The notes below the pieces were generated by a model. That model saw only the letters and a program-made list of their open reading frames with translations. It did not search any database and was not told where the DNA came from. From positions 1 to 64,000 of IMG/VR virus record IMGVR_UViG_3300037225_000466: 64,000 nucleotides of DNA. The stretch is one strand, 5' to 3'. The DNA is from a virus. The first letter of the stretch is position 1. Each line of letters opens with the position of its first letter. The position numbers and the translations under genes are program-made. Shown piece after piece: positions 1-64,000 of the stretch.

Positions 1-763
1 ACTCCTTGCTCGGAAGTAACTGAGACTCCTGAGCCAATTTAGTTTGATAACGATTATTAATTGTCTTGTTCATGTAAATTATTTCCTGATTGACTACTTC
101 TTTTGCGACTTCGGCGTTGATATTTTCCAGACAAAGAAGAATGGCGTTTAAAACCACCGCTTCTTCGAGTTCGACTGGTATGCTTACTTCGATGTCCGCC
201 AAGGTCAAATCTGCAACCGTCGAGTTTTCTATGCTTGGTAACGCCGCAGTATACCAAACTTCTGCCGTGATTCCCGTTGCTTCTGTGAATAATGAGACCT
301 TGTTTTTTAAACCTGCAAGAATTAATCTGTAAGTATTCCCAGTTTTATCAACCGAATATAAGGGTTCCGAAGCCGTTCCTGAACTCCAAGCCCCCATATT
401 TGACTGATAAACTTCTTTCTTTTCCATTTTCCTTGCTTCGTTCCTATAAGTCACACCATCTAAAATATACCTCAAAAACACCATGTGCACGTCAATCGTA
501 TCATTTGGCAAGTCCGCTTGAATTAGACCTATGTCGATTCCCGAATAAGAACCTTCAATCTTAAAATAAGGGTCTTCCGTGTCAGTTAACGTTATATCCT
601 GAATCTTGCCATACCTTTCAGGGTAAAGAGGCAGACTCATTCTTTGCACCTCTTCTCTCGCCCTATTCACATAGGAGAGTATCATTGGGTCGCTTAAATC
701 CATTGCTACGGAATTTCGGTCAATCCTTAATTTTACTTCGTCTATGTAATTCTGTGCTGTCAT
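1..763 (-). CDS. partial phage structural (connector/tail) protein, C-terminus outside window
   Basis: The frame is open from the ATG at 763 to the left edge, giving 254 residues with no stop, so the gene continues outside the window. The start overlaps the stop of the upstream gene as ATGA. The visible part begins MTAQNYIDEVKLRIDR and contains no enzyme motif. It is mixed alpha/beta, with a helical stretch near residues 200-235. Its place at the downstream end of the connector genes suggests a virion component, but I do not recognise the family. The function is an inference from position only. Confidence 0.75.
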   Translation of the reverse strand, partial: MTAQNYIDEVKLRIDRNSVAMDLSDPMILSYVNRAREEVQRMSLPLYPERYGKIQDITLTDTEDPYFKIEGSYSGIDIGLIQADLPNDTIDVHMVFLRYILDGVTYRNEARKMEKKEVYQSNMGAWSSGTASEPLYSVDKTGNTYRLILAGLKNKVSLFTEATGITAEVWYTAALPSIENSTVADLTLADIEVSIPVELEEAVVLNAILLCLENINAEVAKEVVNQEIIYMNKTINNRYQTKLAQESQLLPSKE

Positions 764-948
764 CCCATGTTATATCGATATGTTAGTTTCCTTAAATATC
801 TTTCACATTCGGATTTCAAAAGCACGTCGCCTCCCGTTGTGTCTATATAAGACCAAGAAGTCGGTCTAACTTTTCCCGCCGCTGTTAATTTTATTAACTT
901 TTTGTAGTTAATACCTTCAAATTTACAATATTCTTTTAAAGTTCTCAT
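760..948 (-). CDS. small basic hypothetical protein
   Basis: A 62-residue protein rich in Lys, Arg and Tyr, starting MRTLKEYCKFEG. The strong ribosome site TTTAGGAGATAAA precedes the ATG, and the stop overlaps the next gene as ATGA. The N-terminus could be a short helix-turn-helix, but no family is recognised. It sits inside the structural operon between a membrane peptide and the partial protein at the left edge, so a small virion or assembly role is possible. Confidence 0.7.
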   Translation of the reverse strand: MRTLKEYCKFEGINYKKLIKLTAAGKVRPTSWSYIDTTGGDVLLKSECERYLRKLTYRYNMG

Positions 949-965
949 TTTATCTCCTAAATAGT

Positions 966-1154
966 TTATCTGACGTAAATATGGTTAATACTGCCTATCG
1001 CTCTAAACGCTTGGAGTAACCAGAGAATAGTTGTGATGACTACGACAATGTTTATAATTGTCTTTATTTTCTTGTCCATAGGAAGATAGGTGTTGATTAA
1101 CCAGAGTATAAATCCTACGACACACAATACAATGATAATTGTTATTAGAGACAT
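966..1154 (-). CDS. small two-segment membrane protein
   Basis: A 62-residue protein with two hydrophobic stretches, about residues 3-22 (ITIIIVLCVVGFILWLI) and 32-50 (IINIVVVITTILWLLQAF), separated by a short charged loop (MDKKIK). It therefore probably spans the inner membrane twice. Two-segment membrane peptides in structural operons are sometimes holins. No lytic enzyme is adjacent, and a better holin candidate lies at 62522-62854, so the function is left open. Confidence 0.65.
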   Translation of the reverse strand: MSLITIIIVLCVVGFILWLINTYLPMDKKIKTIINIVVVITTILWLLQAFRAIGSINHIYVR

Positions 1155-1156
1155 TA

Positions 1157-1918
1157 TTAACTCCTTTTAAATGGTTTAAATGATTTATAGGGTATTACTT
1201 CTTCAGTAAAGTTATCAAGAACTCTTTTCTCCGAAGTCCTTAAACCTAAAAATCTGTTTTCTAAGTTCACTGAATATGCCTGCGTTTCTTTTTGAATCGC
1301 CGCAATCATTATCGGCTCACTTTGGTAAAGATAAATTCTTCTCATAACTCCCAAAATCAGAAGCTCCCAGTATTCAAAAGGTATTTCTACCGCACCATCG
1401 TTATTCACAAGGTCTGCTGGCATATAATAATATTCGAGAATTCCGCTCATGTCATGCAAATTATAGACGTAACCGTCTGGGCAAGTGCCTGTCTGATAAG
1501 TAGTATTAGGGCTTATCATTATAAATTGCTGTAAATTATCTCCCCAGAAACTGTAAATAGGATTACTCGGACTCGAAGAATTCCAGTAAACGTTTTTCTT
1601 CCAATAATGAAGATTGTTGAACTCTTCCGCCTGTACGTGTCTCGCCTCATTAAAAGGAGGATGCCCTGTCTTAGAAACCAAACATCTTATTTGCCTGATA
1701 AAATCTCTTGGAATCGATGTTCCATGTGAAACAACACAAGTTTTATAATAACTCCATTGTTTATAAGCCAAAGTATTAATCATAGTCTCCTGAATTGCCC
1801 TATTAATCATAATTACAATAGTCGTCCAGTCAATATTCTCGACTTTACGATTCTTCCCCATCCGCATTATTACTTCCTGAAAGACATCGTTTAACGTTAT
1901 CGTAATATAATTAACCAC
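1157..1918 (-). CDS. putative head-tail connector / tail assembly protein
   Basis: A 253-residue soluble protein starting MVNYITITLNDVFQEVIMRMG. It is mixed alpha/beta and rich in aromatic residues, with no catalytic motif seen. The start overlaps the end of the upstream gene (1911-2141) by 8 bases. It belongs to a run of similar-sized genes downstream of the capsid gene, where head-completion and connector proteins normally lie in podovirus-like phages. The specific role is inferred from gene order. Confidence 0.7.
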   Translation of the reverse strand: MVNYITITLNDVFQEVIMRMGKNRKVENIDWTTIVIMINRAIQETMINTLAYKQWSYYKTCVVSHGTSIPRDFIRQIRCLVSKTGHPPFNEARHVQAEEFNNLHYWKKNVYWNSSSPSNPIYSFWGDNLQQFIMISPNTTYQTGTCPDGYVYNLHDMSGILEYYYMPADLVNNDGAVEIPFEYWELLILGVMRRIYLYQSEPIMIAAIQKETQAYSVNLENRFLGLRTSEKRVLDNFTEEVIPYKSFKPFKRS

Positions 1919-2141
1919 CCTTTTGTCTCCTCGCTCTAAACATTGCTCTTATAGGTAATGGCAATTTAACAACTTCAAATTTTCCATTTGCTCTTGTTCT
2001 TTTCTCCACAAATGTCTTAAATTGAACTTCGTGGACTAATCCACAATCACAACATTTTAGCAAATAATTTTTTGTTGGGTGTGGATAAATCCACTCGCTC
2101 CAACCGCCTCTACCTGCTTTATGGTTTTTAAATCTAACCAC
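1911..2141 (-). CDS. small conserved phage protein with CxxC
   Basis: A 76-residue basic protein. Its middle has the pattern YPHPTKNYLLKCCDCGLVH, with a Cys-Cys-x-Cys cluster and a conserved His, and its C-terminus is Arg-rich (RAMFRARRQKGG). This short arrangement recurs in structural operons of tailed phages as an uncharacterised protein. It may bind one metal ion, but only one Cys pair is clear. It overlaps both neighbours by 8 bases, which suggests translational coupling. Confidence 0.75.
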   Translation of the reverse strand: MVRFKNHKAGRGGWSEWIYPHPTKNYLLKCCDCGLVHEVQFKTFVEKRTRANGKFEVVKLPLPIRAMFRARRQKGG

Positions 2142-2814
2142 CTATATTCCCCACTTTGTCTAATTGAATTTGCTCGTTCTGGAATTGAGGCTGAGACCTT
2201 TCGTTCTCGCCTATATCCAAATCATTAATCATCTCAGCCGCCAAAGTACAGACTTCTATGTGATATTCAGAAGCTATCTGCAACGGAGTCCCTAACTTTG
2301 TGGTTACGTCCCAACTGAATCTTAAAGGTTCACAAATGAACCATACGTCCGCATGGGTAGTGCCAGTTAAATCATTGAATCTTATTATTGGGTATTCTTC
2401 ATTTGCCGCCGTTACTGCCTGTACCGTGAAATATGCCTGCCTTGGAAATCTCCCGCCTGCGGCAAAACCGTTAATAGCTAAGAAGTTCATATACATATTA
2501 TTTTGAAGATAAGCCGCTGTTATCCCTTCGTCAATAGGGACGTCGTCAGAAGAATAAAGCCTTACTCCTCTCGTAAAAAGAAGTTTCTCACCTGCATTTG
2601 TATTCACGATATCGGAGTCAAGAAGCCCTTGCCTGAATCTATAAAGTGGTCTCAAAGCCCGTTCTTCGTTCTTTAAAACATACTCCCGAATCTTAAACAT
2701 CTGTGCTTCATTAATCACCCTTACGATTTCAAGTTCTCCCTGTGAAAGCGGAAATTCTTGTTTCGCTTCGTCAATTAACATCTGCACCATATTTATAGTT
2801 TCGTTACTCGTCAT
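2134..2814 (-). CDS. putative virion connector protein
   Basis: A 226-residue acidic soluble protein starting MTSNETINMVQMLIDEAKQEF. An N-terminal helical region is followed by a beta-rich middle. It has no enzyme motif and no membrane segment. The gene overlaps both neighbours (1911-2141 and 2804-3034), as expected in a co-translated connector gene set. I do not recognise the family; a head-tail interface role is inferred from its position after capsid and portal. Confidence 0.65.
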   Translation of the reverse strand: MTSNETINMVQMLIDEAKQEFPLSQGELEIVRVINEAQMFKIREYVLKNEERALRPLYRFRQGLLDSDIVNTNAGEKLLFTRGVRLYSSDDVPIDEGITAAYLQNNMYMNFLAINGFAAGGRFPRQAYFTVQAVTAANEEYPIIRFNDLTGTTHADVWFICEPLRFSWDVTTKLGTPLQIASEYHIEVCTLAAEMINDLDIGENERSQPQFQNEQIQLDKVGNIGG

Positions 2815-3034
2815 CTTGGTCTCTGGTTAATATAAAATACCTGTCCTCCTCGGCAATGTCGAGTAGCGTCCCAATTTCCATGGGATTAGTTGCAAAGTAA
2901 TGGGCAATAATTTTATCCTCGGTCCTTGTAAGCGTCATCGCAAAGCCCGAAATACATTCGTCTTCAAACAGTTTCTCAATAAAGGCATTGAGCACCCTGT
3001 CTTTTTTATTGCTGATTTTTAGGCTGTTGGACAT
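2804..3034 (-). CDS. small hypothetical protein
   Basis: A 76-residue protein starting MSNSLKISNKKDRVL and ending in acidic residues. A longer frame begins upstream at 3064. I chose the ATG at 3034 because GGAG lies six bases before it, within the end of the upstream gene. Overlap with the upstream gene is 29 bases. No family is recognised; it lies among the connector genes. Confidence 0.6.
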   Translation of the reverse strand: MSNSLKISNKKDRVLNAFIEKLFEDECISGFAMTLTRTEDKIIAHYFATNPMEIGTLLDIAEEDRYFILTRDQDDE

Positions 3035-3692
3035 TCGGAAACTCCACAGTTGGTTCAAAATCATTCTTCTTTACATCTGTAATGTAATTGTCAATCCTCT
3101 TAGGATACAGAACAATTTGTTGAATCTGCCGTCGGGTCTTTTTAAACTCCCTTGAAGTTTGAGTTTCTTTCATACCTAACATTATACTGGCATGGTTTGC
3201 TAAGATGTCGTAATATACATAGTCTGGAAATACGGAATCAAAAGTTTCCGCTACTATGTCTGTGGGTCTGCAAAAGTAAAAAAGGATACCCTTAGAGTCG
3301 TCGCCACCTTGTTTAAAATAAATACTGTCCCCTAAAATTATAACCGCATCGTGATTAACATACATATACGTATAACCAATTCCACCGAGATATACCCTCG
3401 CCATTCTTAAAAGCGAAAAATCCTTAACCGCTCCTGCTACCGCACTTATGTAATGAAGGTAGTCCGCTGGTAAATCGTTCTCCCCCGCAGCAGTAAAAAA
3501 GTCCGCACTTGTAATTAGTCCATTTAAAAAGTAGTATTGCTTCAATCTTATGCAGGCATTAATAAAAATATCCTGAGACAAGTTTAAGGACTGGAGTATT
3601 TCTACCTCAGACCAAAACGTGCCCTTCTTGTAAGATGTCTCTACATCCCCCAAAATAGTGCGGACTCTATCGATTAATTTATCGCCGTCCAT
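3006..3692 (-). CDS. putative head completion / tail connector protein
   Basis: A 228-residue protein with an N-terminus (MDGDKLIDRVRTILGDVETS, then WSEVEILQSLNLSQDIFI) resembling the N-terminal helical region of phage gateway and adaptor proteins. In those families an amphipathic helix is followed by a tryptophan and a long helix. The rest is mixed alpha/beta. It follows a Gln/Gly-rich protein gene, with its start touching that gene's stop. An adaptor ring role on the portal is plausible but inferred. Confidence 0.7.
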   Translation of the reverse strand: MDGDKLIDRVRTILGDVETSYKKGTFWSEVEILQSLNLSQDIFINACIRLKQYYFLNGLITSADFFTAAGENDLPADYLHYISAVAGAVKDFSLLRMARVYLGGIGYTYMYVNHDAVIILGDSIYFKQGGDDSKGILFYFCRPTDIVAETFDSVFPDYVYYDILANHASIMLGMKETQTSREFKKTRRQIQQIVLYPKRIDNYITDVKKNDFEPTVEFPNVQQPKNQQ

Positions 3693-4201
3693 TACTGACC
3701 CTGATACTGTGGCTGACCTTGCGGCATACCTTGAGACATATCTGGCAATCCACCACCTTGACTCATGTCAGGCTGTCCTTGCGACATCCCGCCACCAGTA
3801 TCGTCACCCTGTGGCAATGGTGGAAATCCGCCACCCCCACTCGGCAAAGGAGGAAATTGATTCGCCTGTTGTGTCTCTAACATCTTTTGGTTCAAAACCG
3901 TGCTCATAAGCACATTCTGAATCTGAGATTTTAGTTGTTCCAGCATTATATGCTGAACCAATAAGGCACTATTAGCGTGTTCAATATCCTGTCTTTTCTG
4001 GTCTAAGGCGGCACTCGTTCTTCCCATAACGTAAAACGTCTTCGCCGTTTCTGACGAAGTTTTAGGGTTTAGTTTGGGCTGTCCGTTAACCAAGGCACTA
4101 TCCGAACTCTTATTCGGGATGTAGTCTTCGGTCTGAGTCAACCCTTTCTGGTAACTATACGACTCACCTTTGTACGGGTCGCCTTGTGCTATTTTTATCA
4201 T
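3692..4201 (-). CDS. Gln/Gly/Pro-rich virion-associated protein
   Basis: A 169-residue protein with a folded-looking N-terminal two thirds and a low-complexity C-terminal tail from about residue 120. The tail is made of Pro-Pro-Leu-Pro and Gly-Gly blocks and repeated MSQG units (SGGGGFPPLPQGD, DMSQGGGLPDMSQG). A helical segment with many Gln and Leu lies near residues 65-115. It lies in the structural operon between 4210-4776 and 3006-3692. The tail looks like a flexible linker or sticky segment; no function is recognised. Confidence 0.65.
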   Translation of the reverse strand: MIKIAQGDPYKGESYSYQKGLTQTEDYIPNKSSDSALVNGQPKLNPKTSSETAKTFYVMGRTSAALDQKRQDIEHANSALLVQHIMLEQLKSQIQNVLMSTVLNQKMLETQQANQFPPLPSGGGGFPPLPQGDDTGGGMSQGQPDMSQGGGLPDMSQGMPQGQPQYQGQ

Positions 4202-4209
4202 CTTTACTC

Positions 4210-4776
4210 CTAATAATCAATATCAGGACTAACTTTCATCTCTGCAATATTAGTAAGCTCGTCTTTGTCTTTTTTTGCTTTTTTAATCACGTCATCGGGA
4301 AATTTCCCTTCCCAAAACTGACCTGCCGCTGTTTTCCCGTTTCCAAATGCTGGGTGTTTTCTCAGGAAGCTAATGTCAGCATCATTATCGGTAAAATAAT
4401 GATTATTTGAAAATTCGATAAACGTAGTCTCGTTTATAAACAACTGCAAGTTTTTAATATCGGAAAAGAATTTCGTAGCCGTGCTTTCGTCCGTCATTCC
4501 AGGCTCTCTTCCCACTTTCTTAATAGTAGCCTTTTTAGGCATTATCAAGTTTTCGAGATTAATCAAAACCTGTTCCTGTTTGGGCGGAGTCTGAGGTTCT
4601 ACTACTTTCGCCGCCTGTTTGGGCGGTTCTGGCAGAGGCTTCACGACTTCTTGCTTCACGACTTCCTGCTTGACGATTTTCTTGTGCGATTTCTTCGCTG
4701 GTCTTACTCTTTGTATCACAGGTATAGACTGCTTTGGTGCGGTCGCATTTCCAGTCTCTTCAAAAACATCATCCAT
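4210..4776 (-). CDS. hypothetical protein with repeated Val-Val-Lys linker
   Basis: A 188-residue protein. Residues about 27-70 are a Lys/Val/Pro/Gln-rich low-complexity region containing the repeat KQEVV three times and PPKQ twice. The C-terminal half looks globular (around FFSDIKNLQLFINETTFIEF). It is the first gene after the hairpin at 4804-4819, downstream of the capsid gene. A linker followed by a small domain would suit a capsid-associated or decoration protein, but this is inference. Confidence 0.65.
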   Translation of the reverse strand: MDDVFEETGNATAPKQSIPVIQRVRPAKKSHKKIVKQEVVKQEVVKPLPEPPKQAAKVVEPQTPPKQEQVLINLENLIMPKKATIKKVGREPGMTDESTATKFFSDIKNLQLFINETTFIEFSNNHYFTDNDADISFLRKHPAFGNGKTAAGQFWEGKFPDDVIKKAKKDKDELTNIAEMKVSPDIDY

Positions 4777-4803
4777 TTTTAGTCCTTAAATTATTTAAAA
4801 ATA

Positions 4804-4819
4804 GGGCGGCGAACCGCCC
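4804..4819 (-). terminator. hairpin terminator with UUCG loop, downstream of capsid genes
   Basis: Read on the minus strand this is GGGCGG-TTCG-CCGCCC followed by TATTTTTAAAT. It is a six-pair GC stem closed by a UUCG tetraloop with a T-rich tail, five bases past the stop of 4824-5465. It probably reduces transcription into the downstream connector genes relative to the capsid genes. The T-run is interrupted, so termination may be partial. Confidence 0.7.
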
Positions 4820-4823
4820 TTTA

Positions 4824-5465
4824 TTATAAGTGTCCGAAATAATCCGCTGTCACGGAAGAATCTATGCCCGCTCTGCCTGTATAGCCAGTGACGTTGTTGT
4901 AAGCACCAGTTACCTCTGAACCGTCGTTCAGATGACCGATAATAAACCTGTAAAGGTCTTGACGGTCGGCTGCCTTCAATAACTCTGGCGGGAACCAAAG
5001 TGCGATAGTTCCACCGTCGGTAGAAGTAAATTCATCAACTGAACCTGCGGTTACAAAAGTTTGACCCTTTGTATAAAGTGTTCCGTTGTAAGTCACACTA
5101 CCAGTGAGAACAATGTAGTAAATCCCCGCTACTTCTGGAATTGAAGCCTCGGAAGTTGCAACTGTGATAACGGGTGCTGGGAAGAAAATTCCCCTGTATC
5201 CGTCTCTTAATGCTAACGAAGTTCCACCTGCGGAATCTTTTTTATTCAACGAACCCTGACCGCAAAGTTCTACCGAATTAGTAGTCGCCCCGTTAAGGTC
5301 GGTTGCGTAAAGTTCTTGTAAATCCCAGTCCGAATCTGTCGAAGAGGCCACTTCGACAGTAACGCCAGAGCCTAAATCCAAAATGCCGAATGGTCCAAAT
5401 CTGTATTTAGTCCCATTGCCTTTAGAGAATAGTTCCAGCGTATCATACAATGTTATATATCTCAT
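4824..5465 (-). CDS. putative capsid-associated (decoration/head fibre) protein
   Basis: A 213-residue Gly/Thr/Ser-rich beta-type protein starting MRYITLYDTLELFSKGN, with no catalytic motif. It lies 12 bases downstream of the major capsid gene and just before a terminator, so it should be expressed at a level similar to capsid protein. That position and composition suit a capsid decoration or stabilising protein. The assignment is positional; no family is recognised. Confidence 0.6.
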   Translation of the reverse strand: MRYITLYDTLELFSKGNGTKYRFGPFGILDLGSGVTVEVASSTDSDWDLQELYATDLNGATTNSVELCGQGSLNKKDSAGGTSLALRDGYRGIFFPAPVITVATSEASIPEVAGIYYIVLTGSVTYNGTLYTKGQTFVTAGSVDEFTSTDGGTIALWFPPELLKAADRQDLYRFIIGHLNDGSEVTGAYNNVTGYTGRAGIDSSVTADYFGHL

Positions 5466-5477
5466 TTCCTTCTCCTA

Positions 5478-6785
5478 TTAAGTTGTACGTAAAAGTGCGT
5501 GTTGCTGTTCTAACTCCCAGGCAATAGTTCCTTGCCATTCGACCATTACTTTGCTAACCCTTTCGTTTGCAAGCTGATAGTATCTTGATGTGTAATCAAG
5601 AACTGTTCTGGCTTTCATAAAGTCTGGGTTGATAATAAATGCCCAGTTCTCGTGATTGGTGTTCTGTCGTAAAGCCTCACTTCTCATCATTGTAACAGTG
5701 AAACCGCCTGGCAGCATATATGTATCCATATTCAAACCAGCAGTTGTTCCGATTTGAGAAGGTGCTACTCCAGCAGTATGACGATAGTCTTTGAACGCCA
5801 TGTTGAAGTTATACAGAAATCTTCCGCCGCAAATACAGAGTTTATTCTTTTTCCCAGCATCGTTATACCTGAATCCTTGCTCAAATAAGAAATTCGAGAA
5901 CATTTTCTCGAAATCATTGGTTGAATCTGGATTGTAATAAGCTACATTTGTTTTGATTGAATGCAACAGCCCTCTCATGTGAGTCTTAGGTTGCCCTGCA
6001 ACTGCATCATCATAAGCCCTTTCATCGAAGAGATAAGAGTAATCTATTTCAACTTTGAATTCTTTCATCATTTGTTTCTGATTCCAGTCCCAAAGAGGAA
6101 GGTCGAGTCTATTCTTTATCCAGTTCTTCTGGTCGTCGGTCATCTGGAAAACTTTTTCCTTATGCTCAACGTAGTTGTAATCGTAAACAAAACTTCTTTG
6201 CTGACTCTCGGCTTCAATCGGCTGTCCTTCATAGATAGTCCTGCCAAGATAGATTATATCCGAAGCAGTGAAACTGAGTATCGGATATGGTTCTATGTTT
6301 CTTACTACGACTGTTCCGTTGGAACTGCGGGTAGTTGAATTGCCAGTTAAAGTATCGTTCGGAAATTCCCAGAAAGTCCCATCTCCCAAAGAGATAGAAG
6401 CTCTCGGAGTCACTACAACCTCGACCACCTGACCTGTTTTCTGAATGTAAAACTTATCTTGTGGCTGATAGTACATAACGTTGTTTGTGTCTGGTCTCGA
6501 TAACTGGTCGATTGTCATGTTTGCGAACCTTGTATCCGCTCCAGTACCCAACGTTATTGCTGAGCAGTAGTCATAATTGTCGAATTGATGATACTGCATT
6601 ACCTGTATTTTGTTGCTTGTCGGAACCGCTCCCCTGCCCATATAGTTTGCCAAACTCTGTATGGGTGTAGCATTGGGTTCTAATTCACGAATAGTCTTAT
6701 CCAAATCTTCTAATAGAAGATGCGGATCGGTACTCGTTGAAGTAGCAACGCCAGGGCGATTCATATTTTGATAATTATTTGCCAT
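5478..6785 (-). CDS. major capsid protein
   Basis: A 435-residue protein between the scaffold-like gene and the putative decoration gene, where the major capsid protein lies in tailed phages. The sequence starts MANNYQNMNRPGVATSTST. It has an early helical segment (LLEDLDKTIRELEPNATPI), a long beta-rich middle, and a C-terminal region with FIINPDFMKARTVLDYTS, consistent with an HK97-like fold in the group of capsid proteins annotated as SU10-like/DUF5309. There is no transmembrane segment or protease motif. The ribosome site is AAGGATTAAAA before the ATG. Confidence 0.85.
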   Translation of the reverse strand: MANNYQNMNRPGVATSTSTDPHLLLEDLDKTIRELEPNATPIQSLANYMGRGAVPTSNKIQVMQYHQFDNYDYCSAITLGTGADTRFANMTIDQLSRPDTNNVMYYQPQDKFYIQKTGQVVEVVVTPRASISLGDGTFWEFPNDTLTGNSTTRSSNGTVVVRNIEPYPILSFTASDIIYLGRTIYEGQPIEAESQQRSFVYDYNYVEHKEKVFQMTDDQKNWIKNRLDLPLWDWNQKQMMKEFKVEIDYSYLFDERAYDDAVAGQPKTHMRGLLHSIKTNVAYYNPDSTNDFEKMFSNFLFEQGFRYNDAGKKNKLCICGGRFLYNFNMAFKDYRHTAGVAPSQIGTTAGLNMDTYMLPGGFTVTMMRSEALRQNTNHENWAFIINPDFMKARTVLDYTSRYYQLANERVSKVMVEWQGTIAWELEQQHALLRTT

Positions 6786-6794
6786 TTTTAATCC

Positions 6795-7718
6795 TTATTT
6801 TTGTCCAAAAACTAATTCATCCCATCTTTTTGAACGCTCCTCCCTTGGCACATTATCGATAGTTTTCGGAGGCTGTTTGCCGCCTTTTTCGCCAGCAATT
6901 TGGCTCGGAACCTGAATCGGTAATCCGTTAACCTTTGTTTGCTGTTGGGCAATTTGCTGGGTTTTAACCTGTCTTTTCCTGCCAAGTGCGTCCTTTACTA
7001 TAATATTAGCCTGTGCGGGTGAAAGAACCACATCGTTTACTGGGGTATTCCCGAACCAAACGCTGAAAGATTTAGTCAGCCTTTTCCTGCCTTCGTCATC
7101 AACATCGGTTATCGTTAATCCCAGATTCGAGAGTGCTTTTTCAAGTACCCTGTCGTTATTCTCCCTGTTCAGAGTTTGGGTTCTTTCCCTGAGGATATTT
7201 TGTTCCAGATTCTCCACAGACTTATATTTTTCGGCGAGTTTCTTCTCTACGATTTGATTCGCCCGCCATTCGATTTCATCTGCCACTGTCGCAAACTGAG
7301 GTATTGGTTCTTCGGCTTTCTTCGGCTCGGCTTTCGGCTTCCATAACTCTGGAAGTCCCCTCATTAATTCTTCGTCAGTTTTACCTTCGTTGATATATTG
7401 AAGGATTTGTTGAGCCACTTTGCTATTTGTGATATTCTTCATTATTGGTGCAACCGACATTAATATCTGGTCTTTGTCGGACATCTTTGAAAGTTTCACA
7501 AATGCCGCAAGTTCCTGTTTAGTATACTTTTCCTTAACAGGCTCTCCGCCGTCGTCTTCGTATTCTACCTCTATTGCGTCGCTTGCCGCCTCATCCCCTG
7601 TGGGCTCGCCTTCTGGCAGTTCGTCTTCGGACTCACTTTCACCAGCTTCTTCTGGTGCTTCTGTTGGTGCATTTTCGACCTGTTGATTTTTGTCGAACTC
7701 TGCAAATACGTCATCCAT
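6795..7718 (-). CDS. scaffolding protein
   Basis: A 307-residue protein with a strongly acidic N-terminus (residues about 15-55 dominated by Glu and Asp), a long charged helical middle with coiled-coil character around residues 150-200, and a basic C-terminus (GRKRQVKTQQ onward). This acidic-to-basic helical profile between portal and capsid genes is typical of phage scaffolding proteins, which guide procapsid assembly and are then removed. No protease domain is visible, so it is probably scaffold only. Confidence 0.8.
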   Translation of the reverse strand: MDDVFAEFDKNQQVENAPTEAPEEAGESESEDELPEGEPTGDEAASDAIEVEYEDDGGEPVKEKYTKQELAAFVKLSKMSDKDQILMSVAPIMKNITNSKVAQQILQYINEGKTDEELMRGLPELWKPKAEPKKAEEPIPQFATVADEIEWRANQIVEKKLAEKYKSVENLEQNILRERTQTLNRENNDRVLEKALSNLGLTITDVDDEGRKRLTKSFSVWFGNTPVNDVVLSPAQANIIVKDALGRKRQVKTQQIAQQQTKVNGLPIQVPSQIAGEKGGKQPPKTIDNVPREERSKRWDELVFGQK

Positions 7719-7733
7719 AATATCCCCTAAAAA

Positions 7734-9830
7734 TTAAACATTAGAAATTATATTGTTACCTTGTAAATCAGCCATTTTTTGCTGCGTTTGTAATTGCGCC
7801 TGCTCCTCTGGAGTTCCCGCCGCATTCTGTGCATCCACCTGTGCTTGTGCGGCATCCTCGCCAGCTTTCTCCAATTCCCTTAACTTCCTGTCAAGTTCAC
7901 GCCTTTTAGTTTCAACTTCCTCTAAACCTGCATCAATGTTTTCCTGTTGCATTAATTGGTCTTTTATCCTTCTTTTGTAAAGGGAATCCTGTACGTCCTG
8001 CTGGAGTTTTTGTTCGTGATTTTGCTGTAATTTTTGCTTCTCATATTCCTGATAAAATTGCATCATCTTTAGCATTTCGTCCTTTTTGGACTGCGGAATC
8101 GAAGAATACGTTATTATCATCGGCATCCAGACTTCGTCAGGTAAATTGGGACAGGTTTGTTTTAATTTAATTAATTGCTCAAAGTTTCTTTCTCTCGAAG
8201 AATCGGACTTCGAGGCTTCATCTATTGTAATATCAACTTTAATTTCCCTTAAAGAGTCAAGCAGCTCGTCGTCGAGATTCACGTAACTTACATCTTCGTC
8301 ATTCCCTAAAACTCTCAAGATTTGCCCAGGGGTCATAATATTTTTAATGAACCAAACCACTCTTAACATGACATTCGCCTGCCATTTTCTTAGATTATCA
8401 TAAAGCGGGAGCCTCGATAAACCTCCTTGTGCCACCCTGACTTCTACCGCTTTGCCTGATTCTGCGGCGTTTTCTTGAAGCCCAAGTGCGTTTTTACCTC
8501 CAGAAAGTTCGCTCATAAACAATCTACTGAAAGTAATGCCTTCAAATAATGCTGGATTGATTGGTGTATTAGGAATCGGATTTATAGCTTGGTGGTTCAT
8601 AACTGGAATAACCGCCGCACCTTGAGAAAGGTCTTGCCTTAAAGTCTCTATATCGTAACCTTTTGCAAGAAGAGCCTGCATTACACTTATCGCACCTTTT
8701 GTCCCCGTTCCGATTTCCCATTCCCATTGGGAGAAAAACTCGTTCTCTAATTGCTGAGGGCTTATTAACCCGTCGCAGAAAGCCCATAATTTGCCGTCTA
8801 TGAAATTCGAGAAAAATACTACATAAGGAAAAGCATTTAAGGCAGTAGTGAAGTGCTCGACTACCTGGTCGCCAATTATCACTGTTTCCTGTATCGCATC
8901 GGTGGAAGTAGTAACTTTCATTACCATTTGACTGCCATCGGGATTGAAAATATTTGTACCATCAGAAGCATATTGGTCTACTTTGCCTTGATAAAAATCT
9001 TCGGCATCCTTAGAGTCCATAAAAGGATATTCTTTTCCTTCAATATCGTCAATTACTATGGTTTTATAGATTTTTATTCTTTCGTAATATTCTATTACGC
9101 TTACTTTTTGTCTACCTTTGTCCCAAAGATTTGTACTTTTTAGCCAGTTCTCACGGTTTAAAAACGAAAGATAGGCAATTCCGAAAGAAGCTGCATTTAT
9201 TTCCTGTAAATGGTCTGGAAAAATCTCGATAGCGTCCATTCTTGTCATTAAAAGGCATCTTGCCATCCACCTCGCATCGGTTAAATCCGACTTCTTTGCA
9301 TTCGTATCCCAAACTATTTGCTCTGGCGGAATTCTCTCGATTTTAGGATAACCGTGGACTATATCACTGGTATCCCACTTCACAGTAGCTACTCCATATC
9401 CTAAAAGTCCGTCTGTGAAAACCTCGCTCTTAGTAAATTCAAAATTATTAACCTGCTCAACCCATTTGATAATAAATGTAAGAAGTTCTGCGGCAGCTTC
9501 ATCCCCTTTTTCCCGTGCCTGACATTTTGCGTCAAGTCGAGTTTGGGTTTCCGTCCCTCTTAAATGGTCTATTTTACTCTGGACATCATTGAAAACCCTC
9601 GCTTTACGATTTTCAAGAGTGTGTTTGTTTATTTCGTCTGGAGTCCATTGGTCATTGGAATAGAAATTGAGATTTTGTTTTTGGGCTATATATTGTGCCT
9701 CGAAATAAGGATTCACAGTTTTTAAGTCCGACTGTATGCGGGCGTAAATATCGAATTTGTTCTCCTGTCCTTTGACGTACTCAAAAGCTGGAGACTCAAT
9801 TACCATCACATCTTCTATTACTTCACTCAT
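7734..9830 (-). CDS. portal protein
   Basis: A 698-residue protein resembling the P22-type portal family. It has the N-terminal signature region RGTETQTRLDAKCQAREKGD, then FTDGLLGYGVATVKWD, then a long mixed core. The C-terminal 130 residues are rich in Gln, Glu and Lys and should form a coiled-coil barrel or crown. The portal ring is the site of DNA entry and exit at one capsid vertex. The gene overlaps the terminase gene by four bases (ATGA) and precedes the scaffold gene, the standard order. Confidence 0.88.
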   Translation of the reverse strand: MSEVIEDVMVIESPAFEYVKGQENKFDIYARIQSDLKTVNPYFEAQYIAQKQNLNFYSNDQWTPDEINKHTLENRKARVFNDVQSKIDHLRGTETQTRLDAKCQAREKGDEAAAELLTFIIKWVEQVNNFEFTKSEVFTDGLLGYGVATVKWDTSDIVHGYPKIERIPPEQIVWDTNAKKSDLTDARWMARCLLMTRMDAIEIFPDHLQEINAASFGIAYLSFLNRENWLKSTNLWDKGRQKVSVIEYYERIKIYKTIVIDDIEGKEYPFMDSKDAEDFYQGKVDQYASDGTNIFNPDGSQMVMKVTTSTDAIQETVIIGDQVVEHFTTALNAFPYVVFFSNFIDGKLWAFCDGLISPQQLENEFFSQWEWEIGTGTKGAISVMQALLAKGYDIETLRQDLSQGAAVIPVMNHQAINPIPNTPINPALFEGITFSRLFMSELSGGKNALGLQENAAESGKAVEVRVAQGGLSRLPLYDNLRKWQANVMLRVVWFIKNIMTPGQILRVLGNDEDVSYVNLDDELLDSLREIKVDITIDEASKSDSSRERNFEQLIKLKQTCPNLPDEVWMPMIITYSSIPQSKKDEMLKMMQFYQEYEKQKLQQNHEQKLQQDVQDSLYKRRIKDQLMQQENIDAGLEEVETKRRELDRKLRELEKAGEDAAQAQVDAQNAAGTPEEQAQLQTQQKMADLQGNNIISNV

Positions 9831-11308
9831 GCGACCGCCCTAAATCTATCCATTTTCCGTTGTCTTTCTTTTTCTTCGTCTTCGACTATATGTTCGACTT
9901 CGATTTCAACCGTTCCGCCGTCAAGTTGATAAATCGGTTCGTCGTCTGGTTCGGTTATAGGATAATTAAACCCATTAACTATCAAATACCTCAAGGCATC
10001 CCCAAAGTCATCGTATTTTTGTCTCGTATCCATGTCTTCCATGTTCTTCAAACTATTCTCATTATATTTGAGAGTAGGAAGCGTCTCAATTAAAGCGGCA
10101 CAACTATCCATGATTCTTAATTTCGGCGGTCTCCTTGTAGTCCAGTGAAGCCACTGTTTTAATACTCTCCACCCGTTTATTCTTTTATTCTGTGCCTGCA
10201 TAAGAGGAAGTCCGTAATTCAGAAATAATGACGCTGGAGTTTCGGTGGAATAGTCCTCTTTTGACTGTAAGTACCACATCGAAGGGTCAGCCCATCTCAT
10301 AGAAACAGTCTCTCCTTTTTCGTAATACTCGACTTGCTTCATGTAAACATTCAAGGTAGCGGAGGCGTAGTATTCTCTGTAAACGTAAATAGTATTATCC
10401 TTCGGGTCTTGTGCCCCCCACAAAACGACGCAGGGATGCTCGTCCGTATATCCCATATCCATTCCACTTTGTCTTACCCAGTGCTCGGGAATCTCAAAAG
10501 TCGGGACTACGTGCACATCGATATTGAACTCATCGAAGAATTGCCCCTGAAATGTATCCCAGTTACCGTCAAGCCAAGCCGCCCTTAATTTATCTGGGAG
10601 ACCTTCAAGCCAAGAAATGTAACTGTCGTCTATATCAGGGTTGTCTTCAACTTTTGCAGGAATAAATATATATTTTTCTTTTTGCAGAATCTCTTGCTTA
10701 CGCCACTTGTTGATATCGGGTCTTACGAAATGTGACTTGAAGTATAAATCGGAGATCCCACCAGGGTTCCCCGTGGTAATCAAGGTCGGCGTGAATCCAC
10801 GATGTACCTTTGTCGCTCTTAATGAACCCGATAATAAGTCTATTATTTTTGGTGAATATTGATTGGCTTCGTCGATTATCATTAACTGGTATTCCTGACC
10901 TTGTATTTTCTCGGCGTCTTTGGCATTTTCGCACTCTTGAAAACTTATGGTCGCTCCATTCTCAAAATAAGCCATCCCGTCTTTTTCTCGATAATTGTAA
11001 CCAAATATTTCGTCTGGATAAAAATGTTGGAGAGGATTGATGAATCTTTTCAGAAGTTCTTTGTGCGTCTTCCTTACGACTACTATTTCAATATTAGGAA
11101 TTTGTAAGGCAACGGAAACAGAAGCGTCAAGGCAAAATCTGGACTTGCCTCCGCCACGGGCTCCGCCGTAATAAATGTAATAACCAAAAGGAATTTCCCG
11201 ACCTCTTTTTGCATTGAAATAACTGCCCGCTTTTTTCCCCACGTACTTATAAGCCTCTTTTTGGCGAGGGTGCATATTCATATAGTCCGACAATACGAGG
11301 TCACTCAT
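9827..11308 (-). CDS. terL: terminase large subunit
   Basis: A 493-residue DNA-packaging motor. The ATPase Walker A motif is GGARGGGKS near residue 50. Walker B is LMIIDEA near residue 143, with the acidic pair DE. The C-terminal nuclease domain starts around GMDMGYTDEHP near residue 284, supplying a first catalytic Asp. It cuts concatemeric DNA and drives it through the portal. It lies directly between a putative small subunit gene and the portal gene, overlapping both. Confidence 0.93.
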   Translation of the reverse strand: MSDLVLSDYMNMHPRQKEAYKYVGKKAGSYFNAKRGREIPFGYYIYYGGARGGGKSRFCLDASVSVALQIPNIEIVVVRKTHKELLKRFINPLQHFYPDEIFGYNYREKDGMAYFENGATISFQECENAKDAEKIQGQEYQLMIIDEANQYSPKIIDLLSGSLRATKVHRGFTPTLITTGNPGGISDLYFKSHFVRPDINKWRKQEILQKEKYIFIPAKVEDNPDIDDSYISWLEGLPDKLRAAWLDGNWDTFQGQFFDEFNIDVHVVPTFEIPEHWVRQSGMDMGYTDEHPCVVLWGAQDPKDNTIYVYREYYASATLNVYMKQVEYYEKGETVSMRWADPSMWYLQSKEDYSTETPASLFLNYGLPLMQAQNKRINGWRVLKQWLHWTTRRPPKLRIMDSCAALIETLPTLKYNENSLKNMEDMDTRQKYDDFGDALRYLIVNGFNYPITEPDDEPIYQLDGGTVEIEVEHIVEDEEKERQRKMDRFRAVA

Positions 11309-11684
11309 CGGAATCCTCCTGTATTATCCTCATTTCGTCGGATATTACAACTTCCCTTTTCTTTCCTTTTTCGGCGTTTTGTTTTCTCGTATCGAGATAC
11401 GATGCAAATTTAACAGCCGTATTCATTGCCTGTATTTTCTCTTTCGCTGGAACTTTATCGACTTCGGTTTGTATGTCTTCGGTGATGTAAAGTGTGGTTT
11501 TTTCTTCATTGGTGATGATTTTAGCGAGTTGTTTAAGTCCTTCGTGCATAAGAATATCGCTGGCTTCCTCAAACATTTCTACGGTGGGTCTTGAAAATCC
11601 GATTATGGAAGAGTCGTCCTCCCTCTGGGTTAATTCCTTCGGTTCTGAAAGTTTGCCATTTTCATCCACATCTAAATCCATCAA
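11301..11684 (-). CDS. putative terminase small subunit
   Basis: A 127-residue charged, largely helical protein starting MMDLDVDENGKLSEPKEL, with a Lys/Arg cluster near the C-terminus. No clear helix-turn-helix was read. It is the first gene after the promoter at 11724-11755 and overlaps the large terminase gene by eight bases. That is the usual place of the small terminase subunit, which recognises the packaging site. The assignment is mostly positional. A start at the second Met (11681) is possible. Confidence 0.55.
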   Translation of the reverse strand: MMDLDVDENGKLSEPKELTQREDDSSIIGFSRPTVEMFEEASDILMHEGLKQLAKIITNEEKTTLYITEDIQTEVDKVPAKEKIQAMNTAVKFASYLDTRKQNAEKGKKREVVISDEMRIIQEDSDE

Positions 11685-11723
11685 ATCATCACTAATGATT
11701 CTACAAATTACCCAAAACTATTT

Positions 11724-11755
11724 CAAATCTAAGAAATATTTAGATAAAAAGCAAG
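11724..11755 (-). promoter_or_regulatory. Bacteroidota-type promoter for packaging/structural operon
   Basis: On the minus strand this reads CTTG, 20 bases, TAGATTTG, a perfect match to the TAnnTTTG -7 element and the (C/T)TTG -33 element. Transcription should begin near 11716, about 30 bases before the putative terminase small subunit gene. A leftward terminator lies just upstream at 11796-11825, so this promoter separates packaging and structural transcription from the replication-side operon. Confidence 0.75.
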
Positions 11756-11795
11756 GATTTTTTTGTCCGATTTAACGTACTTTATAAACTAAAAA

Positions 11796-11825
11796 AGGTA
11801 ACCCCTTTATTTAAAAGAGTTACCT
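11796..11825 (-). terminator. intrinsic terminator of the left replication-side operon
   Basis: On the minus strand AGGTAAC and GTTACCT form a seven-pair stem; the inner CTTT/AAAG segments can extend it. It is followed at once by TTTTTT. It lies 23 bases past the stop of 11848-12036 and before the promoter at 11724-11755. The stem is symmetric and could also act rightward, though no rightward gene approaches it. Confidence 0.8.
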
Positions 11826-11847
11826 ATATAAAAAATTTTGGAATAAA

Positions 11848-12036
11848 TTAGTTAGGAGTTATTATATCAGACTTCGGTCGATTTTGTTGCTCCAAACCCC
11901 TTAATGAATATTCAAGTTTTATTTGTTCCAAAAGTCCGACGATAATCGTATTGTCCCCGAAAGGATTTTTGATTATTTCAAATCCTGTTTTTGTTAAAAC
12001 TATTGCACAGATGATATTTTGCTCGTTAAGTTCCAT
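11848..12036 (-). CDS. small hypothetical protein
   Basis: A 62-residue protein (MELNEQNIICAIVLTKTGFE start) with a beta-alpha feel and no recognised motif. It is the last gene before the terminator at 11796-11825. The ribosome site AAGGAGAAA precedes the ATG. The composition is ordinary for a small soluble phage protein; the function is unknown. Confidence 0.6.
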   Translation of the reverse strand: MELNEQNIICAIVLTKTGFEIIKNPFGDNTIIVGLLEQIKLEYSLRGLEQQNRPKSDIITPN

Positions 12037-12044
12037 TTTTCTCC

Positions 12045-12482
12045 TTATAGTTTGTCTAATTGTGAGTCAATGGTTTTTAGTATCTTTTTGTACTTTTTAA
12101 CAGTGAGCTTTTTGCCCATGAACTTGCCTCTCGCTAAAAGTTTTATATTCAATATTGCTACAGTTTTTAATAGAGATTGTCTTGTTTCCTCTGTGTTCGC
12201 AATTTTGTCTGGATCTATATAAGCCCCAGTGCCCGTTGGCTTTGGCGGCAAATTACCAGAAGCCCTTTGTTTGTTTTCGTCCTCCTTCATGCCTGACATA
12301 AAAGTCGCATCTGAAAACACCGAGAAATCTATAACTTTGAATTTCTCGCCTACTTCTTCTTTAAGCCCTGCAACTATTTTGTCGTAAATCTCTTGGATAG
12401 TGTCGCCTTCTGCGGTTCTCATAAGACTTAAAATCACATCGTTTGGTGATGTTATGTACCGCATATTGAATGATAATTTCAT
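12045..12482 (-). CDS. hypothetical protein
   Basis: A 145-residue protein starting MKLSFNMRYITSPNDVIL. The open frame extends upstream to 12560. The ATG at 12482 is preferred because AAGGAG lies six bases before it and it overlaps the upstream stop as ATGA. The sequence looks like a two-part alpha/beta protein with a Lys-rich C-terminal helix (GKKLTVKKYKKILKTIDSQL). No family is recognised. Confidence 0.65.
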   Translation of the reverse strand: MKLSFNMRYITSPNDVILSLMRTAEGDTIQEIYDKIVAGLKEEVGEKFKVIDFSVFSDATFMSGMKEDENKQRASGNLPPKPTGTGAYIDPDKIANTEETRQSLLKTVAILNIKLLARGKFMGKKLTVKKYKKILKTIDSQLDKL

Positions 12483-13117
12483 AATTTCTCCTTTTCTTCC
12501 TCGAGCAACTTGTCGATCACTTCGATTTTGAACTCGTTTTTGTTTTTCTGCAATAACCAAGACATAAAAATTTGCTGACCATCTGCGGTTAAAATATCGC
12601 AGTCGTTAGTAATCCCCAGTTTTCTGAAACTTTTTTCAGGCTCGCTGGTAAATAAATTCGAGAAATTTTTGAGTAAATTCATAATAAACCCTTTCTTTTG
12701 TTTCATAAATCGTTTTAAACTATGTTGCTTGTCTAATAAAATCCCAAATATTTCACTTATAATTACTACTTTTCCATTTAGATTGAAAGCCACAGAATAC
12801 TTCTCGGCAACCCCATTGATTATGTGTACCATGCTCCTCCCAGTCACCTTGCCTCTTGTCTTTTCTGGGACAAAAATATTATTCATACCGTCGTTTTTCA
12901 TTAATAAACTATTTGCGAGGACTATTTCATCGAGTTCAAACTTGTATTCTGGAAAATTAAAAGTCTCTTCCATCGGTTCTAATCCTAAATACCTTCGCTC
13001 AAAATCCCTGTCATACGCATCTCTCGCTTCTTCATACGTAAAGATTGCCCCTATATGTTTTGACCTATATCCTGAACCACCACTCCCCAATGAAAAACCT
13101 GTCCCTAAACTTGGCAT
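12479..13117 (-). CDS. hypothetical protein with Gly/Ser-rich start
   Basis: A 212-residue protein with a Gly/Ser-rich N-terminus (MPSLGTGFSLGSGGSGYRS), then a globular region beginning HIGAIFTYEEARDAYDRDFE and a Lys/Glu-rich C-terminal helix. The stop overlaps the next gene (ATGA). The neighbours are a transglycosylase-like protein upstream and an unknown protein downstream. No function is recognised. Confidence 0.65.
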   Translation of the reverse strand: MPSLGTGFSLGSGGSGYRSKHIGAIFTYEEARDAYDRDFERRYLGLEPMEETFNFPEYKFELDEIVLANSLLMKNDGMNNIFVPEKTRGKVTGRSMVHIINGVAEKYSVAFNLNGKVVIISEIFGILLDKQHSLKRFMKQKKGFIMNLLKNFSNLFTSEPEKSFRKLGITNDCDILTADGQQIFMSWLLQKNKNEFKIEVIDKLLEEEKEKL

Positions 13118-13125
13118 ATCTCCTC

Positions 13126-13692
13126 CTATATTTTCACATTTAAAAAACTTCCTGCTCCGCAGTTTGCGGAAATCAGGCTGGAATATGCTCGACTCTGGTC
13201 GATTTTCTGCATTTTTTGTGCGAGACTTAATACGTTTTGGGCATATTTATTGCCGTGAAAATCCACTCTCGCCAAATACCAGCGTGTCTCTTTGTAGATA
13301 TTCTGGAATTTTGGCGGTTTCTCTTTATGCCCGTATTGGCGTTTTACCATGTTCCGCAAATATCCTATCCCACCTGAATAAGCGGTGAGAATTGCGAGTT
13401 GACTGCCTCTGTATTCACGATTAAACCTTGCTAAATAGTTCTTCACTCCGCAACGCAAACTTGCCCGTGTCTCTTTCGGACCCCCTTTGACCTGCATTGT
13501 ATTTGCTCCCCAGTTACATTCCCAACTCGCTACTGCATAGACTAAATATATCTTGACAGGATAAGTCTTGACAAGACTCTCAACATAATCCCCGTACTTT
13601 GCCCGTGCTTTGAAATAACGAGACCAGTTGATGTCACGGGCGGATAGACTTGTCGTAAACAAAAGAAATATTATTAATAATTTTTTAATCAT
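13126..13692 (-). CDS. secreted lytic-transglycosylase-like protein
   Basis: A 188-residue protein with a signal peptide (MIKKLLIIFLLFTTSLSA) and an SLT-like domain. AVASWECNWGAN carries the likely catalytic Glu at position 58, followed by AYSGGIGYLRNM and ETRWYLARV, which match the later motifs of soluble transglycosylases. Such enzymes cleave the glycan strand of peptidoglycan. Encoded away from the lysis group at 62-63 kb, it might aid local wall opening or late lysis. The C-terminus contains a single Cys after a Ser-rich tail. Confidence 0.8.
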   Translation of the reverse strand: MIKKLLIIFLLFTTSLSARDINWSRYFKARAKYGDYVESLVKTYPVKIYLVYAVASWECNWGANTMQVKGGPKETRASLRCGVKNYLARFNREYRGSQLAILTAYSGGIGYLRNMVKRQYGHKEKPPKFQNIYKETRWYLARVDFHGNKYAQNVLSLAQKMQKIDQSRAYSSLISANCGAGSFLNVKI

Positions 13693-13952
13693 TTTTCACC
13701 TCTTTTTAATGGAAAAATTTCAAGCGATTCTTTATCGCCATCTGTGAATGGGTGTGGCAAATTCCTCGCTAATAACGATGGGAGATTGTCGAGATACTCC
13801 AATTCATCCCCGTCCCACCAAGCATTTTTCTCACCTGTCGGATTCCCGCCACCAAAATAGTCAATACTGAGATGTTTTTGAGTCCCCTCAATTACAAATG
13901 CTATTGCTCCTTCGGGCGTTCGGACAAAATCCAAAGGCTGTATTTTACTCAT
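13689..13952 (-). CDS. small hypothetical protein
   Basis: An 87-residue protein starting MSKIQPLDFVRTPEGAIAFV. I chose this ATG over one at 13976 because GAGAGGAAG precedes it inside the upstream gene. The first 40 residues resemble a small beta barrel (VRTPEGAIAFVIEGTQKHLSID), the rest is Pro/Asp-rich. It overlaps the transglycosylase gene by four bases (ATGA). The function is unknown. Confidence 0.6.
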   Translation of the reverse strand: MSKIQPLDFVRTPEGAIAFVIEGTQKHLSIDYFGGGNPTGEKNAWWDGDELEYLDNLPSLLARNLPHPFTDGDKESLEIFPLKRGEK

Positions 13953-14226
13953 CTTCCTCTCCATACATTTTTTCAAAATCTTCTGGCTTGAATATACTGA
14001 TGAAATAGTAGTCTCTGCCCATATCTCTTGGGTCTTTTACCACATAGTTGTCTTTGCGTAATGCGAAAGCCTGCCAAGGTGTCGCAATATACATATACTT
14101 TCCTTTTGAATCTTCTTTTTCCTCGTATTCAGTCAATGCCATAAATTCGGAAATATCCTTAATGTTTCCTCCAGTGAATTGAACCGCCTCAATTTCATAG
14201 GGCTTCGCCTTGTATTTTTTAATCAT
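13945..14226 (-). CDS. conserved small phage protein (KYKAKPYEIEAVQF family)
   Basis: A 93-residue protein starting MIKKYKAKPYEIEAVQFTG, with a C-terminus ending FKPEDFEKMYGEEDE. This pattern (a YKxKP-x-EIEAVQF start and a 'KPxxFEKxY' end) is common in tailed phages of many hosts and remains uncharacterised. I chose the ATG at 14226 because GGAGAG precedes it. It overlaps both neighbours by eight bases. Confidence 0.7.
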   Translation of the reverse strand: MIKKYKAKPYEIEAVQFTGGNIKDISEFMALTEYEEKEDSKGKYMYIATPWQAFALRKDNYVVKDPRDMGRDYYFISIFKPEDFEKMYGEEDE

Positions 14227-14407
14227 TGTCTTTCTCTCCAATTACTTCAACAACACCAAGTCCGTCGCAGAAATCGCATTTCTGTAATGTTTCGACAATT
14301 ACATTCGGTTCCATCTGTGAAGGGATATAGGCTTTCACATATTTCTCTCCCCTACATTTCGGACATTGCACGAATCTTTCGAGTTCCTCTTTACGGTAGG
14401 ATTTCAT
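14219..14407 (-). CDS. small zinc-ribbon protein, DnaJ-like CxxCxG pairs
   Basis: A 62-residue protein with two Cys pairs, CPKCRGEKY at residues 15-23 and CDFCDGLG near 44-51. The pairs are of the CxxCxG type used by the zinc domain of DnaJ. It should bind one zinc ion. There is no J domain. Another gene of this style lies at 18547-18747. A role in protein or nucleic-acid binding is possible but not shown. Confidence 0.7.
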   Translation of the reverse strand: MKSYRKEELERFVQCPKCRGEKYVKAYIPSQMEPNVIVETLQKCDFCDGLGVVEVIGEKDND

Positions 14408-14694
14408 TCTTCCTCCAAAAATTTATGATACAATTTTTTCATTCCATTCACAGCAGCTCCGACATTGTCGTCTTCATGCCGCAATTCGTTAATCTCTCGG
14501 ATAATATTCCGAACTCGGATTTCACTACGATTAAAGTAATCTCCAATCCACTTCTGAGGCATCCCAGCCTCCATGTGTAAAACGTAAAATAAGATTTTGC
14601 AGGCTAATCCGTTTTCCTTCGTTCGGCGTTTCTTGGAATTTATGTCAATCTTATTTTCAAGAATGACTTGTTTGATAAATTTTTCAATAGCCAT
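14404..14694 (-). CDS. putative helix-turn-helix protein, DnaA domain IV-like
   Basis: A 96-residue basic helical protein. The segment MEAGMPQKWIGDYFNRSEIR followed by RNIIREINELR looks like a helix-turn-helix of the DnaA C-terminal type, in which a WIG-x-x-F motif precedes the recognition helix. The N-terminal helix is Lys-rich. It lies in the replication-side operon, two genes downstream of the primase-helicase, so origin or operator DNA binding is plausible. The similarity was judged by eye and is weak. Confidence 0.5.
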   Translation of the reverse strand: MAIEKFIKQVILENKIDINSKKRRTKENGLACKILFYVLHMEAGMPQKWIGDYFNRSEIRVRNIIREINELRHEDDNVGAAVNGMKKLYHKFLEEE

Positions 14695-14739
14695 TTTTGC
14701 CCTCTTTTAAGCCCGTAGTTAAACTTTTGAATTTACCCG

Positions 14740-14982
14740 TCACTTTGTATGAGTCGGGTCGTTATTTCTTTCCTGACGTTCCGCCTGTGCCTCTGGCGGG
14801 GTATTTTCTTCTGGGAAGTAAAGTTGCTTATAATATTCTTTGGCTTTTCCCCGCCAATAACTGGCTTCGTTTCGCATAGCGTCCAACATATCCGCTGTCG
14901 CACTCAACATTTTTTCTAAGCACCCATTGGTTTGCTCGCTCTGGCTTAGTTCTTCTTCTAAAAATTTGTCTTGCTTTGCCAT
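14740..14982 (-). CDS. small coiled-coil-like hypothetical protein
   Basis: An 80-residue acidic and Gln-rich protein starting MAKQDKFLEEELSQSEQT. Residues 1-55 look like one long helix; the C-terminus is Pro/Glu/Arg-rich and probably disordered. AGGAGGAAAT precedes the ATG. It directly follows the primase-helicase gene. The function is unknown. Confidence 0.6.
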   Translation of the reverse strand: MAKQDKFLEEELSQSEQTNGCLEKMLSATADMLDAMRNEASYWRGKAKEYYKQLYFPEENTPPEAQAERQERNNDPTHTK

Positions 14983-14993
14983 ATTTCCTCCTG

Positions 14994-16796
14994 TTAGAAC
15001 GGGGGTTTATCGTCATCATCCTCTTGGTTATACCAAAATTCCTGTTCCCGACTTAGCCCTAAATAGTTTTTATCTAAAAATGAACCTTCGTATCTTGTGA
15101 CTCCTTGTTCGTAAAATCTCTGAGACTTAACATCAAAATCAAATTTGACAGTCCCTGTCTCGCCCATGTAATTGTGCTTGACTTTATTGATAAACACTGC
15201 GGAATACTTGGTTTGGTTTAACTCTCTGTCAAATTCTCGCCAAATAGTCATGCCTATTTCCGCCTTATTATAGAACTGTGCCGACCCTGAGCAGTCGTAA
15301 AGTGTAGGTATCTCGTACTGAGAAGAGCTTGCCTTCCGCCTCATTTTCGCTGGGTGAACCACAAGGAATAAATGTAGCCCATGCTCACGCTCAAAATAAA
15401 TTAGTTTATTCAAGGTCTTTTTCGTGTATTCGGTTTCTGTGTCTTGCCCGTAGTTGTGTTCTAAACAATTCCAAGGATCAATCACCAAACTCTTAATTCC
15501 CTCTTTTAAAGTTAAATAAGCCGCCGCATCGAGAATATTTTGGACTGTATAATTCTCATTTTCAGGCAAAATCCAGAAAAAGTGTTTGTTTATAAACTCC
15601 ATAGCCTCGTCTTTTTCTTCGCAACTCATTCGGTTATTATAGAACGGAGTAAGGTTTTTCCCGATTAAAATTCTACAAAGCCTCTCTAAATGAATTTCAA
15701 TTTTAGCGTTCTCAGGTGAGAAGACACCAAACTTCCAACCATTCATAACCGCCAAAAAAACCATTAAGTTATCCATGAAATTGCTTTTGCCGTGACTTGG
15801 CACGCCAACAATTACCGTGAAACAACTATCAAAAAATTTTAGCTTTTTGTTAAAATTATTCCACCCCACCACTGCTCCGCTCGGATACCCGTTCTCATAG
15901 ATATTCATTAGTTCGTCACTGCGTTCGTGTGCGTAGTGTATGCCCTCAACTGGGTACATTTCCGCCCTGTCCACACAATTCTGTAATTCTTCTTTGCCGA
16001 ATTTTACCAAAACTTCATTTGCGTCCTTACAACCGTCAGGGAATCTGACAATCCAACATCTACGTTTTCCTAATCTTCTTGCAAGTTCTTCCCGAAGTTT
16101 AATTCCAGGATTATCCGTATCGGTCGCCAAATAGATTTTTTGCATATCGACAAAATACTCGGCACAGTTATCGAGATAAGATAATTTTGAAATAAGATTT
16201 TTTGCGTTTGGATTAATTGCTCCATCTGGAACGCTAATTGCATTTTCAAATCCAGCAACCTCGAAAGAAAGGCTATCGATTTCACCTTCGCAAATCAGAC
16301 ACTCGCTTTCATTTTCGATATCGTTCAATTTGTAAAATATCTTCGCCGCATCTTTTACTTGAGAGAAATGTTTATCTTTATCCCGATATTTGATATTAAT
16401 CAAATCTTCACCGACAAAATAATTAAAACAAATACATTCCGCTTCTTTTCCAATCTCAGCAATATAAACTTTATCCTTCGTAATTCGATTCCGCTCGATT
16501 ACAGATTTGGTGATCCCCCGTTTCTCGAACCATTCAAAAGTTTTGTCCGTAGGTGGGACTAATTCTTTTTTTATTGGCACAAAAACTGGTCTCTCTACTT
16601 TTCTTTTTTCGTGGAGCGAACCTGTCCACCCACAATTACTTGAAAAGCACTGCCAAGTCTGGAGCTGAGTATTAACCGCTAAATCCTTAGAGGTTACACG
16701 TCCACCTTTACGCCTCAAGCACTTAGGGCAATAAGTCCTTTGCTCTTCGTCGCCAGTAAGTCGAATTCCCTCTATCCCAAAGTCTTCATAAGTCAT
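14994..16796 (-). CDS. primase-helicase, T7 gp4-like
   Basis: A 600-residue replicative protein. The N-terminal zinc-binding domain has Cys at 23, 26, 50 and 55. A Toprim region includes LICEGEIDSLS near residue 165 and an acidic LATDTDNPG downstream. The C-terminal RecA/DnaB-type helicase has Walker A GVPSHGKSN near residues 330-338 and the hydrophobic-acidic SLVIDPWN strand later. It should unwind DNA as a hexameric ring and make primers. It is about the usual length for the family. Its neighbours upstream are a replisome-organiser-like gene and a small unknown gene. Confidence 0.9.
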   Translation of the reverse strand: MTYEDFGIEGIRLTGDEEQRTYCPKCLRRKGGRVTSKDLAVNTQLQTWQCFSSNCGWTGSLHEKRKVERPVFVPIKKELVPPTDKTFEWFEKRGITKSVIERNRITKDKVYIAEIGKEAECICFNYFVGEDLINIKYRDKDKHFSQVKDAAKIFYKLNDIENESECLICEGEIDSLSFEVAGFENAISVPDGAINPNAKNLISKLSYLDNCAEYFVDMQKIYLATDTDNPGIKLREELARRLGKRRCWIVRFPDGCKDANEVLVKFGKEELQNCVDRAEMYPVEGIHYAHERSDELMNIYENGYPSGAVVGWNNFNKKLKFFDSCFTVIVGVPSHGKSNFMDNLMVFLAVMNGWKFGVFSPENAKIEIHLERLCRILIGKNLTPFYNNRMSCEEKDEAMEFINKHFFWILPENENYTVQNILDAAAYLTLKEGIKSLVIDPWNCLEHNYGQDTETEYTKKTLNKLIYFEREHGLHLFLVVHPAKMRRKASSSQYEIPTLYDCSGSAQFYNKAEIGMTIWREFDRELNQTKYSAVFINKVKHNYMGETGTVKFDFDVKSQRFYEQGVTRYEGSFLDKNYLGLSREQEFWYNQEDDDDKPPF

Positions 16797-17095
16797 AAGT
16801 AAACTGATTTCATGTGATAAATATTCTCAAATTCTTCTAAAAAATCTGCTGGCATCCAAAATGCTTTATGCCATTTTTCGACAAAATCTTTCATAGTATG
16901 TTGAAATTGCTCCAATTTCCATCCATTTTTAATGAAAATATTAAAAGTATATTTCGCTTTTTTATAAGCCTTTCCCTCTGTTTTTGAATAATCTTCTGGA
17001 AAAACTGTGTCTAAAATAGAGAGAAATTCCTCAAAATGCTCAATAGACAATAGGTTCTTTGAGCTGCACTCTTGATAATAAGTCAGTTCCGCCAT
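16793..17095 (-). CDS. small replication-operon protein
   Basis: A 100-residue protein starting MAELTYYQECSSKNLLSIEH. The open frame begins at 17107, but GGGAGGA would then be coding, so the ATG at 17095 is the better start. It overlaps the upstream gene by 56 bases and the primase-helicase by four. The sequence is helical and basic, with an aromatic-rich end. Its position between a replisome-organiser-like protein and a helicase suggests a loader or accessory factor, without motif support. Confidence 0.6.
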   Translation of the reverse strand: MAELTYYQECSSKNLLSIEHFEEFLSILDTVFPEDYSKTEGKAYKKAKYTFNIFIKNGWKLEQFQHTMKDFVEKWHKAFWMPADFLEEFENIYHMKSVYL

Positions 17096-17816
17096 TATTC
17101 CTCCCATTATTTTGTGCTCGTGAAAGCCAACTGTTAATAAATCTCAAGACACCGCTTGGTGTTTTTGTGTTTTTAGGATTGGATAGACACCAAGCCTTCA
17201 TTTCTTTCATCGCTTGTAAAACATCAACAGCAGGATAGGTTTCTTTAAACATCTCAAATTCCCTTTTACAAATCGGACACTCACCTCCTATAACAGGCAT
17301 TGAGAAAATAATTTCTTTTTCTTCTTGCTCAAAGGGAATTTGGTTTTCCAAATTCAGCTTTGAGCTATTTATTCTTTCTTTATTTCTTCTCTTCTTAATT
17401 TCTTCTATAATGATAGGGGTTTGCCCTTTGCTTGCCCTTTGCTTGCCCTCCACTTGCCCATCTGCTTGCCCTACGACAATATCAGAGTCTTGGTATGTTT
17501 CCCAATTTAAAATGGTTATGAGATGCCCGCAGTTTGCCGTTTCCATTGCCAAAAAATCGTGTTTCCTTAATTTTTCTAAAGAACATCTAATTTTTTTAGT
17601 GCTGGAGCCACTTCCCGAAGCCTCCTTTATTTCTTTTAAGGAAAGTATTTTTTGCCCTGGATTTAGGGTAATTTCTTCCCCTTTCCATTCCCCTTTGGTA
17701 GTTTCCCATTCCACCAAAAGAAGCAATGTTATTAAAACAACCTTTTGTGATGGAGTGGAACTATACCAAATAGGACTATTTTTTAGTTTCCTATGAAGTT
17801 TTATCCAGCCTGCCAT
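17040..17816 (-). CDS. replisome-organiser-like DNA-binding protein
   Basis: A 258-residue protein. The N-terminal 110 residues begin MAGWIKLHRKLKNSPIWYS, the winged-helix signature seen in phage replisome organiser and DnaD-like proteins, followed by a basic SGSSTKKIRCSLEKLRKHD segment. A Lys/Gln-rich linker leads to a C-terminal part with CPICK and a nearby Cys, then PSGVLRFINSWL. It probably binds the phage origin and recruits the downstream helicase. It is the second protein gene after the structured leader at 18047-18180. Confidence 0.75.
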   Translation of the reverse strand: MAGWIKLHRKLKNSPIWYSSTPSQKVVLITLLLLVEWETTKGEWKGEEITLNPGQKILSLKEIKEASGSGSSTKKIRCSLEKLRKHDFLAMETANCGHLITILNWETYQDSDIVVGQADGQVEGKQRASKGQTPIIIEEIKKRRNKERINSSKLNLENQIPFEQEEKEIIFSMPVIGGECPICKREFEMFKETYPAVDVLQAMKEMKAWCLSNPKNTKTPSGVLRFINSWLSRAQNNGRNNGGTDLLSRVQLKEPIVY

Positions 17817-17828
17817 TGATTTTTTGGT

Positions 17829-18026
17829 TTAAATGTTGTAAGGATTTATTAAAGGTAAATCATCTGTATCGAGTTCTATATCCTCGATAAAATCGTATTT
17901 TTTTCCATCTTCGTATTCTCCTTTTCTTGAGATACTAAGCCATACCATGTTGTCTATGCTTGAAATTTCAAATACAGATTCCGTAGCATGACCATTCTCT
18001 CCGTGAAAATAAATTCTTATACCCAT
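17829..18026 (-). CDS. small hypothetical protein, first gene after structured leader
   Basis: A 65-residue acidic beta-type protein starting MGIRIYFHGENGHATE. The ATG lies 21 bases after the second stem arm (18047-18057) of the structured leader, with GAGGTG as ribosome site. It therefore is the gene most directly exposed to any control by that leader. No family is recognised. Confidence 0.6.
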   Translation of the reverse strand: MGIRIYFHGENGHATESVFEISSIDNMVWLSISRKGEYEDGKKYDFIEDIELDTDDLPLINPYNI

Positions 18027-18046
18027 ATAAACACCTCAAAAATAAA

Positions 18047-18180
18047 CGGACTTACGGCGTGAAACAAGCATATAAACATGGGATAGCCAAGTCGATAGGT
18101 TGAACCGTAAGTCCGAAATAAATAATATATTTAATTGTTTTCATAGATAACCATCCTATTTTTTATACTTGTTTCACGGG
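18047..18180 (-). promoter_or_regulatory. structured 5' leader with interleaved 11-bp stems
   Basis: On the minus strand four perfect arms appear in the order A (CGTGAAACAAG, 18178-18168), B (CGGACTTACGG, 18115-18105), A' (18068-18058) and B' (18057-18047). A pairs with A' and B with B' over 11 bases each, an H-type pseudoknot order with no base between A' and B'. Arm A starts within a few bases of the predicted transcription start. B' is followed by TTTATTTTT, so the B stem could also act as a weak terminator. Regulation of the replication genes is inferred. Confidence 0.65.
18052..18144 (-). CDS. possible 30-residue leader peptide
   Basis: A 31-codon frame lies wholly inside the structured leader. 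It begins MKTIKYIIYFGLTV, has AGGATGG about eight bases upstream of its ATG, and is hydrophobic with two Cys near the end (CLYACFTP). Its stop codon TAA falls inside stem arm B'. A ribosome translating it would melt arms B and A', so it could couple translation to leader folding. It may also be a chance frame. Confidence 0.35.
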   Translation of the reverse strand: MKTIKYIIYFGLTVQPIDLAIPCLYACFTP

Positions 18181-18182
18181 TA

Positions 18183-18214
18183 CAAAAATACGAAAAGAAA
18201 ATTCAGTTTCCTAA
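18183..18214 (-). promoter_or_regulatory. probable promoter for replication operon
   Basis: On the minus strand this reads TTAG, 20 bases, TATTTTTG. The -7 element is a perfect TAnnTTTG; the -33 element matches three of four bases. Transcription should begin close to 18178, at the first arm of the structured leader. It lies in the gap between 18243-18566 and the leader. Confidence 0.55.
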
Positions 18215-18242
18215 TTAATTTTTATTTATTGTTTAGGTCGGT

Positions 18243-18566
18243 TTAAAAACTTTTTTCGATATACTTATTAACAGCGTAATTAACTAATTTCTTTGATTGA
18301 TGTAAGTAGATACTCTTATCATCATTACTCAATTCATTCCAATCATTTATCGAGGGTCTCTTTATTAACGAATTGAGATGTTGCTCAATTTGCAAAATCA
18401 CAAAAGCAATATCCAGATAAATCATACCCAGGTCAATCTCTGCGTAATCTTCAAGATGGTCGGGATTTTTAATATTGGCAATCCCCTGCAAATCGAAATT
18501 CTGGAGCATAGCACGGTCTTGTTTATTCAACGCAAATTTTACCGCTTCACTTAACTCTTTGGTCAT
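18243..18566 (-). CDS. hypothetical protein
   Basis: A 107-residue helical protein starting MTKELSEAVKFALNKQDRAM and ending with several Lys. The middle (LEDYAEIDLGMIYLDIAFVI) is amphipathic. It overlaps the zinc-ribbon gene upstream by 20 bases and is the last gene of the glycosylation-side transcript before the 18.2 kb promoter. No motif is recognised. Confidence 0.6.
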   Translation of the reverse strand: MTKELSEAVKFALNKQDRAMLQNFDLQGIANIKNPDHLEDYAEIDLGMIYLDIAFVILQIEQHLNSLIKRPSINDWNELSNDDKSIYLHQSKKLVNYAVNKYIEKSF

Positions 18567-18747
18567 TTAGCCCTCCATATTTATTCACACTGTTAACCTT
18601 GCCAGTTCCATGACAGTTACTGCATTGAATTAACATCTGTTGTCCTTTATAATCTACAACTCCCTTATTTCCGTGTCCCTTACATTCAGGACAACGGTAC
18701 TTCGGGTTGTATGTCTTGTGCACTAAGTCTAATATATTCTGCTTCAT
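18547..18747 (-). CDS. small zinc-ribbon protein, DnaJ-like Cys pairs
   Basis: A 66-residue protein with CPECKGHGNKG near residues 19-29 and CSNCHGTGKV near 43-52. Both are CxxCxGxG motifs as in the DnaJ zinc domain. The spacing would allow one zinc site. It resembles the protein at 14219-14407 in style. It overlaps the 3' end of the glycosyltransferase gene by 62 bases, and no clear ribosome site precedes it. Confidence 0.6.
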   Translation of the reverse strand: MKQNILDLVHKTYNPKYRCPECKGHGNKGVVDYKGQQMLIQCSNCHGTGKVNSVNKYGGLNDQRVK

Positions 18748-19480
18748 AGTCGATTTGTTTAAGATATAATATCACTTCACTTAAGTATCTCTCTCGTAAT
18801 TCACCACTTGCTAATGCCATACGCCAGCAGGTGTCGCCTTGTTCGTTGCGATTAAGTCTGAAATAAGTCCTGCCTAAATGATACCACGCAAAACCCACAT
18901 CTTCTTTATCCTCAATCATTTGCTTCAATATGTTAATATTTCTTTTACATTTTTGTTCTATCTCATTGTCAGGCATATTATAACCACTATGAGTAATATA
19001 CAAAAGGCTCCTTGGGATCGTGTAAACCTGACCACCTTTTTCTATAATATCGTCTCCGATATTTTCGTGAATTCGATGACGAAATCGGTATCCTTGATGA
19101 AGTTTGAATAATCTCAACATTGCAGTAGTGGTATCTACGACTTTATCGGTTTGATAAATCTTGAATTTTGACTTAATTGTTACAAGGAATCCACAAGGTT
19201 CGGAAATTAAATCGAGCCAATTTTTTAGATTAGAAGAAATAATTGCTTCTTCATCCGAGTCGATACAGAGTCCCCAATCGTATACAATATCTTCATGGGG
19301 TTCTTTGTGCGGTGCCTCAGCAGTCATAATTAATGAGTTTCTTGCTTTTGCAAAATCAGATATATCTTCAAAAGTTGCATTAACATAAGCATTTAAAATG
19401 CCTGATTTCCCTCCTCCGAACTTACTTTGATTTACCTCCCAACTTACATCATGTTGGTTTATAGTCATTCCTACTATCAT
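18686..19480 (-). CDS. GT2-like glycosyltransferase with C-terminal TPR-like part
   Basis: A 264-residue protein. DWGLCIDSDEEAI near residues 68-80 supplies the acidic nucleotide-sugar and metal site typical of family 2 glycosyltransferases. GYRFRHRIHENIG near 130-142 is the aromatic-basic-IHE motif of a GT2 subgroup often joined to TPR repeats. The C-terminal 80 residues (AWYHLGRTYFRLNRNEQGD) look like one or two TPR units. The N-terminal nucleotide-binding strand of GT2 is not obvious, so the domain may be shortened. It belongs to the glycosylation cassette. Confidence 0.7.
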   Translation of the reverse strand: MIVGMTINQHDVSWEVNQSKFGGGKSGILNAYVNATFEDISDFAKARNSLIMTAEAPHKEPHEDIVYDWGLCIDSDEEAIISSNLKNWLDLISEPCGFLVTIKSKFKIYQTDKVVDTTTAMLRLFKLHQGYRFRHRIHENIGDDIIEKGGQVYTIPRSLLYITHSGYNMPDNEIEQKCKRNINILKQMIEDKEDVGFAWYHLGRTYFRLNRNEQGDTCWRMALASGELRERYLSEVILYLKQIDYEAEYIRLSAQDIQPEVPLS

Positions 19481-19523
19481 TTTCCTCTCCTTAATTTTAG
19501 GGATATATAAATTTTACTTGCAA

Positions 19524-20003
19524 TCAAACCACACCCCTCATATAATCTATTACAATATTAATTATTTCTTCTGGCTTTAGCCACATTTCTAAGTTATAAT
19601 CCTTGGCGTACCACACATCGTACTGATTGGGTTTGAGATACTTCCTGTCCTTCAAGATATTGATATTAGTCTCATGCCCGAATATCAGTGGGTCTGAAAT
19701 TCCCCAAAGTACAACGCCTTTAATTCCGAGACTGTGGCAAAGGTGCGGGAAAAAATTATCAATTCCTATCCACTTCTCGCCACACTCTTTGATAAATTCT
19801 CCTAACTTTTTGATACTCGGAATAAAGCTATACCTGTTCGCACCAATTAACGCCTCGCCATAAAGTCCTATTTGTATAGTCTCGACCTCCAGAAACCGCA
19901 GTTCTTTGACGAGTTCCTTCCAATAAGGGTAATTCTTCGGGCACTCACCACCGTCTTTATTTAGAGGGTGGAGACGGCTCCAAGGACTGATAATTAGCTT
20001 CAT
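19524..20003 (-). CDS. GT9 (heptosyltransferase)-like protein
   Basis: A 159-residue protein resembling the C-terminal half of ADP-heptose:LPS heptosyltransferases. NYPYWKELVKELR is followed by TIQIGLYGEA, then KWIGIDNFFPHLCHSLG and GVVLWGISDPLIFGH, matching the family's donor-binding strands and the 'D-S/N-x-x-x-H-x-A' style loop. The usual N-terminal acceptor half is missing, so this is a one-domain version. It may need a partner from the same cassette. Confidence 0.7.
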   Translation of the reverse strand: MKLIISPWSRLHPLNKDGGECPKNYPYWKELVKELRFLEVETIQIGLYGEALIGANRYSFIPSIKKLGEFIKECGEKWIGIDNFFPHLCHSLGIKGVVLWGISDPLIFGHETNINILKDRKYLKPNQYDVWYAKDYNLEMWLKPEEIINIVIDYMRGVV

Positions 20004-20203
20004 ATCGTATCGTATAAGTGACTATTTTTATAATCTTTAACTAAATCCGTTATTTTACTTGCATTCATCTCGGAGACAATGCTATATCCACCAAAGAAAT
20101 TATGCTTTTCAATTTTGGCTTCCCTAAGAGTTCTGGAAACAATAGTATTCACAAGATATAAAACCTTAGCGTCAGTCCACTCAAATTTATTCTCTTTGCT
20201 CAT
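20000..20203 (-). CDS. small hypothetical protein in glycosylation cassette
   Basis: A 67-residue mostly helical protein starting MSKENKFEWTDAKVLYLVNT. Both ends overlap neighbouring genes as ATGA, so it is translated with the glycosyltransferases. No motif is recognised. It could be an adaptor for the cassette enzymes, which is speculation. Confidence 0.6.
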   Translation of the reverse strand: MSKENKFEWTDAKVLYLVNTIVSRTLREAKIEKHNFFGGYSIVSEMNASKITDLVKDYKNSHLYDTI

Positions 20204-22908
20204 AAGTACATCCTCCTAAAAGCGTCCTCCATATTTCCCTTCCAGCCAATCGCCGTATTCTGAGCGTAAATATCATATTGTATCATTCGCTGTTTATTCC
20301 AACCGAGTTCTGCGAGTGAGATTATCGTGCAATCTTTGTCATCCTCGAAGACCTCTGAAAAGCAGCAGGCAATTATAATATTATGAGTTTCTCCATACTT
20401 TGCCCTGATTTCAGGCAGGATTAATCTGAAAGTGAGATGGTCGCCCTGACCATTATTCAAAACTATAAATTTATCTTTTTTCAATTCGTACCCACAGCTT
20501 TGTAAATATTCGATTGCCTTTAAATCATCATGCTCCCAGAGCCACGAATCCTTGAAACTCCTAATTCCTCCGCCAGTCATTTCCCTGAAATGCCAGACCG
20601 TTGTTTTATTTGTGACTTTCAGTTTCCAGCCTAAGCGGAAAATCTTGTGAGAGAAAATCGGCTCTTCCTGATGCCCAACTGGACTTAAATTCATAGGGTA
20701 GCCACCCGCCTTAATCCCAATCCATCTACGGTAGATAAAAGTCGAGTAGAGATGCTCAAACTCCCTGTCCTCTCCTGTCCAATGATACCATTCAGGGCAA
20801 ACATCAAAGAAGTTCATCCTATAATTGCAAGACCTTGTGTAAGACGGCAAAGGCATGATTGGTTGATTGGAATGCCAGACGTTCTGTCCTTGAGCTCCAG
20901 TCTGCCAGTCCATGTGGTCTAAAAGAATTTTTAAGGTGTCTGGTTCTGGAATATTATCGTCGTCCAGTCTCCAGATAATATCGCAGTTCGAATCATACAA
21001 CATTCTTTGATGATTCTGGACTTGTCCCTTCATATTGCCCTTGGTCACGAAAACTTGGATTCCCTTATTAAAGAGAAGTCCGAAGATATAAGCGTAAAGT
21101 GGCGGCATATTTTTCTCGAAGTCAATCGCCTCTTCTGAATCGTCATAGATTATAAGTTTCTGCGGCGGTCTGGTCTGCATACAAATTCCGATGATTGCCT
21201 TGTCTAAGGTTTTATAATACCTATACTTAGTCGAAATTTCCGCCCAGACTATCGCTTCTTTGGTGTCGTACCACTTACAGAAAAGCAGGTCCGTCGGTTC
21301 TCCAGTAGGATAAGGCATGAGTTGCCCATTATTCCATAAGTAAAGAATCTCAAACTCAGGTAAGTCCTTTTCCTGAATCCCATGACGGACATGGTGCGGT
21401 TCCCAGAAGCCCACGGGCTCGTTGAAAGGCATAGTGATAATTAGCTTCTTGCAGTATTTCTTTAACTCTTGAGCAATCTGCAAGCCGTTCTCCAAGTGCT
21501 CTAAAACCTCTAAGGCTATAATTGTATCAATAGGTTCAAAGTCTTCTTCTTTTGAAAACTTTTCCATTGCAGCGAGTTGCTCTTCGATGGTATGGCACTC
21601 GAACTTTATATTCTCGGTCCCGTATTCTTTCTCTGCGAGTTTTATAACTTCGGGGTCTTTGTCCACTCCAAGGTATTGTAGGTTAGGGATGTCCTTTAAG
21701 AAGCGGGTTCCGTAACCATTAGAACAGCCGAGTTCAAGGATTCGATTACCTGTAAGACTTCTGCGAGTCCATTCGTAGCGGGACTGTTCCCGAACATAGA
21801 GAGGGTTGTCTTTCAAGAAAATAGCTCTCTCGCAGTTATTGCCGTATTGTTCCTGTGCGTTTTTGGGGAGTTGATTCAAAACTTTTCGCCCTGTTTCTTC
21901 TGCTTGTTTTATAAGATTAGGTGGTGCGATTTTGACAGCTTCTTCGACAGGAATAGTTTTTGCATCTTTCTCAAACCTGCAAACTTCCATAGATATTTGC
22001 ACCGATTTAATTATCTGACCATTCTCAACTTCGTTCCAAAACAAAGGACTTGACTTGGTTTGGGTGAAACCTGCTTCTTTAAGTTTATTCTTAATCAAGT
22101 CGAAGCCTTTGAATTTTGGATTTAGTTCGGCGTGGATTTCCATATAAATATGAGAGAACTTTCTTAAAGTCTGTAAGTCCGAATTAAGGATTATCTCGTA
22201 TTCTGAGCCTTCGACATCGAGTTTTAAGGCAAGGTTTTCTTGACCTTTGACCAAATCCTTTAAAGTAATTGTCTTGGCTTTTTGACCTTTATCGCTGACC
22301 ACAAAAATCTCGCCCTGTTGCTCCAAGAATAAATCGATCTTTCCTACTCCCCAGACAGCCTTATTGACCAAGGTTACTTTGTCCGAAGCCCCGCAATGCT
22401 CAATATTTAATTTAAGCAAAGCAAGATTCTCTTTCGCTGGCTCAACCGCAATAACTTTTTCCGCACCCATCTTTAACGCTAAGAGAGTAACAAACCCTCT
22501 GTTCGCACCGACATCAATTAAGGTCTTGCCTTTAATTTCTTCGCCGAGACCATAGCCATTATTAATAATAACTTCTTTATAAATTCCTTCATGCTGTTTT
22601 TCGAGAAAAGACAAATCCATATTTTGTATGTCTACTGAAACAGGAGCCTCTGTCAGAATTTTTACTCCTTCAACTGCGACTTCGAATATATCTTGTTTTT
22701 GCAGTTCGTCGAATACGTCTCCTGTTTTAATCATTGATTGGACACCGCCCATTTTATAGGGGGGCTTACGTTCTTTTGCTGTTTCAGCAAAATCGTTTTC
22801 TTTTTTGATTGTCATTATCTTTTCCCACCCTCTCCTCGCCGCATCCCTTACGTCCTGCGGAAAATTCTTATTGTTTGCTATGTCTAATAAAGACGGTTCT
22901 TTCTTCAC
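20200..22908 (-). CDS. three-domain protein: FkbM methyltransferase, SAM methyltransferase, GT2
   Basis: A 902-residue fusion. Residues about 110-300 are FkbM-like: LIDVGANRGFVTLLALK and VIAVEPAKEN form the SAM site. Residues about 385-520 hold a second SAM methyltransferase with RILELGCSNGYGTRFL and DTIIALEVLEHLENG. From about 580 a GT2-like domain follows, with ICMQTRPPQKLIIYDDSEE and a DDD metal site in IIWRLDDDNIPEPD. FkbM enzymes O-methylate sugars, so the protein may build and cap methylated glycans. It overlaps both cassette neighbours by four bases. Confidence 0.82.
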   Translation of the reverse strand: MKKEPSLLDIANNKNFPQDVRDAARRGWEKIMTIKKENDFAETAKERKPPYKMGGVQSMIKTGDVFDELQKQDIFEVAVEGVKILTEAPVSVDIQNMDLSFLEKQHEGIYKEVIINNGYGLGEEIKGKTLIDVGANRGFVTLLALKMGAEKVIAVEPAKENLALLKLNIEHCGASDKVTLVNKAVWGVGKIDLFLEQQGEIFVVSDKGQKAKTITLKDLVKGQENLALKLDVEGSEYEIILNSDLQTLRKFSHIYMEIHAELNPKFKGFDLIKNKLKEAGFTQTKSSPLFWNEVENGQIIKSVQISMEVCRFEKDAKTIPVEEAVKIAPPNLIKQAEETGRKVLNQLPKNAQEQYGNNCERAIFLKDNPLYVREQSRYEWTRRSLTGNRILELGCSNGYGTRFLKDIPNLQYLGVDKDPEVIKLAEKEYGTENIKFECHTIEEQLAAMEKFSKEEDFEPIDTIIALEVLEHLENGLQIAQELKKYCKKLIITMPFNEPVGFWEPHHVRHGIQEKDLPEFEILYLWNNGQLMPYPTGEPTDLLFCKWYDTKEAIVWAEISTKYRYYKTLDKAIIGICMQTRPPQKLIIYDDSEEAIDFEKNMPPLYAYIFGLLFNKGIQVFVTKGNMKGQVQNHQRMLYDSNCDIIWRLDDDNIPEPDTLKILLDHMDWQTGAQGQNVWHSNQPIMPLPSYTRSCNYRMNFFDVCPEWYHWTGEDREFEHLYSTFIYRRWIGIKAGGYPMNLSPVGHQEEPIFSHKIFRLGWKLKVTNKTTVWHFREMTGGGIRSFKDSWLWEHDDLKAIEYLQSCGYELKKDKFIVLNNGQGDHLTFRLILPEIRAKYGETHNIIIACCFSEVFEDDKDCTIISLAELGWNKQRMIQYDIYAQNTAIGWKGNMEDAFRRMYL

Positions 22909-24722
22909 AGTATCTCCTTAAATGTATCTATAAGTGTTTGTTTTGAAAAATTATTGACTATATATTCTTGGAATGACTTTGTTAAAAATGACAATGAATC
23001 TGGATTGTTGTACACATTTATAATACTACCAGCAAAATGTTCAGGGTCATCGTTCCCAGAAACTATCGGCATCCCCTGCCATCCTATATTCGTTGAAATT
23101 ATCGGTACTCCATAATACATGGCTTCCACCACTTTCCCTTTAACTCCCGCACCATACCTCAAAGGCACTATACAGATTCTTGCGTTTTTATAATACTCGG
23201 CGAGTTCGGGGTCGGTTACAAAGTGGTCTGGGATAACTATGTTTTGTGAGTACTTAAAACTTGCTAAAGTTATATCCAAAGGTATATCTGAACCTATGAT
23301 TGTCAGCTTCATTTCGGGGATTTCTTTTAAAACCAAAGGAAAAATCTCATTAATAAACCATAGGATACCGTCTACGTTGGGGGAGTGTTTGAACCCTCCG
23401 ACAAAAATCAGACCATCACCTAATTGCTCCCTTTTTGGTGGGTCATCATAAACATAGGGCTGAATAACCCGACCTTTTTTAACTAAATCAATTTCTTCCT
23501 GACTCGGATAAAGAATCTCATCGGCTAATTCAAAGATTTCGGTCTCTAATTCATAATACTTTATAAAAGTATGGAAAAGATTCGTCTTCTTTTTAATCTC
23601 ATATTCTTTCCTTGCCCTTAAATAATGTAAGTCATGCCCATAATAAAGAATTTTAGCATGGGTTTTATCTTTTAAGAGTTTAGCCCAATTCAAACTTTCA
23701 GGTCGACAGCACAAAACATAGTCAAATTTACTTGAATTTTCTAAAATAAAGTCTTTTCCCTCAATTATTTCGATTCCATTTTGCTCAAGTTGAGAAGTGT
23801 AAGGTTCTGGAGTTTCTCCATTCAAAGGAAGGAATTTTATATTAAGATTCATTTCAATAAATATGTCCAAAAACGCCATTACAGTCTTATCTCCAGCTCC
23901 TTTGTCGTATTGAGGGATATAATCTATACACAAAATTGTTTTTTTGCCACGACTCCTATCTCTTCCGTGGAAAATATCCATGACTCTTGGACTATATTCG
24001 GATAAGTCCCATTTTTTTGCAAAGATTTTCTGGTGCTCTGTAACTTTAAACTCTTTTTTGCCATCAGCACTCCCTCCGCTTATGTGGACAATCTCACTTA
24101 GAGGTTGATAGACTACTTTTAGTCCAATTTTTCTTACTTTAAAGCAAAAATCCACATCTTCGGTGTATGCAGGATAGTAACGTTCGTCAAATCCGCCACA
24201 TAAATCCCATGTAGAGCGTTTGAACATCATACAGGCACCGCTGGCATAGTCCACTTCTTTGAAATAATTAAATCTCGGAGCGTTAGGATCCTCGCCTACT
24301 CCATAATTTATCGCACTGCCGTCATTAAAGATAATAGCAACGGCTTCTACAAGTGTCCCATCAGGATATACTTGCTTACCACCTACCAATCCAATATCGT
24401 CAGAATATTCAAATGTTCTTTTAAGCCAGTAAAGCCACTTAGACTTAACCATGGTGTCATTATTAAGGAGTACGATATAGTCGTCAGGGTTCATATCTAT
24501 TGCATTGAGAGTATTATTGCAGTTATTGAGATAACCTTGGTTAAAAGAATGGATATAGACAGTAATTCGAGGGTCATGTATATTAAAAAATGGTTGTCCT
24601 TCGGGCGATGCGTCCTCACTAACAATAATTTTATAGTCTCCTTCCGTATTTTTAAGAATTGAGTCTATGCAATTTGCAGTAAGAATCCATTTACCATAAG
24701 TAGGTATAATGATATATATCAA
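22905..24722 (-). CDS. bifunctional GT2-GT4 glycosyltransferase
   Basis: A 605-residue protein with two transferase domains. Residues 1-240 are GT2: it starts MIYIIIPTYGKWILTANCID, has VLLNNDTMVK as the acidic motif and AYTEDVDFCFKVR as the acceptor/base motif. Residues about 260-605 are a GT-B fold of the GT4 type: VGGFKHSPNVDGILWF and RYGAGVKGKVVEAMYYG, with the Glu of the EAM motif contacting donor phosphate. Two linked transferases suggest successive sugar additions. The neighbour is the FkbM fusion. Confidence 0.85.
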   Translation of the reverse strand: MIYIIIPTYGKWILTANCIDSILKNTEGDYKIIVSEDASPEGQPFFNIHDPRITVYIHSFNQGYLNNCNNTLNAIDMNPDDYIVLLNNDTMVKSKWLYWLKRTFEYSDDIGLVGGKQVYPDGTLVEAVAIIFNDGSAINYGVGEDPNAPRFNYFKEVDYASGACMMFKRSTWDLCGGFDERYYPAYTEDVDFCFKVRKIGLKVVYQPLSEIVHISGGSADGKKEFKVTEHQKIFAKKWDLSEYSPRVMDIFHGRDRSRGKKTILCIDYIPQYDKGAGDKTVMAFLDIFIEMNLNIKFLPLNGETPEPYTSQLEQNGIEIIEGKDFILENSSKFDYVLCCRPESLNWAKLLKDKTHAKILYYGHDLHYLRARKEYEIKKKTNLFHTFIKYYELETEIFELADEILYPSQEEIDLVKKGRVIQPYVYDDPPKREQLGDGLIFVGGFKHSPNVDGILWFINEIFPLVLKEIPEMKLTIIGSDIPLDITLASFKYSQNIVIPDHFVTDPELAEYYKNARICIVPLRYGAGVKGKVVEAMYYGVPIISTNIGWQGMPIVSGNDDPEHFAGSIINVYNNPDSLSFLTKSFQEYIVNNFSKQTLIDTFKEIL

Positions 24723-25105
24723 AACATTTCTCCAGCTTTTTTCTGCAAAATCGTTGGGTCTATTTTTAAGGCTCTATTGCTTGCGGGTTCTTTTTTGACT
24801 AAGGACCCAGGGTTCAGGAGCTCTTGATGGAGTGTTCCGCCGTCGAACCAAACACAGCCGACGATCGGGTAAGTCTCAGGCGTTGGTCCGCATAAAGTCT
24901 TTACAGTCATTGCAGGACCTCCTGATTTCAGATAAACGATGTCTCCTATTTCAAAAGTTTCTATAAATTCAATCTCCTTAATTTTCCCGTACTGTATTCT
25001 AAAAATTGTGTTGCAGTTATAGCATAAATAAAATTGCATTGCATCATTTCTTAGGGGTTGTCCTAAATATTCCGTAGCCTCTGAACCGCATTTTGGACAG
25101 GTCAT
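24719..25105 (-). CDS. zinc ribbon plus DUF2158-like domain protein
   Basis: A 128-residue protein. The N-terminus has a zinc ribbon with CPKCGSEAT at residues 3-11 and CYNCNTIF near 28-35. Residues about 50-100 resemble DUF2158 (YodC-like), with GDIVYLKSGGPAMTVK and CVWFDGGTLHQE. DUF2158 proteins are small beta-barrel proteins of unknown function. Joining one to a zinc ribbon is unusual in my experience. The stop overlaps the GT2-GT4 gene (ATGA). Confidence 0.7.
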   Translation of the reverse strand: MTCPKCGSEATEYLGQPLRNDAMQFYLCYNCNTIFRIQYGKIKEIEFIETFEIGDIVYLKSGGPAMTVKTLCGPTPETYPIVGCVWFDGGTLHQELLNPGSLVKKEPASNRALKIDPTILQKKAGEMF

Positions 25106-25375
25106 TTATTCCTCCACCACTTTAAATCCTTCACGGATATTAATTAATTTGCCTTCCGCCCACTTTTTGACTGTTTCCCTGCACTTCTCAATAAAATAAT
25201 CGTCGTTACTTTTCTCTTCTAAGGCACGATGGGCATAGATAACATATTCACCTTCTCTTGCCTCATAAGGTTTACAGATACAATCTGGAGATAAGGTATG
25301 TAAATCCCTTTCCGAAGAAACTTCAAGATGTTTGAATTTCTCAGGATTTTCCTGCATTGCTTCTTCTTTTGTCAT
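25106..25375 (-). CDS. hypothetical protein
   Basis: An 89-residue charged protein starting MTKEEAMQENPEKFKHLEVS, with a single Cys pair (CICKP) and a C-terminal helix. It lies between a 32-residue ORF and the zinc-ribbon/DUF2158 gene, at the promoter end of the leftward transcript. No family is recognised. Confidence 0.65.
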   Translation of the reverse strand: MTKEEAMQENPEKFKHLEVSSERDLHTLSPDCICKPYEAREGEYVIYAHRALEEKSNDDYFIEKCRETVKKWAEGKLINIREGFKVVEE

Positions 25376-25470
25376 TCCTCCACTATATAATAATCAGTTG
25401 CATCCAAAAGGTCTTCATTTAACGGCACTATTTTATCGAGGACGGCTCCGTCATACAATAAAGCCTTCAT
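25372..25470 (-). CDS. small 32-residue protein, first gene of leftward operon
   Basis: A 33-codon frame starting MKALLYDGAVLDKIV and ending in Glu. The stop overlaps the next start as ATGA, a coupling seen throughout this genome. It lies about 70 bases after the promoter at 25543-25574. The AAAGGA directly before the ATG is too close for an ideal ribosome site, which lowers confidence. No function is recognised. Confidence 0.5.
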   Translation of the reverse strand: MKALLYDGAVLDKIVPLNEDLLDATDYYIVEE

Positions 25471-25542
25471 TCCTTTCCGCCACCAACTCGCCCGCAGTAA
25501 TTACCACCTACAAAAATACCACCATGGACTTCTAATACACTA

Positions 25543-25574
25543 CAAAAATACGAAACTCCCCGCCCAAAAGCAAG
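25543..25574 (-). promoter_or_regulatory. Bacteroidota-type promoter for leftward glycosylation operon
   Basis: On the minus strand this reads CTTG, 20 bases, TATTTTTG, a perfect fit to (C/T)TTG-N20-TAnnTTTG. A second TATTTTTG copy lies at 25510-25517 without a good -33 element. Transcription would run through 25372-25470 and the glycosylation cassette. It is divergent to the promoter at 26541-26572 across about 1 kb of noncoding DNA. Confidence 0.75.
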
Positions 25575-25630
25575 AGGTTTCAAACCTAATCCCTACCTAT
25601 TAAGAAAAGCATACTCATATAGGAACTATA

Positions 25631-26385
25631 TTATGTAAACTGACTTTAGGGTAATACTCATAAGTAACTTAAAAATAACAAAACGAGTTCTCTATATAGT
25701 ATGCTAATATACCCTGATTTCTGTAACCAAAGTAGATTTTTCTTAGCCCAAAGAATAAAAGTGTTTTCCCGAAGGTTTCTAAGACTACATTCCTCTAAGT
25801 AGTAATAATAATAAAATACTTGCTTAAGAGTCATAAAAGGCGAAAAAGAGCTATCTTAGCAACATATTTACATTACTAAGTAGTATCGCCAACTAAATCT
25901 GTCTCCAAAATCCGCTGTGGGGTGATTACTTCACTCTCTCATCCTTCAATGTGTCCCCATCCCCCCATCTGTTTTTGAGATTTCTAATCGCAAAAAATAT
26001 ATTTTAGGTTTCTCGATATTTAAATTAACATCCTCTAAGCAAGCAAGCAAACCAGGTATATATATTGATTAGTATATACTTTAAAAAAATAATAGTTAGG
26101 TATATATTTGTATGGTTATTAATGAGTAATCACCTACATGTATTACTTAAATAGAGTAAGTATAATATAGATACTAAGTAAGTGCATTGCAGATATGTGA
26201 TTATGTAAACTAACTTTGCGGGAATGTTGAGTAATCACCTACTTGTTTTAATTACTTTATAGTTATTGCCTGTTTTATGATATAGCTGTATTGTTATAGG
26301 TATATAGTGAAACATTAACGTTTGTTAATACTTAGTTATGTAAACTTACTGATTGTTTATATTGCTTTTTATTTAGTTTACATAA
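25631..26385. repeat. four copies of 11-bp TTATGTAAACT
   Basis: TTATGTAAACT occurs at 25631-25641, 26201-26211 and 26336-26346 in the forward sense and at 26375-26385 as its exact reverse complement. The last two form an inverted repeat spaced by 28 bases. The first two copies extend as TTATGTAAACT(G/A)ACTTT. Four exact copies within 760 bases of intergenic DNA suggest a protein-binding site. Confidence 0.7.
26123..26242 (+). repeat. 15-bp direct repeat TGAGTAATCACCTAC
   Basis: TGAGTAATCACCTAC is present at 26123-26137 and 26228-26242, both followed by (A/T)TG and then a TTA-containing stretch. A partial inverted copy (GTGATTACT) is near 25921. The copies lie between two TTATGTAAACT repeats, supporting an operator or iteron role. 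Confidence 0.65.
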
Positions 26386-26405
26386 TATGTACTGTTGAAT
26401 ATTAT

Positions 26406-26436
26406 ACAGTTGGTTACTAATATTAGACAGTTGGTT
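26406..26436 (+). repeat. ACAGTTGGTT direct repeats, 21-bp period
   Basis: ACAGTTGGTT occurs at 26406-26415 and 26427-26436, exactly 21 bases apart and so on the same DNA face. Each is preceded by ATTA(T/G). A degenerate third unit (ACAGTGTC) follows near 26445. The set lies about 100 bases upstream of the rightward promoter, a typical regulator-binding distance. Confidence 0.6.
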
Positions 26437-26540
26437 TATATTGTACAGTGTCTTTATTTAGTACAGGTATTGCTATTAATTAAGTTATTGTATTATAAAG
26501 AAGTTATTTATTTTTTATTTATGGGAAATTTGGCATAACG

Positions 26541-26572
26541 TTTGCTTATTACTATAGTAACTAATTATTTTG
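26541..26572 (+). promoter_or_regulatory. Bacteroidota-type promoter for rightward early operon
   Basis: TTTG, 20 bases, TTATTTTG. The -33 element is perfect and the -7 element has one change from TAnnTTTG (second base). Transcription would start near 26579, leaving a 20-base leader with AAAAGG before the first gene at 26599. It should drive the long rightward operon. Confidence 0.65.
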
Positions 26573-26598
26573 TTTAATATTTTTAAAAGGACTGAATT

Positions 26599-26817
26599 AT
26601 GAAAGAAGTTAAATTGTTAGAAAATTACGATATTTGTACTTTTGAAAATCAATCGCAATTTATACGTTATGATTGGGAAAATATGTTTATTAATGAGGTT
26701 ATCTTTATAGAAGACGACCAAAAGTCTGATTATAATCAAGTTGGATATTTTCATGTCATTGCCTTTGCTATTAATTCTATTACTGACAATGAAGTAATCC
26801 TAAGAATAGCAAATTAA
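26599..26817 (+). CDS. small acidic hypothetical protein, first rightward gene
   Basis: A 72-residue acidic protein starting MKEVKLLENYDICTFENQSQ, compact with alternating hydrophobic residues. AAAAGG lies nine bases before the ATG. As the promoter-proximal gene of the rightward arm it is probably made early. No family is recognised. Confidence 0.65.
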   Translation: MKEVKLLENYDICTFENQSQFIRYDWENMFINEVIFIEDDQKSDYNQVGYFHVIAFAINSITDNEVILRIAN

Positions 26818-26823
26818 TTTTTC

Positions 26824-26894
26824 ACGTGGTTTAACTATTAGTAGTTAAGTAACTCATTATTACAAACCACGTCAAATAATAGCATTAAGCTATT
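26824..26894 (+). promoter_or_regulatory. three-way-junction RNA plus ATTAA-loop hairpin
   Basis: ACGTGGTTT (26824-26832) pairs perfectly with AAACCACGT (26864-26872). Inside are two hairpins: AACTA-TTAG-TAGTT and GTAA-CTCATTA-TTAC, the latter with a seven-base loop. A separate hairpin AATAGC-ATTAA-GCTATT follows at 26878-26894, then AAAAGG and the ATG of 26925. The arrangement resembles the tRNA-like spacers downstream, but no T-loop motif is present. Confidence 0.55.
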
Positions 26895-26924
26895 TTATGT
26901 ATAATTTATTTAAAAGGTCTCAAA

Positions 26925-27506
26925 ATGGAAAACTTAACAATTAACAAAAAGTCTGTTAAAGACGAAATTGCAGAATTAGAGGAATTACTATTATCTCCAT
27001 TAATGCAAAACGCAAAACAGGGCACATCATTATTTGTTCTCAAGGCAAGTTCAGAAAAAAGTCTCAATGCCTTAAAAGCTAAGGAACAAACGGAAATTTT
27101 AAACAATGGTTATTCTCAAAGTTTGTTTGAGTGTCTTTCTGTTTTCCATGAAGATTACCCAGAGCTTAAAATTACAGTAGAACAGATTAATAAAATGGTA
27201 GAGAAAGATAAAAATATTGCTCTTGGTGCAAAACAAATTTCTAATGGTACGAAAATTAATACACCTATTAATAGCATTGAGTTTCTTACAATTACTAATG
27301 AGAAACAAGTTTTTGCAGGCGGTTATAATGCTGTCTATAAGCAATTAGGCATTGATATTGAAAGTCTCAAGAGTGCAAACGGTAATTTTAAACCACAGGC
27401 AAGTGGCAATCCTAAGCTAAGGGAAGCACTTAGGGATTTAGGTTATACGGAAATGACCGTAAATTATGAAAACGGTACTAATATTGTTATTGACTTGACT
27501 AAGTAA
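26925..27506 (+). CDS. hypothetical protein, isolated early transcription unit
   Basis: A 193-residue mostly helical protein starting MENLTINKKSVKDEIAELEE, with a C-terminal domain (NPKLREALRDLGYTEMTVN). No enzyme motif is seen. AAAAGG precedes the ATG. It is the only gene between a branched RNA element and an intrinsic terminator, so it ends the promoter-proximal part of the operon and may be highly expressed. Confidence 0.7.
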   Translation: MENLTINKKSVKDEIAELEELLLSPLMQNAKQGTSLFVLKASSEKSLNALKAKEQTEILNNGYSQSLFECLSVFHEDYPELKITVEQINKMVEKDKNIALGAKQISNGTKINTPINSIEFLTITNEKQVFAGGYNAVYKQLGIDIESLKSANGNFKPQASGNPKLREALRDLGYTEMTVNYENGTNIVIDLTK

Positions 27507-27514
27507 ATTTATTA

Positions 27515-27550
27515 GGTACGGTTTGCCCGTTGGTTTACCGTACCTTTTTT
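27515..27550 (+). terminator. intrinsic terminator after second rightward gene
   Basis: GGTACGGT and ACCGTACC form a perfect eight-pair stem around a 14-base loop, followed directly by TTTTTT. It starts nine bases after the stop of 26925-27506. Downstream genes need either readthrough or another promoter; only a weak TTTA-N20-TAACTTTA was seen at about 27550-27580. Confidence 0.85.
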
Positions 27551-27605
27551 ATTCTCAAAATAACAAGTAATTAACTTTATTAGTCTTAACTAACAAATTT
27601 AGCCC

Positions 27606-27648
27606 TATACAAATGTATGGGTAAACAATTTTAAGAGCTTATAAGCTA
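27606..27648 (+). promoter_or_regulatory. two short intergenic hairpins before 27665 gene
   Basis: CCC(T)ATAC-AAAT-GTATGGG forms a bulged stem near 27603-27621. AGCTTATAAGCT, a 12-base palindrome, follows near 27638-27649 and can form a small hairpin just before AAAAGG. The second is in the same place, relative to the ribosome site, as the ATTAA-loop hairpins at other starts in this arm. Confidence 0.45.
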
Positions 27649-27664
27649 AAAGGATTGGGTAAAA

Positions 27665-27934
27665 ATGAATGAAAATATAAAATTAATTGAACAATCTCCC
27701 TTTTATGTCATTAGGAATAAAAAGGGATTGTATCTTTTTAGAATGGATGCATCTCCAAAGAATCGTTGGACTAAATCCTGGTCTTATGGATGTTATAGTT
27801 CGATTAGTCTTAAAGAAGCAATTGGCGATAAAAATGAGTTAATTTGTCAAATGATGGATAAAAGCAAACCGTTTATTTGTACTGTTAATTACTCGATTAC
27901 AATTACTAAAACTAAATATCCGAAAAAGGATTAA
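27665..27934 (+). CDS. small hypothetical protein
   Basis: An 89-residue basic, aromatic-rich protein starting MNENIKLIEQSPFYVIRNKK. The alternating pattern suggests a small beta sheet (FYVIRNKKGLYLFRMD) followed by a helix. It is flanked by hairpins upstream and a tRNA-like element downstream. No family is recognised. Confidence 0.65.
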   Translation: MNENIKLIEQSPFYVIRNKKGLYLFRMDASPKNRWTKSWSYGCYSSISLKEAIGDKNELICQMMDKSKPFICTVNYSITITKTKYPKKD

Positions 27935-27939
27935 ACCTA

Positions 27940-28014
27940 ATTAGGATTCAGGTGAAAGAGAATCCTGGCGGAGCAAATGGTTGATGAGAGTTCGATTCTC
28001 TCCGCTCCCCTAAT
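27940..28014 (+). ncRNA. tRNA-like element, degenerate (75 nt)
   Basis: ATTAGG (27940-27945) pairs with CCTAAT (28009-28014). Inside, ATTC and GAAT close a ten-base loop containing GGTG, much like a D-arm. A second branch has GGAGC/GCTCC, an 11-base insert, and GAGAG-TTCGATT-CTCTC, a perfect T-arm sequence. No five-pair stem with a seven-base anticodon loop was found. It looks like a tRNA derivative that has lost its anticodon arm. A short hairpin CAGC-ATTAA-GCTG follows, then AAAAGG. Confidence 0.5.
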
Positions 28015-28058
28015 CAGCATTAAGCTGGATTTGGCAAATTTTATTAAAAGGTCTCAAA

Positions 28059-29117
28059 ATGAATAAAGAAACTGCAATTAACAATTTTAAAGAACAAAAG
28101 ATTAATCGTCGCTGGAAATCAGTGGATTGGAAATCCAATAGACTGTATTGCGAAGGCGATTATCTTTATTCCTATGGACATCACTTTTGCCTTGCTAAAA
28201 GGATGATTCGGGACGATAAACCGTTTTATTTGCTCAATGGTGATACGTATAGTTCGGAAACATCTAAACATCAATCCCATGTTTTAAGAGCTATGAAACC
28301 AAACGAACATACAATCGTATCGTTTACGGCTCTCCAGACAATCGGAGCAAACTATAAAGAAATTCAAGGCGATGATATTCTGGATTTCTCAGGAGCAAAA
28401 ACAATGTTAATCCATTGGAAAAATGATAGGTATTATTTAGGTCTCAAAGGCAATAAACCTTTTGGCTCCAATCAACAAGGAATGCCAATCTGGGAAAAAA
28501 TTGAAAAAGATTCCGAAGGAAAGATTATTCGTAAAGAAGGATACTGGTATATCCTGGGCGGGGTGCTTATCAATGCAAATCTTTCTACCTTAGCTAAAAT
28601 CGGTGATAGGGATTTTGAAAGACAAGTGAACTATAAAGCAAAAATCTATTGTGGGATGGACGAACGGCAATATTTTATTGCTGAACTTAATCCTGATGAA
28701 AACTATTATATCGGCACAACTAATGAGGCTGTCAAATCCTTAATGCCTTCACGTTTACGTAATGATACCGATTCTATTATCATTCGTCAAGGCGAATGGT
28801 TTTTTAGGAAAGTGGATTTTGACTTGGAAAAATTCAGAATCGAAAAGGGATTGAGTAAAACTAAACTTAATAAAGCTATAAAGTTTATTGAGTTACCACG
28901 TCGTAACGATAGAAGTTCAAGGCACGTTGTAAGAGCATTATATCCTGAGAATGGGATTAATGAAGGTTCTACACTTGTTACAGGAAAAGTGTATCATAAA
29001 AATTCATTCAATAATCTTGCAACAGGACAACACGCAATCGTAAATTTAGATGGCTGGTTTCAGTTTTATCATAATACAGAAGTAAGAAGTGTATCGTCTC
29101 AAGGGAAAGTTGATTAA
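28059..29117 (+). CDS. hypothetical protein, largest of the early arm
   Basis: A 352-residue basic protein starting MNKETAINNFKEQKINRRWK. It is rich in Tyr, Trp and Arg (KSVDWKSNRLYCEGDYLYSYG) and appears to contain repeated beta-type modules, with similar 'YY-x-G' strands near residues 127-132 and 226-229. No catalytic motif is seen. Its stop codon TAA overlaps the 5' strand of the mini tRNA-like element at 29116. The function is unknown. Confidence 0.7.
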   Translation: MNKETAINNFKEQKINRRWKSVDWKSNRLYCEGDYLYSYGHHFCLAKRMIRDDKPFYLLNGDTYSSETSKHQSHVLRAMKPNEHTIVSFTALQTIGANYKEIQGDDILDFSGAKTMLIHWKNDRYYLGLKGNKPFGSNQQGMPIWEKIEKDSEGKIIRKEGYWYILGGVLINANLSTLAKIGDRDFERQVNYKAKIYCGMDERQYFIAELNPDENYYIGTTNEAVKSLMPSRLRNDTDSIIIRQGEWFFRKVDFDLEKFRIEKGLSKTKLNKAIKFIELPRRNDRSSRHVVRALYPENGINEGSTLVTGKVYHKNSFNNLATGQHAIVNLDGWFQFYHNTEVRSVSSQGKVD

Positions 29118-29158
29118 TCAGCAAAGGAATCAGGGGAGTTCGATTCTCCCCGCTGATT
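29116..29158 (+). ncRNA. mini tRNA-like element: acceptor plus T-arm only
   Basis: AATCAGC (29116-29122) pairs perfectly with GCTGATT (29152-29158), seven pairs like an acceptor stem. It is followed by only ten bases and then GGGGAG-TTCGATT-CTCCCC, a T-arm with a canonical loop. D and anticodon arms are absent. The ten-base insert itself contains a second AATCAG copy that can pair with the same 3' strand, so two alternative folds exist. A hairpin ATTTG-TTT-CAAAT and AAAAGG follow before the next start. Confidence 0.6.
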
Positions 29159-29191
29159 CTAATTATTTGTTTCAAATTTAAAAGGTCTACT

Positions 29192-29290
29192 ATGTATCCA
29201 ATTATTTATTTATTGTGCCTTGTGGCGATTATGTTCGGGCTTGGATGCCTCGCATATCCACAATGGACTAAGAAAGATGAGGGTATTTAA
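29192..29290 (+). CDS. 32-residue single-span membrane peptide
   Basis: Thirty-three codons starting MYPIIYLLCLVAIMFGLGCL, one hydrophobic span with two Cys, then a short charged tail (WTKKDEGI). AAAAGG lies eight bases before the ATG. The stop is immediately followed by the ATG of the next gene. Small early membrane peptides in phages often alter host membrane proteins; the target is unknown. Confidence 0.65.
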   Translation: MYPIIYLLCLVAIMFGLGCLAYPQWTKKDEGI

Positions 29291-29725
29291 ATGGGATGGG
29301 ATTTCTATACCGATAAGAAAATTACCAAAAAAATGGTAGTTAGAGAACTGTCAAACCAATCATTCAAATTAATGAATGGAACAAATTGCAAGGTGGTTGC
29401 ATCTCGACTTGTGTATGATTCGACCGATGATAATACCTGTAATCATTTATGGGTGGTTAAAGAAATTAGCGGGGTTAATGATAAGGGATTACGGATTGTT
29501 GATAACTATGTTATAGTCTTATATCTCCTTAAAAAAGAAAGTGGTTGTTGGGGATATAAAGGTATGGAGGAATCTTGCGAGCCGTTCTATTACGATTGCC
29601 CGTTAGAGTTTTTGGAATACGAACTAAATTATCATACTTGCCCAGATTGGCGTAAAGCTGTCAAGGCATATCATTTCCGCAAAAATCCATTAAGTGTGGT
29701 TTTAGAAGATAAGGAGGATTTATGA
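29291..29725 (+). CDS. DUF6927-like phage protein
   Basis: A 144-residue protein starting MGWDFYTDKKITKKM. Later motifs are YDSTDDNTCNHLWVVKE, VLYLLKKESGCWGYKGMEES and YYDCPLEFLE. The MGW start, the 'CWGYKxMxES' block and 'YYxCPLxFL' are as I remember for the DUF6927 family of phage proteins, which have no assigned function. It starts directly after the membrane peptide gene and overlaps the next gene by four bases. Confidence 0.65.
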   Translation: MGWDFYTDKKITKKMVVRELSNQSFKLMNGTNCKVVASRLVYDSTDDNTCNHLWVVKEISGVNDKGLRIVDNYVIVLYLLKKESGCWGYKGMEESCEPFYYDCPLEFLEYELNYHTCPDWRKAVKAYHFRKNPLSVVLEDKEDL

Positions 29726-29997
29726 CACTCGCAGAACTAAAAACAAATAATCCCCATTGGTTCAATCCTGAAAATCGCAGGATATTCGGGGATTTGGGTT
29801 ACGGTCTCAAAACAGGTAAAAAATCAGGCAGTCAGTTTCTCGTACAGAAAACTAATAAATGGTCTGATATGTTCGAAAAAGATAAGAAACGGATTTTCTT
29901 TGTTCTCCATCCTATTGTAAACGGGAAAATAGAAAGTGCTATCGAAGAAGATTTTTTCTCAATTAAAGAAGTTAAACAATATTTGAGGGATAAATGA
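29722..29997 (+). CDS. small basic hypothetical protein
   Basis: A 91-residue basic protein starting MTLAELKTNNPHWFNPENRR, with several Lys/Gly turns and an acidic C-terminal helix (AIEEDFFSIKEVKQYLRD). AAGGAGGA precedes the ATG. Both ends overlap neighbours by four bases. No family is recognised. Confidence 0.65.
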   Translation: MTLAELKTNNPHWFNPENRRIFGDLGYGLKTGKKSGSQFLVQKTNKWSDMFEKDKKRIFFVLHPIVNGKIESAIEEDFFSIKEVKQYLRDK

Positions 29998-30179
29998 TGC
30001 ACACTTATAATCTTACATTAATCGGCTCGGTGGTTTATGATAGAAATAATCATAAATGGATAGCTCAAAGAATCGGAAGAGTTATCAAATTTGAGTGCCT
30101 TGCCGATGCAAAAAGAGAAGCGGATTTACTGCTCAAGAAATTCCACTGTTTAACTTATGATTTGTATAAAATTATTTGA
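29994..30179 (+). CDS. small hypothetical protein
   Basis: A 61-residue protein starting MMHTYNLTLIGSVVYDRNNH, with a beta hairpin-like first half and a helical second half (FECLADAKREADLLLKKF). It overlaps the previous gene as ATGA. The second Met is an alternative start. The function is unknown. Confidence 0.6.
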   Translation: MMHTYNLTLIGSVVYDRNNHKWIAQRIGRVIKFECLADAKREADLLLKKFHCLTYDLYKII

Positions 30180-30189
30180 GGGATAAATA

Positions 30190-30399
30190 ATGCTAACTAA
30201 AAAAGATTTTCAAGGGATGGCTGTTGAAATTAAATCTTTAATTGCCAAAAATGCTTCTCCTGATTTTGTAGATGGCTATATTCGGGCTTGTGTGGATATA
30301 GCTGTCGAAAACCCAAACTTTAATGCAAAACGGTTTTATGATGCCTGTGGTATTGACGGCTATCCAGAAATAAGATATACAGGAGAAAGATATGACTAA
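30190..30399 (+). CDS. small hypothetical protein
   Basis: A 69-residue helical protein starting MLTKKDFQGMAVEIKSLIAK, ending GYPEIRYTGERYD. It overlaps the next gene by eight bases. GAGGGA precedes the start. No family is recognised. Confidence 0.6.
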   Translation: MLTKKDFQGMAVEIKSLIAKNASPDFVDGYIRACVDIAVENPNFNAKRFYDACGIDGYPEIRYTGERYD

Positions 30400-30619
30400 T
30401 CTCGACAAAGCCGTTGATCATGCCCGCACTCTTCTCAAATCCCTTGAGTTTGGCAGTGCCTGTTTTAAAGCAGGTAAAGAGTTTAATGTGGATTCGGCAG
30501 AAATTGCTCGTGTCTTAGCTTCACACTCTGCAATGAAACGGAAACGTACTTTTTCAGAGCAGGCGATTCTGGTTCGTGTAAAAAATGAAGTTGCAAACAA
30601 AGTAAAGGATTTAAGGTAA
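30392..30619 (+). CDS. small basic helical protein
   Basis: A 75-residue protein starting MTNLDKAVDHARTLLKSLEF, entirely helical with a basic C-terminal half (KRKRTFSEQAILVRVKNEV). AGGAGA precedes the ATG. A small DNA-binding role is conceivable given its charge, but no motif is seen. It touches the next start (TAATG). Confidence 0.6.
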   Translation: MTNLDKAVDHARTLLKSLEFGSACFKAGKEFNVDSAEIARVLASHSAMKRKRTFSEQAILVRVKNEVANKVKDLR

Positions 30620-30804
30620 TGAAAAAATTTATTTTTAGCCGTGAATATCTAAATGAATCCGAAGATGAGACTTGGGCGGATTTCGCCAAAGACCTTGAAC
30701 AAGGTATCGAAGCTAATAAAGACGATTTCGATTGTGTCGAAGAGCCAATGGAAGATTGGGAAAATGAAATGTGGCATCAGCAAAAAGAGATGTATGAGGA
30801 GTAA
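30619..30804 (+). CDS. small acidic hypothetical protein
   Basis: A 61-residue protein starting MKKFIFSREYLNESEDETWA, with about one third Asp and Glu and several Trp. It ends eight bases before the tRNA-His gene. Its acidity would suit a nucleic-acid mimic or inhibitor, but this is a guess. Confidence 0.55.
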   Translation: MKKFIFSREYLNESEDETWADFAKDLEQGIEANKDDFDCVEEPMEDWENEMWHQQKEMYEE

Positions 30805-30811
30805 TCTCAAT

Positions 30812-30884
30812 GGTGATAATAGTTCAATTGGTAGAGCATCGGTCTGTGGAACCGAAGACGAGAGTTCAATCCTCTCTTATCACT
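30812..30884 (+). tRNA. tRNA-His (anticodon GTG)
   Basis: A full cloverleaf can be drawn. The acceptor GTGATAA pairs perfectly with TTATCAC, with an extra G at -1 as expected for tRNA-His. The D-arm is GTTC-AATTGGTA-GAGC. The anticodon arm is TCGGT-CTGTGGA-ACCGA with anticodon GTG. The T-arm is GAGAG-TTCAATC-CTCTC. CCA is not encoded. Base 73 is T where bacterial tRNA-His usually has C. It is the only intact tRNA seen in the window and is followed by a TCCGC-AAAAA-GCGGA hairpin. Confidence 0.9.
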
Positions 30885-30929
30885 CTAATCCGCAAAAAGC
30901 GGAATTGTTAAACTTTTAAGGGTCGAGTT

Positions 30930-31265
30930 ATGAAAACAGAGTCAATGCAAATCGTCGGAAAAGATATATATCCATTTTCCGAGAAAAGAACAGAATATAA
31001 TTATCAGGTGGATTTGTCTATCAAACCAGAGATGGTGGAAATATCGATTTACGATTCCAAGGGCAATTTGCTTCATGGCAATCTCCCTGCAATCGGACTT
31101 CGCAATGCAGAGCAAACCGCAGAACGATTACTTAATAAAATTAAGTTCAATCAAAAGTTCCTTCACTTCGATGATAAACTTATGAATGTGGAAAGTGCTT
31201 TCAGAATGGAAAGGGATTTCGTATATGGGATTTCGTTCGATTTTATCAAAAGGAGGTCTGCATGA
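30930..31265 (+). CDS. hypothetical protein
   Basis: A 111-residue protein starting MKTESMQIVGKDIYPFSEKR. It appears to be a small beta sheet (VDLSIKPEMVEISIYDSKGN) followed by helices. TAAGGG precedes the ATG after a hairpin next to the tRNA-His gene. It overlaps the next gene by four bases. No family is recognised. Confidence 0.65.
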   Translation: MKTESMQIVGKDIYPFSEKRTEYNYQVDLSIKPEMVEISIYDSKGNLLHGNLPAIGLRNAEQTAERLLNKIKFNQKFLHFDDKLMNVESAFRMERDFVYGISFDFIKRRSA

Positions 31266-31642
31266 AATCTCAAAAACAAAAAGCACTCGAAGCGATAGAC
31301 GAACTAATCAAAAGATATTCCACAGGTAAGACTTGGGTGAATTGGGGTGACGGGGCAAGCTGTCCACTGTGCCAAATCTATCTACTGAAAAATAAAGACA
31401 TGGATTCTTGCAGGGGTTGCCCAATGGCAAATAAGGAGGGCGGGCACGGCTGTATCATACATAAAACATGGATGGATTTACAGGATGCCTATGTGGGTAT
31501 TTGGGGAGAATTTGAAACTCCTTTAATTTTTACACGAGCTAAAGCATTAAAGAAATTTAAAAAGTTAATCGAAAATGAACCAGCTAAAAAATTCACGGTC
31601 AAAGGTTGGACGTTCTTTAAACAAAATAAAAAGTTTTATTAA
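31262..31642 (+). CDS. Cys-rich probable zinc-binding phage protein
   Basis: A 126-residue basic protein. Residues about 30-65 hold ASCPLCQIYL, then CRGCPMANKEGGHGCIIH, giving Cys at two CxxC pairs plus another Cys and His, enough for one or two metal sites. The C-terminal helix is Lys-rich (ALKKFKKLIENEPAKKF). Proteins with this CPLC...CxxCP layout are common unknowns in phages. It is followed by the D-armless tRNA-like element. Confidence 0.65.
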   Translation: MKSQKQKALEAIDELIKRYSTGKTWVNWGDGASCPLCQIYLLKNKDMDSCRGCPMANKEGGHGCIIHKTWMDLQDAYVGIWGEFETPLIFTRAKALKKFKKLIENEPAKKFTVKGWTFFKQNKKFY

Positions 31643-31647
31643 TAATC

Positions 31648-31714
31648 GGGTGGTCTTGGAGGATAATGTTACAGACCTTTCGTTATCAAATGGTTCAATT
31701 CCATTTGCCACCCC
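31648..31714 (+). ncRNA. tRNA-like element lacking a D-arm (67 nt)
   Basis: GGGTGGT (31648-31654) pairs with GCCACCC (31707-31713), with one G-T pair. The T-arm is AAATGG-TTCAATT-CCATTT, with a canonical T-loop. Between them lie seven unpaired bases and one long hairpin, GATAATG (31662-31668) with CGTTATC (31681-31687), closing a 12-base loop rather than a seven-base anticodon loop. No D-arm can be drawn. A CCGC-ATTAA-GCGG hairpin follows at 31718-31730, then AAAAGG and AAGGAG before the 31759 start. Confidence 0.55.
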
Positions 31715-31758
31715 AATCCGCATTAAGCGGGCAAAAGGTCAAATTATAAGGAGAGATC

Positions 31759-32082
31759 ATGAAAGTCTATGCTTTAGAAAATGGAGACCCTTACGATCCT
31801 CAGGATACGCCATTATGGTCAGTGGTGCGAGATGAAGACGGCAAGACCTTTTCTATCCACACCTTCGGGGTGAATATAGAAAAAGGGGAAGAAATCGAAT
31901 GTGAATATGTTTGTGAACTCACTATGGATGAAATGATTGAATTTATCAGCAGGCTGAATAAGGTCTATTTCGGCGGGATAAATACGTATGACGACAGAAT
32001 GTTTAATCTTGTTGCGGTGATGGCGAGACCAGGAAACAATCCACCGCCAGAGGATTTCGGAGGGGTGCAGGTGAATGTATGA
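31759..32082 (+). CDS. hypothetical protein
   Basis: A 107-residue acidic protein starting MKVYALENGDPYDPQDTPLW. The strands VRDEDGKTFSIHTFG and IECEYVCELTMDE suggest a small beta domain, with a disordered Pro-rich end. AAGGAG precedes the ATG. It overlaps the next gene by four bases. No family is recognised. Confidence 0.65.
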   Translation: MKVYALENGDPYDPQDTPLWSVVRDEDGKTFSIHTFGVNIEKGEEIECEYVCELTMDEMIEFISRLNKVYFGGINTYDDRMFNLVAVMARPGNNPPPEDFGGVQVNV

Positions 32083-32279
32083 AACACTTTGAAATTATCA
32101 ATAACGGAACAATCGTGAATATTAAACCTCTCACTCCAGAAGCGAAACTTTGGTTTAATCAAAACGTAAATTTCGAATCATGGCAGTGTTGTGGAGACTA
32201 TGTCGCTATTGAACCAAGAATGGCGAATGATATTATTGACGGATTTAATGCAGAACAGGAGGAAACTTATTATGATTGA
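32079..32279 (+). CDS. small hypothetical protein
   Basis: A 66-residue protein starting MKHFEIINNGTIVNIKPLTP, containing WFNQNVNFESWQCCGDYVAI. This resembles short phage proteins annotated only as unknown. The end overlaps the next start by eight bases and contains that gene's AGGAGG ribosome site. Confidence 0.6.
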   Translation: MKHFEIINNGTIVNIKPLTPEAKLWFNQNVNFESWQCCGDYVAIEPRMANDIIDGFNAEQEETYYD

Positions 32280-32622
32280 CCTAATTATACAAGATGATGG
32301 TAATCTCTTAATAGAATTAAGCGGAGAACCTACCGATTACGAGAAACAGTTCTATTTGGATTTGAGCCCAATAAATGCGTTATGCGAGCTATTGGATACA
32401 AGCGGCTACATTGGAAACGGCTGGCAGTTTTTAAAGCCAGAGGATATCGGTGCGTTAATCAGCGATACTTGTCCGATAATTTCCAACGACGTGGACATCG
32501 AAGATGACGGCTCTATTTCTCATATTGGAGACATTTGGTATTATCCAGACTATGCCGTGAGTAACGAAATCGAGATTCTATTTGAAAAAGGCAGTGTAAT
32601 ATTTGAGAAGGTGCGGGAATGA
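32272..32622 (+). CDS. acidic hypothetical protein
   Basis: A 116-residue acidic protein starting MIDLIIQDDGNLLIELSGEP. The open frame begins at 32191, but AGGAGG lies eight bases before the ATG at 32272, so that start is preferred. Motifs include GYIGNGWQFLKPEDIGALISD, as in phage proteins of unknown role. The stop overlaps the next ATG. Confidence 0.65.
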   Translation: MIDLIIQDDGNLLIELSGEPTDYEKQFYLDLSPINALCELLDTSGYIGNGWQFLKPEDIGALISDTCPIISNDVDIEDDGSISHIGDIWYYPDYAVSNEIEILFEKGSVIFEKVRE

Positions 32623-32780
32623 GTGATACAGCCGCAGAACTTATCATGGCGGCAATGCGACAGGCGGATTCAAATAACTATCAAAAATTAAGCCGAGCAT
32701 TTCCACAGACTTTAGATGAATTAGAGCGAAGGTATCATAGTCCTGGCGGATTTCTGGAAGGAGAAGACCATGATAACTAA
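32619..32780 (+). CDS. small hypothetical protein (53 residues)
   Basis: Fifty-four codons starting MSDTAAELIMAAMRQADSNN and ending GGFLEGEDHDN. Start and stop overlap the neighbours (ATGA at the start, 11 bases at the end). The N-terminal half is helical. The tight packing supports translation; no function is recognised. Confidence 0.6.
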   Translation: MSDTAAELIMAAMRQADSNNYQKLSRAFPQTLDELERRYHSPGGFLEGEDHDN

Positions 32781-33015
32781 AAAACAAGTCCTTAATCAAA
32801 TCGAAACCGAACTCGAAGAGATAGATAATATCTTATTTGACCGAGTTGAAAAGCTCTTTAAGAATCCCGAACAGATTCCCGAAGTTCTCACAGGAGACAA
32901 TTTGCTCTTAACTAAAGCTATAATTATAGGCTATTTTCGGGAATACCATTATGATTTTCTGGAAACTTATAAAGAAGAATTTGAAACAATTTACCAATTA
33001 TTAAAGGGGATATAA
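32770..33015 (+). CDS. small acidic helical protein
   Basis: An 81-residue protein starting MITKKQVLNQIETELEEIDN, predicted all-helical and acidic, with an aromatic segment IIGYFREYHYDFLETYKEEF. GGAAGGAGAA precedes the ATG. The last base of its stop is the first of the next start. Unknown function. Confidence 0.6.
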   Translation: MITKKQVLNQIETELEEIDNILFDRVEKLFKNPEQIPEVLTGDNLLLTKAIIIGYFREYHYDFLETYKEEFETIYQLLKGI

Positions 33016-33485
33016 TGCGAACTGACCCGATTGACAACTCGGAACAAACAATAGATTCTCGTGATATTATTGCGAGAATCGAGGAGTTACAGGAATATAT
33101 TGAAGAATGTAAAACCGAGTTTGAAGAATCCCATACTGAATGGGAGACGAAAGAACCCGAAGACGATGAGGGGGCACATACCGAATGGCTTGCTTCGGAA
33201 CCAAAAGAAGACGATTATTCTGACGAACAGGAAGAACTCGATAAACTCCTTACGATCCAAGAAGAATGTAATTATGGAGATTGGGAATATGGGGTAACCC
33301 TTGTTAACGAATCGTATTGGGAAGATTATTGTCAAGAATTATGCGAAGATATAGGAGATTTCCCAAAAGATTTACCAAGTTATATTTCTTGTCATATTGA
33401 TTGGGAAGGAGTGAGTAGGGACATGGTTCAGGACTATACAACCGTTAATTTTGACGGAGTAGACTTCTATGTAAGGCTCGACTAA
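33015..33485 (+). CDS. highly acidic hypothetical protein
   Basis: A 156-residue protein, very rich in Glu and Asp, starting MRTDPIDNSEQTIDSRDIIA. Residues about 20-85 form a charged helical repeat region in which TEW-x-x-x-EPxxD is used more than once. The C-terminal part (GVTLVNESYWEDYCQELCED, then DGVDFYVRLD) matches an antirestriction-like small fold seen in other phage unknowns. The high acidity suggests a DNA mimic or a binding platform; not demonstrated. Confidence 0.6.
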   Translation: MRTDPIDNSEQTIDSRDIIARIEELQEYIEECKTEFEESHTEWETKEPEDDEGAHTEWLASEPKEDDYSDEQEELDKLLTIQEECNYGDWEYGVTLVNESYWEDYCQELCEDIGDFPKDLPSYISCHIDWEGVSRDMVQDYTTVNFDGVDFYVRLD

Positions 33486-33706
33486 TGGAAGAAACAATCG
33501 AGAAACTGGAAAAATGCCAACGCAAAATTATGAAGCAGGTCGAAAAGGCTTACTCAATCGCATGGCAGTCTGGAGATGTGGATGAATTTCATGATTTTAA
33601 AGAGTATCTCAACGGCTGGCGAGACCTTATGATAGAAGCCACAAACAAAGATAGGGTTGGCGAATTTAGCCTCGACCATATTATCGTAAAAATTGGGACA
33701 TTATGA
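33485..33706 (+). CDS. small helical hypothetical protein
   Basis: A 73-residue protein starting MEETIEKLEKCQRKIMKQVE, helical over most of its length. It shares one base with the previous stop and overlaps the next start as ATGA. No family is recognised. Confidence 0.6.
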   Translation: MEETIEKLEKCQRKIMKQVEKAYSIAWQSGDVDEFHDFKEYLNGWRDLMIEATNKDRVGEFSLDHIIVKIGTL

Positions 33707-33879
33707 AAACTAAATTCTTAAAAATCGCCGATATGAAATTAGAGGATAATTTTGAAAACATACATATCAAATTTACCCCTCTGTATTACAACCAAACTAA
33801 GGAAGTAAAACTTTTATTGGTTGAGAAGTATATAAAAATATTAAATGATGTGAAAACCATATATTTGGAGGACAAATGA
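33703..33879 (+). CDS. small basic hypothetical protein (58 residues)
   Basis: Fifty-nine codons starting MKTKFLKIADMKLEDNFENI, Lys-rich and with a helical C-terminal half. Both ends overlap neighbours as ATGA, which is the main support for translation. No motif is seen. Confidence 0.6.
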   Translation: MKTKFLKIADMKLEDNFENIHIKFTPLYYNQTKEVKLLLVEKYIKILNDVKTIYLEDK

Positions 33880-34538
33880 GTCATTTTTTTATGGGTGTAA
33901 TTGTACCCAAGAACCTTAAGGGCGATGATATAATCAAAAATTATGTAATAGCTCAAATGGAAAATTTCAACGAGGATAATGAAGTTGATCCCTATATTAA
34001 ATATTCCGCCGATAAAAAAGAAGAATATTTGAAAGATAAAATTGCTAAATATGAAAGAATGTGTTTGCCGAAATATGCAGAGCAATACATTCAAGGATAT
34101 TGTAAAGAGCAATTTGAACTTTACTCGGCAATGCCTGCGGAAAAATTCTGGGAAGAATTAATAGAATACGAAACCCCCGATAAGGATGGGAATGTTGTTT
34201 GGACCTGTAATCCCAACTCTAAATGGGATTGGTGGTGTGTCGGCGGGCGTTACGACGGGAGTATAAAAGGTATAGAGGTCGAATCCACTGACAAAGGATT
34301 TAATTTCGATAATAAGCATGAGCTATTAGAAAATAATAAAACCACCATCGGAGAATTTCTGGCTTTAGTCGAAAAAGAAAAACAGGGCTGTTACGGGATA
34401 CTCGATACTAATGGTGTATGGACAGACAGGCATGACGGCGATTGGGACTCAGAAGAAGATTGGCAAAATAAATTCGTTGAAATTTTAAAACAATGCAATC
34501 TAGAAGACTCTTTGGTTGGAGTGGATTGTCATATTTAG
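33876..34538 (+). CDS. conserved phage protein with NPNSKWDWW motif
   Basis: A 220-residue protein starting MSHFFMGVIVPKNLKGDD. The core WTCNPNSKWDWWCVGGRYDG is the signature of an uncharacterised but widespread phage family. A Lys/Tyr-rich helical region lies before it (residues 45-95) and an acidic Trp-rich segment after it (CYGILDTNGVWTDRHDGDWD). TGGAGG precedes the ATG. The biochemical function is not known to me. Confidence 0.75.
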   Translation: MSHFFMGVIVPKNLKGDDIIKNYVIAQMENFNEDNEVDPYIKYSADKKEEYLKDKIAKYERMCLPKYAEQYIQGYCKEQFELYSAMPAEKFWEELIEYETPDKDGNVVWTCNPNSKWDWWCVGGRYDGSIKGIEVESTDKGFNFDNKHELLENNKTTIGEFLALVEKEKQGCYGILDTNGVWTDRHDGDWDSEEDWQNKFVEILKQCNLEDSLVGVDCHI

Positions 34539-34546
34539 GAGGGACT

Positions 34547-34723
34547 ATGAACAAAAACTTTTATGACCTTGCTTCTCATGCACTCCAAGCTGTCCGAGAA
34601 CAAGAAGCTCCATCCGATGAAATCAGGGAAGCCCTGTATTCGTTAATGGAGGAAACCGCACAATTAATAGACTCGATAGATAACGAAGTTGATGAAGATT
34701 ATGAGGAGGAAGGAAATGGATAA
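34547..34723 (+). CDS. small acidic helical protein (58 residues)
   Basis: Fifty-nine codons starting MNKNFYDLASHALQAVREQE. A longer frame opens at 34493, but GGAGGG lies just before the ATG at 34547. Helical and acidic, ending DEEDYEEEG-like. It overlaps the next gene by eight bases. Unknown function. Confidence 0.6.
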   Translation: MNKNFYDLASHALQAVREQEAPSDEIREALYSLMEETAQLIDSIDNEVDEDYEEEGNG

Positions 34724-35015
34724 TTTTGAAGACAAACGACGGGTAATCGCCGAAGCTGATATACTCAGTAGTGAAGTTTTGGTGCTTGGCAATTATGTGA
34801 GGGATTTAGATGCACTGATAAATTCCGCACCAGAAGAAATTGAAATGCGGATAGATTGCTCTTTTGACCTCGCACCGAGCAAAACCCTATATCTGAATCT
34901 GGACTTAATCCCAGACTATAATAGTGTTTTATTAGTTTTGCAAAAAGCATACTCAAGAGAATTAGAGACAAAAAAGAAACTTTTTGACACGATCTCAATA
35001 AAGGTGGATGCATGA
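34716..35015 (+). CDS. hypothetical protein
   Basis: A 99-residue protein starting MDNFEDKRRVIAEADILSSE. The ATG at 34716 is chosen because GGAGGAAGG precedes it. The middle (MRIDCSFDLAPSKTLYLNLD) looks like two beta strands between helices. It overlaps the next gene by four bases. Unknown. Confidence 0.6.
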   Translation: MDNFEDKRRVIAEADILSSEVLVLGNYVRDLDALINSAPEEIEMRIDCSFDLAPSKTLYLNLDLIPDYNSVLLVLQKAYSRELETKKKLFDTISIKVDA

Positions 35016-35530
35016 ATATAATTATACCAACGAGTTATAAACTTCGCCTAATCCATGATTTTTATAATATAGCCGATGACAAAAAGAAAGACTATCATAA
35101 TTACGCACAAATTCGTCTCGACGAAAAGTGCTTAGTCTTGACAAATGGCTATATTATACTTAAATTACCGATTCAGGTCAATGAACTTACAGGTCCTCCA
35201 CACGATTACGTGGTTTTGGTTGACAAACTCGCCGATATTTTGGAGCAAGAACCTGGCAAAGAAGCCGTCCTGAGTTATAACGAGCATAGCGGCTGTTGGA
35301 TGTACAAAGGTCAGGAATTGCTAATCGTTGATTACGCCTTTCCGCCTGTGGACTCAATCATCAAAGGCGTTATCGCAGAAAGAACCTTTGATTTATCAGA
35401 ATTTAGAAAGGCTTGGACAGCGACGGGAGAAACTCAGAATATGCTGATTGAGTATGTTGAAGGGTCGAGTATAAGAATGAAGGCGAATGAGCACGAAATA
35501 ATTATGAGGTCGAAATATGCTGTTAGTTGA
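35012..35530 (+). CDS. hypothetical protein, possibly sliding-clamp-like
   Basis: A 172-residue protein starting MNIIIPTSYKLRLIHDFYNI. Alternating strands (YAQIRLDEKCLVLTNGYIIL) and the loop YAFPPVDSIIKG recall the 'FPDxxxxIP' loop and repeated sheet of beta sliding clamps, and a helix follows (FDLSEFRKAWTATG). The protein is too short for a full clamp. A clamp-related fold together with 35690-36118 is possible, but the similarity was judged by eye only. Confidence 0.5.
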   Translation: MNIIIPTSYKLRLIHDFYNIADDKKKDYHNYAQIRLDEKCLVLTNGYIILKLPIQVNELTGPPHDYVVLVDKLADILEQEPGKEAVLSYNEHSGCWMYKGQELLIVDYAFPPVDSIIKGVIAERTFDLSEFRKAWTATGETQNMLIEYVEGSSIRMKANEHEIIMRSKYAVS

Positions 35531-35693
35531 AAAGGCCCAGTTAATTAACGAACTCGTCCCGATTATCGACGATGCAATCGATAGAACTAATACTATAAGA
35601 TTTTCGGGAACCAACAACGACAAGCTGTCTGACCTCGAATGGATTACCGACAGAGTGATTGAACATTTAGAAAAGGAAGGGAAATTAATATGA
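35517..35693 (+). CDS. small hypothetical protein (58 residues)
   Basis: Fifty-nine codons starting MLLVEKAQLINELVPIIDDA, helical, with an acidic second half (LSDLEWITDRVIEHLEKEGK). It overlaps the previous gene by 14 bases and the next as ATGA, and lies between the two clamp-like candidates. Unknown. Confidence 0.6.
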   Translation: MLLVEKAQLINELVPIIDDAIDRTNTIRFSGTNNDKLSDLEWITDRVIEHLEKEGKLI

Positions 35694-36118
35694 AAATTAA
35701 CTCATGTAGTCTAAAAACGTTTTTAAGCTCTTCTAAGAGGACTTTCCCCCATACTGATAATTGTATAGGGGTGTTCACAAAATACATTATAGCGGCTACG
35801 GACGCTATGCTTATCCGCTATTCGTACGCAGGTGCTTCGGGGAAATTGGGAAAAGTTGAGAACCCCAAAGTTCTTTATGATAGAAGTGATGCTGATATTC
35901 TCTATAAAAATGAAGATGTTATAGAAAATGATAAATTCCCAGAGATGGACTCGTTCTTCTCGCTTCCAGCTTTAGCCTCGACTAAGATTAACCCTCTCTT
36001 GCTTTTCCAGCTTTGTAAAATCGCTGGGATTTCAGAAGTAACGCTTGGGCTGACTGAGGGGAATCCTATTGTAAAAAGCGGAGAATTTTTAGGATTAGTA
36101 GCGGCGGTAAAACCATGA
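35690..36118 (+). CDS. hypothetical protein, possibly clamp-like
   Basis: A 142-residue protein starting MKINSCSLKTFLSSSKRTF. IGVFTKYIIAATDAMLIRYSYA resembles the 'ATDxxRL' strand-loop of sliding-clamp domains, and a later segment (LLFQLCKIAGISEVTLGL) alternates helix and strand. It could be a partner or paralogue of 35012-35530. GGAAGGG precedes the ATG. The evidence is weak. Confidence 0.5.
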   Translation: MKINSCSLKTFLSSSKRTFPHTDNCIGVFTKYIIAATDAMLIRYSYAGASGKLGKVENPKVLYDRSDADILYKNEDVIENDKFPEMDSFFSLPALASTKINPLLLFQLCKIAGISEVTLGLTEGNPIVKSGEFLGLVAAVKP

Positions 36119-36213
36119 ATCAAAACAGAATGCTGAAAATGAAGGCTCGACTGATTGCAGTAGGCTGGCTGATCGGGATAGTGCTTATTGGAATTTTGAT
36201 AAAATGTTTATAA
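36115..36213 (+). CDS. 32-residue single-span membrane peptide
   Basis: Thirty-three codons starting MNQNRMLKMKARLIAVGWLI. A basic N-terminus is followed by one hydrophobic span (LIAVGWLIGIVLIGILI) and a terminal Cys. The start overlaps the previous stop as ATGA. Same length as the membrane peptide at 29192-29290, but not similar in sequence. Confidence 0.6.
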   Translation: MNQNRMLKMKARLIAVGWLIGIVLIGILIKCL

Positions 36214-36224
36214 TTATGTTCATT

Positions 36225-36301
36225 AGTATCAGAGTAGTCCGCTACAAAGTAGGAAGTTAAGAATAGATTATCGAAGGATAGGCTCTTATTACTCTGATAC
36301 T
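36225..36301 (+). ncRNA. 77-nt structured intergenic RNA, 12-bp closing stem
   Basis: AGTATCAGAGTA (36225-36236) pairs perfectly with TACTCTGATACT (36290-36301). Inside are a hairpin CTAC-AAA-GTAG and an arm TAAGA/TCTTA capped by TATC-GAAG-GATA, giving a three-way junction of tRNA size. There is no T-loop motif. It lies between a membrane-peptide gene and a YopX gene whose AAGGAG follows six bases later. It may be a leader element, a processing site or a small RNA; no known riboswitch or ribozyme core was matched. Confidence 0.55.
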
Positions 36302-36321
36302 TATATAAAGGAGAAATAATA

Positions 36322-36696
36322 ATGAATAGAAAGATTAAATTTCGGGGACAGCGAACCGATAATGGAGAATGGGTATATGGATATTATGTCCTGAATGAAG
36401 AATGGGGTAAATGCTATATATATCAAAAAGAATTTCACGAGCCGTTCTATAAGTTAATACAATATGAGGTCCTTCCTGAATCCGTCGGGCAATTTACAGG
36501 ATACTCTGGTAAAAATAATAGAGAGATATATGAGGGCGACTGTGTAGATATTGATGGTTTTATAGCTCGAATAGTTTGGAGTGACGGCGGATTTTGTTTT
36601 GAAAAGAGTACAGGCTGGCTTGATGAGTGGAATTTTGCCGATGATGTTCATAGAATGATAGTTATTACAAAGGAGAGCAAAGATGAGGAAAGATGA
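36322..36696 (+). CDS. YopX family protein
   Basis: A 124-residue protein starting MNRKIKFRGQRTDNGEWVYG, the standard YopX opening. QFTGYSGKNNREIYEGDCVD is the conserved middle motif. YopX proteins are common phage accessory proteins with a beta-rich fold and no settled function. AAGGAG precedes the ATG. A divergent second copy lies at 45102-45521. Confidence 0.85.
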   Translation: MNRKIKFRGQRTDNGEWVYGYYVLNEEWGKCYIYQKEFHEPFYKLIQYEVLPESVGQFTGYSGKNNREIYEGDCVDIDGFIARIVWSDGGFCFEKSTGWLDEWNFADDVHRMIVITKESKDEER

Positions 36697-36868
36697 ATTG
36701 TGGTATAAAGATAAATTGTCCCACAGACAAGCAAAAGACCCAGAAGTTATCTATTGGCATGAAAAAGCTATTCGATTAGACAAGGCTATTAAAGAGATAG
36801 AGAAATGGAAAAGTGATTTAATAAATAGAGAATATGTCCTACAATTACTTGAGGGAGAACCAAGATGA
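36683..36868 (+). CDS. small basic helical protein
   Basis: A 61-residue protein starting MRKDELWYKDKLSHRQAKDP, one or two charged helices. AAAGGAGAG precedes the ATG inside the YopX gene, and the end overlaps the next ATG. This begins a series of small Lys/Tyr-rich genes up to 38.9 kb. Unknown function. Confidence 0.55.
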   Translation: MRKDELWYKDKLSHRQAKDPEVIYWHEKAIRLDKAIKEIEKWKSDLINREYVLQLLEGEPR

Positions 36869-37062
36869 GGGATAAAGAAATTGAATATAAGTTAGTTCAA
36901 ATTTACAATAAAAATAAAGAAAAAGGCTCCAGACTTGACAATGCAATAGCAGAGATAAAAGAAGAATACAATGCAATGTATGATTCCGACATGCTTCATA
37001 TAGACGGATATTTAAGAGGTCTTAATTTTGCACTTACACAACTTGAAGGGAAAACAAAATGA
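36865..37062 (+). CDS. small hypothetical protein
   Basis: A 65-residue helical protein starting MRDKEIEYKLVQIYNKNKEK, highly charged. The ATGA overlaps at both ends show it belongs to the same coupled series. No family is recognised. Confidence 0.55.
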   Translation: MRDKEIEYKLVQIYNKNKEKGSRLDNAIAEIKEEYNAMYDSDMLHIDGYLRGLNFALTQLEGKTK

Positions 37063-37250
37063 AAGAAACAGAATACCTAAAAGGTAGATATTTATTTCAA
37101 GAAAGACATTACCCTAAAAATCTTGTTGAACTTTATATTTTAGAAGTATCAAAAACATCTATAAAATATCAGTATTTATCAGGATTTACAGAATGGAGGA
37201 GCAAAGAAAGTTTTAATAGCAAATATGAATTACTTGAAAGGTTATATTAA
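37059..37250 (+). CDS. small hypothetical protein
   Basis: A 63-residue Tyr/Lys-rich protein starting MKETEYLKGRYLFQERHYPK. The pattern of alternating hydrophobic residues (LVELYILEVSKTSIKYQYL) suggests a small beta sheet. The neighbour 37252 starts right after its stop. Unknown. Confidence 0.55.
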   Translation: MKETEYLKGRYLFQERHYPKNLVELYILEVSKTSIKYQYLSGFTEWRSKESFNSKYELLERLY

Positions 37251-37251
37251 A

Positions 37252-37713
37252 ATGACACAATATGAAACAGCCGATAACTCATTTGGAGTACCAAAGGGGA
37301 CGAAATTAGTTTATAATTCAAAAGAATATTTATTTATTTTGTATGATAAAAACGGACAATCTCTTATTATGATGTTTGACCCTTCAAAGTTTCCTAAATA
37401 TTTCCGTCCCTGTAACTCTTCCATTATAGAAGAGATAATAGAGAAAATAGTAGAAATATCAAATCCTGTTGGTGCAGAATACGGGTTTGAAAAATCTGAC
37501 AAACATAAAGAAGTATTAAGAACCATCCTACATTCCTACAAAGATAAACTATTTACGGAACAAGATATAGAAAATTTTGCAAGAACTTTTTATAAAAAGG
37601 CAGAGTCTGACTATGATAAATCGAGTCAATTTATATCTCATTATAGCGATACATTTGAACGCTCTTTAAAAAATTGTTTAGATAAATTCCTCTCTGAAAG
37701 AGGTAAGATATGA
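37252..37713 (+). CDS. hypothetical protein
   Basis: A 153-residue protein starting MTQYETADNSFGVPKGTKLV. The open frame begins at 37225, but the ATG at 37252 follows the previous stop directly and gives a natural N-terminus. A small beta part (SKEYLFILYDKNGQSLIMMF) is followed by helices. It overlaps the next gene by four bases. Unknown. Confidence 0.6.
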   Translation: MTQYETADNSFGVPKGTKLVYNSKEYLFILYDKNGQSLIMMFDPSKFPKYFRPCNSSIIEEIIEKIVEISNPVGAEYGFEKSDKHKEVLRTILHSYKDKLFTEQDIENFARTFYKKAESDYDKSSQFISHYSDTFERSLKNCLDKFLSERGKI

Positions 37714-37964
37714 TAGTGGTTTATTACAAAACACAAAAGACAGAGGGGTGGATTTATAGGTTTTCCAGAGTACCTTACGGCTGGCTTAAATTTACATTAG
37801 ATATAAACAAAAGCAAGAAATTTAAAGATAAAGAGGACTTTATAGCCCAATTCAAAGCACAATATCCACGTTCAAGAATTAATAAATACTTTCATTACTT
37901 TGAAATTAATGAGGCATTTGAAAAATACAAGGAACTAATTAATGAAAGGAACGGTAATGAGTAA
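37710..37964 (+). CDS. small basic hypothetical protein
   Basis: An 84-residue Lys- and Tyr-rich protein starting MIVVYYKTQKTEGWIYRFSR. The first half is beta-like, the rest helical. Its end overlaps the next gene by eight bases, within the first copy of a repeated start motif (GGAACGGT(A/C)ATGAGTAAG, 37948-37965). Confidence 0.6.
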   Translation: MIVVYYKTQKTEGWIYRFSRVPYGWLKFTLDINKSKKFKDKEDFIAQFKAQYPRSRINKYFHYFEINEAFEKYKELINERNGNE

Positions 37965-38175
37965 GATGAAAATAATAGAACGGCTTGAACAACTTGAAGA
38001 TTACTTCTTTATGGAGAGGGAAGATAATTTAACAGAAAAACAATTTAGAGAAGAATATCTGCGAAACTTTAACGATTTTGATGTTATAGTTCAGCAATTA
38101 AAATTAGACCCAAACTCCCATAAACAATTTATACCTAATCCTAATAATCTTGTAAGAGGGGCAAAACATGAGTAA
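37957..38175 (+). CDS. small hypothetical protein with repeated start motif
   Basis: A 72-residue protein starting MSKMKIIERLEQLEDYFFME. GGAACGGTAATGAGTAAG spans its start, nearly identical to the starts at 38455 and 38633. The protein is acidic then Asn/Pro-rich. It overlaps the next gene by eight bases. Unknown. Confidence 0.55.
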   Translation: MSKMKIIERLEQLEDYFFMEREDNLTEKQFREEYLRNFNDFDVIVQQLKLDPNSHKQFIPNPNNLVRGAKHE

Positions 38176-38434
38176 AAAGATATTAGAAATAAATAGTTGT
38201 ATAGATTGTTGCCACTCTGACCTTGAAAAGGAGGATTGGTGCTGTCTTGTCGAAGCCGATATTGAAGATATTACTACTATCCCCGAATGGTGTCCCTTAC
38301 CTTCCAACTATTGGACAGAGGAACGGATACTATTATTTACAGAATTTGTTTATAAGAATAGCAAATTATTTAATCCTTTAACGGATACTTTTGAAGAACT
38401 TATTAAAGAATTTAAAGAGAAAGTATTTAAATAA
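38168..38434 (+). CDS. small Cys-containing protein with PSNYWTEERI motif
   Basis: An 88-residue protein starting MSKKILEINSCIDCCHSDLE, with a Cys cluster (CIDCC, then WCCL) near the N-terminus and a C-terminal module LPSNYWTEERILLFTEFVYK that is repeated in 38633-38902. It may bind a metal at the N-terminus. The function is unknown. Confidence 0.6.
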   Translation: MSKKILEINSCIDCCHSDLEKEDWCCLVEADIEDITTIPEWCPLPSNYWTEERILLFTEFVYKNSKLFNPLTDTFEELIKEFKEKVFK

Positions 38435-38454
38435 TAATTATTGGAGGAACGGTC

Positions 38455-38640
38455 ATGAGTAAGCAAGATGATTATTTTATTAAAATAAGATTAGAGCAAA
38501 TGGATAAGCATAGGTGGTGGTATAAAGTGTTTGACCGTGAGATTGAAGTAGAAGAAGGAATGAGGGATTCAAAGAAAAAAGCAATTAAACGTATAAATAA
38601 TATTATTGAGAAATTGTTTTGGGGGAACGGTCATGAGTAA
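38455..38640 (+). CDS. small basic hypothetical protein
   Basis: A 61-residue Lys/Arg-rich protein starting MSKQDDYFIKIRLEQMDKHR. GGAACGGTCATGAGTAAG (38446-38463) covers its start. The end overlaps the next gene by eight bases. Together with 37957 and 38633 it appears to come from local duplication of gene starts. Confidence 0.55.
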   Translation: MSKQDDYFIKIRLEQMDKHRWWYKVFDREIEVEEGMRDSKKKAIKRINNIIEKLFWGNGHE

Positions 38641-38902
38641 GATAAACGATTATGATAGTGGTCTATTAAATGACTTTGGTGGTGGTAATATTAGTTGGTG
38701 GCAAGATTACATTAGGAGTGAAGTTGGTAGGTGTAACGACTATTGGAGAAGCCAACTACCTTCCAACTATTGGACAGATGAAAGGATTTGGAAGTTCCAC
38801 GACTTTGCAATTACTTATGATAGTCATACTATTCCTTTACTGTTTACAGAGGATGAAGCACGTCAAAGAATTATCAAAGAATTTAAGTCTAATAATTTAT
38901 GA
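38633..38902 (+). CDS. small protein with PSNYWTDERI motif
   Basis: An 89-residue protein starting MSKINDYDSGLLNDFGGGN. I chose the ATG at 38633 because GGGGGAACGG precedes it. The C-terminal half (LPSNYWTDERIWKFHDFAIT) is paralogous to the C-terminus of 38168-38434; the N-terminal halves differ, the Cys cluster being absent here. Unknown function. Confidence 0.6.
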   Translation: MSKINDYDSGLLNDFGGGNISWWQDYIRSEVGRCNDYWRSQLPSNYWTDERIWKFHDFAITYDSHTIPLLFTEDEARQRIIKEFKSNNL

Positions 38903-38927
38903 TAACAATTAAGAGGGAGAGACGGCA

Positions 38928-39710
38928 ATGATTCGAGGCTATCTCACTAATTTTAGCGGACCATACCAAGCCTTCCTTAATCGGTATTGGGCTGAGTATT
39001 CCAATACTTATGAGGTCGGGACTCAGTCATTCAGGTACTACCTCCAGACGAAAATCCTTAGTCCTTCGAGTAAGAACGCTGTTGCGATTGGTTTGGGGAG
39101 GTTTCTGCTTTGCCAGGGAATTCTTGACCATGAGGAATACAAGGATATTGTGCGGAATTTTCCGCCAGCAAATAAAGTCCTCCCGCCTATTGACGACTGC
39201 TTCGCAGATATCCTGAAATATGTAAGGGTCGCAAATATCGGAGAACTTTCGAGGGAGAGGAATACAGCTTTGCTTCTTTTGATGAGCAGGTCGAGATTTA
39301 AGCTCAGGAATTTATTGGACTTGAATTTTGAAGATGTAGAAATTAACGGGAGCATGAGGTTTTTAGGTGAGTCTCACGACTTGGGTTACTGTTGCGGCGG
39401 GTTCAGACTTGGGGATTCTCTTGAGGCTTACCTTGCACTAAGAAAGGGAACGTCATTCTGGGTAAATGTGTTTCAGGAGAGATTAGGATCGAGGTACGTG
39501 GGGAGGATTCTAAATGAAGCGGGGAGCGAAGTCGGAATAAAAGTAAAGCCCTACTCAGTTTATAGCTACTCAATACGGAATAGCATTAAAACAAACGGAT
39601 TGCTTAGGACGAATAGATTGTTCGGGCATTCAAATATTAATTACACATCAAGATTTATGGAGGTTTTAACTGCTTATGAAAATCCAACAAAATCAAAAGA
39701 AATCGGTTAA
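38928..39710 (+). CDS. tyrosine-recombinase-fold protein with degenerate active site
   Basis: A 260-residue protein. SRFKLRNLLDLNFEDVEI near residue 125 aligns with the 'GLRxSELLxLxxxDI' region of tyrosine recombinases. YSYSIRNSI near 214 aligns with HxLRH, and LFGHSNINYTSRFMEV near 230-245 with the 'LGHSxIxTTxxYxH' end. By this alignment Arg I is Lys, both His of HxxRH are lost, and the nucleophile Tyr is Phe; only the second Arg remains. It may bind DNA without cutting it. The alignment is by eye. Confidence 0.6.
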   Translation: MIRGYLTNFSGPYQAFLNRYWAEYSNTYEVGTQSFRYYLQTKILSPSSKNAVAIGLGRFLLCQGILDHEEYKDIVRNFPPANKVLPPIDDCFADILKYVRVANIGELSRERNTALLLLMSRSRFKLRNLLDLNFEDVEINGSMRFLGESHDLGYCCGGFRLGDSLEAYLALRKGTSFWVNVFQERLGSRYVGRILNEAGSEVGIKVKPYSVYSYSIRNSIKTNGLLRTNRLFGHSNINYTSRFMEVLTAYENPTKSKEIG

Positions 39711-39715
39711 AATCA

Positions 39716-39747
39716 CTTGCTTTTTAACCAGAAATGTAGTATATTTA
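39716..39747 (+). promoter_or_regulatory. Bacteroidota-type promoter after recombinase-like gene
   Basis: CTTG, 20 bases, TATATTTA. The -33 element fits and the -7 element differs from TAnnTTTG only in the last base. It lies in the 48-base gap before 39759, whose AAGGAG follows at once. It would drive the recombination and modification genes of the distal rightward arm. Confidence 0.6.
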
Positions 39748-39758
39748 AGGAGTGAGAT

Positions 39759-39917
39759 ATGAAAGTCATAAAGGTAACGAAAGAGTATTTTCAGACAGAG
39801 GACGAGAAGGTTTATTTCTTCGAGCCTTTGGAAAAAGAAATATCCGTTGAGGATATGCAGAAGATTGTGGATGCAAACGAGAAATTAGTTAAGGAGTTGA
39901 AAGATGCCAAAGATTGA
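39759..39917 (+). CDS. small acidic protein (52 residues)
   Basis: Fifty-three codons starting MKVIKVTKEYFQTEDEKVYF. A beta hairpin-like N-terminus is followed by a helix rich in Lys and Glu. AAGGAG lies eight bases before the ATG, directly after a promoter. The end overlaps the truncated methyltransferase frame by 14 bases. Unknown. Confidence 0.65.
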   Translation: MKVIKVTKEYFQTEDEKVYFFEPLEKEISVEDMQKIVDANEKLVKELKDAKD

Positions 39918-40053
39918 ACTGATACAGGGCAATTGCTTGGAGAAAATGAAGGATATTCAAGATGGGAGTGTGCAGTTGGTTTTTACCTCACCACCTTATA
40001 ACATGAGAACAAGAATTAGAAATGGGAAATATACTACTAGAGAAAGGAGATAA
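39904..40053 (+). pseudogene. N-terminal fragment of a DNA (N4/N6) methyltransferase
   Basis: A 49-residue frame starting MPKIELIQGNCLEKMKDIQD and containing LVFTSPPYNMRTRI, which is the start of beta-class DNA methyltransferases up to and just beyond the catalytic (D/S)PPY motif. The frame then stops in RERR. The SAM-binding FxGxG region and the rest of the enzyme are absent. The next gene (40022) starts inside it in another frame. It is probably a remnant left by a deletion or recombination. Confidence 0.75.
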
Positions 40054-40234
40054 ATTATATGCCGTTCTTGTTTCTGATTTGTCAGTAGCGAAAGTAACTG
40101 TAATATCTGAAAAATGGGGCTTAGGAATCAGGGTGAGATTTGAAAATGGTATGTCGTTTTTCCTTAACCCCTACCATTTATTCAAATTTAAAAAAGAGGC
40201 ACAAGAATATTTGAAAGGAATTAATCAATGTTAA
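40022..40234 (+). CDS. small hypothetical protein
   Basis: A 70-residue basic protein starting MGNILLEKGDKLYAVLVSDL, with a beta-barrel-like pattern (VTVISEKWGLGIRVRFENGM). Its 5' end overlaps the methyltransferase fragment by 32 bases. A later start is possible, as the true ribosome site is unclear. It may be the replacement that truncated the methyltransferase gene. Unknown function. Confidence 0.55.
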   Translation: MGNILLEKGDKLYAVLVSDLSVAKVTVISEKWGLGIRVRFENGMSFFLNPYHLFKFKKEAQEYLKGINQC

Positions 40235-40512
40235 AGTTTGAAGATGAATCCGCCTGCCGCCGTCTTGACGACAATGAGGGGTCGATGGGGCAGGACTTTC
40301 GCTGGCTCCTACGAGAAAAGAATTGTCGAGACAGAGTCTCAAACTATGAAATATCGGAAGCTCTCAAAGAATATTGCGAATGGAGCGACTGGCGGAATTT
40401 CGCCGAGCTTGCCCAAAAAGAAGACATTACAGAAGCCGAGCGAGTGGAATTGAACGAAATGCTGGCTACTTATAAGAAACGGTTTTCTTGGCGTAAGTTC
40501 CTTGACTTTTAA
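40228..40512 (+). CDS. small hypothetical protein
   Basis: A 94-residue charged protein starting MLKFEDESACRRLDDNEGSM. It has an acidic, Arg-rich helical pattern (EALKEYCEWSDWRNFAELAQ). It overlaps the previous gene by seven bases and ends before the promoter at 40536-40567. No family is recognised. Confidence 0.6.
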   Translation: MLKFEDESACRRLDDNEGSMGQDFRWLLREKNCRDRVSNYEISEALKEYCEWSDWRNFAELAQKEDITEAERVELNEMLATYKKRFSWRKFLDF

Positions 40513-40535
40513 GGTGCTGATTAGAGGAAAAAATA

Positions 40536-40567
40536 CTTGCATTATATTAGAATATTCCGTAATTTTG
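40536..40567 (+). promoter_or_regulatory. Bacteroidota-type promoter before Cys-rich small gene
   Basis: CTTG, 20 bases, TAATTTTG, a perfect match to the rule seen at the other promoters. Transcription would start near 40574, giving a 30-base leader for the 35-residue protein at 40606. It would also serve the HNH, nuclease and single-strand-binding-like genes downstream. Confidence 0.75.
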
Positions 40568-40605
40568 CAGTGTAACAATTATTAGAAACTAAAGAGAGTA
40601 TTCAA

Positions 40606-40713
40606 ATGCAATTAAAAATTAATCAGACTGCCTGCAAATCCTGTCTCAATCGCTCTCTGCGTTGTTTCAATGATTGTTACAACAGGCAGTCTGAATATTT
40701 GAGGTGGATATGA
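40606..40713 (+). CDS. 35-residue four-Cys mini-protein
   Basis: Thirty-six codons starting MQLKINQTACKSCLNRSL. It has four Cys as C-x2-C...C-x3-C (ACKSC and RCFNDC), enough for one zinc site. AAAGAGAG precedes the ATG, and the stop overlaps the HNH gene start as ATGA. The coding sequence contains a perfect 12-bp inverted repeat, TCAGACTGCCTG with CAGGCAGTCTGA, enclosing about 48 bases. So the mRNA should fold almost entirely into one hairpin. A real protein is likely but the function is unknown. Confidence 0.6.
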   Translation: MQLKINQTACKSCLNRSLRCFNDCYNRQSEYLRWI

Positions 40714-41213
40714 GAACTCATAGAAAATGTGGCACAAAGATTTATGTACTCTGGAAATCAATTAAACAAAGATGCTACTGTCCGTCGGCTTCGCCGTATA
40801 AATTTTATGGTGGTCGTGGTATAACTATGTATGAAAAATGGATTCATTCTTTTGAAACATTTTACGAGTTTGTTTCTAAGTTGCCGAATTTTGACGAAAG
40901 TCGATTAGGTGCACACGGGTTATCTTTAGATAGAATTGACAATGAGAGAGGATATTTCCCCGACAACATCCGATGGGTTACAATGTCAATACAATCACGA
41001 AATATAAGACTATCAAAAAGAAATACTACTGGCTATATAGGAGTTTCTATTAATAAAAAATGCCCTATAAGACCATACAAGGCGGCTATCAATCTTAAAG
41101 GGTACGCTGCATTGGGTCAATTTAAAACGGCAAAAGAAGCCGCAATAGCCAGAGATAAATGTATTATTGATAATAATTTAGAAGGATTTAACTTACAAGT
41201 TTTAAAGAGGTAA
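40710..41213 (+). CDS. HNH-like and AP2-domain DNA-binding protein
   Basis: A 167-residue protein. LSLDRIDNERGYFPDNIRW near residues 70-90 resembles the central part of phage HNH endonucleases, with a conserved 'DRIDNxxGYxPxNIRW'. Residues about 105-165 (TGYIGVSIN, then YKAAINLKGY and FKTAKEAAIARD) match the AP2 DNA-binding fold. These proteins are usually free-standing homing-type endonucleases. The ATG at 40710 is preferred over a GTG at 40704 because GAGG lies at good spacing and it overlaps the upstream stop. Confidence 0.75.
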   Translation: MRTHRKCGTKIYVLWKSIKQRCYCPSASPYKFYGGRGITMYEKWIHSFETFYEFVSKLPNFDESRLGAHGLSLDRIDNERGYFPDNIRWVTMSIQSRNIRLSKRNTTGYIGVSINKKCPIRPYKAAINLKGYAALGQFKTAKEAAIARDKCIIDNNLEGFNLQVLKR

Positions 41214-41214
41214 T

Positions 41215-42168
41215 ATGAAAGTTTTTGTAGGATTAGAGCGTATCACGTATCTTGATGAACGCTGGTATAAAAAAATTCTCAGTCGTCAAGAATATTTTGA
41301 GGCAATAAAGAATCCCTTAATTCAAGCGAATTTCAATCACGAGATTGAAGGTGGGCGAGCTTCTTTTTTAGCCGCTTTCGATGCCACTCTTGACAAAGAA
41401 TATGAAATACCTGAGTTCTTTGAGATTAATATGCAAAGCGTTACATCGTTTTTTGATGTTATCGCCAAAGGCAAACAATTTCTTGAATGGTATAGGAACA
41501 CAAAGGACCCGCTTGCAATATTTGAGGAAGCGGGGCAACTTGGCACAGATTTCCACGATATGATTTATCGTGTTTTTATGGGAGAAGAGGTTGAATTTAT
41601 TGAAGGCGAATCCAATAGCGAGTTATGGATGAGATTTATGTTTTGGTGTGAATGGTGGAAAGAATTCACTTCTACTCATAAAATCGAGACCCTTGAAGTT
41701 GAAAAAAAGATTTACGACCTTGGAGGTCTCTATGGTGGCACTTTAGACTGGGTAGGCATGGTTGATTCGGTACTCACTGTTTGTGACTGGAAGAGTGGGT
41801 CGTTTGTCAATTATACTGCTGAAATGCAAGTAGCTGCTTACGCTAAGACAGTGGGTGCACAACAAGGCTTTATTGTCCAATGTAATCCGAGTCTGACGAC
41901 GAAAAAGAAATATAAGGCAATCCCTCTTAGTCAATCAGACTTGGATATTCGATACGAACAATTCAAAGTAACGCAAAAAATGTTTTGGATTAATAGTTAC
42001 GAAGACATTAAAGGCGGCATAAAACCAAAATCTCCTAATTACCCTAAAAAGGTAAGTTTGGAAAGTATAAAAGAATGGGCTTATAGTGAACCGCCGCAAA
42101 AGAAAACAAAGAAAAAGCCTGCACCTATTGCAGGCCCAATTATTGAAGAAACTACTAATTTATTTTAA
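41215..42168 (+). CDS. PD-(D/E)XK nuclease, RecB/Cas4-like
   Basis: A 317-residue protein with the RecB-family core. GTDFHDMIYRV lies near residue 110, then EKKIYD, GGTLDWVG near 175 (catalytic Asp), VCDWKSG near 192 (the D/E-x-K) and EMQVAAYA near 205 (motif Gln). It should be a metal-dependent DNA exonuclease used in recombination or replication. It is followed by a single-strand-binding-like gene, the usual pairing in phage recombination modules. The C-terminal tail is Lys/Pro-rich. Confidence 0.8.
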   Translation: MKVFVGLERITYLDERWYKKILSRQEYFEAIKNPLIQANFNHEIEGGRASFLAAFDATLDKEYEIPEFFEINMQSVTSFFDVIAKGKQFLEWYRNTKDPLAIFEEAGQLGTDFHDMIYRVFMGEEVEFIEGESNSELWMRFMFWCEWWKEFTSTHKIETLEVEKKIYDLGGLYGGTLDWVGMVDSVLTVCDWKSGSFVNYTAEMQVAAYAKTVGAQQGFIVQCNPSLTTKKKYKAIPLSQSDLDIRYEQFKVTQKMFWINSYEDIKGGIKPKSPNYPKKVSLESIKEWAYSEPPQKKTKKKPAPIAGPIIEETTNLF

Positions 42169-42178
42169 GGAGGATACA

Positions 42179-42835
42179 ATGGGTTACTCAAACACGCAAA
42201 CTACCCGTAACTACTTCAAAATAAAATCAGGTTACGTGGTAACAACAATTAAAGAAACAGATAAGGATAAGCCGAAATACGCAAGTCTTATCGAAACAGC
42301 CGCCAATGTTGAAACTTATCTCAATAAGAACGGCGAGAAAGTTGTAGATATTTGTTACAGGCAATTTGAGGGTTATTTACAAAACATCTCTTTGAATACC
42401 GAAGGGAAATTTGGAATTACTTGGCTTGTAGAATTTTTAGACGCACCCGATATTTACACTTGGGAAATCCCCGTCGACAATATGACTTTTCAGTCTTTCG
42501 TTAACTGCCTCTTGTCTTGCGAGACGGATTTTGGCAAATTGAGATTGAAACCTTGGCTCAGTCCAAAAACAGAAAGAACCAGTCTTTATATTGACAATGG
42601 TTCGGAGCCATTAAACTGGGCGGTCAAATACGAAGACTTGCCGCCAGTTAAACCGATGCTCAATGCCAAAGGTGAAGAAATTAAAGACGCTAAAGGCAAT
42701 ACAATTTACGATACTTCGGCGAGAATGGAGTGGCTTAAAAGTTCGGTTGCTATAATTCAAGAGAAATTGAAGCAGCTACAGGCTGTCGAACCGAACAGGC
42801 TTGGCGAAACAGAAGACGATTCGGTGCCATTCTGA
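42179..42835 (+). CDS. single-strand DNA-binding-like protein
   Basis: A 218-residue protein starting MGYSNTQTTRNYFKIKSGYV. A longer frame opens at 42086, but AGGAGG lies just before the ATG at 42179. The first 130 residues look OB-fold-like and the C-terminus is acidic with a terminal EDDSVPF, a typical acidic tip of single-strand-binding proteins. It follows the nuclease gene, as expected in a recombination pair. The functional label is inferred. Confidence 0.65.
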   Translation: MGYSNTQTTRNYFKIKSGYVVTTIKETDKDKPKYASLIETAANVETYLNKNGEKVVDICYRQFEGYLQNISLNTEGKFGITWLVEFLDAPDIYTWEIPVDNMTFQSFVNCLLSCETDFGKLRLKPWLSPKTERTSLYIDNGSEPLNWAVKYEDLPPVKPMLNAKGEEIKDAKGNTIYDTSARMEWLKSSVAIIQEKLKQLQAVEPNRLGETEDDSVPF

Positions 42836-43176
42836 TGCGTATAATTTATTTAGTCCACCCAATCAGCGGCGACCCTGCGAACATCGCCCACTTATTGGAA
42901 ATAGTAAAGTGTATCAACTTGAAATACAAGGATATAGTCCCGTTCGCCTCCTACGTTGCCGACTGCCTTGCCCTTGACGACACAGACCCTGAGCAAAGAG
43001 CAAGGGGTCTGTGGAACGACAGGGAGCTTTTCGGGCGGAAGTTCATTCAGGAAATCTGGGTACTTGGAGACACTATCACAAGTGGGATGAGTAGTGAAAT
43101 TGCAAGGGCGGAAGTATTAGGAATTCCAGTGACTTACTGGAGCGAGCAGGATATTGAAAATTTATTAACAATATAA
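42835..43176 (+). CDS. deoxyribosyltransferase-fold protein (DUF4406/DUF7768 type)
   Basis: A 113-residue protein. It begins MRIIYLVHPISGDPANIAHL, with later VPFASYVADCLAL and WVLGDTITSGMSSEIARAE. The 'HPxSGD' start and 'GxTxGMxxE' loop match small phage proteins related to nucleoside 2-deoxyribosyltransferases. The Glu of SSEIARA would be the catalytic position. It may act in nucleotide metabolism. It shares one base with the previous stop. Confidence 0.7.
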   Translation: MRIIYLVHPISGDPANIAHLLEIVKCINLKYKDIVPFASYVADCLALDDTDPEQRARGLWNDRELFGRKFIQEIWVLGDTITSGMSSEIARAEVLGIPVTYWSEQDIENLLTI

Positions 43177-43188
43177 AGGATTTTAAAA

Positions 43189-43560
43189 ATGGAACAATCG
43201 ATTAACGAACTATCAATTAATGGGAAAATCTATGTTCCCAAAGATTCAATCCAAAACAAGGTAACTGATACAAGCGGGTTGCCTTATGTTATGTGTAGGA
43301 CTCATACAGCCGGAGTTTTTGCAGGATATCTAAAAGAACGTAATGGTAAAGAAGGTATTTTGTTAAATGCCCGTAGGATATGGTATTGGGACGGAGCGGC
43401 TTCATTATCTCAATTGGCTACCGAAGGAACAACTAATCCTTCAAATTGTAAATTTCCATGTGAAGTAAGCGAAGTAACGTTAACAGAAATTATTGAAATT
43501 ATACCAATTACAGAGGTAGCTAAAAAGAGTTTAGATAAGGTGCCAATATGGAAACAATAA
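43189..43560 (+). CDS. DUF6948-like phage protein
   Basis: A 123-residue protein. YVMCRTHTAGVFAGYL is followed by RRIWYWDGAASLSQLA and ITEVAKKSLDKVPIWKQ. These blocks (RTxxAGVxAGYL, ARRIWYWxGAASLSQLA, 'EIIPxTExAxxS') are as I remember for DUF6948, a Bacteroidota-phage protein family of unknown function. Its last codons overlap the start of the Gly/Ser/Tyr repeat protein. Confidence 0.65.
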   Translation: MEQSINELSINGKIYVPKDSIQNKVTDTSGLPYVMCRTHTAGVFAGYLKERNGKEGILLNARRIWYWDGAASLSQLATEGTTNPSNCKFPCEVSEVTLTEIIEIIPITEVAKKSLDKVPIWKQ

Positions 43561-43787
43561 AAGATGGCTCTGGCTCTGGCTCTGGCTCTGGCTATGGCTA
43601 TGGCGATGGCTATGGCTATGGCTCTGGCTCTGGCTCTGACTCTGGCTCTGGCTATGGCTATGGCGATGGCTCTGGCTTTGGCTCTGGCTATGGCTCTGGC
43701 TATGGCGATAGCTCTGGCTATGGCTCTGGCGATGGCTCTGGCGATGGCTATGGCTCTGGCGATGGCGATGGCTCTGGCTATGGCTAA
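43548..43787 (+). CDS. Gly-Ser-Tyr hexanucleotide-repeat protein, copy 1
   Basis: A 79-residue protein. After METIKD it consists wholly of Gly alternating with Ser, Tyr or Asp, encoded by GGC followed by TCT, TAT or GAT. The start overlaps the end of the DUF6948-like gene (ATGGAAACAATAA). The same DNA in another frame would encode Ala-Leu-Ala-Met repeats. It may be disordered and sticky. A shorter copy follows at 43828. Repeat tracts of this kind change length readily. Confidence 0.6.
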   Translation: METIKDGSGSGSGSGYGYGDGYGYGSGSGSDSGSGYGYGDGSGFGSGYGSGYGDSSGYGSGDGSGDGYGSGDGDGSGYG

Positions 43788-43827
43788 TATTGATTAAAAA
43801 ATTTATTAACAATATAAAGGTGCCAAT

Positions 43828-44001
<174 letters not shown>

Positions 44002-44038
44002 TATTGATTAAAAAATTTATTAATATTATAGAGGAACT

Positions 44039-44410
44039 ATGAAAAAACTAATATTGTTTTTACTGTTAGGAGTGGTCGTAGGCGTGATGAGCACAATAAT
44101 AGCATTTGAAGTTTCTATGCCAAAATCATTCTCTATAAAAACAACTCCACGCCAAGAAAAATGGATTCTTCTTAGAAGTATGCCAGACGTTATACAACAA
44201 ATAAGTACAAATAAAACCACATTCAATGACTATGTGTTGACTTATGGTAATAAAGATTTAACTACTGAGCCTTCCATGCTTTCTTGGGGCGATACGATGG
44301 CTATAAATATTTATAGAGAGTATATTTCAGGGGACACAACTTATATCCGTAAAAGATATTTGCTGTGTGGGAAAAGCGACACAACTGAAATCATAGTGAG
44401 CACAAAATGA
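44039..44410 (+). CDS. membrane-anchored small protein
   Basis: A 123-residue protein with an N-terminal membrane segment (MKKLILFLLLGVVVGVMSTI) followed by a soluble, mixed, periplasm-facing part. The N-terminus may be a signal anchor or an uncleaved signal. AGAGGA precedes the start. It overlaps the next gene by four bases. No family is recognised; a role in superinfection or envelope control is possible. Confidence 0.65.
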   Translation: MKKLILFLLLGVVVGVMSTIIAFEVSMPKSFSIKTTPRQEKWILLRSMPDVIQQISTNKTTFNDYVLTYGNKDLTTEPSMLSWGDTMAINIYREYISGDTTYIRKRYLLCGKSDTTEIIVSTK

Positions 44411-44601
44411 AAACAATACAAATTAAATTCACCGTTGAAGTCCCCAAAGAGACCACCGAAGAGGACTTGACCGCCTGGCTGAACTTCCACTTGGGGGTTA
44501 GCCCGAAAATACCTATGAAGAACACACTCTGGGAAAACGGCCTTAAAGTAATTAATTGGAAATATGAGAAAAAGAATATACAAGAAAACAACTTGGAATA
44601 A
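44407..44601 (+). CDS. small hypothetical protein
   Basis: A 64-residue protein starting MKTIQIKFTVEVPKETTEED, followed by LTAWLNFHLGVSPKIPMKNT. This is a common short phage form, a beta strand and helix of unknown use. It overlaps the NinG-like gene by 38 bases. Confidence 0.6.
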   Translation: MKTIQIKFTVEVPKETTEEDLTAWLNFHLGVSPKIPMKNTLWENGLKVINWKYEKKNIQENNLE

Positions 44602-45094
44602 ACAACCAAAGAAAACAAGTGATCCTTTGGTTCGAGCTCTGGAAAAGCCAACTTGGGATATATTTTCCTTGGACATCCGACTGCGGGACTGTGATGAAGA
44701 CGGGAACGGTTTTTGTGCGACCTGCGGGAAGCCTCTCTGGTGGTTCCATGCTGACGCTGGTCATTACGAGAACCGTGCCTGTAAGGCTATTAAATACGAC
44801 AGATACAATGTAAATTTACAATGCAAATACGATAACGGTCTCCGTGAGGGCATGAAAGACCGCTACGCTAATTTTATAGAGAGGAAGTACGGGGTCGAGA
44901 AACGCCGTGAGCTTAATATGAAGGCTAAGTTACCACATAAGTTTACGACTGGAGAGCTCATGGCGATCTTTAACACTTCTTATCGAAATGTACGAGACTC
45001 TAAATTCCCAGAAGCCCAAAAGAAAATTAAAAAAATACTCGCCGACTATGCGAAATGTGGCGGGATTATCAACGAGGGATTAAGTATAAAATAG
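44564..45094 (+). CDS. NinG/Rap-like recombination protein
   Basis: A 176-residue basic protein. NGFCATCGKPLWWFHADAGH and RYNVNLQCKYDNGLREGM match the NinG/Rap family. The layout is a CxxC zinc pair, an 'AGHY' His motif and NVxxQC...N, forming an HNH-type zinc-stabilised nuclease core. In lambda, Rap helps resolve recombination intermediates. The first 40 residues are Lys-rich and the C-terminus is helical. It lies among other recombination genes. Confidence 0.8.
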   Translation: MRKRIYKKTTWNKQPKKTSDPLVRALEKPTWDIFSLDIRLRDCDEDGNGFCATCGKPLWWFHADAGHYENRACKAIKYDRYNVNLQCKYDNGLREGMKDRYANFIERKYGVEKRRELNMKAKLPHKFTTGELMAIFNTSYRNVRDSKFPEAQKKIKKILADYAKCGGIINEGLSIK

Positions 45095-45101
45095 GAGAGG
45101 A

Positions 45102-45521
45102 ATGAATATTAAGGTTAGAATCTGGGATAGTCATAAAAAATGTTTTTTATTAAGAGAAAAATATTTTATATACGGGTTGTCTTTAGACGGAGAATTGATA
45201 AAATGCCATGCTTCTGGTGATGAAGCGGGATTTGACTATTATGACAACCCCAACATTGAAATTATGCAATGCACGGGTCTCGAAAGCCTCAACGGCAAAG
45301 GTAAAGAAATTTATAGACTGGACATACTCTCAAATAGTAGAAAGACTGCCAATTTTATCGTCGACTGGGACGACCGCAAGGCTATGTTCAACGGATTCTA
45401 CCTTAATGGCGACGGGACTTGGGACGATGCTTATGAAGGCAATTTATCAATGTTACAAGACCTTGAAGTAATTGGAAATTTTTTCGAAAACCCCGAACTT
45501 TTAAAGGATTCAGATGACTGA
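45102..45521 (+). CDS. YopX family protein, second copy
   Basis: A 139-residue protein starting MNIKVRIWDSHKKCFLL. CTGLESLNGKGKEIYRLDIL is the YopX middle motif and VIGNFFENPELLKD the C-terminal one. It is more divergent from the family than 36322-36696 but longer and complete. AGGAGAGG precedes the ATG. Function unknown. Confidence 0.8.
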   Translation: MNIKVRIWDSHKKCFLLREKYFIYGLSLDGELIKCHASGDEAGFDYYDNPNIEIMQCTGLESLNGKGKEIYRLDILSNSRKTANFIVDWDDRKAMFNGFYLNGDGTWDDAYEGNLSMLQDLEVIGNFFENPELLKDSDD

Positions 45522-45765
45522 CCGCACCCAATATTACGCAGACTATTACAAAGGACATCAAGAAACAATCAAGCAAAAACGTCTCCAGCATAAAGACGAA
45601 TTGTTTGAGTACATTGGCAAACAGGACTTCTCCAAATTGCCTATTCGTAAAGCAATGTGGCTTGTTAAGGAATTTCGGAGAATCGCCGAAAAAGAAAGAA
45701 TTAAAAAATCCAGTATGAAAGCATGGAAAGAATATTTTGATAAGAATAAAAGGAAAAGAAAATGA
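45514..45765 (+). CDS. small basic hypothetical protein
   Basis: An 83-residue very basic protein starting MTDRTQYYADYYKGHQETIK. It is Lys/Arg-rich with predicted helices (RKAMWLVKEFRRIAEKERIK) and a Lys-rich tail, fitting nucleic-acid binding. It overlaps the YopX and methyltransferase genes at its ends. Confidence 0.6.
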   Translation: MTDRTQYYADYYKGHQETIKQKRLQHKDELFEYIGKQDFSKLPIRKAMWLVKEFRRIAEKERIKKSSMKAWKEYFDKNKRKRK

Positions 45766-46478
45766 ATTTCTTAGAAGAAAACATCGACAAGGTCTTATGT
45801 ATGGACGCAGTTGAATGTATGAGGCTAATCCCTGATAAAACGGTAGATTTGATTTGTACGGATCCTCCGTATAGTATAAGTGATAAGGGAGGTAGTAAAA
45901 AGGTAAAAAATTACTCCATATTTAGAAACGATTGGGACAAAGACTTCAATCCTCTTCCTTTCCTCGACGAGGCTTTTCGAATCATCAAGGACAACGGGCA
46001 GATAATTGTTATGTGCAATCGGAGTCTTTTGGGGACTTATCTCAGGTACAGAAAGGAACAGGACATTCTCCATTGGTATCATCCGACCAGAGTCCCAGCT
46101 TTTAGCAAAGTTTTTGCACCAACTATTGAATATGCAGTTTGGTGGACGAATCCTGATTATACGTTTAATAAAAAATATGCCAAAACTAATGTGTTTGATT
46201 ATTTGAGACCGTACCAACTTAATCAGAAATATCCTCATCCAAGTCAGAAACCTACTCATTTAATTAAAAAGTGGATTCAGGTTTTAACGAATCCAGGGGA
46301 TATGGTTATAGATTTTTTTGTCGGAAGTGGTACGACTGCTATTGCGGCTTTAGAGATGGACAGGCATTTTATAGTCAATGATATTAGTCCAGAGTATGCA
46401 GAAATGACAAAAAAAAGAGTTGCTTTACATCATAAAAAAATTTACTATTTCAGCCCCTGTAAAACCAGTGCTTTGTAA
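45762..46478 (+). CDS. DNA adenine/cytosine-N4 methyltransferase
   Basis: A 238-residue beta-class DNA methyltransferase. The catalytic motif is ICTDPPYSISD (DPPY at residues 34-37) near the N-terminus, and the SAM-binding motif VIDFFVGSGTTAIAALE lies near residue 195. The family is circularly ordered like this in phages. It should methylate phage DNA, probably to avoid host restriction. Its 3' end overlaps the convergent gene 46445-46927 by 34 bases. It is the last gene of the rightward arm. Confidence 0.88.
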   Translation: MNFLEENIDKVLCMDAVECMRLIPDKTVDLICTDPPYSISDKGGSKKVKNYSIFRNDWDKDFNPLPFLDEAFRIIKDNGQIIVMCNRSLLGTYLRYRKEQDILHWYHPTRVPAFSKVFAPTIEYAVWWTNPDYTFNKKYAKTNVFDYLRPYQLNQKYPHPSQKPTHLIKKWIQVLTNPGDMVIDFFVGSGTTAIAALEMDRHFIVNDISPEYAEMTKKRVALHHKKIYYFSPCKTSAL

Positions 46479-46927
46479 ATTATCAGCATAGTGAGAAAAG
46501 CCGTTCTGCTTGTGAAGTGGGAGCCGTGCTCTTTGTAGAGGTCGTTAAGTTGGACAAGTGCTTTGTAAGTAATATAAACATCTATAATTTCGGAAGCGGG
46601 GAGGCGATGATTGTTTTTCACGAATCCTTCATCTTTAGTCCAGTTGATTCCAGAACCGAGCCCCGTACTAAGTATTACATATTGGACAATTTCAGGCAGT
46701 TCGATTTCCATGCCATAATGCTTTAACCACCAATCGTGGATAATGGCAATGTATTTGTTTGCACCTGGGTTAACCTGTACTTGTTTTGTCCTAAGAGTAT
46801 CTGAATCTCTTTGAATATCTTTTTTCCATTTATTCCACCGTCCGTCCTTCTTTGGTTCTTGTTCTTTTGGGGGGCTCTTCTTTTTTGCTACTTTATATTC
46901 CTTGCCCTTATAAATACAGACTATCAT
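46445..46927 (-). CDS. hypothetical protein, convergent with methyltransferase
   Basis: A 160-residue basic protein starting MIVCIYKGKEYKVAKKKSPP. A Lys/Pro/Glu-rich N-terminal tail (residues 10-50) leads to a helical domain (WWLKHYGMEIELPEIVQYVI). It overlaps the upstream gene by four bases. No family is recognised. It lies at the right-hand junction between the early rightward arm and leftward genes. Confidence 0.65.
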   Translation of the reverse strand: MIVCIYKGKEYKVAKKKSPPKEQEPKKDGRWNKWKKDIQRDSDTLRTKQVQVNPGANKYIAIIHDWWLKHYGMEIELPEIVQYVILSTGLGSGINWTKDEGFVKNNHRLPASEIIDVYITYKALVQLNDLYKEHGSHFTSRTAFLTMLIIYKALVLQGLK

Positions 46928-47538
46928 TTCAACCCTTTGATTTTGAAAAAAGCGTATTCAGTGTTGACGGCGTAGTTCTGGTAAATCTCGGCTACTCTTT
47001 TATAATCTACTGGCATTTGTAATTCTCGGCAACTGTCACATATCGGGAAAAGCAGACCATCAACTTTTTCAAGCTCGAAACCGTCCGCGGGTGCGTCGAA
47101 AGAGCCGCAGCAGCAGCATTGATAATATTTTAAAAAGTTGTGGTCGAATATTGAGGAACTATAAGGCATGTGTCTTGCTATGAAATCACGAATTTCCGAT
47201 AGTCCGTCCGTCTCTTTCCTCACGATTAAGTTCCTGACTTGTGCCTTAAGGTCGCCCTGTGGGTTTTGCTGGGCTTTCATTAAGTATTCGGCGACTGAAT
47301 GAGCTTCGAATCTCCTAATGTCGTCCATAAGGAATTCCAACTCAACCTGTGAAATGGTTTGTAATTGATCGTATTCTTCGCCTGTGATTTTTAGATATTC
47401 GCAAATTTCTGGCTTACTCATTTTGAGTGTTGGGAGCATACGGGAAAGATAGTATTTCTGCGTGATTACAAGTTTCTCCTCTGCGAGAATTTGCTCGTGA
47501 AACTCTGTGATTTTGTCGTCAGATTTGTGGATTATCAC
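46924..47538 (-). CDS. zinc-binding hypothetical protein
   Basis: A 204-residue protein. I chose a GTG start at 47538, overlapping the previous stop as GTGA with AAGG upstream, over a weaker TTG at 47586. The C-terminal half has YYQCCCCGSFD near residue 140 and PICDSC about 27 residues later, giving a zinc-ribbon-like four-Cys site. The N-terminal half is helical (LPTLKMSKPEICEYLKITG). No catalytic motif is seen. Confidence 0.65.
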   Translation of the reverse strand: MIIHKSDDKITEFHEQILAEEKLVITQKYYLSRMLPTLKMSKPEICEYLKITGEEYDQLQTISQVELEFLMDDIRRFEAHSVAEYLMKAQQNPQGDLKAQVRNLIVRKETDGLSEIRDFIARHMPYSSSIFDHNFLKYYQCCCCGSFDAPADGFELEKVDGLLFPICDSCRELQMPVDYKRVAEIYQNYAVNTEYAFFKIKGLK

Positions 47539-47708
47539 AAGACTACCTTCATCAATCGTACACTTTTGTCGCTTGAGCCGCCGCAAATGCTTTTAATCCA
47601 TTTTTTTTTAGACTTATAAACCATCACTCTCCCGCAATGATTGCACTTATAAAGATTTACATCTTTACCTATTGTGCCTACTCGCATTGGAAATTTTTCT
47701 TTCTTCAT
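47535..47708 (-). CDS. small zinc-ribbon-like protein (57 residues)
   Basis: Fifty-eight codons starting MKKEKFPMRVGTIGKDVNLY. YKCNHCGRVMVYK supplies one Cys pair and ICGGSSDK a single Cys, with Lys-rich surroundings. It overlaps the downstream start as GTGA, supporting translation. It may be a basic nucleic-acid-binding ribbon; the second pair is incomplete. Confidence 0.6.
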   Translation of the reverse strand: MKKEKFPMRVGTIGKDVNLYKCNHCGRVMVYKSKKKWIKSICGGSSDKSVRLMKVVL

Positions 47709-47709
47709 A

Positions 47710-47976
47710 TCAATCCCTCATTCTTGGTTTGAATTGGTCAGTAAATTTTATAGGTCTCGTTATCCATATTGGTTCTTTTTTAGGTTTTGGTCTATATTGA
47801 ATATCAAAATAACCTTTTTCTCCCTTATATCTCAATCCTATCCTATCGTATCCTATTTTTTGCTCAAGGTTGTGAGAATTTCTTACAGCATTTATATCCC
47901 TAAACGGAATCATATTTGTTGTTTTTAATTCTTCTTCTAAATTTACTTTTTCGATTTCTGTCTCTTCTGGTGTCAT
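47710..47976 (-). CDS. small hypothetical protein
   Basis: An 88-residue protein starting MTPEETEIEKVNLEEELKTT, acidic at the N-terminus and basic at the C-terminus (RPKPKKEPIWITRPIKF). It ends a base before the next start. No family is recognised. Confidence 0.6.
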   Translation of the reverse strand: MTPEETEIEKVNLEEELKTTNMIPFRDINAVRNSHNLEQKIGYDRIGLRYKGEKGYFDIQYRPKPKKEPIWITRPIKFTDQFKPRMRD

Positions 47977-47977
47977 T

Positions 47978-48382
47978 TTAATTAAACTCGTGGATTCTAT
48001 TTAACTTAGCATTTTTAAGTAATTTTTCCTTTAAAGTAATATCATTCAAATATACGCACTTGCCTTCAAGATATAGTTTTGCTATATACTCTTTTAATCT
48101 AAATTTTGGTCTTGGATAAGGAAGTTTTGCAAAAGTTAAATACATCCTTATCATATCATTATGTTTATGTCCGTGTTTACTTTTTATAATGTGATTTTTT
48201 ATTAGACAATTTATGATTTTTAACATTATATAGTTATCATATATAGTCTGTTTGTAACTTATCGGTTCTTCTTTTGGAAGAAGCTCTGACTTTTCTTTTC
48301 TTTGCATTAGCCTACGATTTCTCATTTTGTAGACCTCTATTTTTGCAAAAACTTGTTTTTTTTCATTTTTACTTAATTGCAT
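47978..48382 (-). CDS. basic hypothetical protein
   Basis: A 134-residue Lys/Arg-rich protein starting MQLSKNEKKQVFAKIEVYKM. The middle (YDNYIMLKIINCLIKNHIIK) is helical and could include a DNA-binding helix. GCAGAGGA, its ribosome site, is repeated at two other places in the noncoding stretch upstream and is complementary to the loop of the terminator at 48616-48658. Confidence 0.6.
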   Translation of the reverse strand: MQLSKNEKKQVFAKIEVYKMRNRRLMQRKEKSELLPKEEPISYKQTIYDNYIMLKIINCLIKNHIIKSKHGHKHNDMIRMYLTFAKLPYPRPKFRLKEYIAKLYLEGKCVYLNDITLKEKLLKNAKLNRIHEFN

Positions 48383-48595
48383 AACATTTTCCTCTGCATC
48401 TTATATTAAGTAGCCGTTACCAAATACCAATAGATAGAATATCCTCTGCTAATATCTTGCAACATAGAATCTTAGTATTTTTCTGATTATGCAGTCTACC
48501 TGTCGTCATGTTGGGACGGAGCAGGATTCCAATTCTATGCCGTCTATCCTTGATTTACTTTTCATTTAAGGTTTCCCCTCGGCTGTTGAAATAAG

Positions 48596-48715
48596 TTATA
48601 AAGACCGTATATAAAAAAATTCCGACGGAGTTGTATAGCAGAGGACCGTCGGAATTTTATCGGTAAAATTTCTTTTACCTACAAATTTATTTTTTATGTC
48701 AAAATTTTCTTTCAT
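48596..48715 (-). CDS. possible 39-residue ORF spanning the terminator
   Basis: Forty codons starting MKENFDIKNKFVGKRNFT, preceded by GCAGAGGA, the same ribosome site as 47978-48382. The terminator stem lies inside its coding sequence, which argues that at least some transcripts stop before the codons are finished. It is listed for its ribosome site only and may not be a real gene. Confidence 0.25.
   Translation of the reverse strand: MKENFDIKNKFVGKRNFTDKIPTVLCYTTPSEFFYIRSL
48616..48658 (-). terminator. intrinsic terminator of the giant virion-protein operon
   Basis: TTCCGACGG pairs with CCGTCGGAA, extended by A-T pairs to 13, around a 17-base loop. On the minus strand TTTTTTT follows. It lies 140 bases after the stop of 48797-56065. 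The loop contains TCCTCTGC, exactly complementary to the GCAGAGGA ribosome sites of 47978-48382 and 48596-48715. The stem is followed by A-rich sequence on the other strand, so it may also function rightward. Confidence 0.8.
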
Positions 48716-48796
48716 TTTCCTCTGCTTTATTTTTCCTATACGAAATTAATACATTTTTATTTTATTTCCTAATGAAAATTTTTATAATCCGTACAA

Positions 48797-51700
48797 TTAC
48801 TTATTTTCCAAAAAATACTGCAAATTAATATTTGGCTTGTTCGACTTCCTATATCTTACCTGCACCCCGCTCTCAGACTGCTTTTCGTAAGCGGACTGGA
48901 CTGCCATTGCTTCATATTCTCTTCTCACCGCACTTTTTGCTCCCTCAATTACCTTCTTAAATTCAACGTCCGAGGTCCCTGGCGTTTGGTAATTTTCGCT
49001 GGGGTGGATTTTGGAATATAATTCCTGCCTGAATGTCGGGTCGTCTAATTTATCATCAATCTCCTTGATTTTTGCTTTGTATTCATCTTTGGTCTCTTTC
49101 CATGCGTCGATAATATCGTTCTTTAATTTATCAGCATTGAGGATTGGCTTTCCGCCCTCTTGTTCGTTTGCGAGAAGTTCTCTCTCGGCTGAGTCCTTAT
49201 TCCTCTTTACTCCGTCTACTATAATTTCTACCCCTCCAACTCCGAGAGTCTTCTTGATGTACCGTGCCTGTAAGGCTGGAGTGTTTGTGGGATTTTTGTC
49301 CTCTCTCATTAACTCGGCTTCCCATTTTTGGTGCAGTGGCTTCCCAAGCCCGACATCCTGCAAAGCGTTGTACCATTTATAGTCTCCTGTCGGAGCACCT
49401 TCCTTATCGAGTTTTTTGCCTCCCGAAAGATTAAAGTATGCTTCAATTCCTCTCTGTGCTACTGGCGGGACGATCCCTCCCTGTGTCAAAGCTCCCCACA
49501 GTTTCTGAGAAACACTCTTATTGCCGTCGGAAACTTCATTGATAATTTTTATAATAGAACTTAACATAAAAGGATTCCCGATTTGCCCTAAAACATCATG
49601 TAGGCTGAAATCCCTGTCCATTAACATTGAGAGTACATTGTATTCAGTTGCCTGCCTTAAGCTCTTTGCAAGGGTTCTGTCGATTCCGACTTTCTCTAAG
49701 CCGTTTTCTATATGTCTCCAGATTGCCTCGGTCCCTGTTTCTTTAGTCACACTCGGTTCATCTTTATTGTCTCCTCCTATTTGTCTCAGACCGTCATAAA
49801 GAATCCCTAATGCTGGCAAAGCCCTAACTCCGTGCATGAACATTCTTAGAAAAGACCTTGTTGTGAAATCTACAATGCCTCCAGCTTTTAACGGGTCAGC
49901 ATGAAGAGCTTTCTGTGCCTCAATTAAGTAATGCCTGAAATTATTAGCCGTCGGTAAAAAGAATTTGGTTATAGGAGCTAAGAGTTTTTGGTTTCTTATA
50001 CCCTGTACGATTTTAGTTGTGTTTGAAGGTGTGAAACTTCCTTGTGCTTCGGCAATCCCAGAAATAACCTTATTCTCAATTTCTCTAATATACTGTTCCT
50101 CTGTGAGCCCGCTTCCTTCAAATGGATACTTAGCCATTAAAGCCTTCCGCATGACTATCGCTCCGACCTCTCTGCCGTTTCTCCATGCCTGCTTGGGCAA
50201 CCAGAGCATTGCGTTCTGTACACCTCTTTGCAGGTTTGGGGTGTGCTCGCTTCTGAATAAGTTATCCGCTATTGTTTGACTCTGCATAACTCTACTGTCA
50301 ATTTCTTTCTCTAATGAGTTTTTAACATTAATATCAAATGTTGGAGCCTTTAATTTTCCGAGCATTGATTTTATTTGTGCGGGTACGCCTTCCCAAATCG
50401 GAACGAATGTCGGGAGACCGTTGGACTTTAATAAATCAATAGTATTCATTAGCACACCTTCAAGATGCCTTGCGTAGGTATTAGCATTGAAAGTTAAAGC
50501 CCCTGCACCTATCCAGTTAGAACCGCCTTGTACCCATCTGCCAGGGTCGTATACGCTACCGTCAGCCGTGGTAATTGTCCCCTGCCCTATTAATTGCCCA
50601 AAAGGGTTTACTCTTGGGGTTTGCTGGGCTTGCCTTGCCTGCTCTTCGAGCCACCTGTTATGCCTGTTTATTCCAGTCTCTTTATTGTTGATGGTCTCCA
50701 ATAACTGCTTCTGTGCGGTTTTTGAAGTTGCATTTCTTTGTAACTTATCGTACTGCCTTAAATTCTCGTGCTCCATGTTATTGTAATGAGCAACCACTGC
50801 CTTCTTGGGGCTCATTTCAGTATGAGTAAAGGCATAGTTTGGAGTGGGCTGTTCTATTGACTGTCTGCTTGAAAGCCTGTGGATTAAATTCGTGAACCTG
50901 TCGCTGTCGCCACTTTTTATAATCTCATTGACTTTGTCTATTTGCTCAGGTGTCATTCCTTCAAGTTTTTTAATGGTCGGTTCGTCGAGCTCAGACTTCC
51001 CGCCTCTGCTTACATATCCTAAAAGAACATTAGCATTTCTTTCGTTCTGGTTTAAACGATAAGGCATTTCCGTAGGGACGAAAGATTTGACTTCGACTTC
51101 GACCTTTCTCGGTTTCCCAGTTGCTGGGTCAATAGGAGTATCAACTATTTCGCCTCGGTGGTTGTACATTTTATCAACTGTACCCTTGGCGTTGATTAAC
51201 TTATCTTCGTTTCGGCTTCCCTCTGTTGGTTCAAATCCCAGTTTCTTTAATTCGGCTACATCGTTTTTTAGCATTTCTTTTCTGGTTTTATAGCCTTTGT
51301 GAACCCTTATTAAAGATTCTTCGGGTTTAACTCCAGCCTGCCTTATATCCATTTGCCACTGATTTCCGCCACTGTTTAATTGAGGTATATAGTGGTCTGC
51401 TTCGCTGGTTTTCTGGAATCTGTCGTAATCAGCAAGATAACTAACATCCTTTTTTAACTGAGCAATTTCTGATTTATAAGGACCAGCTTTGTCGGCAATC
51501 TGAGTCTTGATTTCTACATTTGCTTTCTTTAACTCCGCCATCCTTATTTTAATCTTAACGGGGCTCGCTTCGTTGTCGGTTGCAAGACGAATCTTTAACT
51601 TCTGCAACTCAGCATTATTCTTCTTGAAAGTTTTATTCTGGTCTGAGACCCACTTTTCTCTCTGAGACTTTACTTTCTCTAAAGCGGGCTTTGTCTCAGT

Positions 51701-54700
51701 GTCGATTTTCTTCTGGAGTTCGTCTCGACTAAGTAGTTTTTCTCCGAAAATAGAGTTATCAATTTGGAAGCGAGTGTTCTCGTTGTGGAGATTCCTCAAT
51801 GCCTGATAACCGCTATACGCTTTCTCTGGGTCGAGCCCTAAATGAGCAAGCTCTGCCTTGATATTCGCTTCGGAAGTTATCCCTGCTTTCACCGCCGCCA
51901 AACCTTCTATTGCATCTTTATAGCGAAGCGGAGAAAGATTGCCCGCCTTCCTTTGGTTTGCAAGGCTTCTCTCTGCGTTTTTGACTTCGTTTATTGCGTG
52001 GAAGATATTTTGGTTAGCCTGTATGATTTTGCCAAAATCCTCGTGGCTGTAATTTTTGCTTAATTCTCCGTATAATTCTGCGGTTTTTGCATTGTGTATC
52101 CCAAAGGTTTTTTCTGGATAAACAAAAGTGTTCCAAGAAAATTCGCTTTCTTTTCGATTCAAAAGGGTCTTGAAATTATCAGGATTATAATGATTATTTT
52201 TATTAAAATTTGAGAGCATGGAATATTTTGAATTTGTCCTATCAGGCTGTTGCTCTTGCATCCCTTTGTTAACTTCACCTGCTGGAGTATTTTTGAAATA
52301 CTCGTCTAAAGCACTGAGCTTTTTGCCTGTTTCGTGGGGCTTAGTCCCTCTGATTGATTTATAGACCTGTTTTATCCCTTCGGGGATATTGGCAGGGAAG
52401 GAATAAAGTAAACCCGAAAATGAGCCTTCGTTATTTTTTGCTATCTCTGAATTTTTTGTAGCTTTTTCTACGCCCAAAGCCTCGGAAGGTATATCTAATT
52501 TATTATTTTTATATAAATCATCCATCATTTTATATAATTCTGGATGAGCTTTAAACACCTCTTTCGCTATATTCAAAACGTTTTTATGCACTATGTTGGG
52601 ATTTTTTACTATATGATACATCGATATAGCATTAGCCAGTCTTTCTTCTGCCAATTTATATATATTAGCTTTCGGTGCGTTTATATCCAAACTAATATCA
52701 TTATATCCCTTTGGGAATACTTTTTGCAAGTACTTTATCCAGTCTTTCTTTATGTTTACATAGAGTCCATTTATCTTCCCACTTGAAATTTTATGTGAAA
52801 TAGCATGCCCAAATTCGTGCATTAAAACATCAGCATTAGGCGAGCTTACTATGTTGCCATCATAGTGGGGCCATTCATTGTTAGAGATTTTTATATTACC
52901 TACAAGACCCCCATATTTATCCAAACTTGGAATTATTTTTCCTATATCGGTACCCTTTATATTTTGCCCTACCTTTAATCCTGTCGGTCTATCGGGTTTA
53001 TTAGCCGCAAGTCTTGCTCGTTTTTCTTCTAATGCCTGCCCTTCTCGAATCTTCATTTCTTTTTTATATCGCTTTAACTCTTCGTCAGACATCGGCTCAC
53101 CTACCAAAATAGGCATATCTGGTTCACTTTTTTGTTTTAATGATTTTTCCTCTTTGGTGGTACCAATAGCTACTTCACTTTTTTTTTCAGTTTTATCTAT
53201 TATTCTCCCCGTTTCAGGCGGGTTCGCCGAACCTTTTTTAAGTTTTTCTTCTGTATAAGGTTTGATTAAACCCTTGCCAACTTTGTTGTTAAAGAAATTA
53301 GTTCTATCCCTTAAACTAACAACCCCATCTTTATCGATTGTGAGATACACATCTTTCGGGAGTAAGTTAGTCTGGATTACCGAAGCCCCGTCCCCTCTGG
53401 GTCGAATTGCATTTTGTATTTGCTCAATATCCTTTTGCAAATCTGGGTCAATTCTAACTTTATTCGCAATTATATTGGGATTCTCTTCTATTGCCTTTTT
53501 GTCAATATAAGTTTCTTTGGCTGAATCAAAAGGTTTTGTAGCCGTTTCGAGTTTTCTGGATTCGTTCTTTGCTAATAATTGAGGAGACTCTACTTTTGGA
53601 GGTTCGGTTTTTTGAGTCGCCACTTCTTGTTTAGAAGGCTTGCCTTCAATCGCACTCTCTTGTTCAAAAGATTTCTTATTCTCTGATGGAGGGTACACTT
53701 TCCTCCCTTGTTCATCTCTTTGGTATATATCTGTTGCTTCAGCCTGTGGCTCAGAAACGGCTTCTGCCTCTGGTTTGACCGTTTCTATTGGCTTTGGAGT
53801 TTCGACGGCTCCTACGGGCTGCAATTCCTTTAAATCTGGACTTGCCTCAATCATGGTTTTTATCTTCTGCATTTTTTGTGCGGAAGTCATGCCTTGCGTT
53901 TTTCCTAATAATGGTGATCGGGTTCCATCGATGTCTTTGTGATTCTGGAGACGCCTGATTACGGTTTCTGGGGTCTCATTGGTCATAAGGTTTGAATAAC
54001 GGGTGTTGACCGCTGCCTGCCTTAGAGCCTTTTCGTCGGGAGTCGTTTCTCCTTTTAAGTCTTTGGTGTTTATATCACTGATAGTTTCATTCACATTCTC
54101 ATCTGGCATTACAGGTTTGTTGTTCATCCAGTCAGAAACAAATTTGCCGAATTCTTCGGGAGTGTCTGGAAGCCTTTGATTGATTTTTTGAAACTGAGCT
54201 TCCATATATTTATGACCTTCGGGATTTGAAGTGTCTAAATAAGGCTTAATTTTATTCCCGTTTGCGTCTTTAGTTATCTTTTCTCCGTTTGGAGCGTCAA
54301 AATAATTTTTTATACCGTATTTTTCCACAACTTCTGGGTGGTCAGCTTTTACATTATTAAGGTCAGCTTTTGAAATATTATCAGAAACATCAAAAGCTAC
54401 ATTTTTCTTCTCCTCTGGAGTGTAGGAATCAACAGGTCTGCCTTTTTCTGTATAACTCTCATTCGGGACGTCGGAAATTGGTGCTGAAAGTGCGGGAGTT
54501 GTTGGCGGTGCTTCATAACTTGGATTCGGAACTTCCTGCCCCGCTTTTGCCTTTTGTGCGACCATCATGTTCAAACGGTCAATTGCATCAGGGTCGTTTT
54601 CTATGACTTTTTTGTAGCCTCGGAAGAAATTGTCCATTTTCTTAATTTTGCTTGCAGGCATTTCAGATATGTTAGTATAAGGCTTCCCGCTCTTGTAAGA

Positions 54701-56065
54701 ATTTTGGAAATCCGTATAAAGATTATCTTTGGCAGTTTGCCCAGCTTTATCACCGTTTGCCTTGGCTTCCGCCATCACGTCATATACTCTTGCCTTCCAT
54801 ACGTCGGCATCAGTCCCGAAATCTTTGCCCGCCGCAATCCTCGCTTTTACCATCGGCAAGTCCATAGCTGTAAACATTACCGTTTGCAAAGCTGTGCCTT
54901 TTATTACGTTTTGCCAGTAATCACTCCAGCCATTTGGTGTTTTCCCTTCAAGAACATTGAAAGTCTCTGTCGCCGCAGTTGAAGGTAGAGAGATTGCCGC
55001 TGACTTTAACGCCGATTTCCATATTGCCTTCGGAATAGTATTTGTAGGGTCAGCCCAGATATTATGAGCTCCCTTTATAAATAATGCGTTCGTCATATAA
55101 TCGACTGCGGTTTTAGCCAACGCCCCAGTTGCGGTAGATTTTTGGTCAAGAGCATCCTGTACATTCCCTATTGCCTGTGGGATAGTAAGTGCCGTGCTTG
55201 TGCCTATTGTGCCGAGTCCCGCCCCGCCTGTTGCCGCACCGATTGCTATTGCACCCGCTATATCGCTTGCCATCTGACCATATTGCCTGAGACTATTCTC
55301 GCCCGATGTCCCCTCTTTTAAAACTTCGGGTCTCACTACATTTTTTTGCTGAGTAATTAAATTCTGAATTTTATTGACTATATCCTCATAAGGATTCTGA
55401 ACCCCCGTGAAAGCACCAGTAGTTCCAAGCGGAGTCCGTGCTTTTTGAGTTAATTGTTCGTTGGTCTGCGGGGCAACCATATTAATAATAGCATTTAATC
55501 CCGCAGTTGTTGCCTGCATCCCTGGCGTGATATTATTGACCACATCCAATCCTGTAGTTGCCCAGTCTGGGAGTCCAAGGGTTTGAGTTATCCTATTTGA
55601 AATATCTTGCCCATATTTTATAGGTTTAGTATCACCATTATCGACTTGCATAAAAGGCAGTTTTTCTGTTTTTATACTCCCGTCTAAATCTTTGTAGGTT
55701 CTATAAACTTTACCTGAATTAACCCCATCTGGTTGATACTGCACCGCACCCTGATTCATCCATCTCATAATATTATCAGGAGTGTAGGCAACATTAAAAT
55801 TGATATTAGGGTCAGGTTGATATGCTGACGGTTTATATTGAGCTAAACTATTTATCTTTTGTTGCACCTGCGAAGTTGTAGGTGTTAAAGAACCTGTGAC
55901 CCAATCGGCAACGGGTTTGACCACCTGCGTTGCCATATTGGTCATATTATTGAAAGTCTTACCTAAATCATCAAACCAGCTTCCGCCGTTGGATTGGGCG
56001 GGAGTTTGCGGTTGCTGATTTTGCTGGGCTTGATATTCGTCGCCGCCCATCCATTTATTACCCAT
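48797..56065 (-). CDS. giant internal virion protein with metalloprotease motif
   Basis: A 2422-residue protein. The N-terminus is Gln/Asn-rich, with a Gly/Ala-rich hydrophobic stretch near residues 265-300 (IAGAIAIGAATGGAGLGTIG). A zinc-protease signature MHEFGHAISH has His at 1083 and 1087 and Glu at 1084, with a plausible third ligand Glu near 1140 (KLAEERLANAIS). The middle to C-terminus holds long helices and a region (NANTYARHLEGVLMNTIDL) like phage large polyvalent or internal ejection proteins. It may enter the host with DNA. It lies between 56076-57425 and a terminator. Confidence 0.75.
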   Translation of the reverse strand: MGNKWMGGDEYQAQQNQQPQTPAQSNGGSWFDDLGKTFNNMTNMATQVVKPVADWVTGSLTPTTSQVQQKINSLAQYKPSAYQPDPNINFNVAYTPDNIMRWMNQGAVQYQPDGVNSGKVYRTYKDLDGSIKTEKLPFMQVDNGDTKPIKYGQDISNRITQTLGLPDWATTGLDVVNNITPGMQATTAGLNAIINMVAPQTNEQLTQKARTPLGTTGAFTGVQNPYEDIVNKIQNLITQQKNVVRPEVLKEGTSGENSLRQYGQMASDIAGAIAIGAATGGAGLGTIGTSTALTIPQAIGNVQDALDQKSTATGALAKTAVDYMTNALFIKGAHNIWADPTNTIPKAIWKSALKSAAISLPSTAATETFNVLEGKTPNGWSDYWQNVIKGTALQTVMFTAMDLPMVKARIAAGKDFGTDADVWKARVYDVMAEAKANGDKAGQTAKDNLYTDFQNSYKSGKPYTNISEMPASKIKKMDNFFRGYKKVIENDPDAIDRLNMMVAQKAKAGQEVPNPSYEAPPTTPALSAPISDVPNESYTEKGRPVDSYTPEEKKNVAFDVSDNISKADLNNVKADHPEVVEKYGIKNYFDAPNGEKITKDANGNKIKPYLDTSNPEGHKYMEAQFQKINQRLPDTPEEFGKFVSDWMNNKPVMPDENVNETISDINTKDLKGETTPDEKALRQAAVNTRYSNLMTNETPETVIRRLQNHKDIDGTRSPLLGKTQGMTSAQKMQKIKTMIEASPDLKELQPVGAVETPKPIETVKPEAEAVSEPQAEATDIYQRDEQGRKVYPPSENKKSFEQESAIEGKPSKQEVATQKTEPPKVESPQLLAKNESRKLETATKPFDSAKETYIDKKAIEENPNIIANKVRIDPDLQKDIEQIQNAIRPRGDGASVIQTNLLPKDVYLTIDKDGVVSLRDRTNFFNNKVGKGLIKPYTEEKLKKGSANPPETGRIIDKTEKKSEVAIGTTKEEKSLKQKSEPDMPILVGEPMSDEELKRYKKEMKIREGQALEEKRARLAANKPDRPTGLKVGQNIKGTDIGKIIPSLDKYGGLVGNIKISNNEWPHYDGNIVSSPNADVLMHEFGHAISHKISSGKINGLYVNIKKDWIKYLQKVFPKGYNDISLDINAPKANIYKLAEERLANAISMYHIVKNPNIVHKNVLNIAKEVFKAHPELYKMMDDLYKNNKLDIPSEALGVEKATKNSEIAKNNEGSFSGLLYSFPANIPEGIKQVYKSIRGTKPHETGKKLSALDEYFKNTPAGEVNKGMQEQQPDRTNSKYSMLSNFNKNNHYNPDNFKTLLNRKESEFSWNTFVYPEKTFGIHNAKTAELYGELSKNYSHEDFGKIIQANQNIFHAINEVKNAERSLANQRKAGNLSPLRYKDAIEGLAAVKAGITSEANIKAELAHLGLDPEKAYSGYQALRNLHNENTRFQIDNSIFGEKLLSRDELQKKIDTETKPALEKVKSQREKWVSDQNKTFKKNNAELQKLKIRLATDNEASPVKIKIRMAELKKANVEIKTQIADKAGPYKSEIAQLKKDVSYLADYDRFQKTSEADHYIPQLNSGGNQWQMDIRQAGVKPEESLIRVHKGYKTRKEMLKNDVAELKKLGFEPTEGSRNEDKLINAKGTVDKMYNHRGEIVDTPIDPATGKPRKVEVEVKSFVPTEMPYRLNQNERNANVLLGYVSRGGKSELDEPTIKKLEGMTPEQIDKVNEIIKSGDSDRFTNLIHRLSSRQSIEQPTPNYAFTHTEMSPKKAVVAHYNNMEHENLRQYDKLQRNATSKTAQKQLLETINNKETGINRHNRWLEEQARQAQQTPRVNPFGQLIGQGTITTADGSVYDPGRWVQGGSNWIGAGALTFNANTYARHLEGVLMNTIDLLKSNGLPTFVPIWEGVPAQIKSMLGKLKAPTFDINVKNSLEKEIDSRVMQSQTIADNLFRSEHTPNLQRGVQNAMLWLPKQAWRNGREVGAIVMRKALMAKYPFEGSGLTEEQYIREIENKVISGIAEAQGSFTPSNTTKIVQGIRNQKLLAPITKFFLPTANNFRHYLIEAQKALHADPLKAGGIVDFTTRSFLRMFMHGVRALPALGILYDGLRQIGGDNKDEPSVTKETGTEAIWRHIENGLEKVGIDRTLAKSLRQATEYNVLSMLMDRDFSLHDVLGQIGNPFMLSSIIKIINEVSDGNKSVSQKLWGALTQGGIVPPVAQRGIEAYFNLSGGKKLDKEGAPTGDYKWYNALQDVGLGKPLHQKWEAELMREDKNPTNTPALQARYIKKTLGVGGVEIIVDGVKRNKDSAERELLANEQEGGKPILNADKLKNDIIDAWKETKDEYKAKIKEIDDKLDDPTFRQELYSKIHPSENYQTPGTSDVEFKKVIEGAKSAVRREYEAMAVQSAYEKQSESGVQVRYRKSNKPNINLQYFLENK

Positions 56066-56075
56066 ATTCTACCTT

Positions 56076-57425
56076 TTAATATTCAAAATGTCCTATACCC
56101 CACCTGTGAGCCGCCTGTAAAGCACCGAATGTTCTGCCGACCGTTCTTATAATATGTTCGCCTACTTGATGGGCGTCTATATATTTATCTTTCTGAAACG
56201 TATCATTATGCCCATGATAAATAGGAAGAATCTGCCCTGCATTTTGCTTGGCAAATTCCTCGCTTTGGTCGAGCACCCATGTTTTTATGGGCATCGCCTC
56301 TTTCCCTATTGTTATATTGCCATTATTCTCTTTCACTATATCCTTCCAAGTTTTGCCCTTGTCCTCAGACATACTTTTGTTCAATCCCCAAGGTTTTCCA
56401 TTTCTACTGGGAATTAAAGCAGCGGCTATTTTTTGAGAGGTCTCATCTGCATTCGGGTCGTTCGCTACCATATTTTTATAGTCTTGAATCCGCCTGTTCA
56501 TAAAATCGTCATATTTTTGGTAAAGTCCTGAATTTTTCCAGGCGTCCCCATAGCGTCCCCGAAACATATAAGAATTATTAGCCATCTCCCTATCAACATC
56601 ATGCTTTGTCGTTGTTCCGCCTCCTGGGTCTCCAAAAATTATAGTATCAGGAGCCGCTGGGTCAAACGGTTTATAATTTTGCCCTTCTTTATTAAAGTTA
56701 TATAACGCTCCAGAATCTGGCGGTTTTGTTTGTGCTGGCGGATGAGGATTGTGTTCCCTGCTTCTCAACTCCTGAAAATGAGAAATCTCATATTTCGGTT
56801 CAACCAACTCAAAGTTTTTAGGATTCATAACAGGCAACGGTTCTGGATTACCTGTAAATATTTCTCCACTGGCATCCCTTGACCGCCCTAATGCCTGTGC
56901 CTGCTCTGTATTTATTATTGAAGAAAGCGAGGAATTTGGACTCTTTCCAGTAACCAAATTATTCCAATCTTGGAGTCTTTGATTCGCCTGCTTCATTATA
57001 TTCCTATTCTCATCGAATTGTTGCATGGCTTGTCCAATCAGACTTCTCGACCAGTCAACTTGTTCCTGATTGACTTGATAGGGTTGAGTGGCACTTGCCT
57101 CAAAACGCTCCCCTGCATGGATATTTTTAGGGAATACGCCTTTTACCTCAGCTTCTGCGGGATTCTGAATTAGCCCCGAAGCCGATGTGTTCGGGACGCC
57201 GAATTTACTCGCATAGGATTGCCTCGCCCGTGCTTTCAAATCATCAAAGGATTCCTCCCCTCCAGAACCTGTTGGCGGGGTTTCGGAAGCACCCGCTGTT
57301 TGGTCTGGCGTTCTTGTATCATATTGCATTGGCAACGTGCCAAGTCTTAATATTCCTTCTGGATTAAACGGCATTCTGTTTAAAACTGTTCCTGGAATTC
57401 CATTCATTGATGTCATGTCAGCCAT
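56076..57425 (-). CDS. internal virion-like protein
   Basis: A 449-residue soluble protein starting MADMTSMNGIPGTVLNRMPF, Pro/Asn/Gln-rich with mixed structure. The C-terminus has basic residues and an HRWGIGHFEY tail. It lies upstream of the giant protein gene and shares its compositional style, so it is probably another virion or ejection protein. No enzyme motif is seen. Confidence 0.6.
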   Translation of the reverse strand: MADMTSMNGIPGTVLNRMPFNPEGILRLGTLPMQYDTRTPDQTAGASETPPTGSGGEESFDDLKARARQSYASKFGVPNTSASGLIQNPAEAEVKGVFPKNIHAGERFEASATQPYQVNQEQVDWSRSLIGQAMQQFDENRNIMKQANQRLQDWNNLVTGKSPNSSLSSIINTEQAQALGRSRDASGEIFTGNPEPLPVMNPKNFELVEPKYEISHFQELRSREHNPHPPAQTKPPDSGALYNFNKEGQNYKPFDPAAPDTIIFGDPGGGTTTKHDVDREMANNSYMFRGRYGDAWKNSGLYQKYDDFMNRRIQDYKNMVANDPNADETSQKIAAALIPSRNGKPWGLNKSMSEDKGKTWKDIVKENNGNITIGKEAMPIKTWVLDQSEEFAKQNAGQILPIYHGHNDTFQKDKYIDAHQVGEHIIRTVGRTFGALQAAHRWGIGHFEY

Positions 57426-57436
57426 TTTATATCTCC

Positions 57437-58237
57437 TTAGTCATAAGTTTGTTCCTTGTCATTAACTGGTGGCGGATTGTAATTACCTAAAAAATTCAAA
57501 GGTGTTTGCTGCAATAAATCAGAAGCCCTTTGTGCTATATATGGTGAAGTCTGATAATTCATTCGACCATAAGCAGGATTCCCTGGTCTTATTACAAATG
57601 CACTTGTTATAGCATTGAAATTCTCGTCTGGCATTTGAATTAACGATTGTTGATTGTCGAAATAATTATTTACGAATTTTTGAGAATTTAAATAATTTGG
57701 ATGTTTTTCCAATTTATTCGCCGTATCATTATCTCCAGCCGCTCTCGCTTGGGCTATAAGTGCTTGTGTCTCGTTCACATTTTGCTGATGTTTTATAAAA
57801 TCCGCCTTCGCACTATTTGCATAATTTACTTTCTTGTTCCAAACTAACTCTTTACCGAAAGCATCTTTCTCAGGCAAAGTCTGTTTGTACGCCTGGATAT
57901 TTTTCAAAGCCTCATTGAGCATATTGACTTTTTGAAACTGAGGGTTTATATAAGATGACACATTTGGGTTTCCTGTATATCCACTTACATCCCCCGAAGC
58001 ATCGTAAACATTTTGTATCCCATTATTATATTGGTCTGATTTGTGCAGCAACATATTGCTCTGAGGACTCCCTAAGGGATATTTTGCGGCTTCTTTTATT
58101 AAATCCGAAGCACCCTTCATCTTCTCGGCAAGTAGTCCATATCTATTTTGTTGGTCTTGAATCGCTACATTCTGCAAACCTTCAAAATTATCAGGTTTCG
58201 CTTCTGCTAATACTGGGTTTTCTAAATATCCTCTCAT
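57437..58237 (-). CDS. virion-associated hypothetical protein
   Basis: A 266-residue protein starting MRGYLENPVLAEAKPDNFEG, Gln/Asn-rich and helical over its middle (residues 120-200). No membrane segment or catalytic motif. It is placed between two internal-virion-like genes, and its start touches the upstream stop. Confidence 0.6.
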   Translation of the reverse strand: MRGYLENPVLAEAKPDNFEGLQNVAIQDQQNRYGLLAEKMKGASDLIKEAAKYPLGSPQSNMLLHKSDQYNNGIQNVYDASGDVSGYTGNPNVSSYINPQFQKVNMLNEALKNIQAYKQTLPEKDAFGKELVWNKKVNYANSAKADFIKHQQNVNETQALIAQARAAGDNDTANKLEKHPNYLNSQKFVNNYFDNQQSLIQMPDENFNAITSAFVIRPGNPAYGRMNYQTSPYIAQRASDLLQQTPLNFLGNYNPPPVNDKEQTYD

Positions 58238-59184
58238 TATGATTTTCCTCCTAAAGATATACCATTTGGAAATAAATTAGGTAAAGAGCCGTTCTCTGTT
58301 GGCATTTCTGTATTCCCAGCATTCGGATTGTTTGAATAATACTTTTGCCACAACGGGCTCATTGAGTTCCAATAGTTTTGTGCTCCCTGATTGGAAATGG
58401 CGTTCATCCCTTGTTTACCCATTCCTGCCGCAAGTCCAGCAAGCGGGTTCTCAACGTTATCCGCAGTAGCCAAAGCCCCTTCTGTATTCATCCCGGCCAT
58501 TGCACCTATCGGTGCTTCCGCTCCATGTATCTTAGCGGCAAAAGGCTGTACATTCGTGGCGAATTGCTGTGCTTTATCTTGATTTAGCAATTCAGAGGCT
58601 CCATGTTGGAACGAGCCAGCCTGACCTAATGCTCCCTGCATTAACTTCCCAGACTCTCCGAGTGCCTGTGCATTGCTTCCACCAATCCCTTCTCCGAGTT
58701 TTGCAATCATTCCCATTCGTGCCGAGGCAGGTGTACCAGCACTATTCTTGAGAACGTCCCGCAATCCTCCGTATTGGCTTTGCTGAGCTTTCAAAGCCTG
58801 TTGTCCGCCGAGCAAAGCGTTAGAAACTCCTTCTCTGCCGTAAGCGTTCATAGCGTTAGCCGCAGATTTCGCTTGTGCGGTATTCCCCAAAGAAGCTAAT
58901 TTTTGCTGGAATGTATTCCCGACCGCTTGCCCTGTCTGACCTGCTTCGTTATACATCCCCGCCTGATTTAAGGCTCCTTGCTTTTGAATAGCCATATTAT
59001 AAGCGTTTTCCTGTGCGGTTTTAATCAACTTCTGCGTCTGGGCACTCCCTGAAAGAAATCCGCCAGTGAGCTCGTCGATTCCTCTGCCGAGAAGATTTCC
59101 AGCCGTACCAGCAATCCCTCCGCCAAGTAAAGACATAAGCCCATCTCCGCCGCCGCCAAATAATAAATCCATTAAACCTGCCAT
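58237..59184 (-). CDS. Gly/Ala/Gln-rich internal virion-like protein
   Basis: A 315-residue low-complexity protein starting MAGLMDLLFGGGGDGLMSLL. It has a Gly-rich N-terminal hydrophobic part (residues 1-40) and an Ala/Gln/Asn-rich helical remainder (QQKLASLGNTAQAKSAANAM). That is the profile of internal virion or tail-tube-like proteins in podoviruses. Its position next to the giant protein supports an ejection-apparatus role. No catalytic motif. Confidence 0.65.
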   Translation of the reverse strand: MAGLMDLLFGGGGDGLMSLLGGGIAGTAGNLLGRGIDELTGGFLSGSAQTQKLIKTAQENAYNMAIQKQGALNQAGMYNEAGQTGQAVGNTFQQKLASLGNTAQAKSAANAMNAYGREGVSNALLGGQQALKAQQSQYGGLRDVLKNSAGTPASARMGMIAKLGEGIGGSNAQALGESGKLMQGALGQAGSFQHGASELLNQDKAQQFATNVQPFAAKIHGAEAPIGAMAGMNTEGALATADNVENPLAGLAAGMGKQGMNAISNQGAQNYWNSMSPLWQKYYSNNPNAGNTEMPTENGSLPNLFPNGISLGGKS

Positions 59185-59195
59185 AATTTTTCCCT

Positions 59196-61148
59196 TTATA
59201 TTGCTCGAATTTCTGTTGTTCTAAAATGTATAACACAATTTATATCTGTGCCGCCTGCCCCTATCCCATAATTTAAATAAAACTCTATATAAGGTTTATC
59301 ATACTGTGGTATTCCACCCACTATATCCCATTTAATAGACATCCTTAGCTTCCAACTTTTTGCATTTTCTACATTCCAAAAATTTGGCATTTGGTCAGTG
59401 ATGACTGGCCACAACTGCGTGTCGGCTATGTCGGGCGGACTACTTGTATGTCTCACTATAACTCCAGTCCAGCCTAATCCTGAAAACCCTGAAAGCCCAT
59501 GATAAGAAGGACACCAGACCGCTGCTTGCATACTATTGGTTCTCTTTTTCGCAACAGCCAATATTTCCCAAGCGAAAGCAAAGTTATCTGGGATATAAAA
59601 TCTTCCAGTCGCTCCAGGTCCATTAAGTACCATTTCTTGTGGCCCGTCCCCACTACCCGTTGTCCCTAACAAATAATCGCTTCTCTGTGCCGTTCCATAT
59701 CTTGTATAATCGTTTGTTCCATGTGGATCGCCAATAAATGCAGCATGAGCCTCTTGCCCGAATACCCTTACTCTGCCATAGGCACCGCCAGAAATCGTAC
59801 CGACTTGGACATTATTATAAGATGAATTAAAAGAAGTATCTGGAGTAATAATATTATTGTATCCTCCACTTATTGCTCCCCAATCCGCTTCGCCAGAATA
59901 GCCATAAATATAATTTTCGCTGCCACCCCCTATGACTCCCCACGCTCCCTGTATAATATTTTCGCCGCCACCCCCTATCGAAGACTTACCGCCTGTGTCC
60001 CCTGCAACCTGTGGATATATCTGATTGTAATAGCCACCACTAACTACATTTTGCAACCCACACACAATATTTGCATAACCGCCGCCAATGACAGCGTAGT
60101 CGCTTCCCGCTGTGTTCGGTGCCATTATTCGATTGTCTTTACCCCCAGCAATTACGTTCCAGCTGCCCTCCGCAACCATATTCGCTGCTGTTCGGTTCAT
60201 CTGTAAATCTACCGACTGTGGTCCACGTTTATTCCCGCCTACTGCTGTTGCATCTGGGACTTGCAGCATAAAAGAACCTGCGCCAACTGGACTTATCACA
60301 GCATCCATGTGGTCGCCAGAAGTATTGTCTCTATAATGAGGATAAAATTGGCTTACCTTTATCGTTCGATTGTCGGCTACATTCCCAGAAACTCCGTGAT
60401 ACTGGTCATCTTTTGCTTCTTCCCAATAATTTAACTGTGCAGGATAGCCACTTATCCCAGACCATCCAGAAGTTCCAGAAAAGCCACTGTATCCAGAAAA
60501 GCTACTATATCCAGAGTATCCCGACCTGCCGCTGAATCCTGAAATTCCTGAGAATCCACTTGTCCCTGAATAGCCCGATTTCCCACTAAATCCACTTGTA
60601 CCAGAATAACCGCTATAACCGCTTATTCCAGAATATCCTGATATCCCCGAATAACCGCTTATACCACTAAATCCAGAGAACCCACTGAATCCACTTGCCG
60701 CCTCACCACCGTTTAATCCACTGAATCCACTTACGCCAGACCACCCGCTTATTCCTGAATACCCACTATACCCACTTCTGCCGCTATAACCTGAGATGCC
60801 ACTAAATCCACTCGCCGAAGCATCCCCATTTAATCCTGAATAGCCACTCACTCCAGAAAAACCTTGGTCTCCTTTATCTCCTTTGTCGCCTTTCCCTGAT
60901 TTGATGGGAGAAAGAGCAGGCGTATTGTCTACCGTCTGCCCTCCACCCATTGTTACTTGTTTTATTACTTCTGTCGTTTTCTCGGAAACTTTTGTAGTCA
61001 ATCTTCTTAACTCATCATTCGCCATCGCAGTCCCTTGTTTCGTGCTGAAATCAGGGATATCCACAAATGTATTTTTGTTCGGGTTCGGGTCTTTCGTCCC
61101 GCCGAATTTTACACTTGTAGTTTTTGGCGTTTGAACTATTTTCTTCAT
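59196..61148 (-). CDS. collagen-like tail fibre protein
   Basis: A 650-residue protein. I chose the ATG at 61148 (MKKIVQTPKTTSVKFGG), overlapping the previous stop as ATGA, over one at 61253. Residues about 90-235 are Gly-x-Ser triplets (SGYSGISGYSGFSG style), a collagen-like rod that trimerises. The C-terminal 400 residues are a beta-rich head with repeated GGGYANI/GGGSENY/SGGYNNI segments, as in beta-helix receptor-binding tips. It is the best candidate for host recognition. Confidence 0.82.
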   Translation of the reverse strand: MKKIVQTPKTTSVKFGGTKDPNPNKNTFVDIPDFSTKQGTAMANDELRRLTTKVSEKTTEVIKQVTMGGGQTVDNTPALSPIKSGKGDKGDKGDQGFSGVSGYSGLNGDASASGFSGISGYSGRSGYSGYSGISGWSGVSGFSGLNGGEAASGFSGFSGFSGISGYSGISGYSGISGYSGYSGTSGFSGKSGYSGTSGFSGISGFSGRSGYSGYSSFSGYSGFSGTSGWSGISGYPAQLNYWEEAKDDQYHGVSGNVADNRTIKVSQFYPHYRDNTSGDHMDAVISPVGAGSFMLQVPDATAVGGNKRGPQSVDLQMNRTAANMVAEGSWNVIAGGKDNRIMAPNTAGSDYAVIGGGYANIVCGLQNVVSGGYYNQIYPQVAGDTGGKSSIGGGGENIIQGAWGVIGGGSENYIYGYSGEADWGAISGGYNNIITPDTSFNSSYNNVQVGTISGGAYGRVRVFGQEAHAAFIGDPHGTNDYTRYGTAQRSDYLLGTTGSGDGPQEMVLNGPGATGRFYIPDNFAFAWEILAVAKKRTNSMQAAVWCPSYHGLSGFSGLGWTGVIVRHTSSPPDIADTQLWPVITDQMPNFWNVENAKSWKLRMSIKWDIVGGIPQYDKPYIEFYLNYGIGAGGTDINCVIHFRTTEIRAI

Positions 61149-61726
61149 AACTCCATTAAAGAATAACTTAAACCTACAAAAACTCCGACACAATTGCCCC
61201 AACCGCTTCCTACCAATCCGCCTCCTGCTCCCAGACCAATAGTTATATGCCACTTCTTATGGATTATCATAGTGTCGACTCTTGATAAAGAAAGGATAGT
61301 ATCAGGTCTGAATCGAATTACCGTACTCAGGAGGTTTTCTGGAAAGGCGTAAGAGCTTCTGATACTATCCCCTCGTGCAATCGTGTCAATCTCACTCGTG
61401 AATGGCTTTGTCAGAATATAGTTCTGAACCTCGCCAAATTTTATTATTTTTCTTTCTAAAGATTTGTTACTATTAAAAATGTCCGCCGTATAATCCAAAG
61501 TGTCGCAAGGCGTTATTATCGTGTCATGCAATAGTTTGGTCCTGAAAGTCACCTGCCCCTCACCCTCAATTATCAATGGTGGCTGAGTAGTGATGATCCT
61601 CAACGTGTCTGTCTTGCCTTTCACATACTCCACAGTTCCCTTGGAATGGAATACTGTCAGCATCAGGGCGACACCTAATGCTATCCCGATACCTATTGAA
61701 AGTGCGTAATATTTTACATTACTCAT
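61145..61726 (-). CDS. membrane-anchored spanin-like or envelope protein
   Basis: A 193-residue protein with one N-terminal membrane segment (YYALSIGIGIALGVALMLTVF), then a beta-rich periplasmic part (VTFRTKLLHDTIITPCDTLD) and a Gly-rich C-terminus (ITIGLGAGGGLVGSGWG). A long extracytoplasmic beta domain after a single span, located near lysis genes, could be a spanin or wall-binding protein. The Gly-rich end recalls small outer-membrane-type strands. The function is inferred. Confidence 0.55.
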   Translation of the reverse strand: MSNVKYYALSIGIGIALGVALMLTVFHSKGTVEYVKGKTDTLRIITTQPPLIIEGEGQVTFRTKLLHDTIITPCDTLDYTADIFNSNKSLERKIIKFGEVQNYILTKPFTSEIDTIARGDSIRSSYAFPENLLSTVIRFRPDTILSLSRVDTMIIHKKWHITIGLGAGGGLVGSGWGNCVGVFVGLSYSLMEL

Positions 61727-61827
61727 TTTTTGCCCGTTGGTTTTTTAACAAGTTTCACAAACGACTTTGGTGTGGCTACCTTTATCATTGGAGACGGCAC
61801 TTTAGGTGCTGGTTTTGATTTTGCCAT
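61723..61827 (-). CDS. 34-residue Lys/Pro-rich micro-protein
   Basis: Thirty-five codons starting MAKSKPAPKVPSPMIKVAT, ending in Lys-Lys. GGGAGGAAAGTAAC precedes the ATG. The stop overlaps the next gene as ATGA. It is strongly basic and Pro-rich like its two neighbours 61829-61891 and 61884-61949, so the three look like diverged copies or a functional set. DNA packaging or condensation is a guess. Confidence 0.6.
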   Translation of the reverse strand: MAKSKPAPKVPSPMIKVATPKSFVKLVKKPTGKK

Positions 61828-61828
61828 G

Positions 61829-61891
61829 TTACTTTCCTCCCTTTGGTTTTTTAACTTTTTTGCTTGGTCCTTTTTTAGTCTTTTTACCCAC
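61829..61891 (-). CDS. 20-residue Lys-rich micro-protein (GTG start)
   Basis: Twenty-one codons from GTG, of which nearly half are Lys (GKKTKKGPSKKVKKPKGGK). GGAGGG lies eight bases before the GTG, within the end of the upstream micro-gene. It resembles the other two micro-proteins in composition and ends with Gly-Gly-Lys. It is listed because of the strong ribosome site and the company of similar frames. Confidence 0.5.
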   Translation of the reverse strand: MGKKTKKGPSKKVKKPKGGK

Positions 61892-61949
61892 AATTCTTCC
61901 CTCCTTTTACTGGTTTTGGTTTGGGTTTTGGTGCTGGTTTCTTTGCCAT
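61884..61949 (-). CDS. 21-residue Lys/Pro-rich micro-protein
   Basis: Twenty-two codons starting MAKKPAPKPKPKPVKGGKN. AAGGAG lies seven bases before the ATG, right after the end of the endolysin-like gene. It is the first of three tandem basic micro-genes. Its Lys-Pro alternation suggests an extended nucleic-acid- or membrane-binding peptide. Confidence 0.55.
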   Translation of the reverse strand: MAKKPAPKPKPKPVKGGKNCG

Positions 61950-61965
61950 GTTTCTTCTCCTTAAA

Positions 61966-62610
61966 TTAATGAATAAACGGCAGTCTTATTACTGCCAGTA
62001 AAGTTATATAGTCTCTTGTTCTTTCCCGAACTCTGTCTCCATTACTTGAGCCTGCTTTGTTGGTATTGCCCTCGCAGGTTGCAGTGACTCTCATGCTTTG
62101 CATATATTCTATTAGCCCTGTGTGCCCTGACCAATCTTTGCCAATATCTGCTTCCACACTTTTCCCTTCCTTCATACAGAATATATCAGCAGGCTTTATA
62201 AGTTTATATGCTCCAATTTTCTTCATCGAAATTACCTGTAAACCAGAACCTATCTTTTTTGCATATCTTAATTGAGTCGCCACCCTTGCGGTTTTCATTA
62301 ACGGGTTCGGTCTACCTTCGGCTTTGAAAGTCTTATCTACCATATTGTAAACATAAATCATGCACCAATAAGGTCCTTCCTGAAAAGGATTTTTAGGGAT
62401 TGCTATTCCTACATTTAAAGCCCATACGTCTATTTCAGGACTACGATTGATAGGTTTACCATTATGATAGATTTCTCTTACATAAGTATAATGTCTCGCA
62501 GTGTCTATAAGAGCAGGAACCTTACAAAGACACGGCAAGGGCAACAGCAAGGATAAAGAAACCACTATCCAAACTGATTGCAATCGAATCCTGAGAGATT
62601 TTCTCATCAT
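61966..62610 (-). CDS. secreted CHAP-like endolysin
   Basis: A 214-residue protein with an N-terminal hydrophobic signal or anchor (VWIVVSLSLLLPLPCLC) and a CHAP/NlpC-like domain. The likely catalytic Cys is C83 in EGPYWCMIYVYNM, the His is H163 in WSGHTGLIEYM, and TCEGNTN near 178-184 supplies the third position. Such enzymes cut peptidoglycan peptides. It overlaps the holin-like gene by 89 bases, so its signal peptide is encoded in the same DNA as the holin C-terminus. Confidence 0.75.
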   Translation of the reverse strand: MMRKSLRIRLQSVWIVVSLSLLLPLPCLCKVPALIDTARHYTYVREIYHNGKPINRSPEIDVWALNVGIAIPKNPFQEGPYWCMIYVYNMVDKTFKAEGRPNPLMKTARVATQLRYAKKIGSGLQVISMKKIGAYKLIKPADIFCMKEGKSVEADIGKDWSGHTGLIEYMQSMRVTATCEGNTNKAGSSNGDRVRERTRDYITLLAVIRLPFIH

Positions 62611-62854
62611 TTTTGAAATCCTTTCGGTGAAACAAAAACTTGTAAATCATAAACATCGCAAAAACGAGACCTACGTTTAGGATTTTATTCGCAATCGTAA
62701 CCAAATCAACCTGTGTTACGGTAATAAAAATTATCGTAAAAGCAATTCCCACCGCAAAAATGATAAGTGAGAAAAGCAAGTTGCTTGTTATGTGCCTGAA
62801 AAAGCCAACTGGTTTAGGTGTTGATTCAGGCGTATTAGTTGTTTCGTCAGCCAT
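62522..62854 (-). CDS. holin-like membrane protein
   Basis: A 110-residue protein. After a Pro/Thr-rich N-terminus it has hydrophobic stretches at about 25-48 (LLFSLIIFAVGIAFTIIFIT), 55-75 (IANKILNVGLVFAMFMIYKF) and 95-110 (SGFFILAVALAVSL). Two or three membrane spans with charged loops and the neighbouring endolysin fit a holin. The start overlaps the previous stop. The gene's 3' end encodes part of the endolysin in another frame. Confidence 0.65.
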   Translation of the reverse strand: MADETTNTPESTPKPVGFFRHITSNLLFSLIIFAVGIAFTIIFITVTQVDLVTIANKILNVGLVFAMFMIYKFLFHRKDFKNDEKISQDSIAISLDSGFFILAVALAVSL

Positions 62855-63246
62855 CAGTTCTTTTCCTCAATATGTTTAACAATCATTGCCTTAAGGTCGA
62901 TAAATTTATCGTCAAAATTATCGAACCTTGTATTCGTTAATTCTTTCATATCAGCAAAACCTTGTGTCAAAACCTTAACATCAGTGTTTCTCATACCTTT
63001 TACGAGATTTATGTCTTCCTGCATTGTCCCAAATCTTATTTCTGTCGCCAACTCTCTGTCCGACCTGCAAGAACGAAAAGCAGTTTCAAGGGCAGCGAGT
63101 CTGTCGAAATGCTCCTTGTCCTCTTTGTCGGTGTACTGTTTTTCTTCTTTTTTCGTGTTCCTATTCACAATCCTGTACATTAGAACACTCGTTACGAACA
63201 TCCCAGCCGTTGCTATCGATAATATTATATTTGCCATATTCACCAT
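62854..63246 (-). CDS. membrane-anchored coiled-coil protein (possible i-spanin)
   Basis: A 130-residue protein. Residues 4-25 form a membrane anchor (MANIILSIATAGMFVTSVLM), followed by a long charged coiled coil (residues 30-125). A single span with a periplasmic or cytoplasmic coiled coil next to holin and endolysin genes is the layout of an inner-membrane spanin, but no outer-membrane partner was identified. GGGAG precedes the ATG. Confidence 0.6.
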   Translation of the reverse strand: MVNMANIILSIATAGMFVTSVLMYRIVNRNTKKEEKQYTDKEDKEHFDRLAALETAFRSCRSDRELATEIRFGTMQEDINLVKGMRNTDVKVLTQGFADMKELTNTRFDNFDDKFIDLKAMIVKHIEEKN

Positions 63247-63254
63247 AAACTCCC

Positions 63255-64000
63255 TTAAATTATCATTTGTATTTTATTTAACCCTGGAATCGTATAAGTT
63301 ATTGTCAATTTTGGTTTATTCGTCGTATCGTCCGCCGTATTACATTGCAAAATATAATAATCTTGGAAATAATTGCCTGAATAACCATCCAAATCTAAGT
63401 TGCCCCTATACATAAAAGAAGTAATCCCCAACGTTGAAAGATGGGACAAACCCGCTGCATTTAACGCCATATCCTTATATTGATTCCATGTTGTTGTTTT
63501 ACAATTTATCCTCGTTACATACTCAATCGCACCAGTTATAGTAACACCAGCACTATAATCTCCAATCACTACGTTCGATGTCGACGCAGGTGTGCAAGAA
63601 CATACCCCCATAGTAAACGTTAGAGTCCCATAGGTAGCATTTGTAGGATATATTGATAAAGTACCAGCAGTTATATTCGCACCTACCAAACTCGTTAAAT
63701 CAAAATTGCTTATAGTCCTCATTATTTGATTATTACCGCCTCCATTGGAACTATTAACAGCCAATACTGTGAAATAATTTGCAATAGAAGCATAAGCAGA
63801 ATTTGCATTTGTATAATTTCTACGAGTATCCCAATCGATTGTAGTAATTGCATTTGAAACCAATAATCCATCGCAGGGACTAACTGCACCTGCCGCCGAA
63901 TAAAATGGAGTGCTGTCGTATCCCAAATTTAATGCAGGACAATATTTATTCGCAAAACCTATATCAAATCTGTGCATTAAATTCCATATTCCATGTAACC
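63255..64000 (-). CDS. partial tail/surface protein, N-terminus outside window
   Basis: The frame is open to the right edge. The visible ATG at 63977 lies inside it, so the gene probably begins outside the window; at least 240 residues are visible. The region around MRTISNFDLTSLVGANITAG resembles the DNRLRE-type surface domain, in which a strand follows 'xFDLSxL'. It is Thr/Ser/Gly-rich and beta-type. It lies upstream of lysis genes and may be a fibre or tail-surface protein. Confidence 0.6.
   Translation of the reverse strand, partial: LHGIWNLMHRFDIGFANKYCPALNLGYDSTPFYSAAGAVSPCDGLLVSNAITTIDWDTRRNYTNANSAYASIANYFTVLAVNSSNGGGNNQIMRTISNFDLTSLVGANITAGTLSIYPTNATYGTLTFTMGVCSCTPASTSNVVIGDYSAGVTITGAIEYVTRINCKTTTWNQYKDMALNAAGLSHLSTLGITSFMYRGNLDLDGYSGNYFQDYYILQCNTADDTTNKPKLTITYTIPGLNKIQMII

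Follow-up and report, generated by a model that had tools for sequence, protein, structure and literature searches.

Reduced tRNA-like elements with companion hairpins between co-directional phage genes: candidate punctuation of a phage transcript

In the window analysed here, a 64,000-nt stretch of a 76.8-kb virus record, compact RNA elements lie between rightward genes, and three of them (E2, E3 and E5) are, in our judgement with slightly better than even confidence, tRNA mimics reduced to the features read by tRNA-maturation enzymes: an acceptor stem, a T-arm and a linker containing GG. On balance we also favour a role for these mimics, together with a genuine tRNA-His gene (E4), as punctuation of the rightward transcript, which would be cut by host RNase Z, joined by RNase P at the majority of sites; both the enzymes and the cuts are our inference. 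The occurrence of this device, unannotated, in gene gaps of mycobacteriophages too suggests that phages employ it in dividing long transcripts into separate messages. An original prediction of phage punctuation had spanned five gap elements; the part that stands is that selected tRNA mimics sit between co-directional genes. This class of element also takes up the majority of early-operon gaps in several actinobacteriophages, with massive covariation there. The first of the five (E1) carries no tRNA feature.

Results

Gene layout around the elements

The primase/helicase of this virus is similar to its counterparts in Flavobacterium and Tenacibaculum phages, a resemblance that points to a probable host among the Bacteroidota. 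Gene direction switches from leftward to rightward at ~26 kb, all elements fall in the initial 5 kb of the rightward block, and the rightward transcript is probably an early one. The block opens with an ORF of 72 aa upstream of E1 (26599..26817; coordinates of ORFs, elements and small hairpins refer to the + strand throughout). Between E1 and a predicted terminator lies an ORF of 193 aa (26925..27506), and upstream of E2 one of 89 aa (27665..27934); family searches with these two returned no match. E2 and E3 flank an ORF of 352 aa (28059..29117) belonging to the P0001 family (phrog_7247/29643, unknown function), whose predicted structure is fair (pLDDT 81) and finds no fold match in the PDB. 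Further along, an ORF of 111 aa lies downstream of tRNA-His (30930..31265), one of 126 aa upstream of E5 (31262..31642) and one of 107 aa downstream of it (31759..32082).

All elements are on the coding strand, in gaps separating co-directional genes. They begin close to the preceding stop codon in the case of E1 (6 nt), E4 (8 nt) and E5 (5 nt), at 33 nt for the E2 minihelix, and E3 overlaps the stop. Over this 5-kb stretch, element-free junctions are tight or overlapping, with the exception of a gap at 27507-27664, which contains a terminator-like hairpin (27515-27550). A Bacteroidota-type promoter pattern showed no enrichment.

Close relatives of the window were found neither by megablast and blastn against phages and plasmids nor by single-protein IMG/VR scans (P0001, terminase) or a search with the E3 pattern. 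Alignment of the primase gave one relative at 53%, on a 6-kb contig, and the capsid protein gave one at 47%; in both cases the element region lies outside the match. Several primase-related phage contigs bear odd tRNA-like structures whose anticodon arms are enlarged.

Four high-scoring matches on one strand

The 76.8-kb genome was scanned on both strands for a 6–7-bp acceptor joined directly to a 5–7-bp T-stem with a TTCRANN-type loop. Only four matches scored at least 25.8, all on the + strand and inside 3.8 kb: E3 (33.8), E5 (33.3), tRNA-His (28.2) and E2 (25.8). None of 4,754 dinucleotide-shuffled genomes held a match at 33.3 or above, so that E3 and E5 exceed them all, and matches of at least 25.8 averaged 0.09 per shuffled genome. 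E2 is the weakest of the four; equally good short matches occur 0.02 times per shuffled genome. A genome-wide scan for long outer stems was not clearly above shuffles, and no T-run of the kind expected of an intrinsic terminator follows E2, E3 or E5.

E4 (30813..30884) is, as first described, an intact and normal tRNA-His (GTG), with its start at 30813 rather than 30812. Neither ARAGORN nor Rfam calls any other tRNA, and E4 alone reaches the gathering score of the canonical tRNA model RF00005 (67.5 bits, E 1.5e-12). With that model the T-arm of E2 scores 12.5 bits, and E3 and E5 are unlisted at E <= 1.

The pairings and T-loops noted in the original prediction are present where it had placed them. 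E3 (29116..29158) is the acceptor-plus-T-arm element it was said to be, AATCAGC-AAAGGAATCA-GGGGAG-TTCGATT-CTCCCC-GCTGATT, with a 7-bp acceptor, a 10-nt linker and a 6-bp T-stem. ViennaRNA slightly prefers a rival hairpin that joins the 3′ strand of the acceptor to an additional AATCAG copy located in the linker, and the acceptor form is populated at only 0–28% when flanks are included. E5 (31648..31714) likewise bears out its description as a D-armless tRNA-like element: an acceptor (GGGTGGT/GCCACCC), the segment CTTGGAG, a 7-bp middle stem with a 12-nt loop and a T-arm (AAATGG-TTCAATT-CCATTT) are all located there, and the modelled fold has an energy of -19.1 kcal/mol against an MFE of -19.3 kcal/mol. 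E2 had been put forward as a 75-nt tRNA-like structure at 27940-28014, a weak reading; the better one is a 43-nt acceptor and T-arm minihelix inside that interval (27968..28010), GCGGAGC-AAATGGTTGA-TGAGAG-TTCGATT-CTCTCC-GCTCCCC, with two mismatches and a minimum-energy fold of its own that favours different pairing. GG is present in the linker of E2, E3 and E5, as in a D-loop, and may mimic G18G19 there. CCA is absent after the acceptors.

E1 (26824..26872) is a stable structured element and no tRNA mimic. It has a 9-bp closing stem (ACGTGGTTT/AAACCACGT) and lacks a T-loop, and its MFE of -13.4 (26821-26875; z -3.5) is equalled by 1 of 200 shuffles. The three-way junction once proposed for it is not borne out, the MFE fold being an imperfect hairpin with no clear three-way junction.

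A small hairpin follows every element

A small hairpin begins 2–6 nt past each of the five elements: AATAGC-ATTAA-GCTATT after E1 (26878..26894), TCAGC-ATTAA-GCTGG after E2 (28014..28028), ATTTG-TTT-CAAAT after E3 (29165..29177; P 0.21 alone), TCCGC-AAAAA-GCGGA after tRNA-His (30889..30903) and TCCGC-ATTAA-GCGGG after E5 (31717..31731). The core GC-ATTAA-GC is common to those after E1, E2 and E5, with differing flanking pairs, and GC-AAAAA-GC follows tRNA-His. The mean hairpin score of the five is 12.6 compared to 6.6 in shuffled sequence, a value matched in 0 of 1,000 shuffles, with individual P-values of 0.03–0.21. Locally, the best sign of the mimics being handled like tRNAs is that the real tRNA-His is followed by this hairpin type too. 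E1 carries the same hairpin without having a T-loop, and the hairpin is thus independent of a tRNA-like structure.

This arrangement could also be made of mRNA structures that act in cis with no cleavage involved, either as 3′-end barriers against exonucleases or by insulating or coupling the translation of neighbouring genes. Sites directly past stop codons and ahead of ribosome-binding sites suit such structures, as do the stable folds and the presence of E1, devoid of tRNA features, in the same arrangement. A plain barrier, however, needs no conserved T-loop, no GG linker and no stack of acceptor and T-stem of near-tRNA size, and we regard this explanation as unlikely.

The same device in actinobacteriophages

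Gordonia phages came to light when a homologue of P0001, encoded between E2 and E3, was traced; compact, unannotated D-armless elements lie in their early-operon gaps. Across five distinct versions of these elements, four pairs show double-sided change compared to 0.9 in shuffles, with the compensatory changes located in the acceptor and T-stem. As a marker, P0001 homologues are of limited use: most of ~85 loci have no nearby minihelix, and hence there is no firm link between P0001 and the elements.

A sequence search with one Gordonia element reached Mycobacterium phage Indlulamithi, where the interval from 35.0 to 42.4 kb holds 13 unannotated elements, close to one per gap, followed by an annotated tRNA-Gln; no comparable short match turned up in 200 shuffles of this genome. 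Among gaps of at least 50 nt, an element is present in 10 of 14 in Papyrus, 10 of 16 in Fowlmouth and 11 of 17 in Cuke (the latter two counts including annotated tRNAs), with 0 opposite-strand matches, and Gordonia phage Octobien14 has three such elements. In the mycobacteriophages the layout is an acceptor stem of 6–7 bp, a linker of ~11 nt with GG, a 6-bp T-stem and a TTCGATT loop; the elements begin right after the stop codon, and a small hairpin stands a few nucleotides on, before the next gene. Hairpins within 9 nt after 48 mycobacteriophage elements score 17.0 on average against 4.4 when shuffled, most individual P-values being 0.00–0.01.

Twenty-three mycobacteriophage elements (42 nt) align without gaps, the linker GG and GTTCGA being invariant and the stems variable. 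In this alignment 93.8% of cells are paired, all unpaired cells fall at the outermost acceptor position, and 100 double-sided changes are seen compared to 28 in shuffles. Paralogues and copies from related genera are numerous among these elements, so the 100 changes are not all independent. When partners were slid out of register, at most 48% of cells paired, against 94% in register. The compensatory stem changes that had been named as a source of support are seen in mycobacteriophage and Gordonia phage elements, the searches for a close relative in which the copies of this phage could be compared having found none.

A covariance model built from the 23 mycobacteriophage elements only was then applied blind to this phage. 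Its best match is E3 (29117-29157; 24.9 bits, E 0.0039) and its second E2, which is marginal (27970-28008; 19.9 bits, E 0.053); the next match has E 4.2. E1, tRNA-His and E5 were not found by the model, E5 being of the D-armless kind that lies outside it. Elsewhere, in 1.56 Mb of sequence from other phages and contigs, the model returned nothing at E < 0.05 except two elements of Octobien14. Taken with the covariation, this makes the elements most likely selected structures.

These comparisons bear on the possibility that the elements are decaying, functionless phage tRNA genes from which the D and anticodon arms have been deleted. Phages gain and lose tRNAs, a real tRNA-His sits among the elements, and one deletion may suffice to yield a perfect acceptor with its T-arm. 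Against this, in 2.7 Mb of phage sequence (a partly selected set), an acceptor and T-arm without a normal anticodon arm occurs 26–31 times compared to ~4 by chance, a few of the 26–31 being near-normal tRNAs, while an anticodon arm and T-arm with a broken acceptor occurs 0–2 times compared to 0–1.75, which is chance level; the contrast between the two kinds of loss is strong. Nor is pairing lost across all arms, the mark of a tRNA pseudogene: acceptor and T-arm are retained and the anticodon is lost. The mycobacteriophages, moreover, retain some twelve copies that have diverged from one another and show compensatory changes. Decay is already contradicted for the element class, and we consider it quite improbable here.

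Discussion

How the mimics may act

Under the punctuation reading, host RNase Z, and at most sites RNase P too, would cleave the polycistron at each mimic, and the message upstream would be released with a defined 3′ end next to its stop codon. Cutting by RNase Z behind the acceptor would place the 5′ end of the downstream mRNA a few nucleotides before the small hairpin, which, standing ahead of the ribosome-binding site, may shield the new end; in E. coli, a 5′ hairpin near the mRNA end protects mRNA of the ompA type. The message upstream would be shortened by RNase P close to its stop. At E3 an RNase P cut would take two bases off the end of the P0001 stop codon, which counts against it, so that either RNase Z acts alone there or the cut follows translation. 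RNase P recognises the stack of acceptor and T-arm, and RNase Z also measures pre-tRNAs, by a ruler principle (PMC4919913). The mimics keep exactly these acceptor and T-arm parts, and the decoding parts are gone.

A more general form of this proposal, to which we give an even chance, is that the device of mimic plus hairpin is common to phages of Mycobacterium, of Gordonia and probably of Bacteroidota, that host enzymes split the early polycistron into messages capped by a 5′ hairpin, and that ordinary tRNA genes serve as the same signal.

The elements might instead act in trans, as freed mini-tRNAs that sequester host enzymes or nucleases for which tRNA ends are the substrate. Bacterial immunity does target tRNA ends, and several copies could supply the dose; Cas12a3, which cuts tRNA tails, is an example (PMC12851939). 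A single copy per gap and a strict flanking layout point to a role in cis, and we hold the decoy explanation to be very doubtful. Least probable of all are transcription-control sites such as the put-type RNA antiterminators of HK022, two stem-loops acting on RNA polymerase, since the recurrence of tandem structures along the early operon, which would suit them, is set against conserved tRNA elbow features and a genuine tRNA gene in an equivalent position with a similar downstream hairpin.

Relation to known systems

Mitochondrial polycistrons use tRNAs as punctuation, and plant mitochondria have tRNA-like t-elements. The resemblance lies in the placing of tRNAs, or of structures like them, amid co-transcribed genes, where those systems use them as cutting signals; here the setting differs in being a dsDNA phage, with minimal forms made of acceptor and T-arm and lacking an anticodon arm, a paired downstream hairpin and putative cutting. 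Phage RNAs cut by host RNase P include M3 RNA, the C4 antisense RNA of P1 and P7 and T4 gene 32 mRNA (PMC11143913). Those are single cases, whereas the elements described here form a repeated set of common architecture in successive gaps.

In shape, E3 and the mycobacteriophage elements are essentially the minimal acceptor/T-arm substrates that serve as models for both RNase P and RNase Z. Unlike these model substrates, the phage elements are natural and genomic, contain GG in the linker and mostly have a stack of 12–13 bp. Cluster K mycobacteriophages carry start-associated sequences, which are repeated intergenic elements before early genes; these are short and conserved in sequence, whereas the elements here are covarying tRNA-like structures. 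Descriptions of such elements in phages were not found in the open-access literature, of which coverage was incomplete.

If the punctuation reading is true, minimal tRNA mimics would add a new tier to gene regulation in phages and would account for systematic gaps in annotated phage genomes. They would also be minimal substrates of natural origin for RNase P and RNase Z, and would offer a reason for the retention of tRNA genes and tRNA remnants by phages; culturable mycobacteriophages allow this to be tested directly.

Long-stem elements within the window

A stable branched element lies in a gap, at 36225-36301 on the plus strand (z about -3.1 to -3.6); in it, a perfectly paired 12-bp outer stem (AGTATCAGAGTA) encloses two inner hairpins; it has no T-loop, and a ribosome-binding site lies directly 3′ of it. 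Three other structured elements with long outer stems (11–12 bp; z -4.6 to -5.0) were located at 61294-61370 (-), 18047-18115 (-) and 40623-40694 (+); two of the three lie clear of all ORFs of at least 60 aa. The element at 61294-61370 shares AGTATCAG/CTGATACT with the 36225-36301 element.

tRNA-related elements in the window and in other genomes

The discriminator base (position 73) of the tRNA-His at 30813-30885 (+) is T rather than C, which is unusual in bacterial tRNA-His. Phage contigs related by their primase (L093, L095, L098, L099, L102 and L103) carry tRNA-like elements of 68–124 nt that combine a good acceptor and T-arm, and in most cases a D-arm, with a non-decoding middle that is enlarged or odd; two of those in L098 have one acceptor in common.

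The P0001 family, represented here by the ORF at 28059-29117, is widespread among phages and marked by the motifs YSYGxHF and NGDxYSxTTxxHQ. Its fold, predicted with fair confidence, found no match in a PDB comparison. Upstream of a family member on L210, a contig assigned by binning to a Thermoplasmatales archaeon, lies a 48-nt minihelix of acceptor plus T-arm (9566-9613), with a putative hairpin and ribosome-binding site 3′ of it.

Gene starts and transcription signals

Because the mycobacteriophage elements at L220 5608-5649, L220 10518-10582 and L222 4419-4478 overlap annotated gene starts, these annotated start codons appear to be placed too far upstream. Within the window, a strong intrinsic-terminator-like hairpin with a T-run separates the 193-aa and 89-aa ORFs (27515-27550, +). 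A Bacteroidota-type promoter-like sequence (40537-40567, +; TTG ... TAATTTTG) supports a member of Bacteroidota as the putative host.
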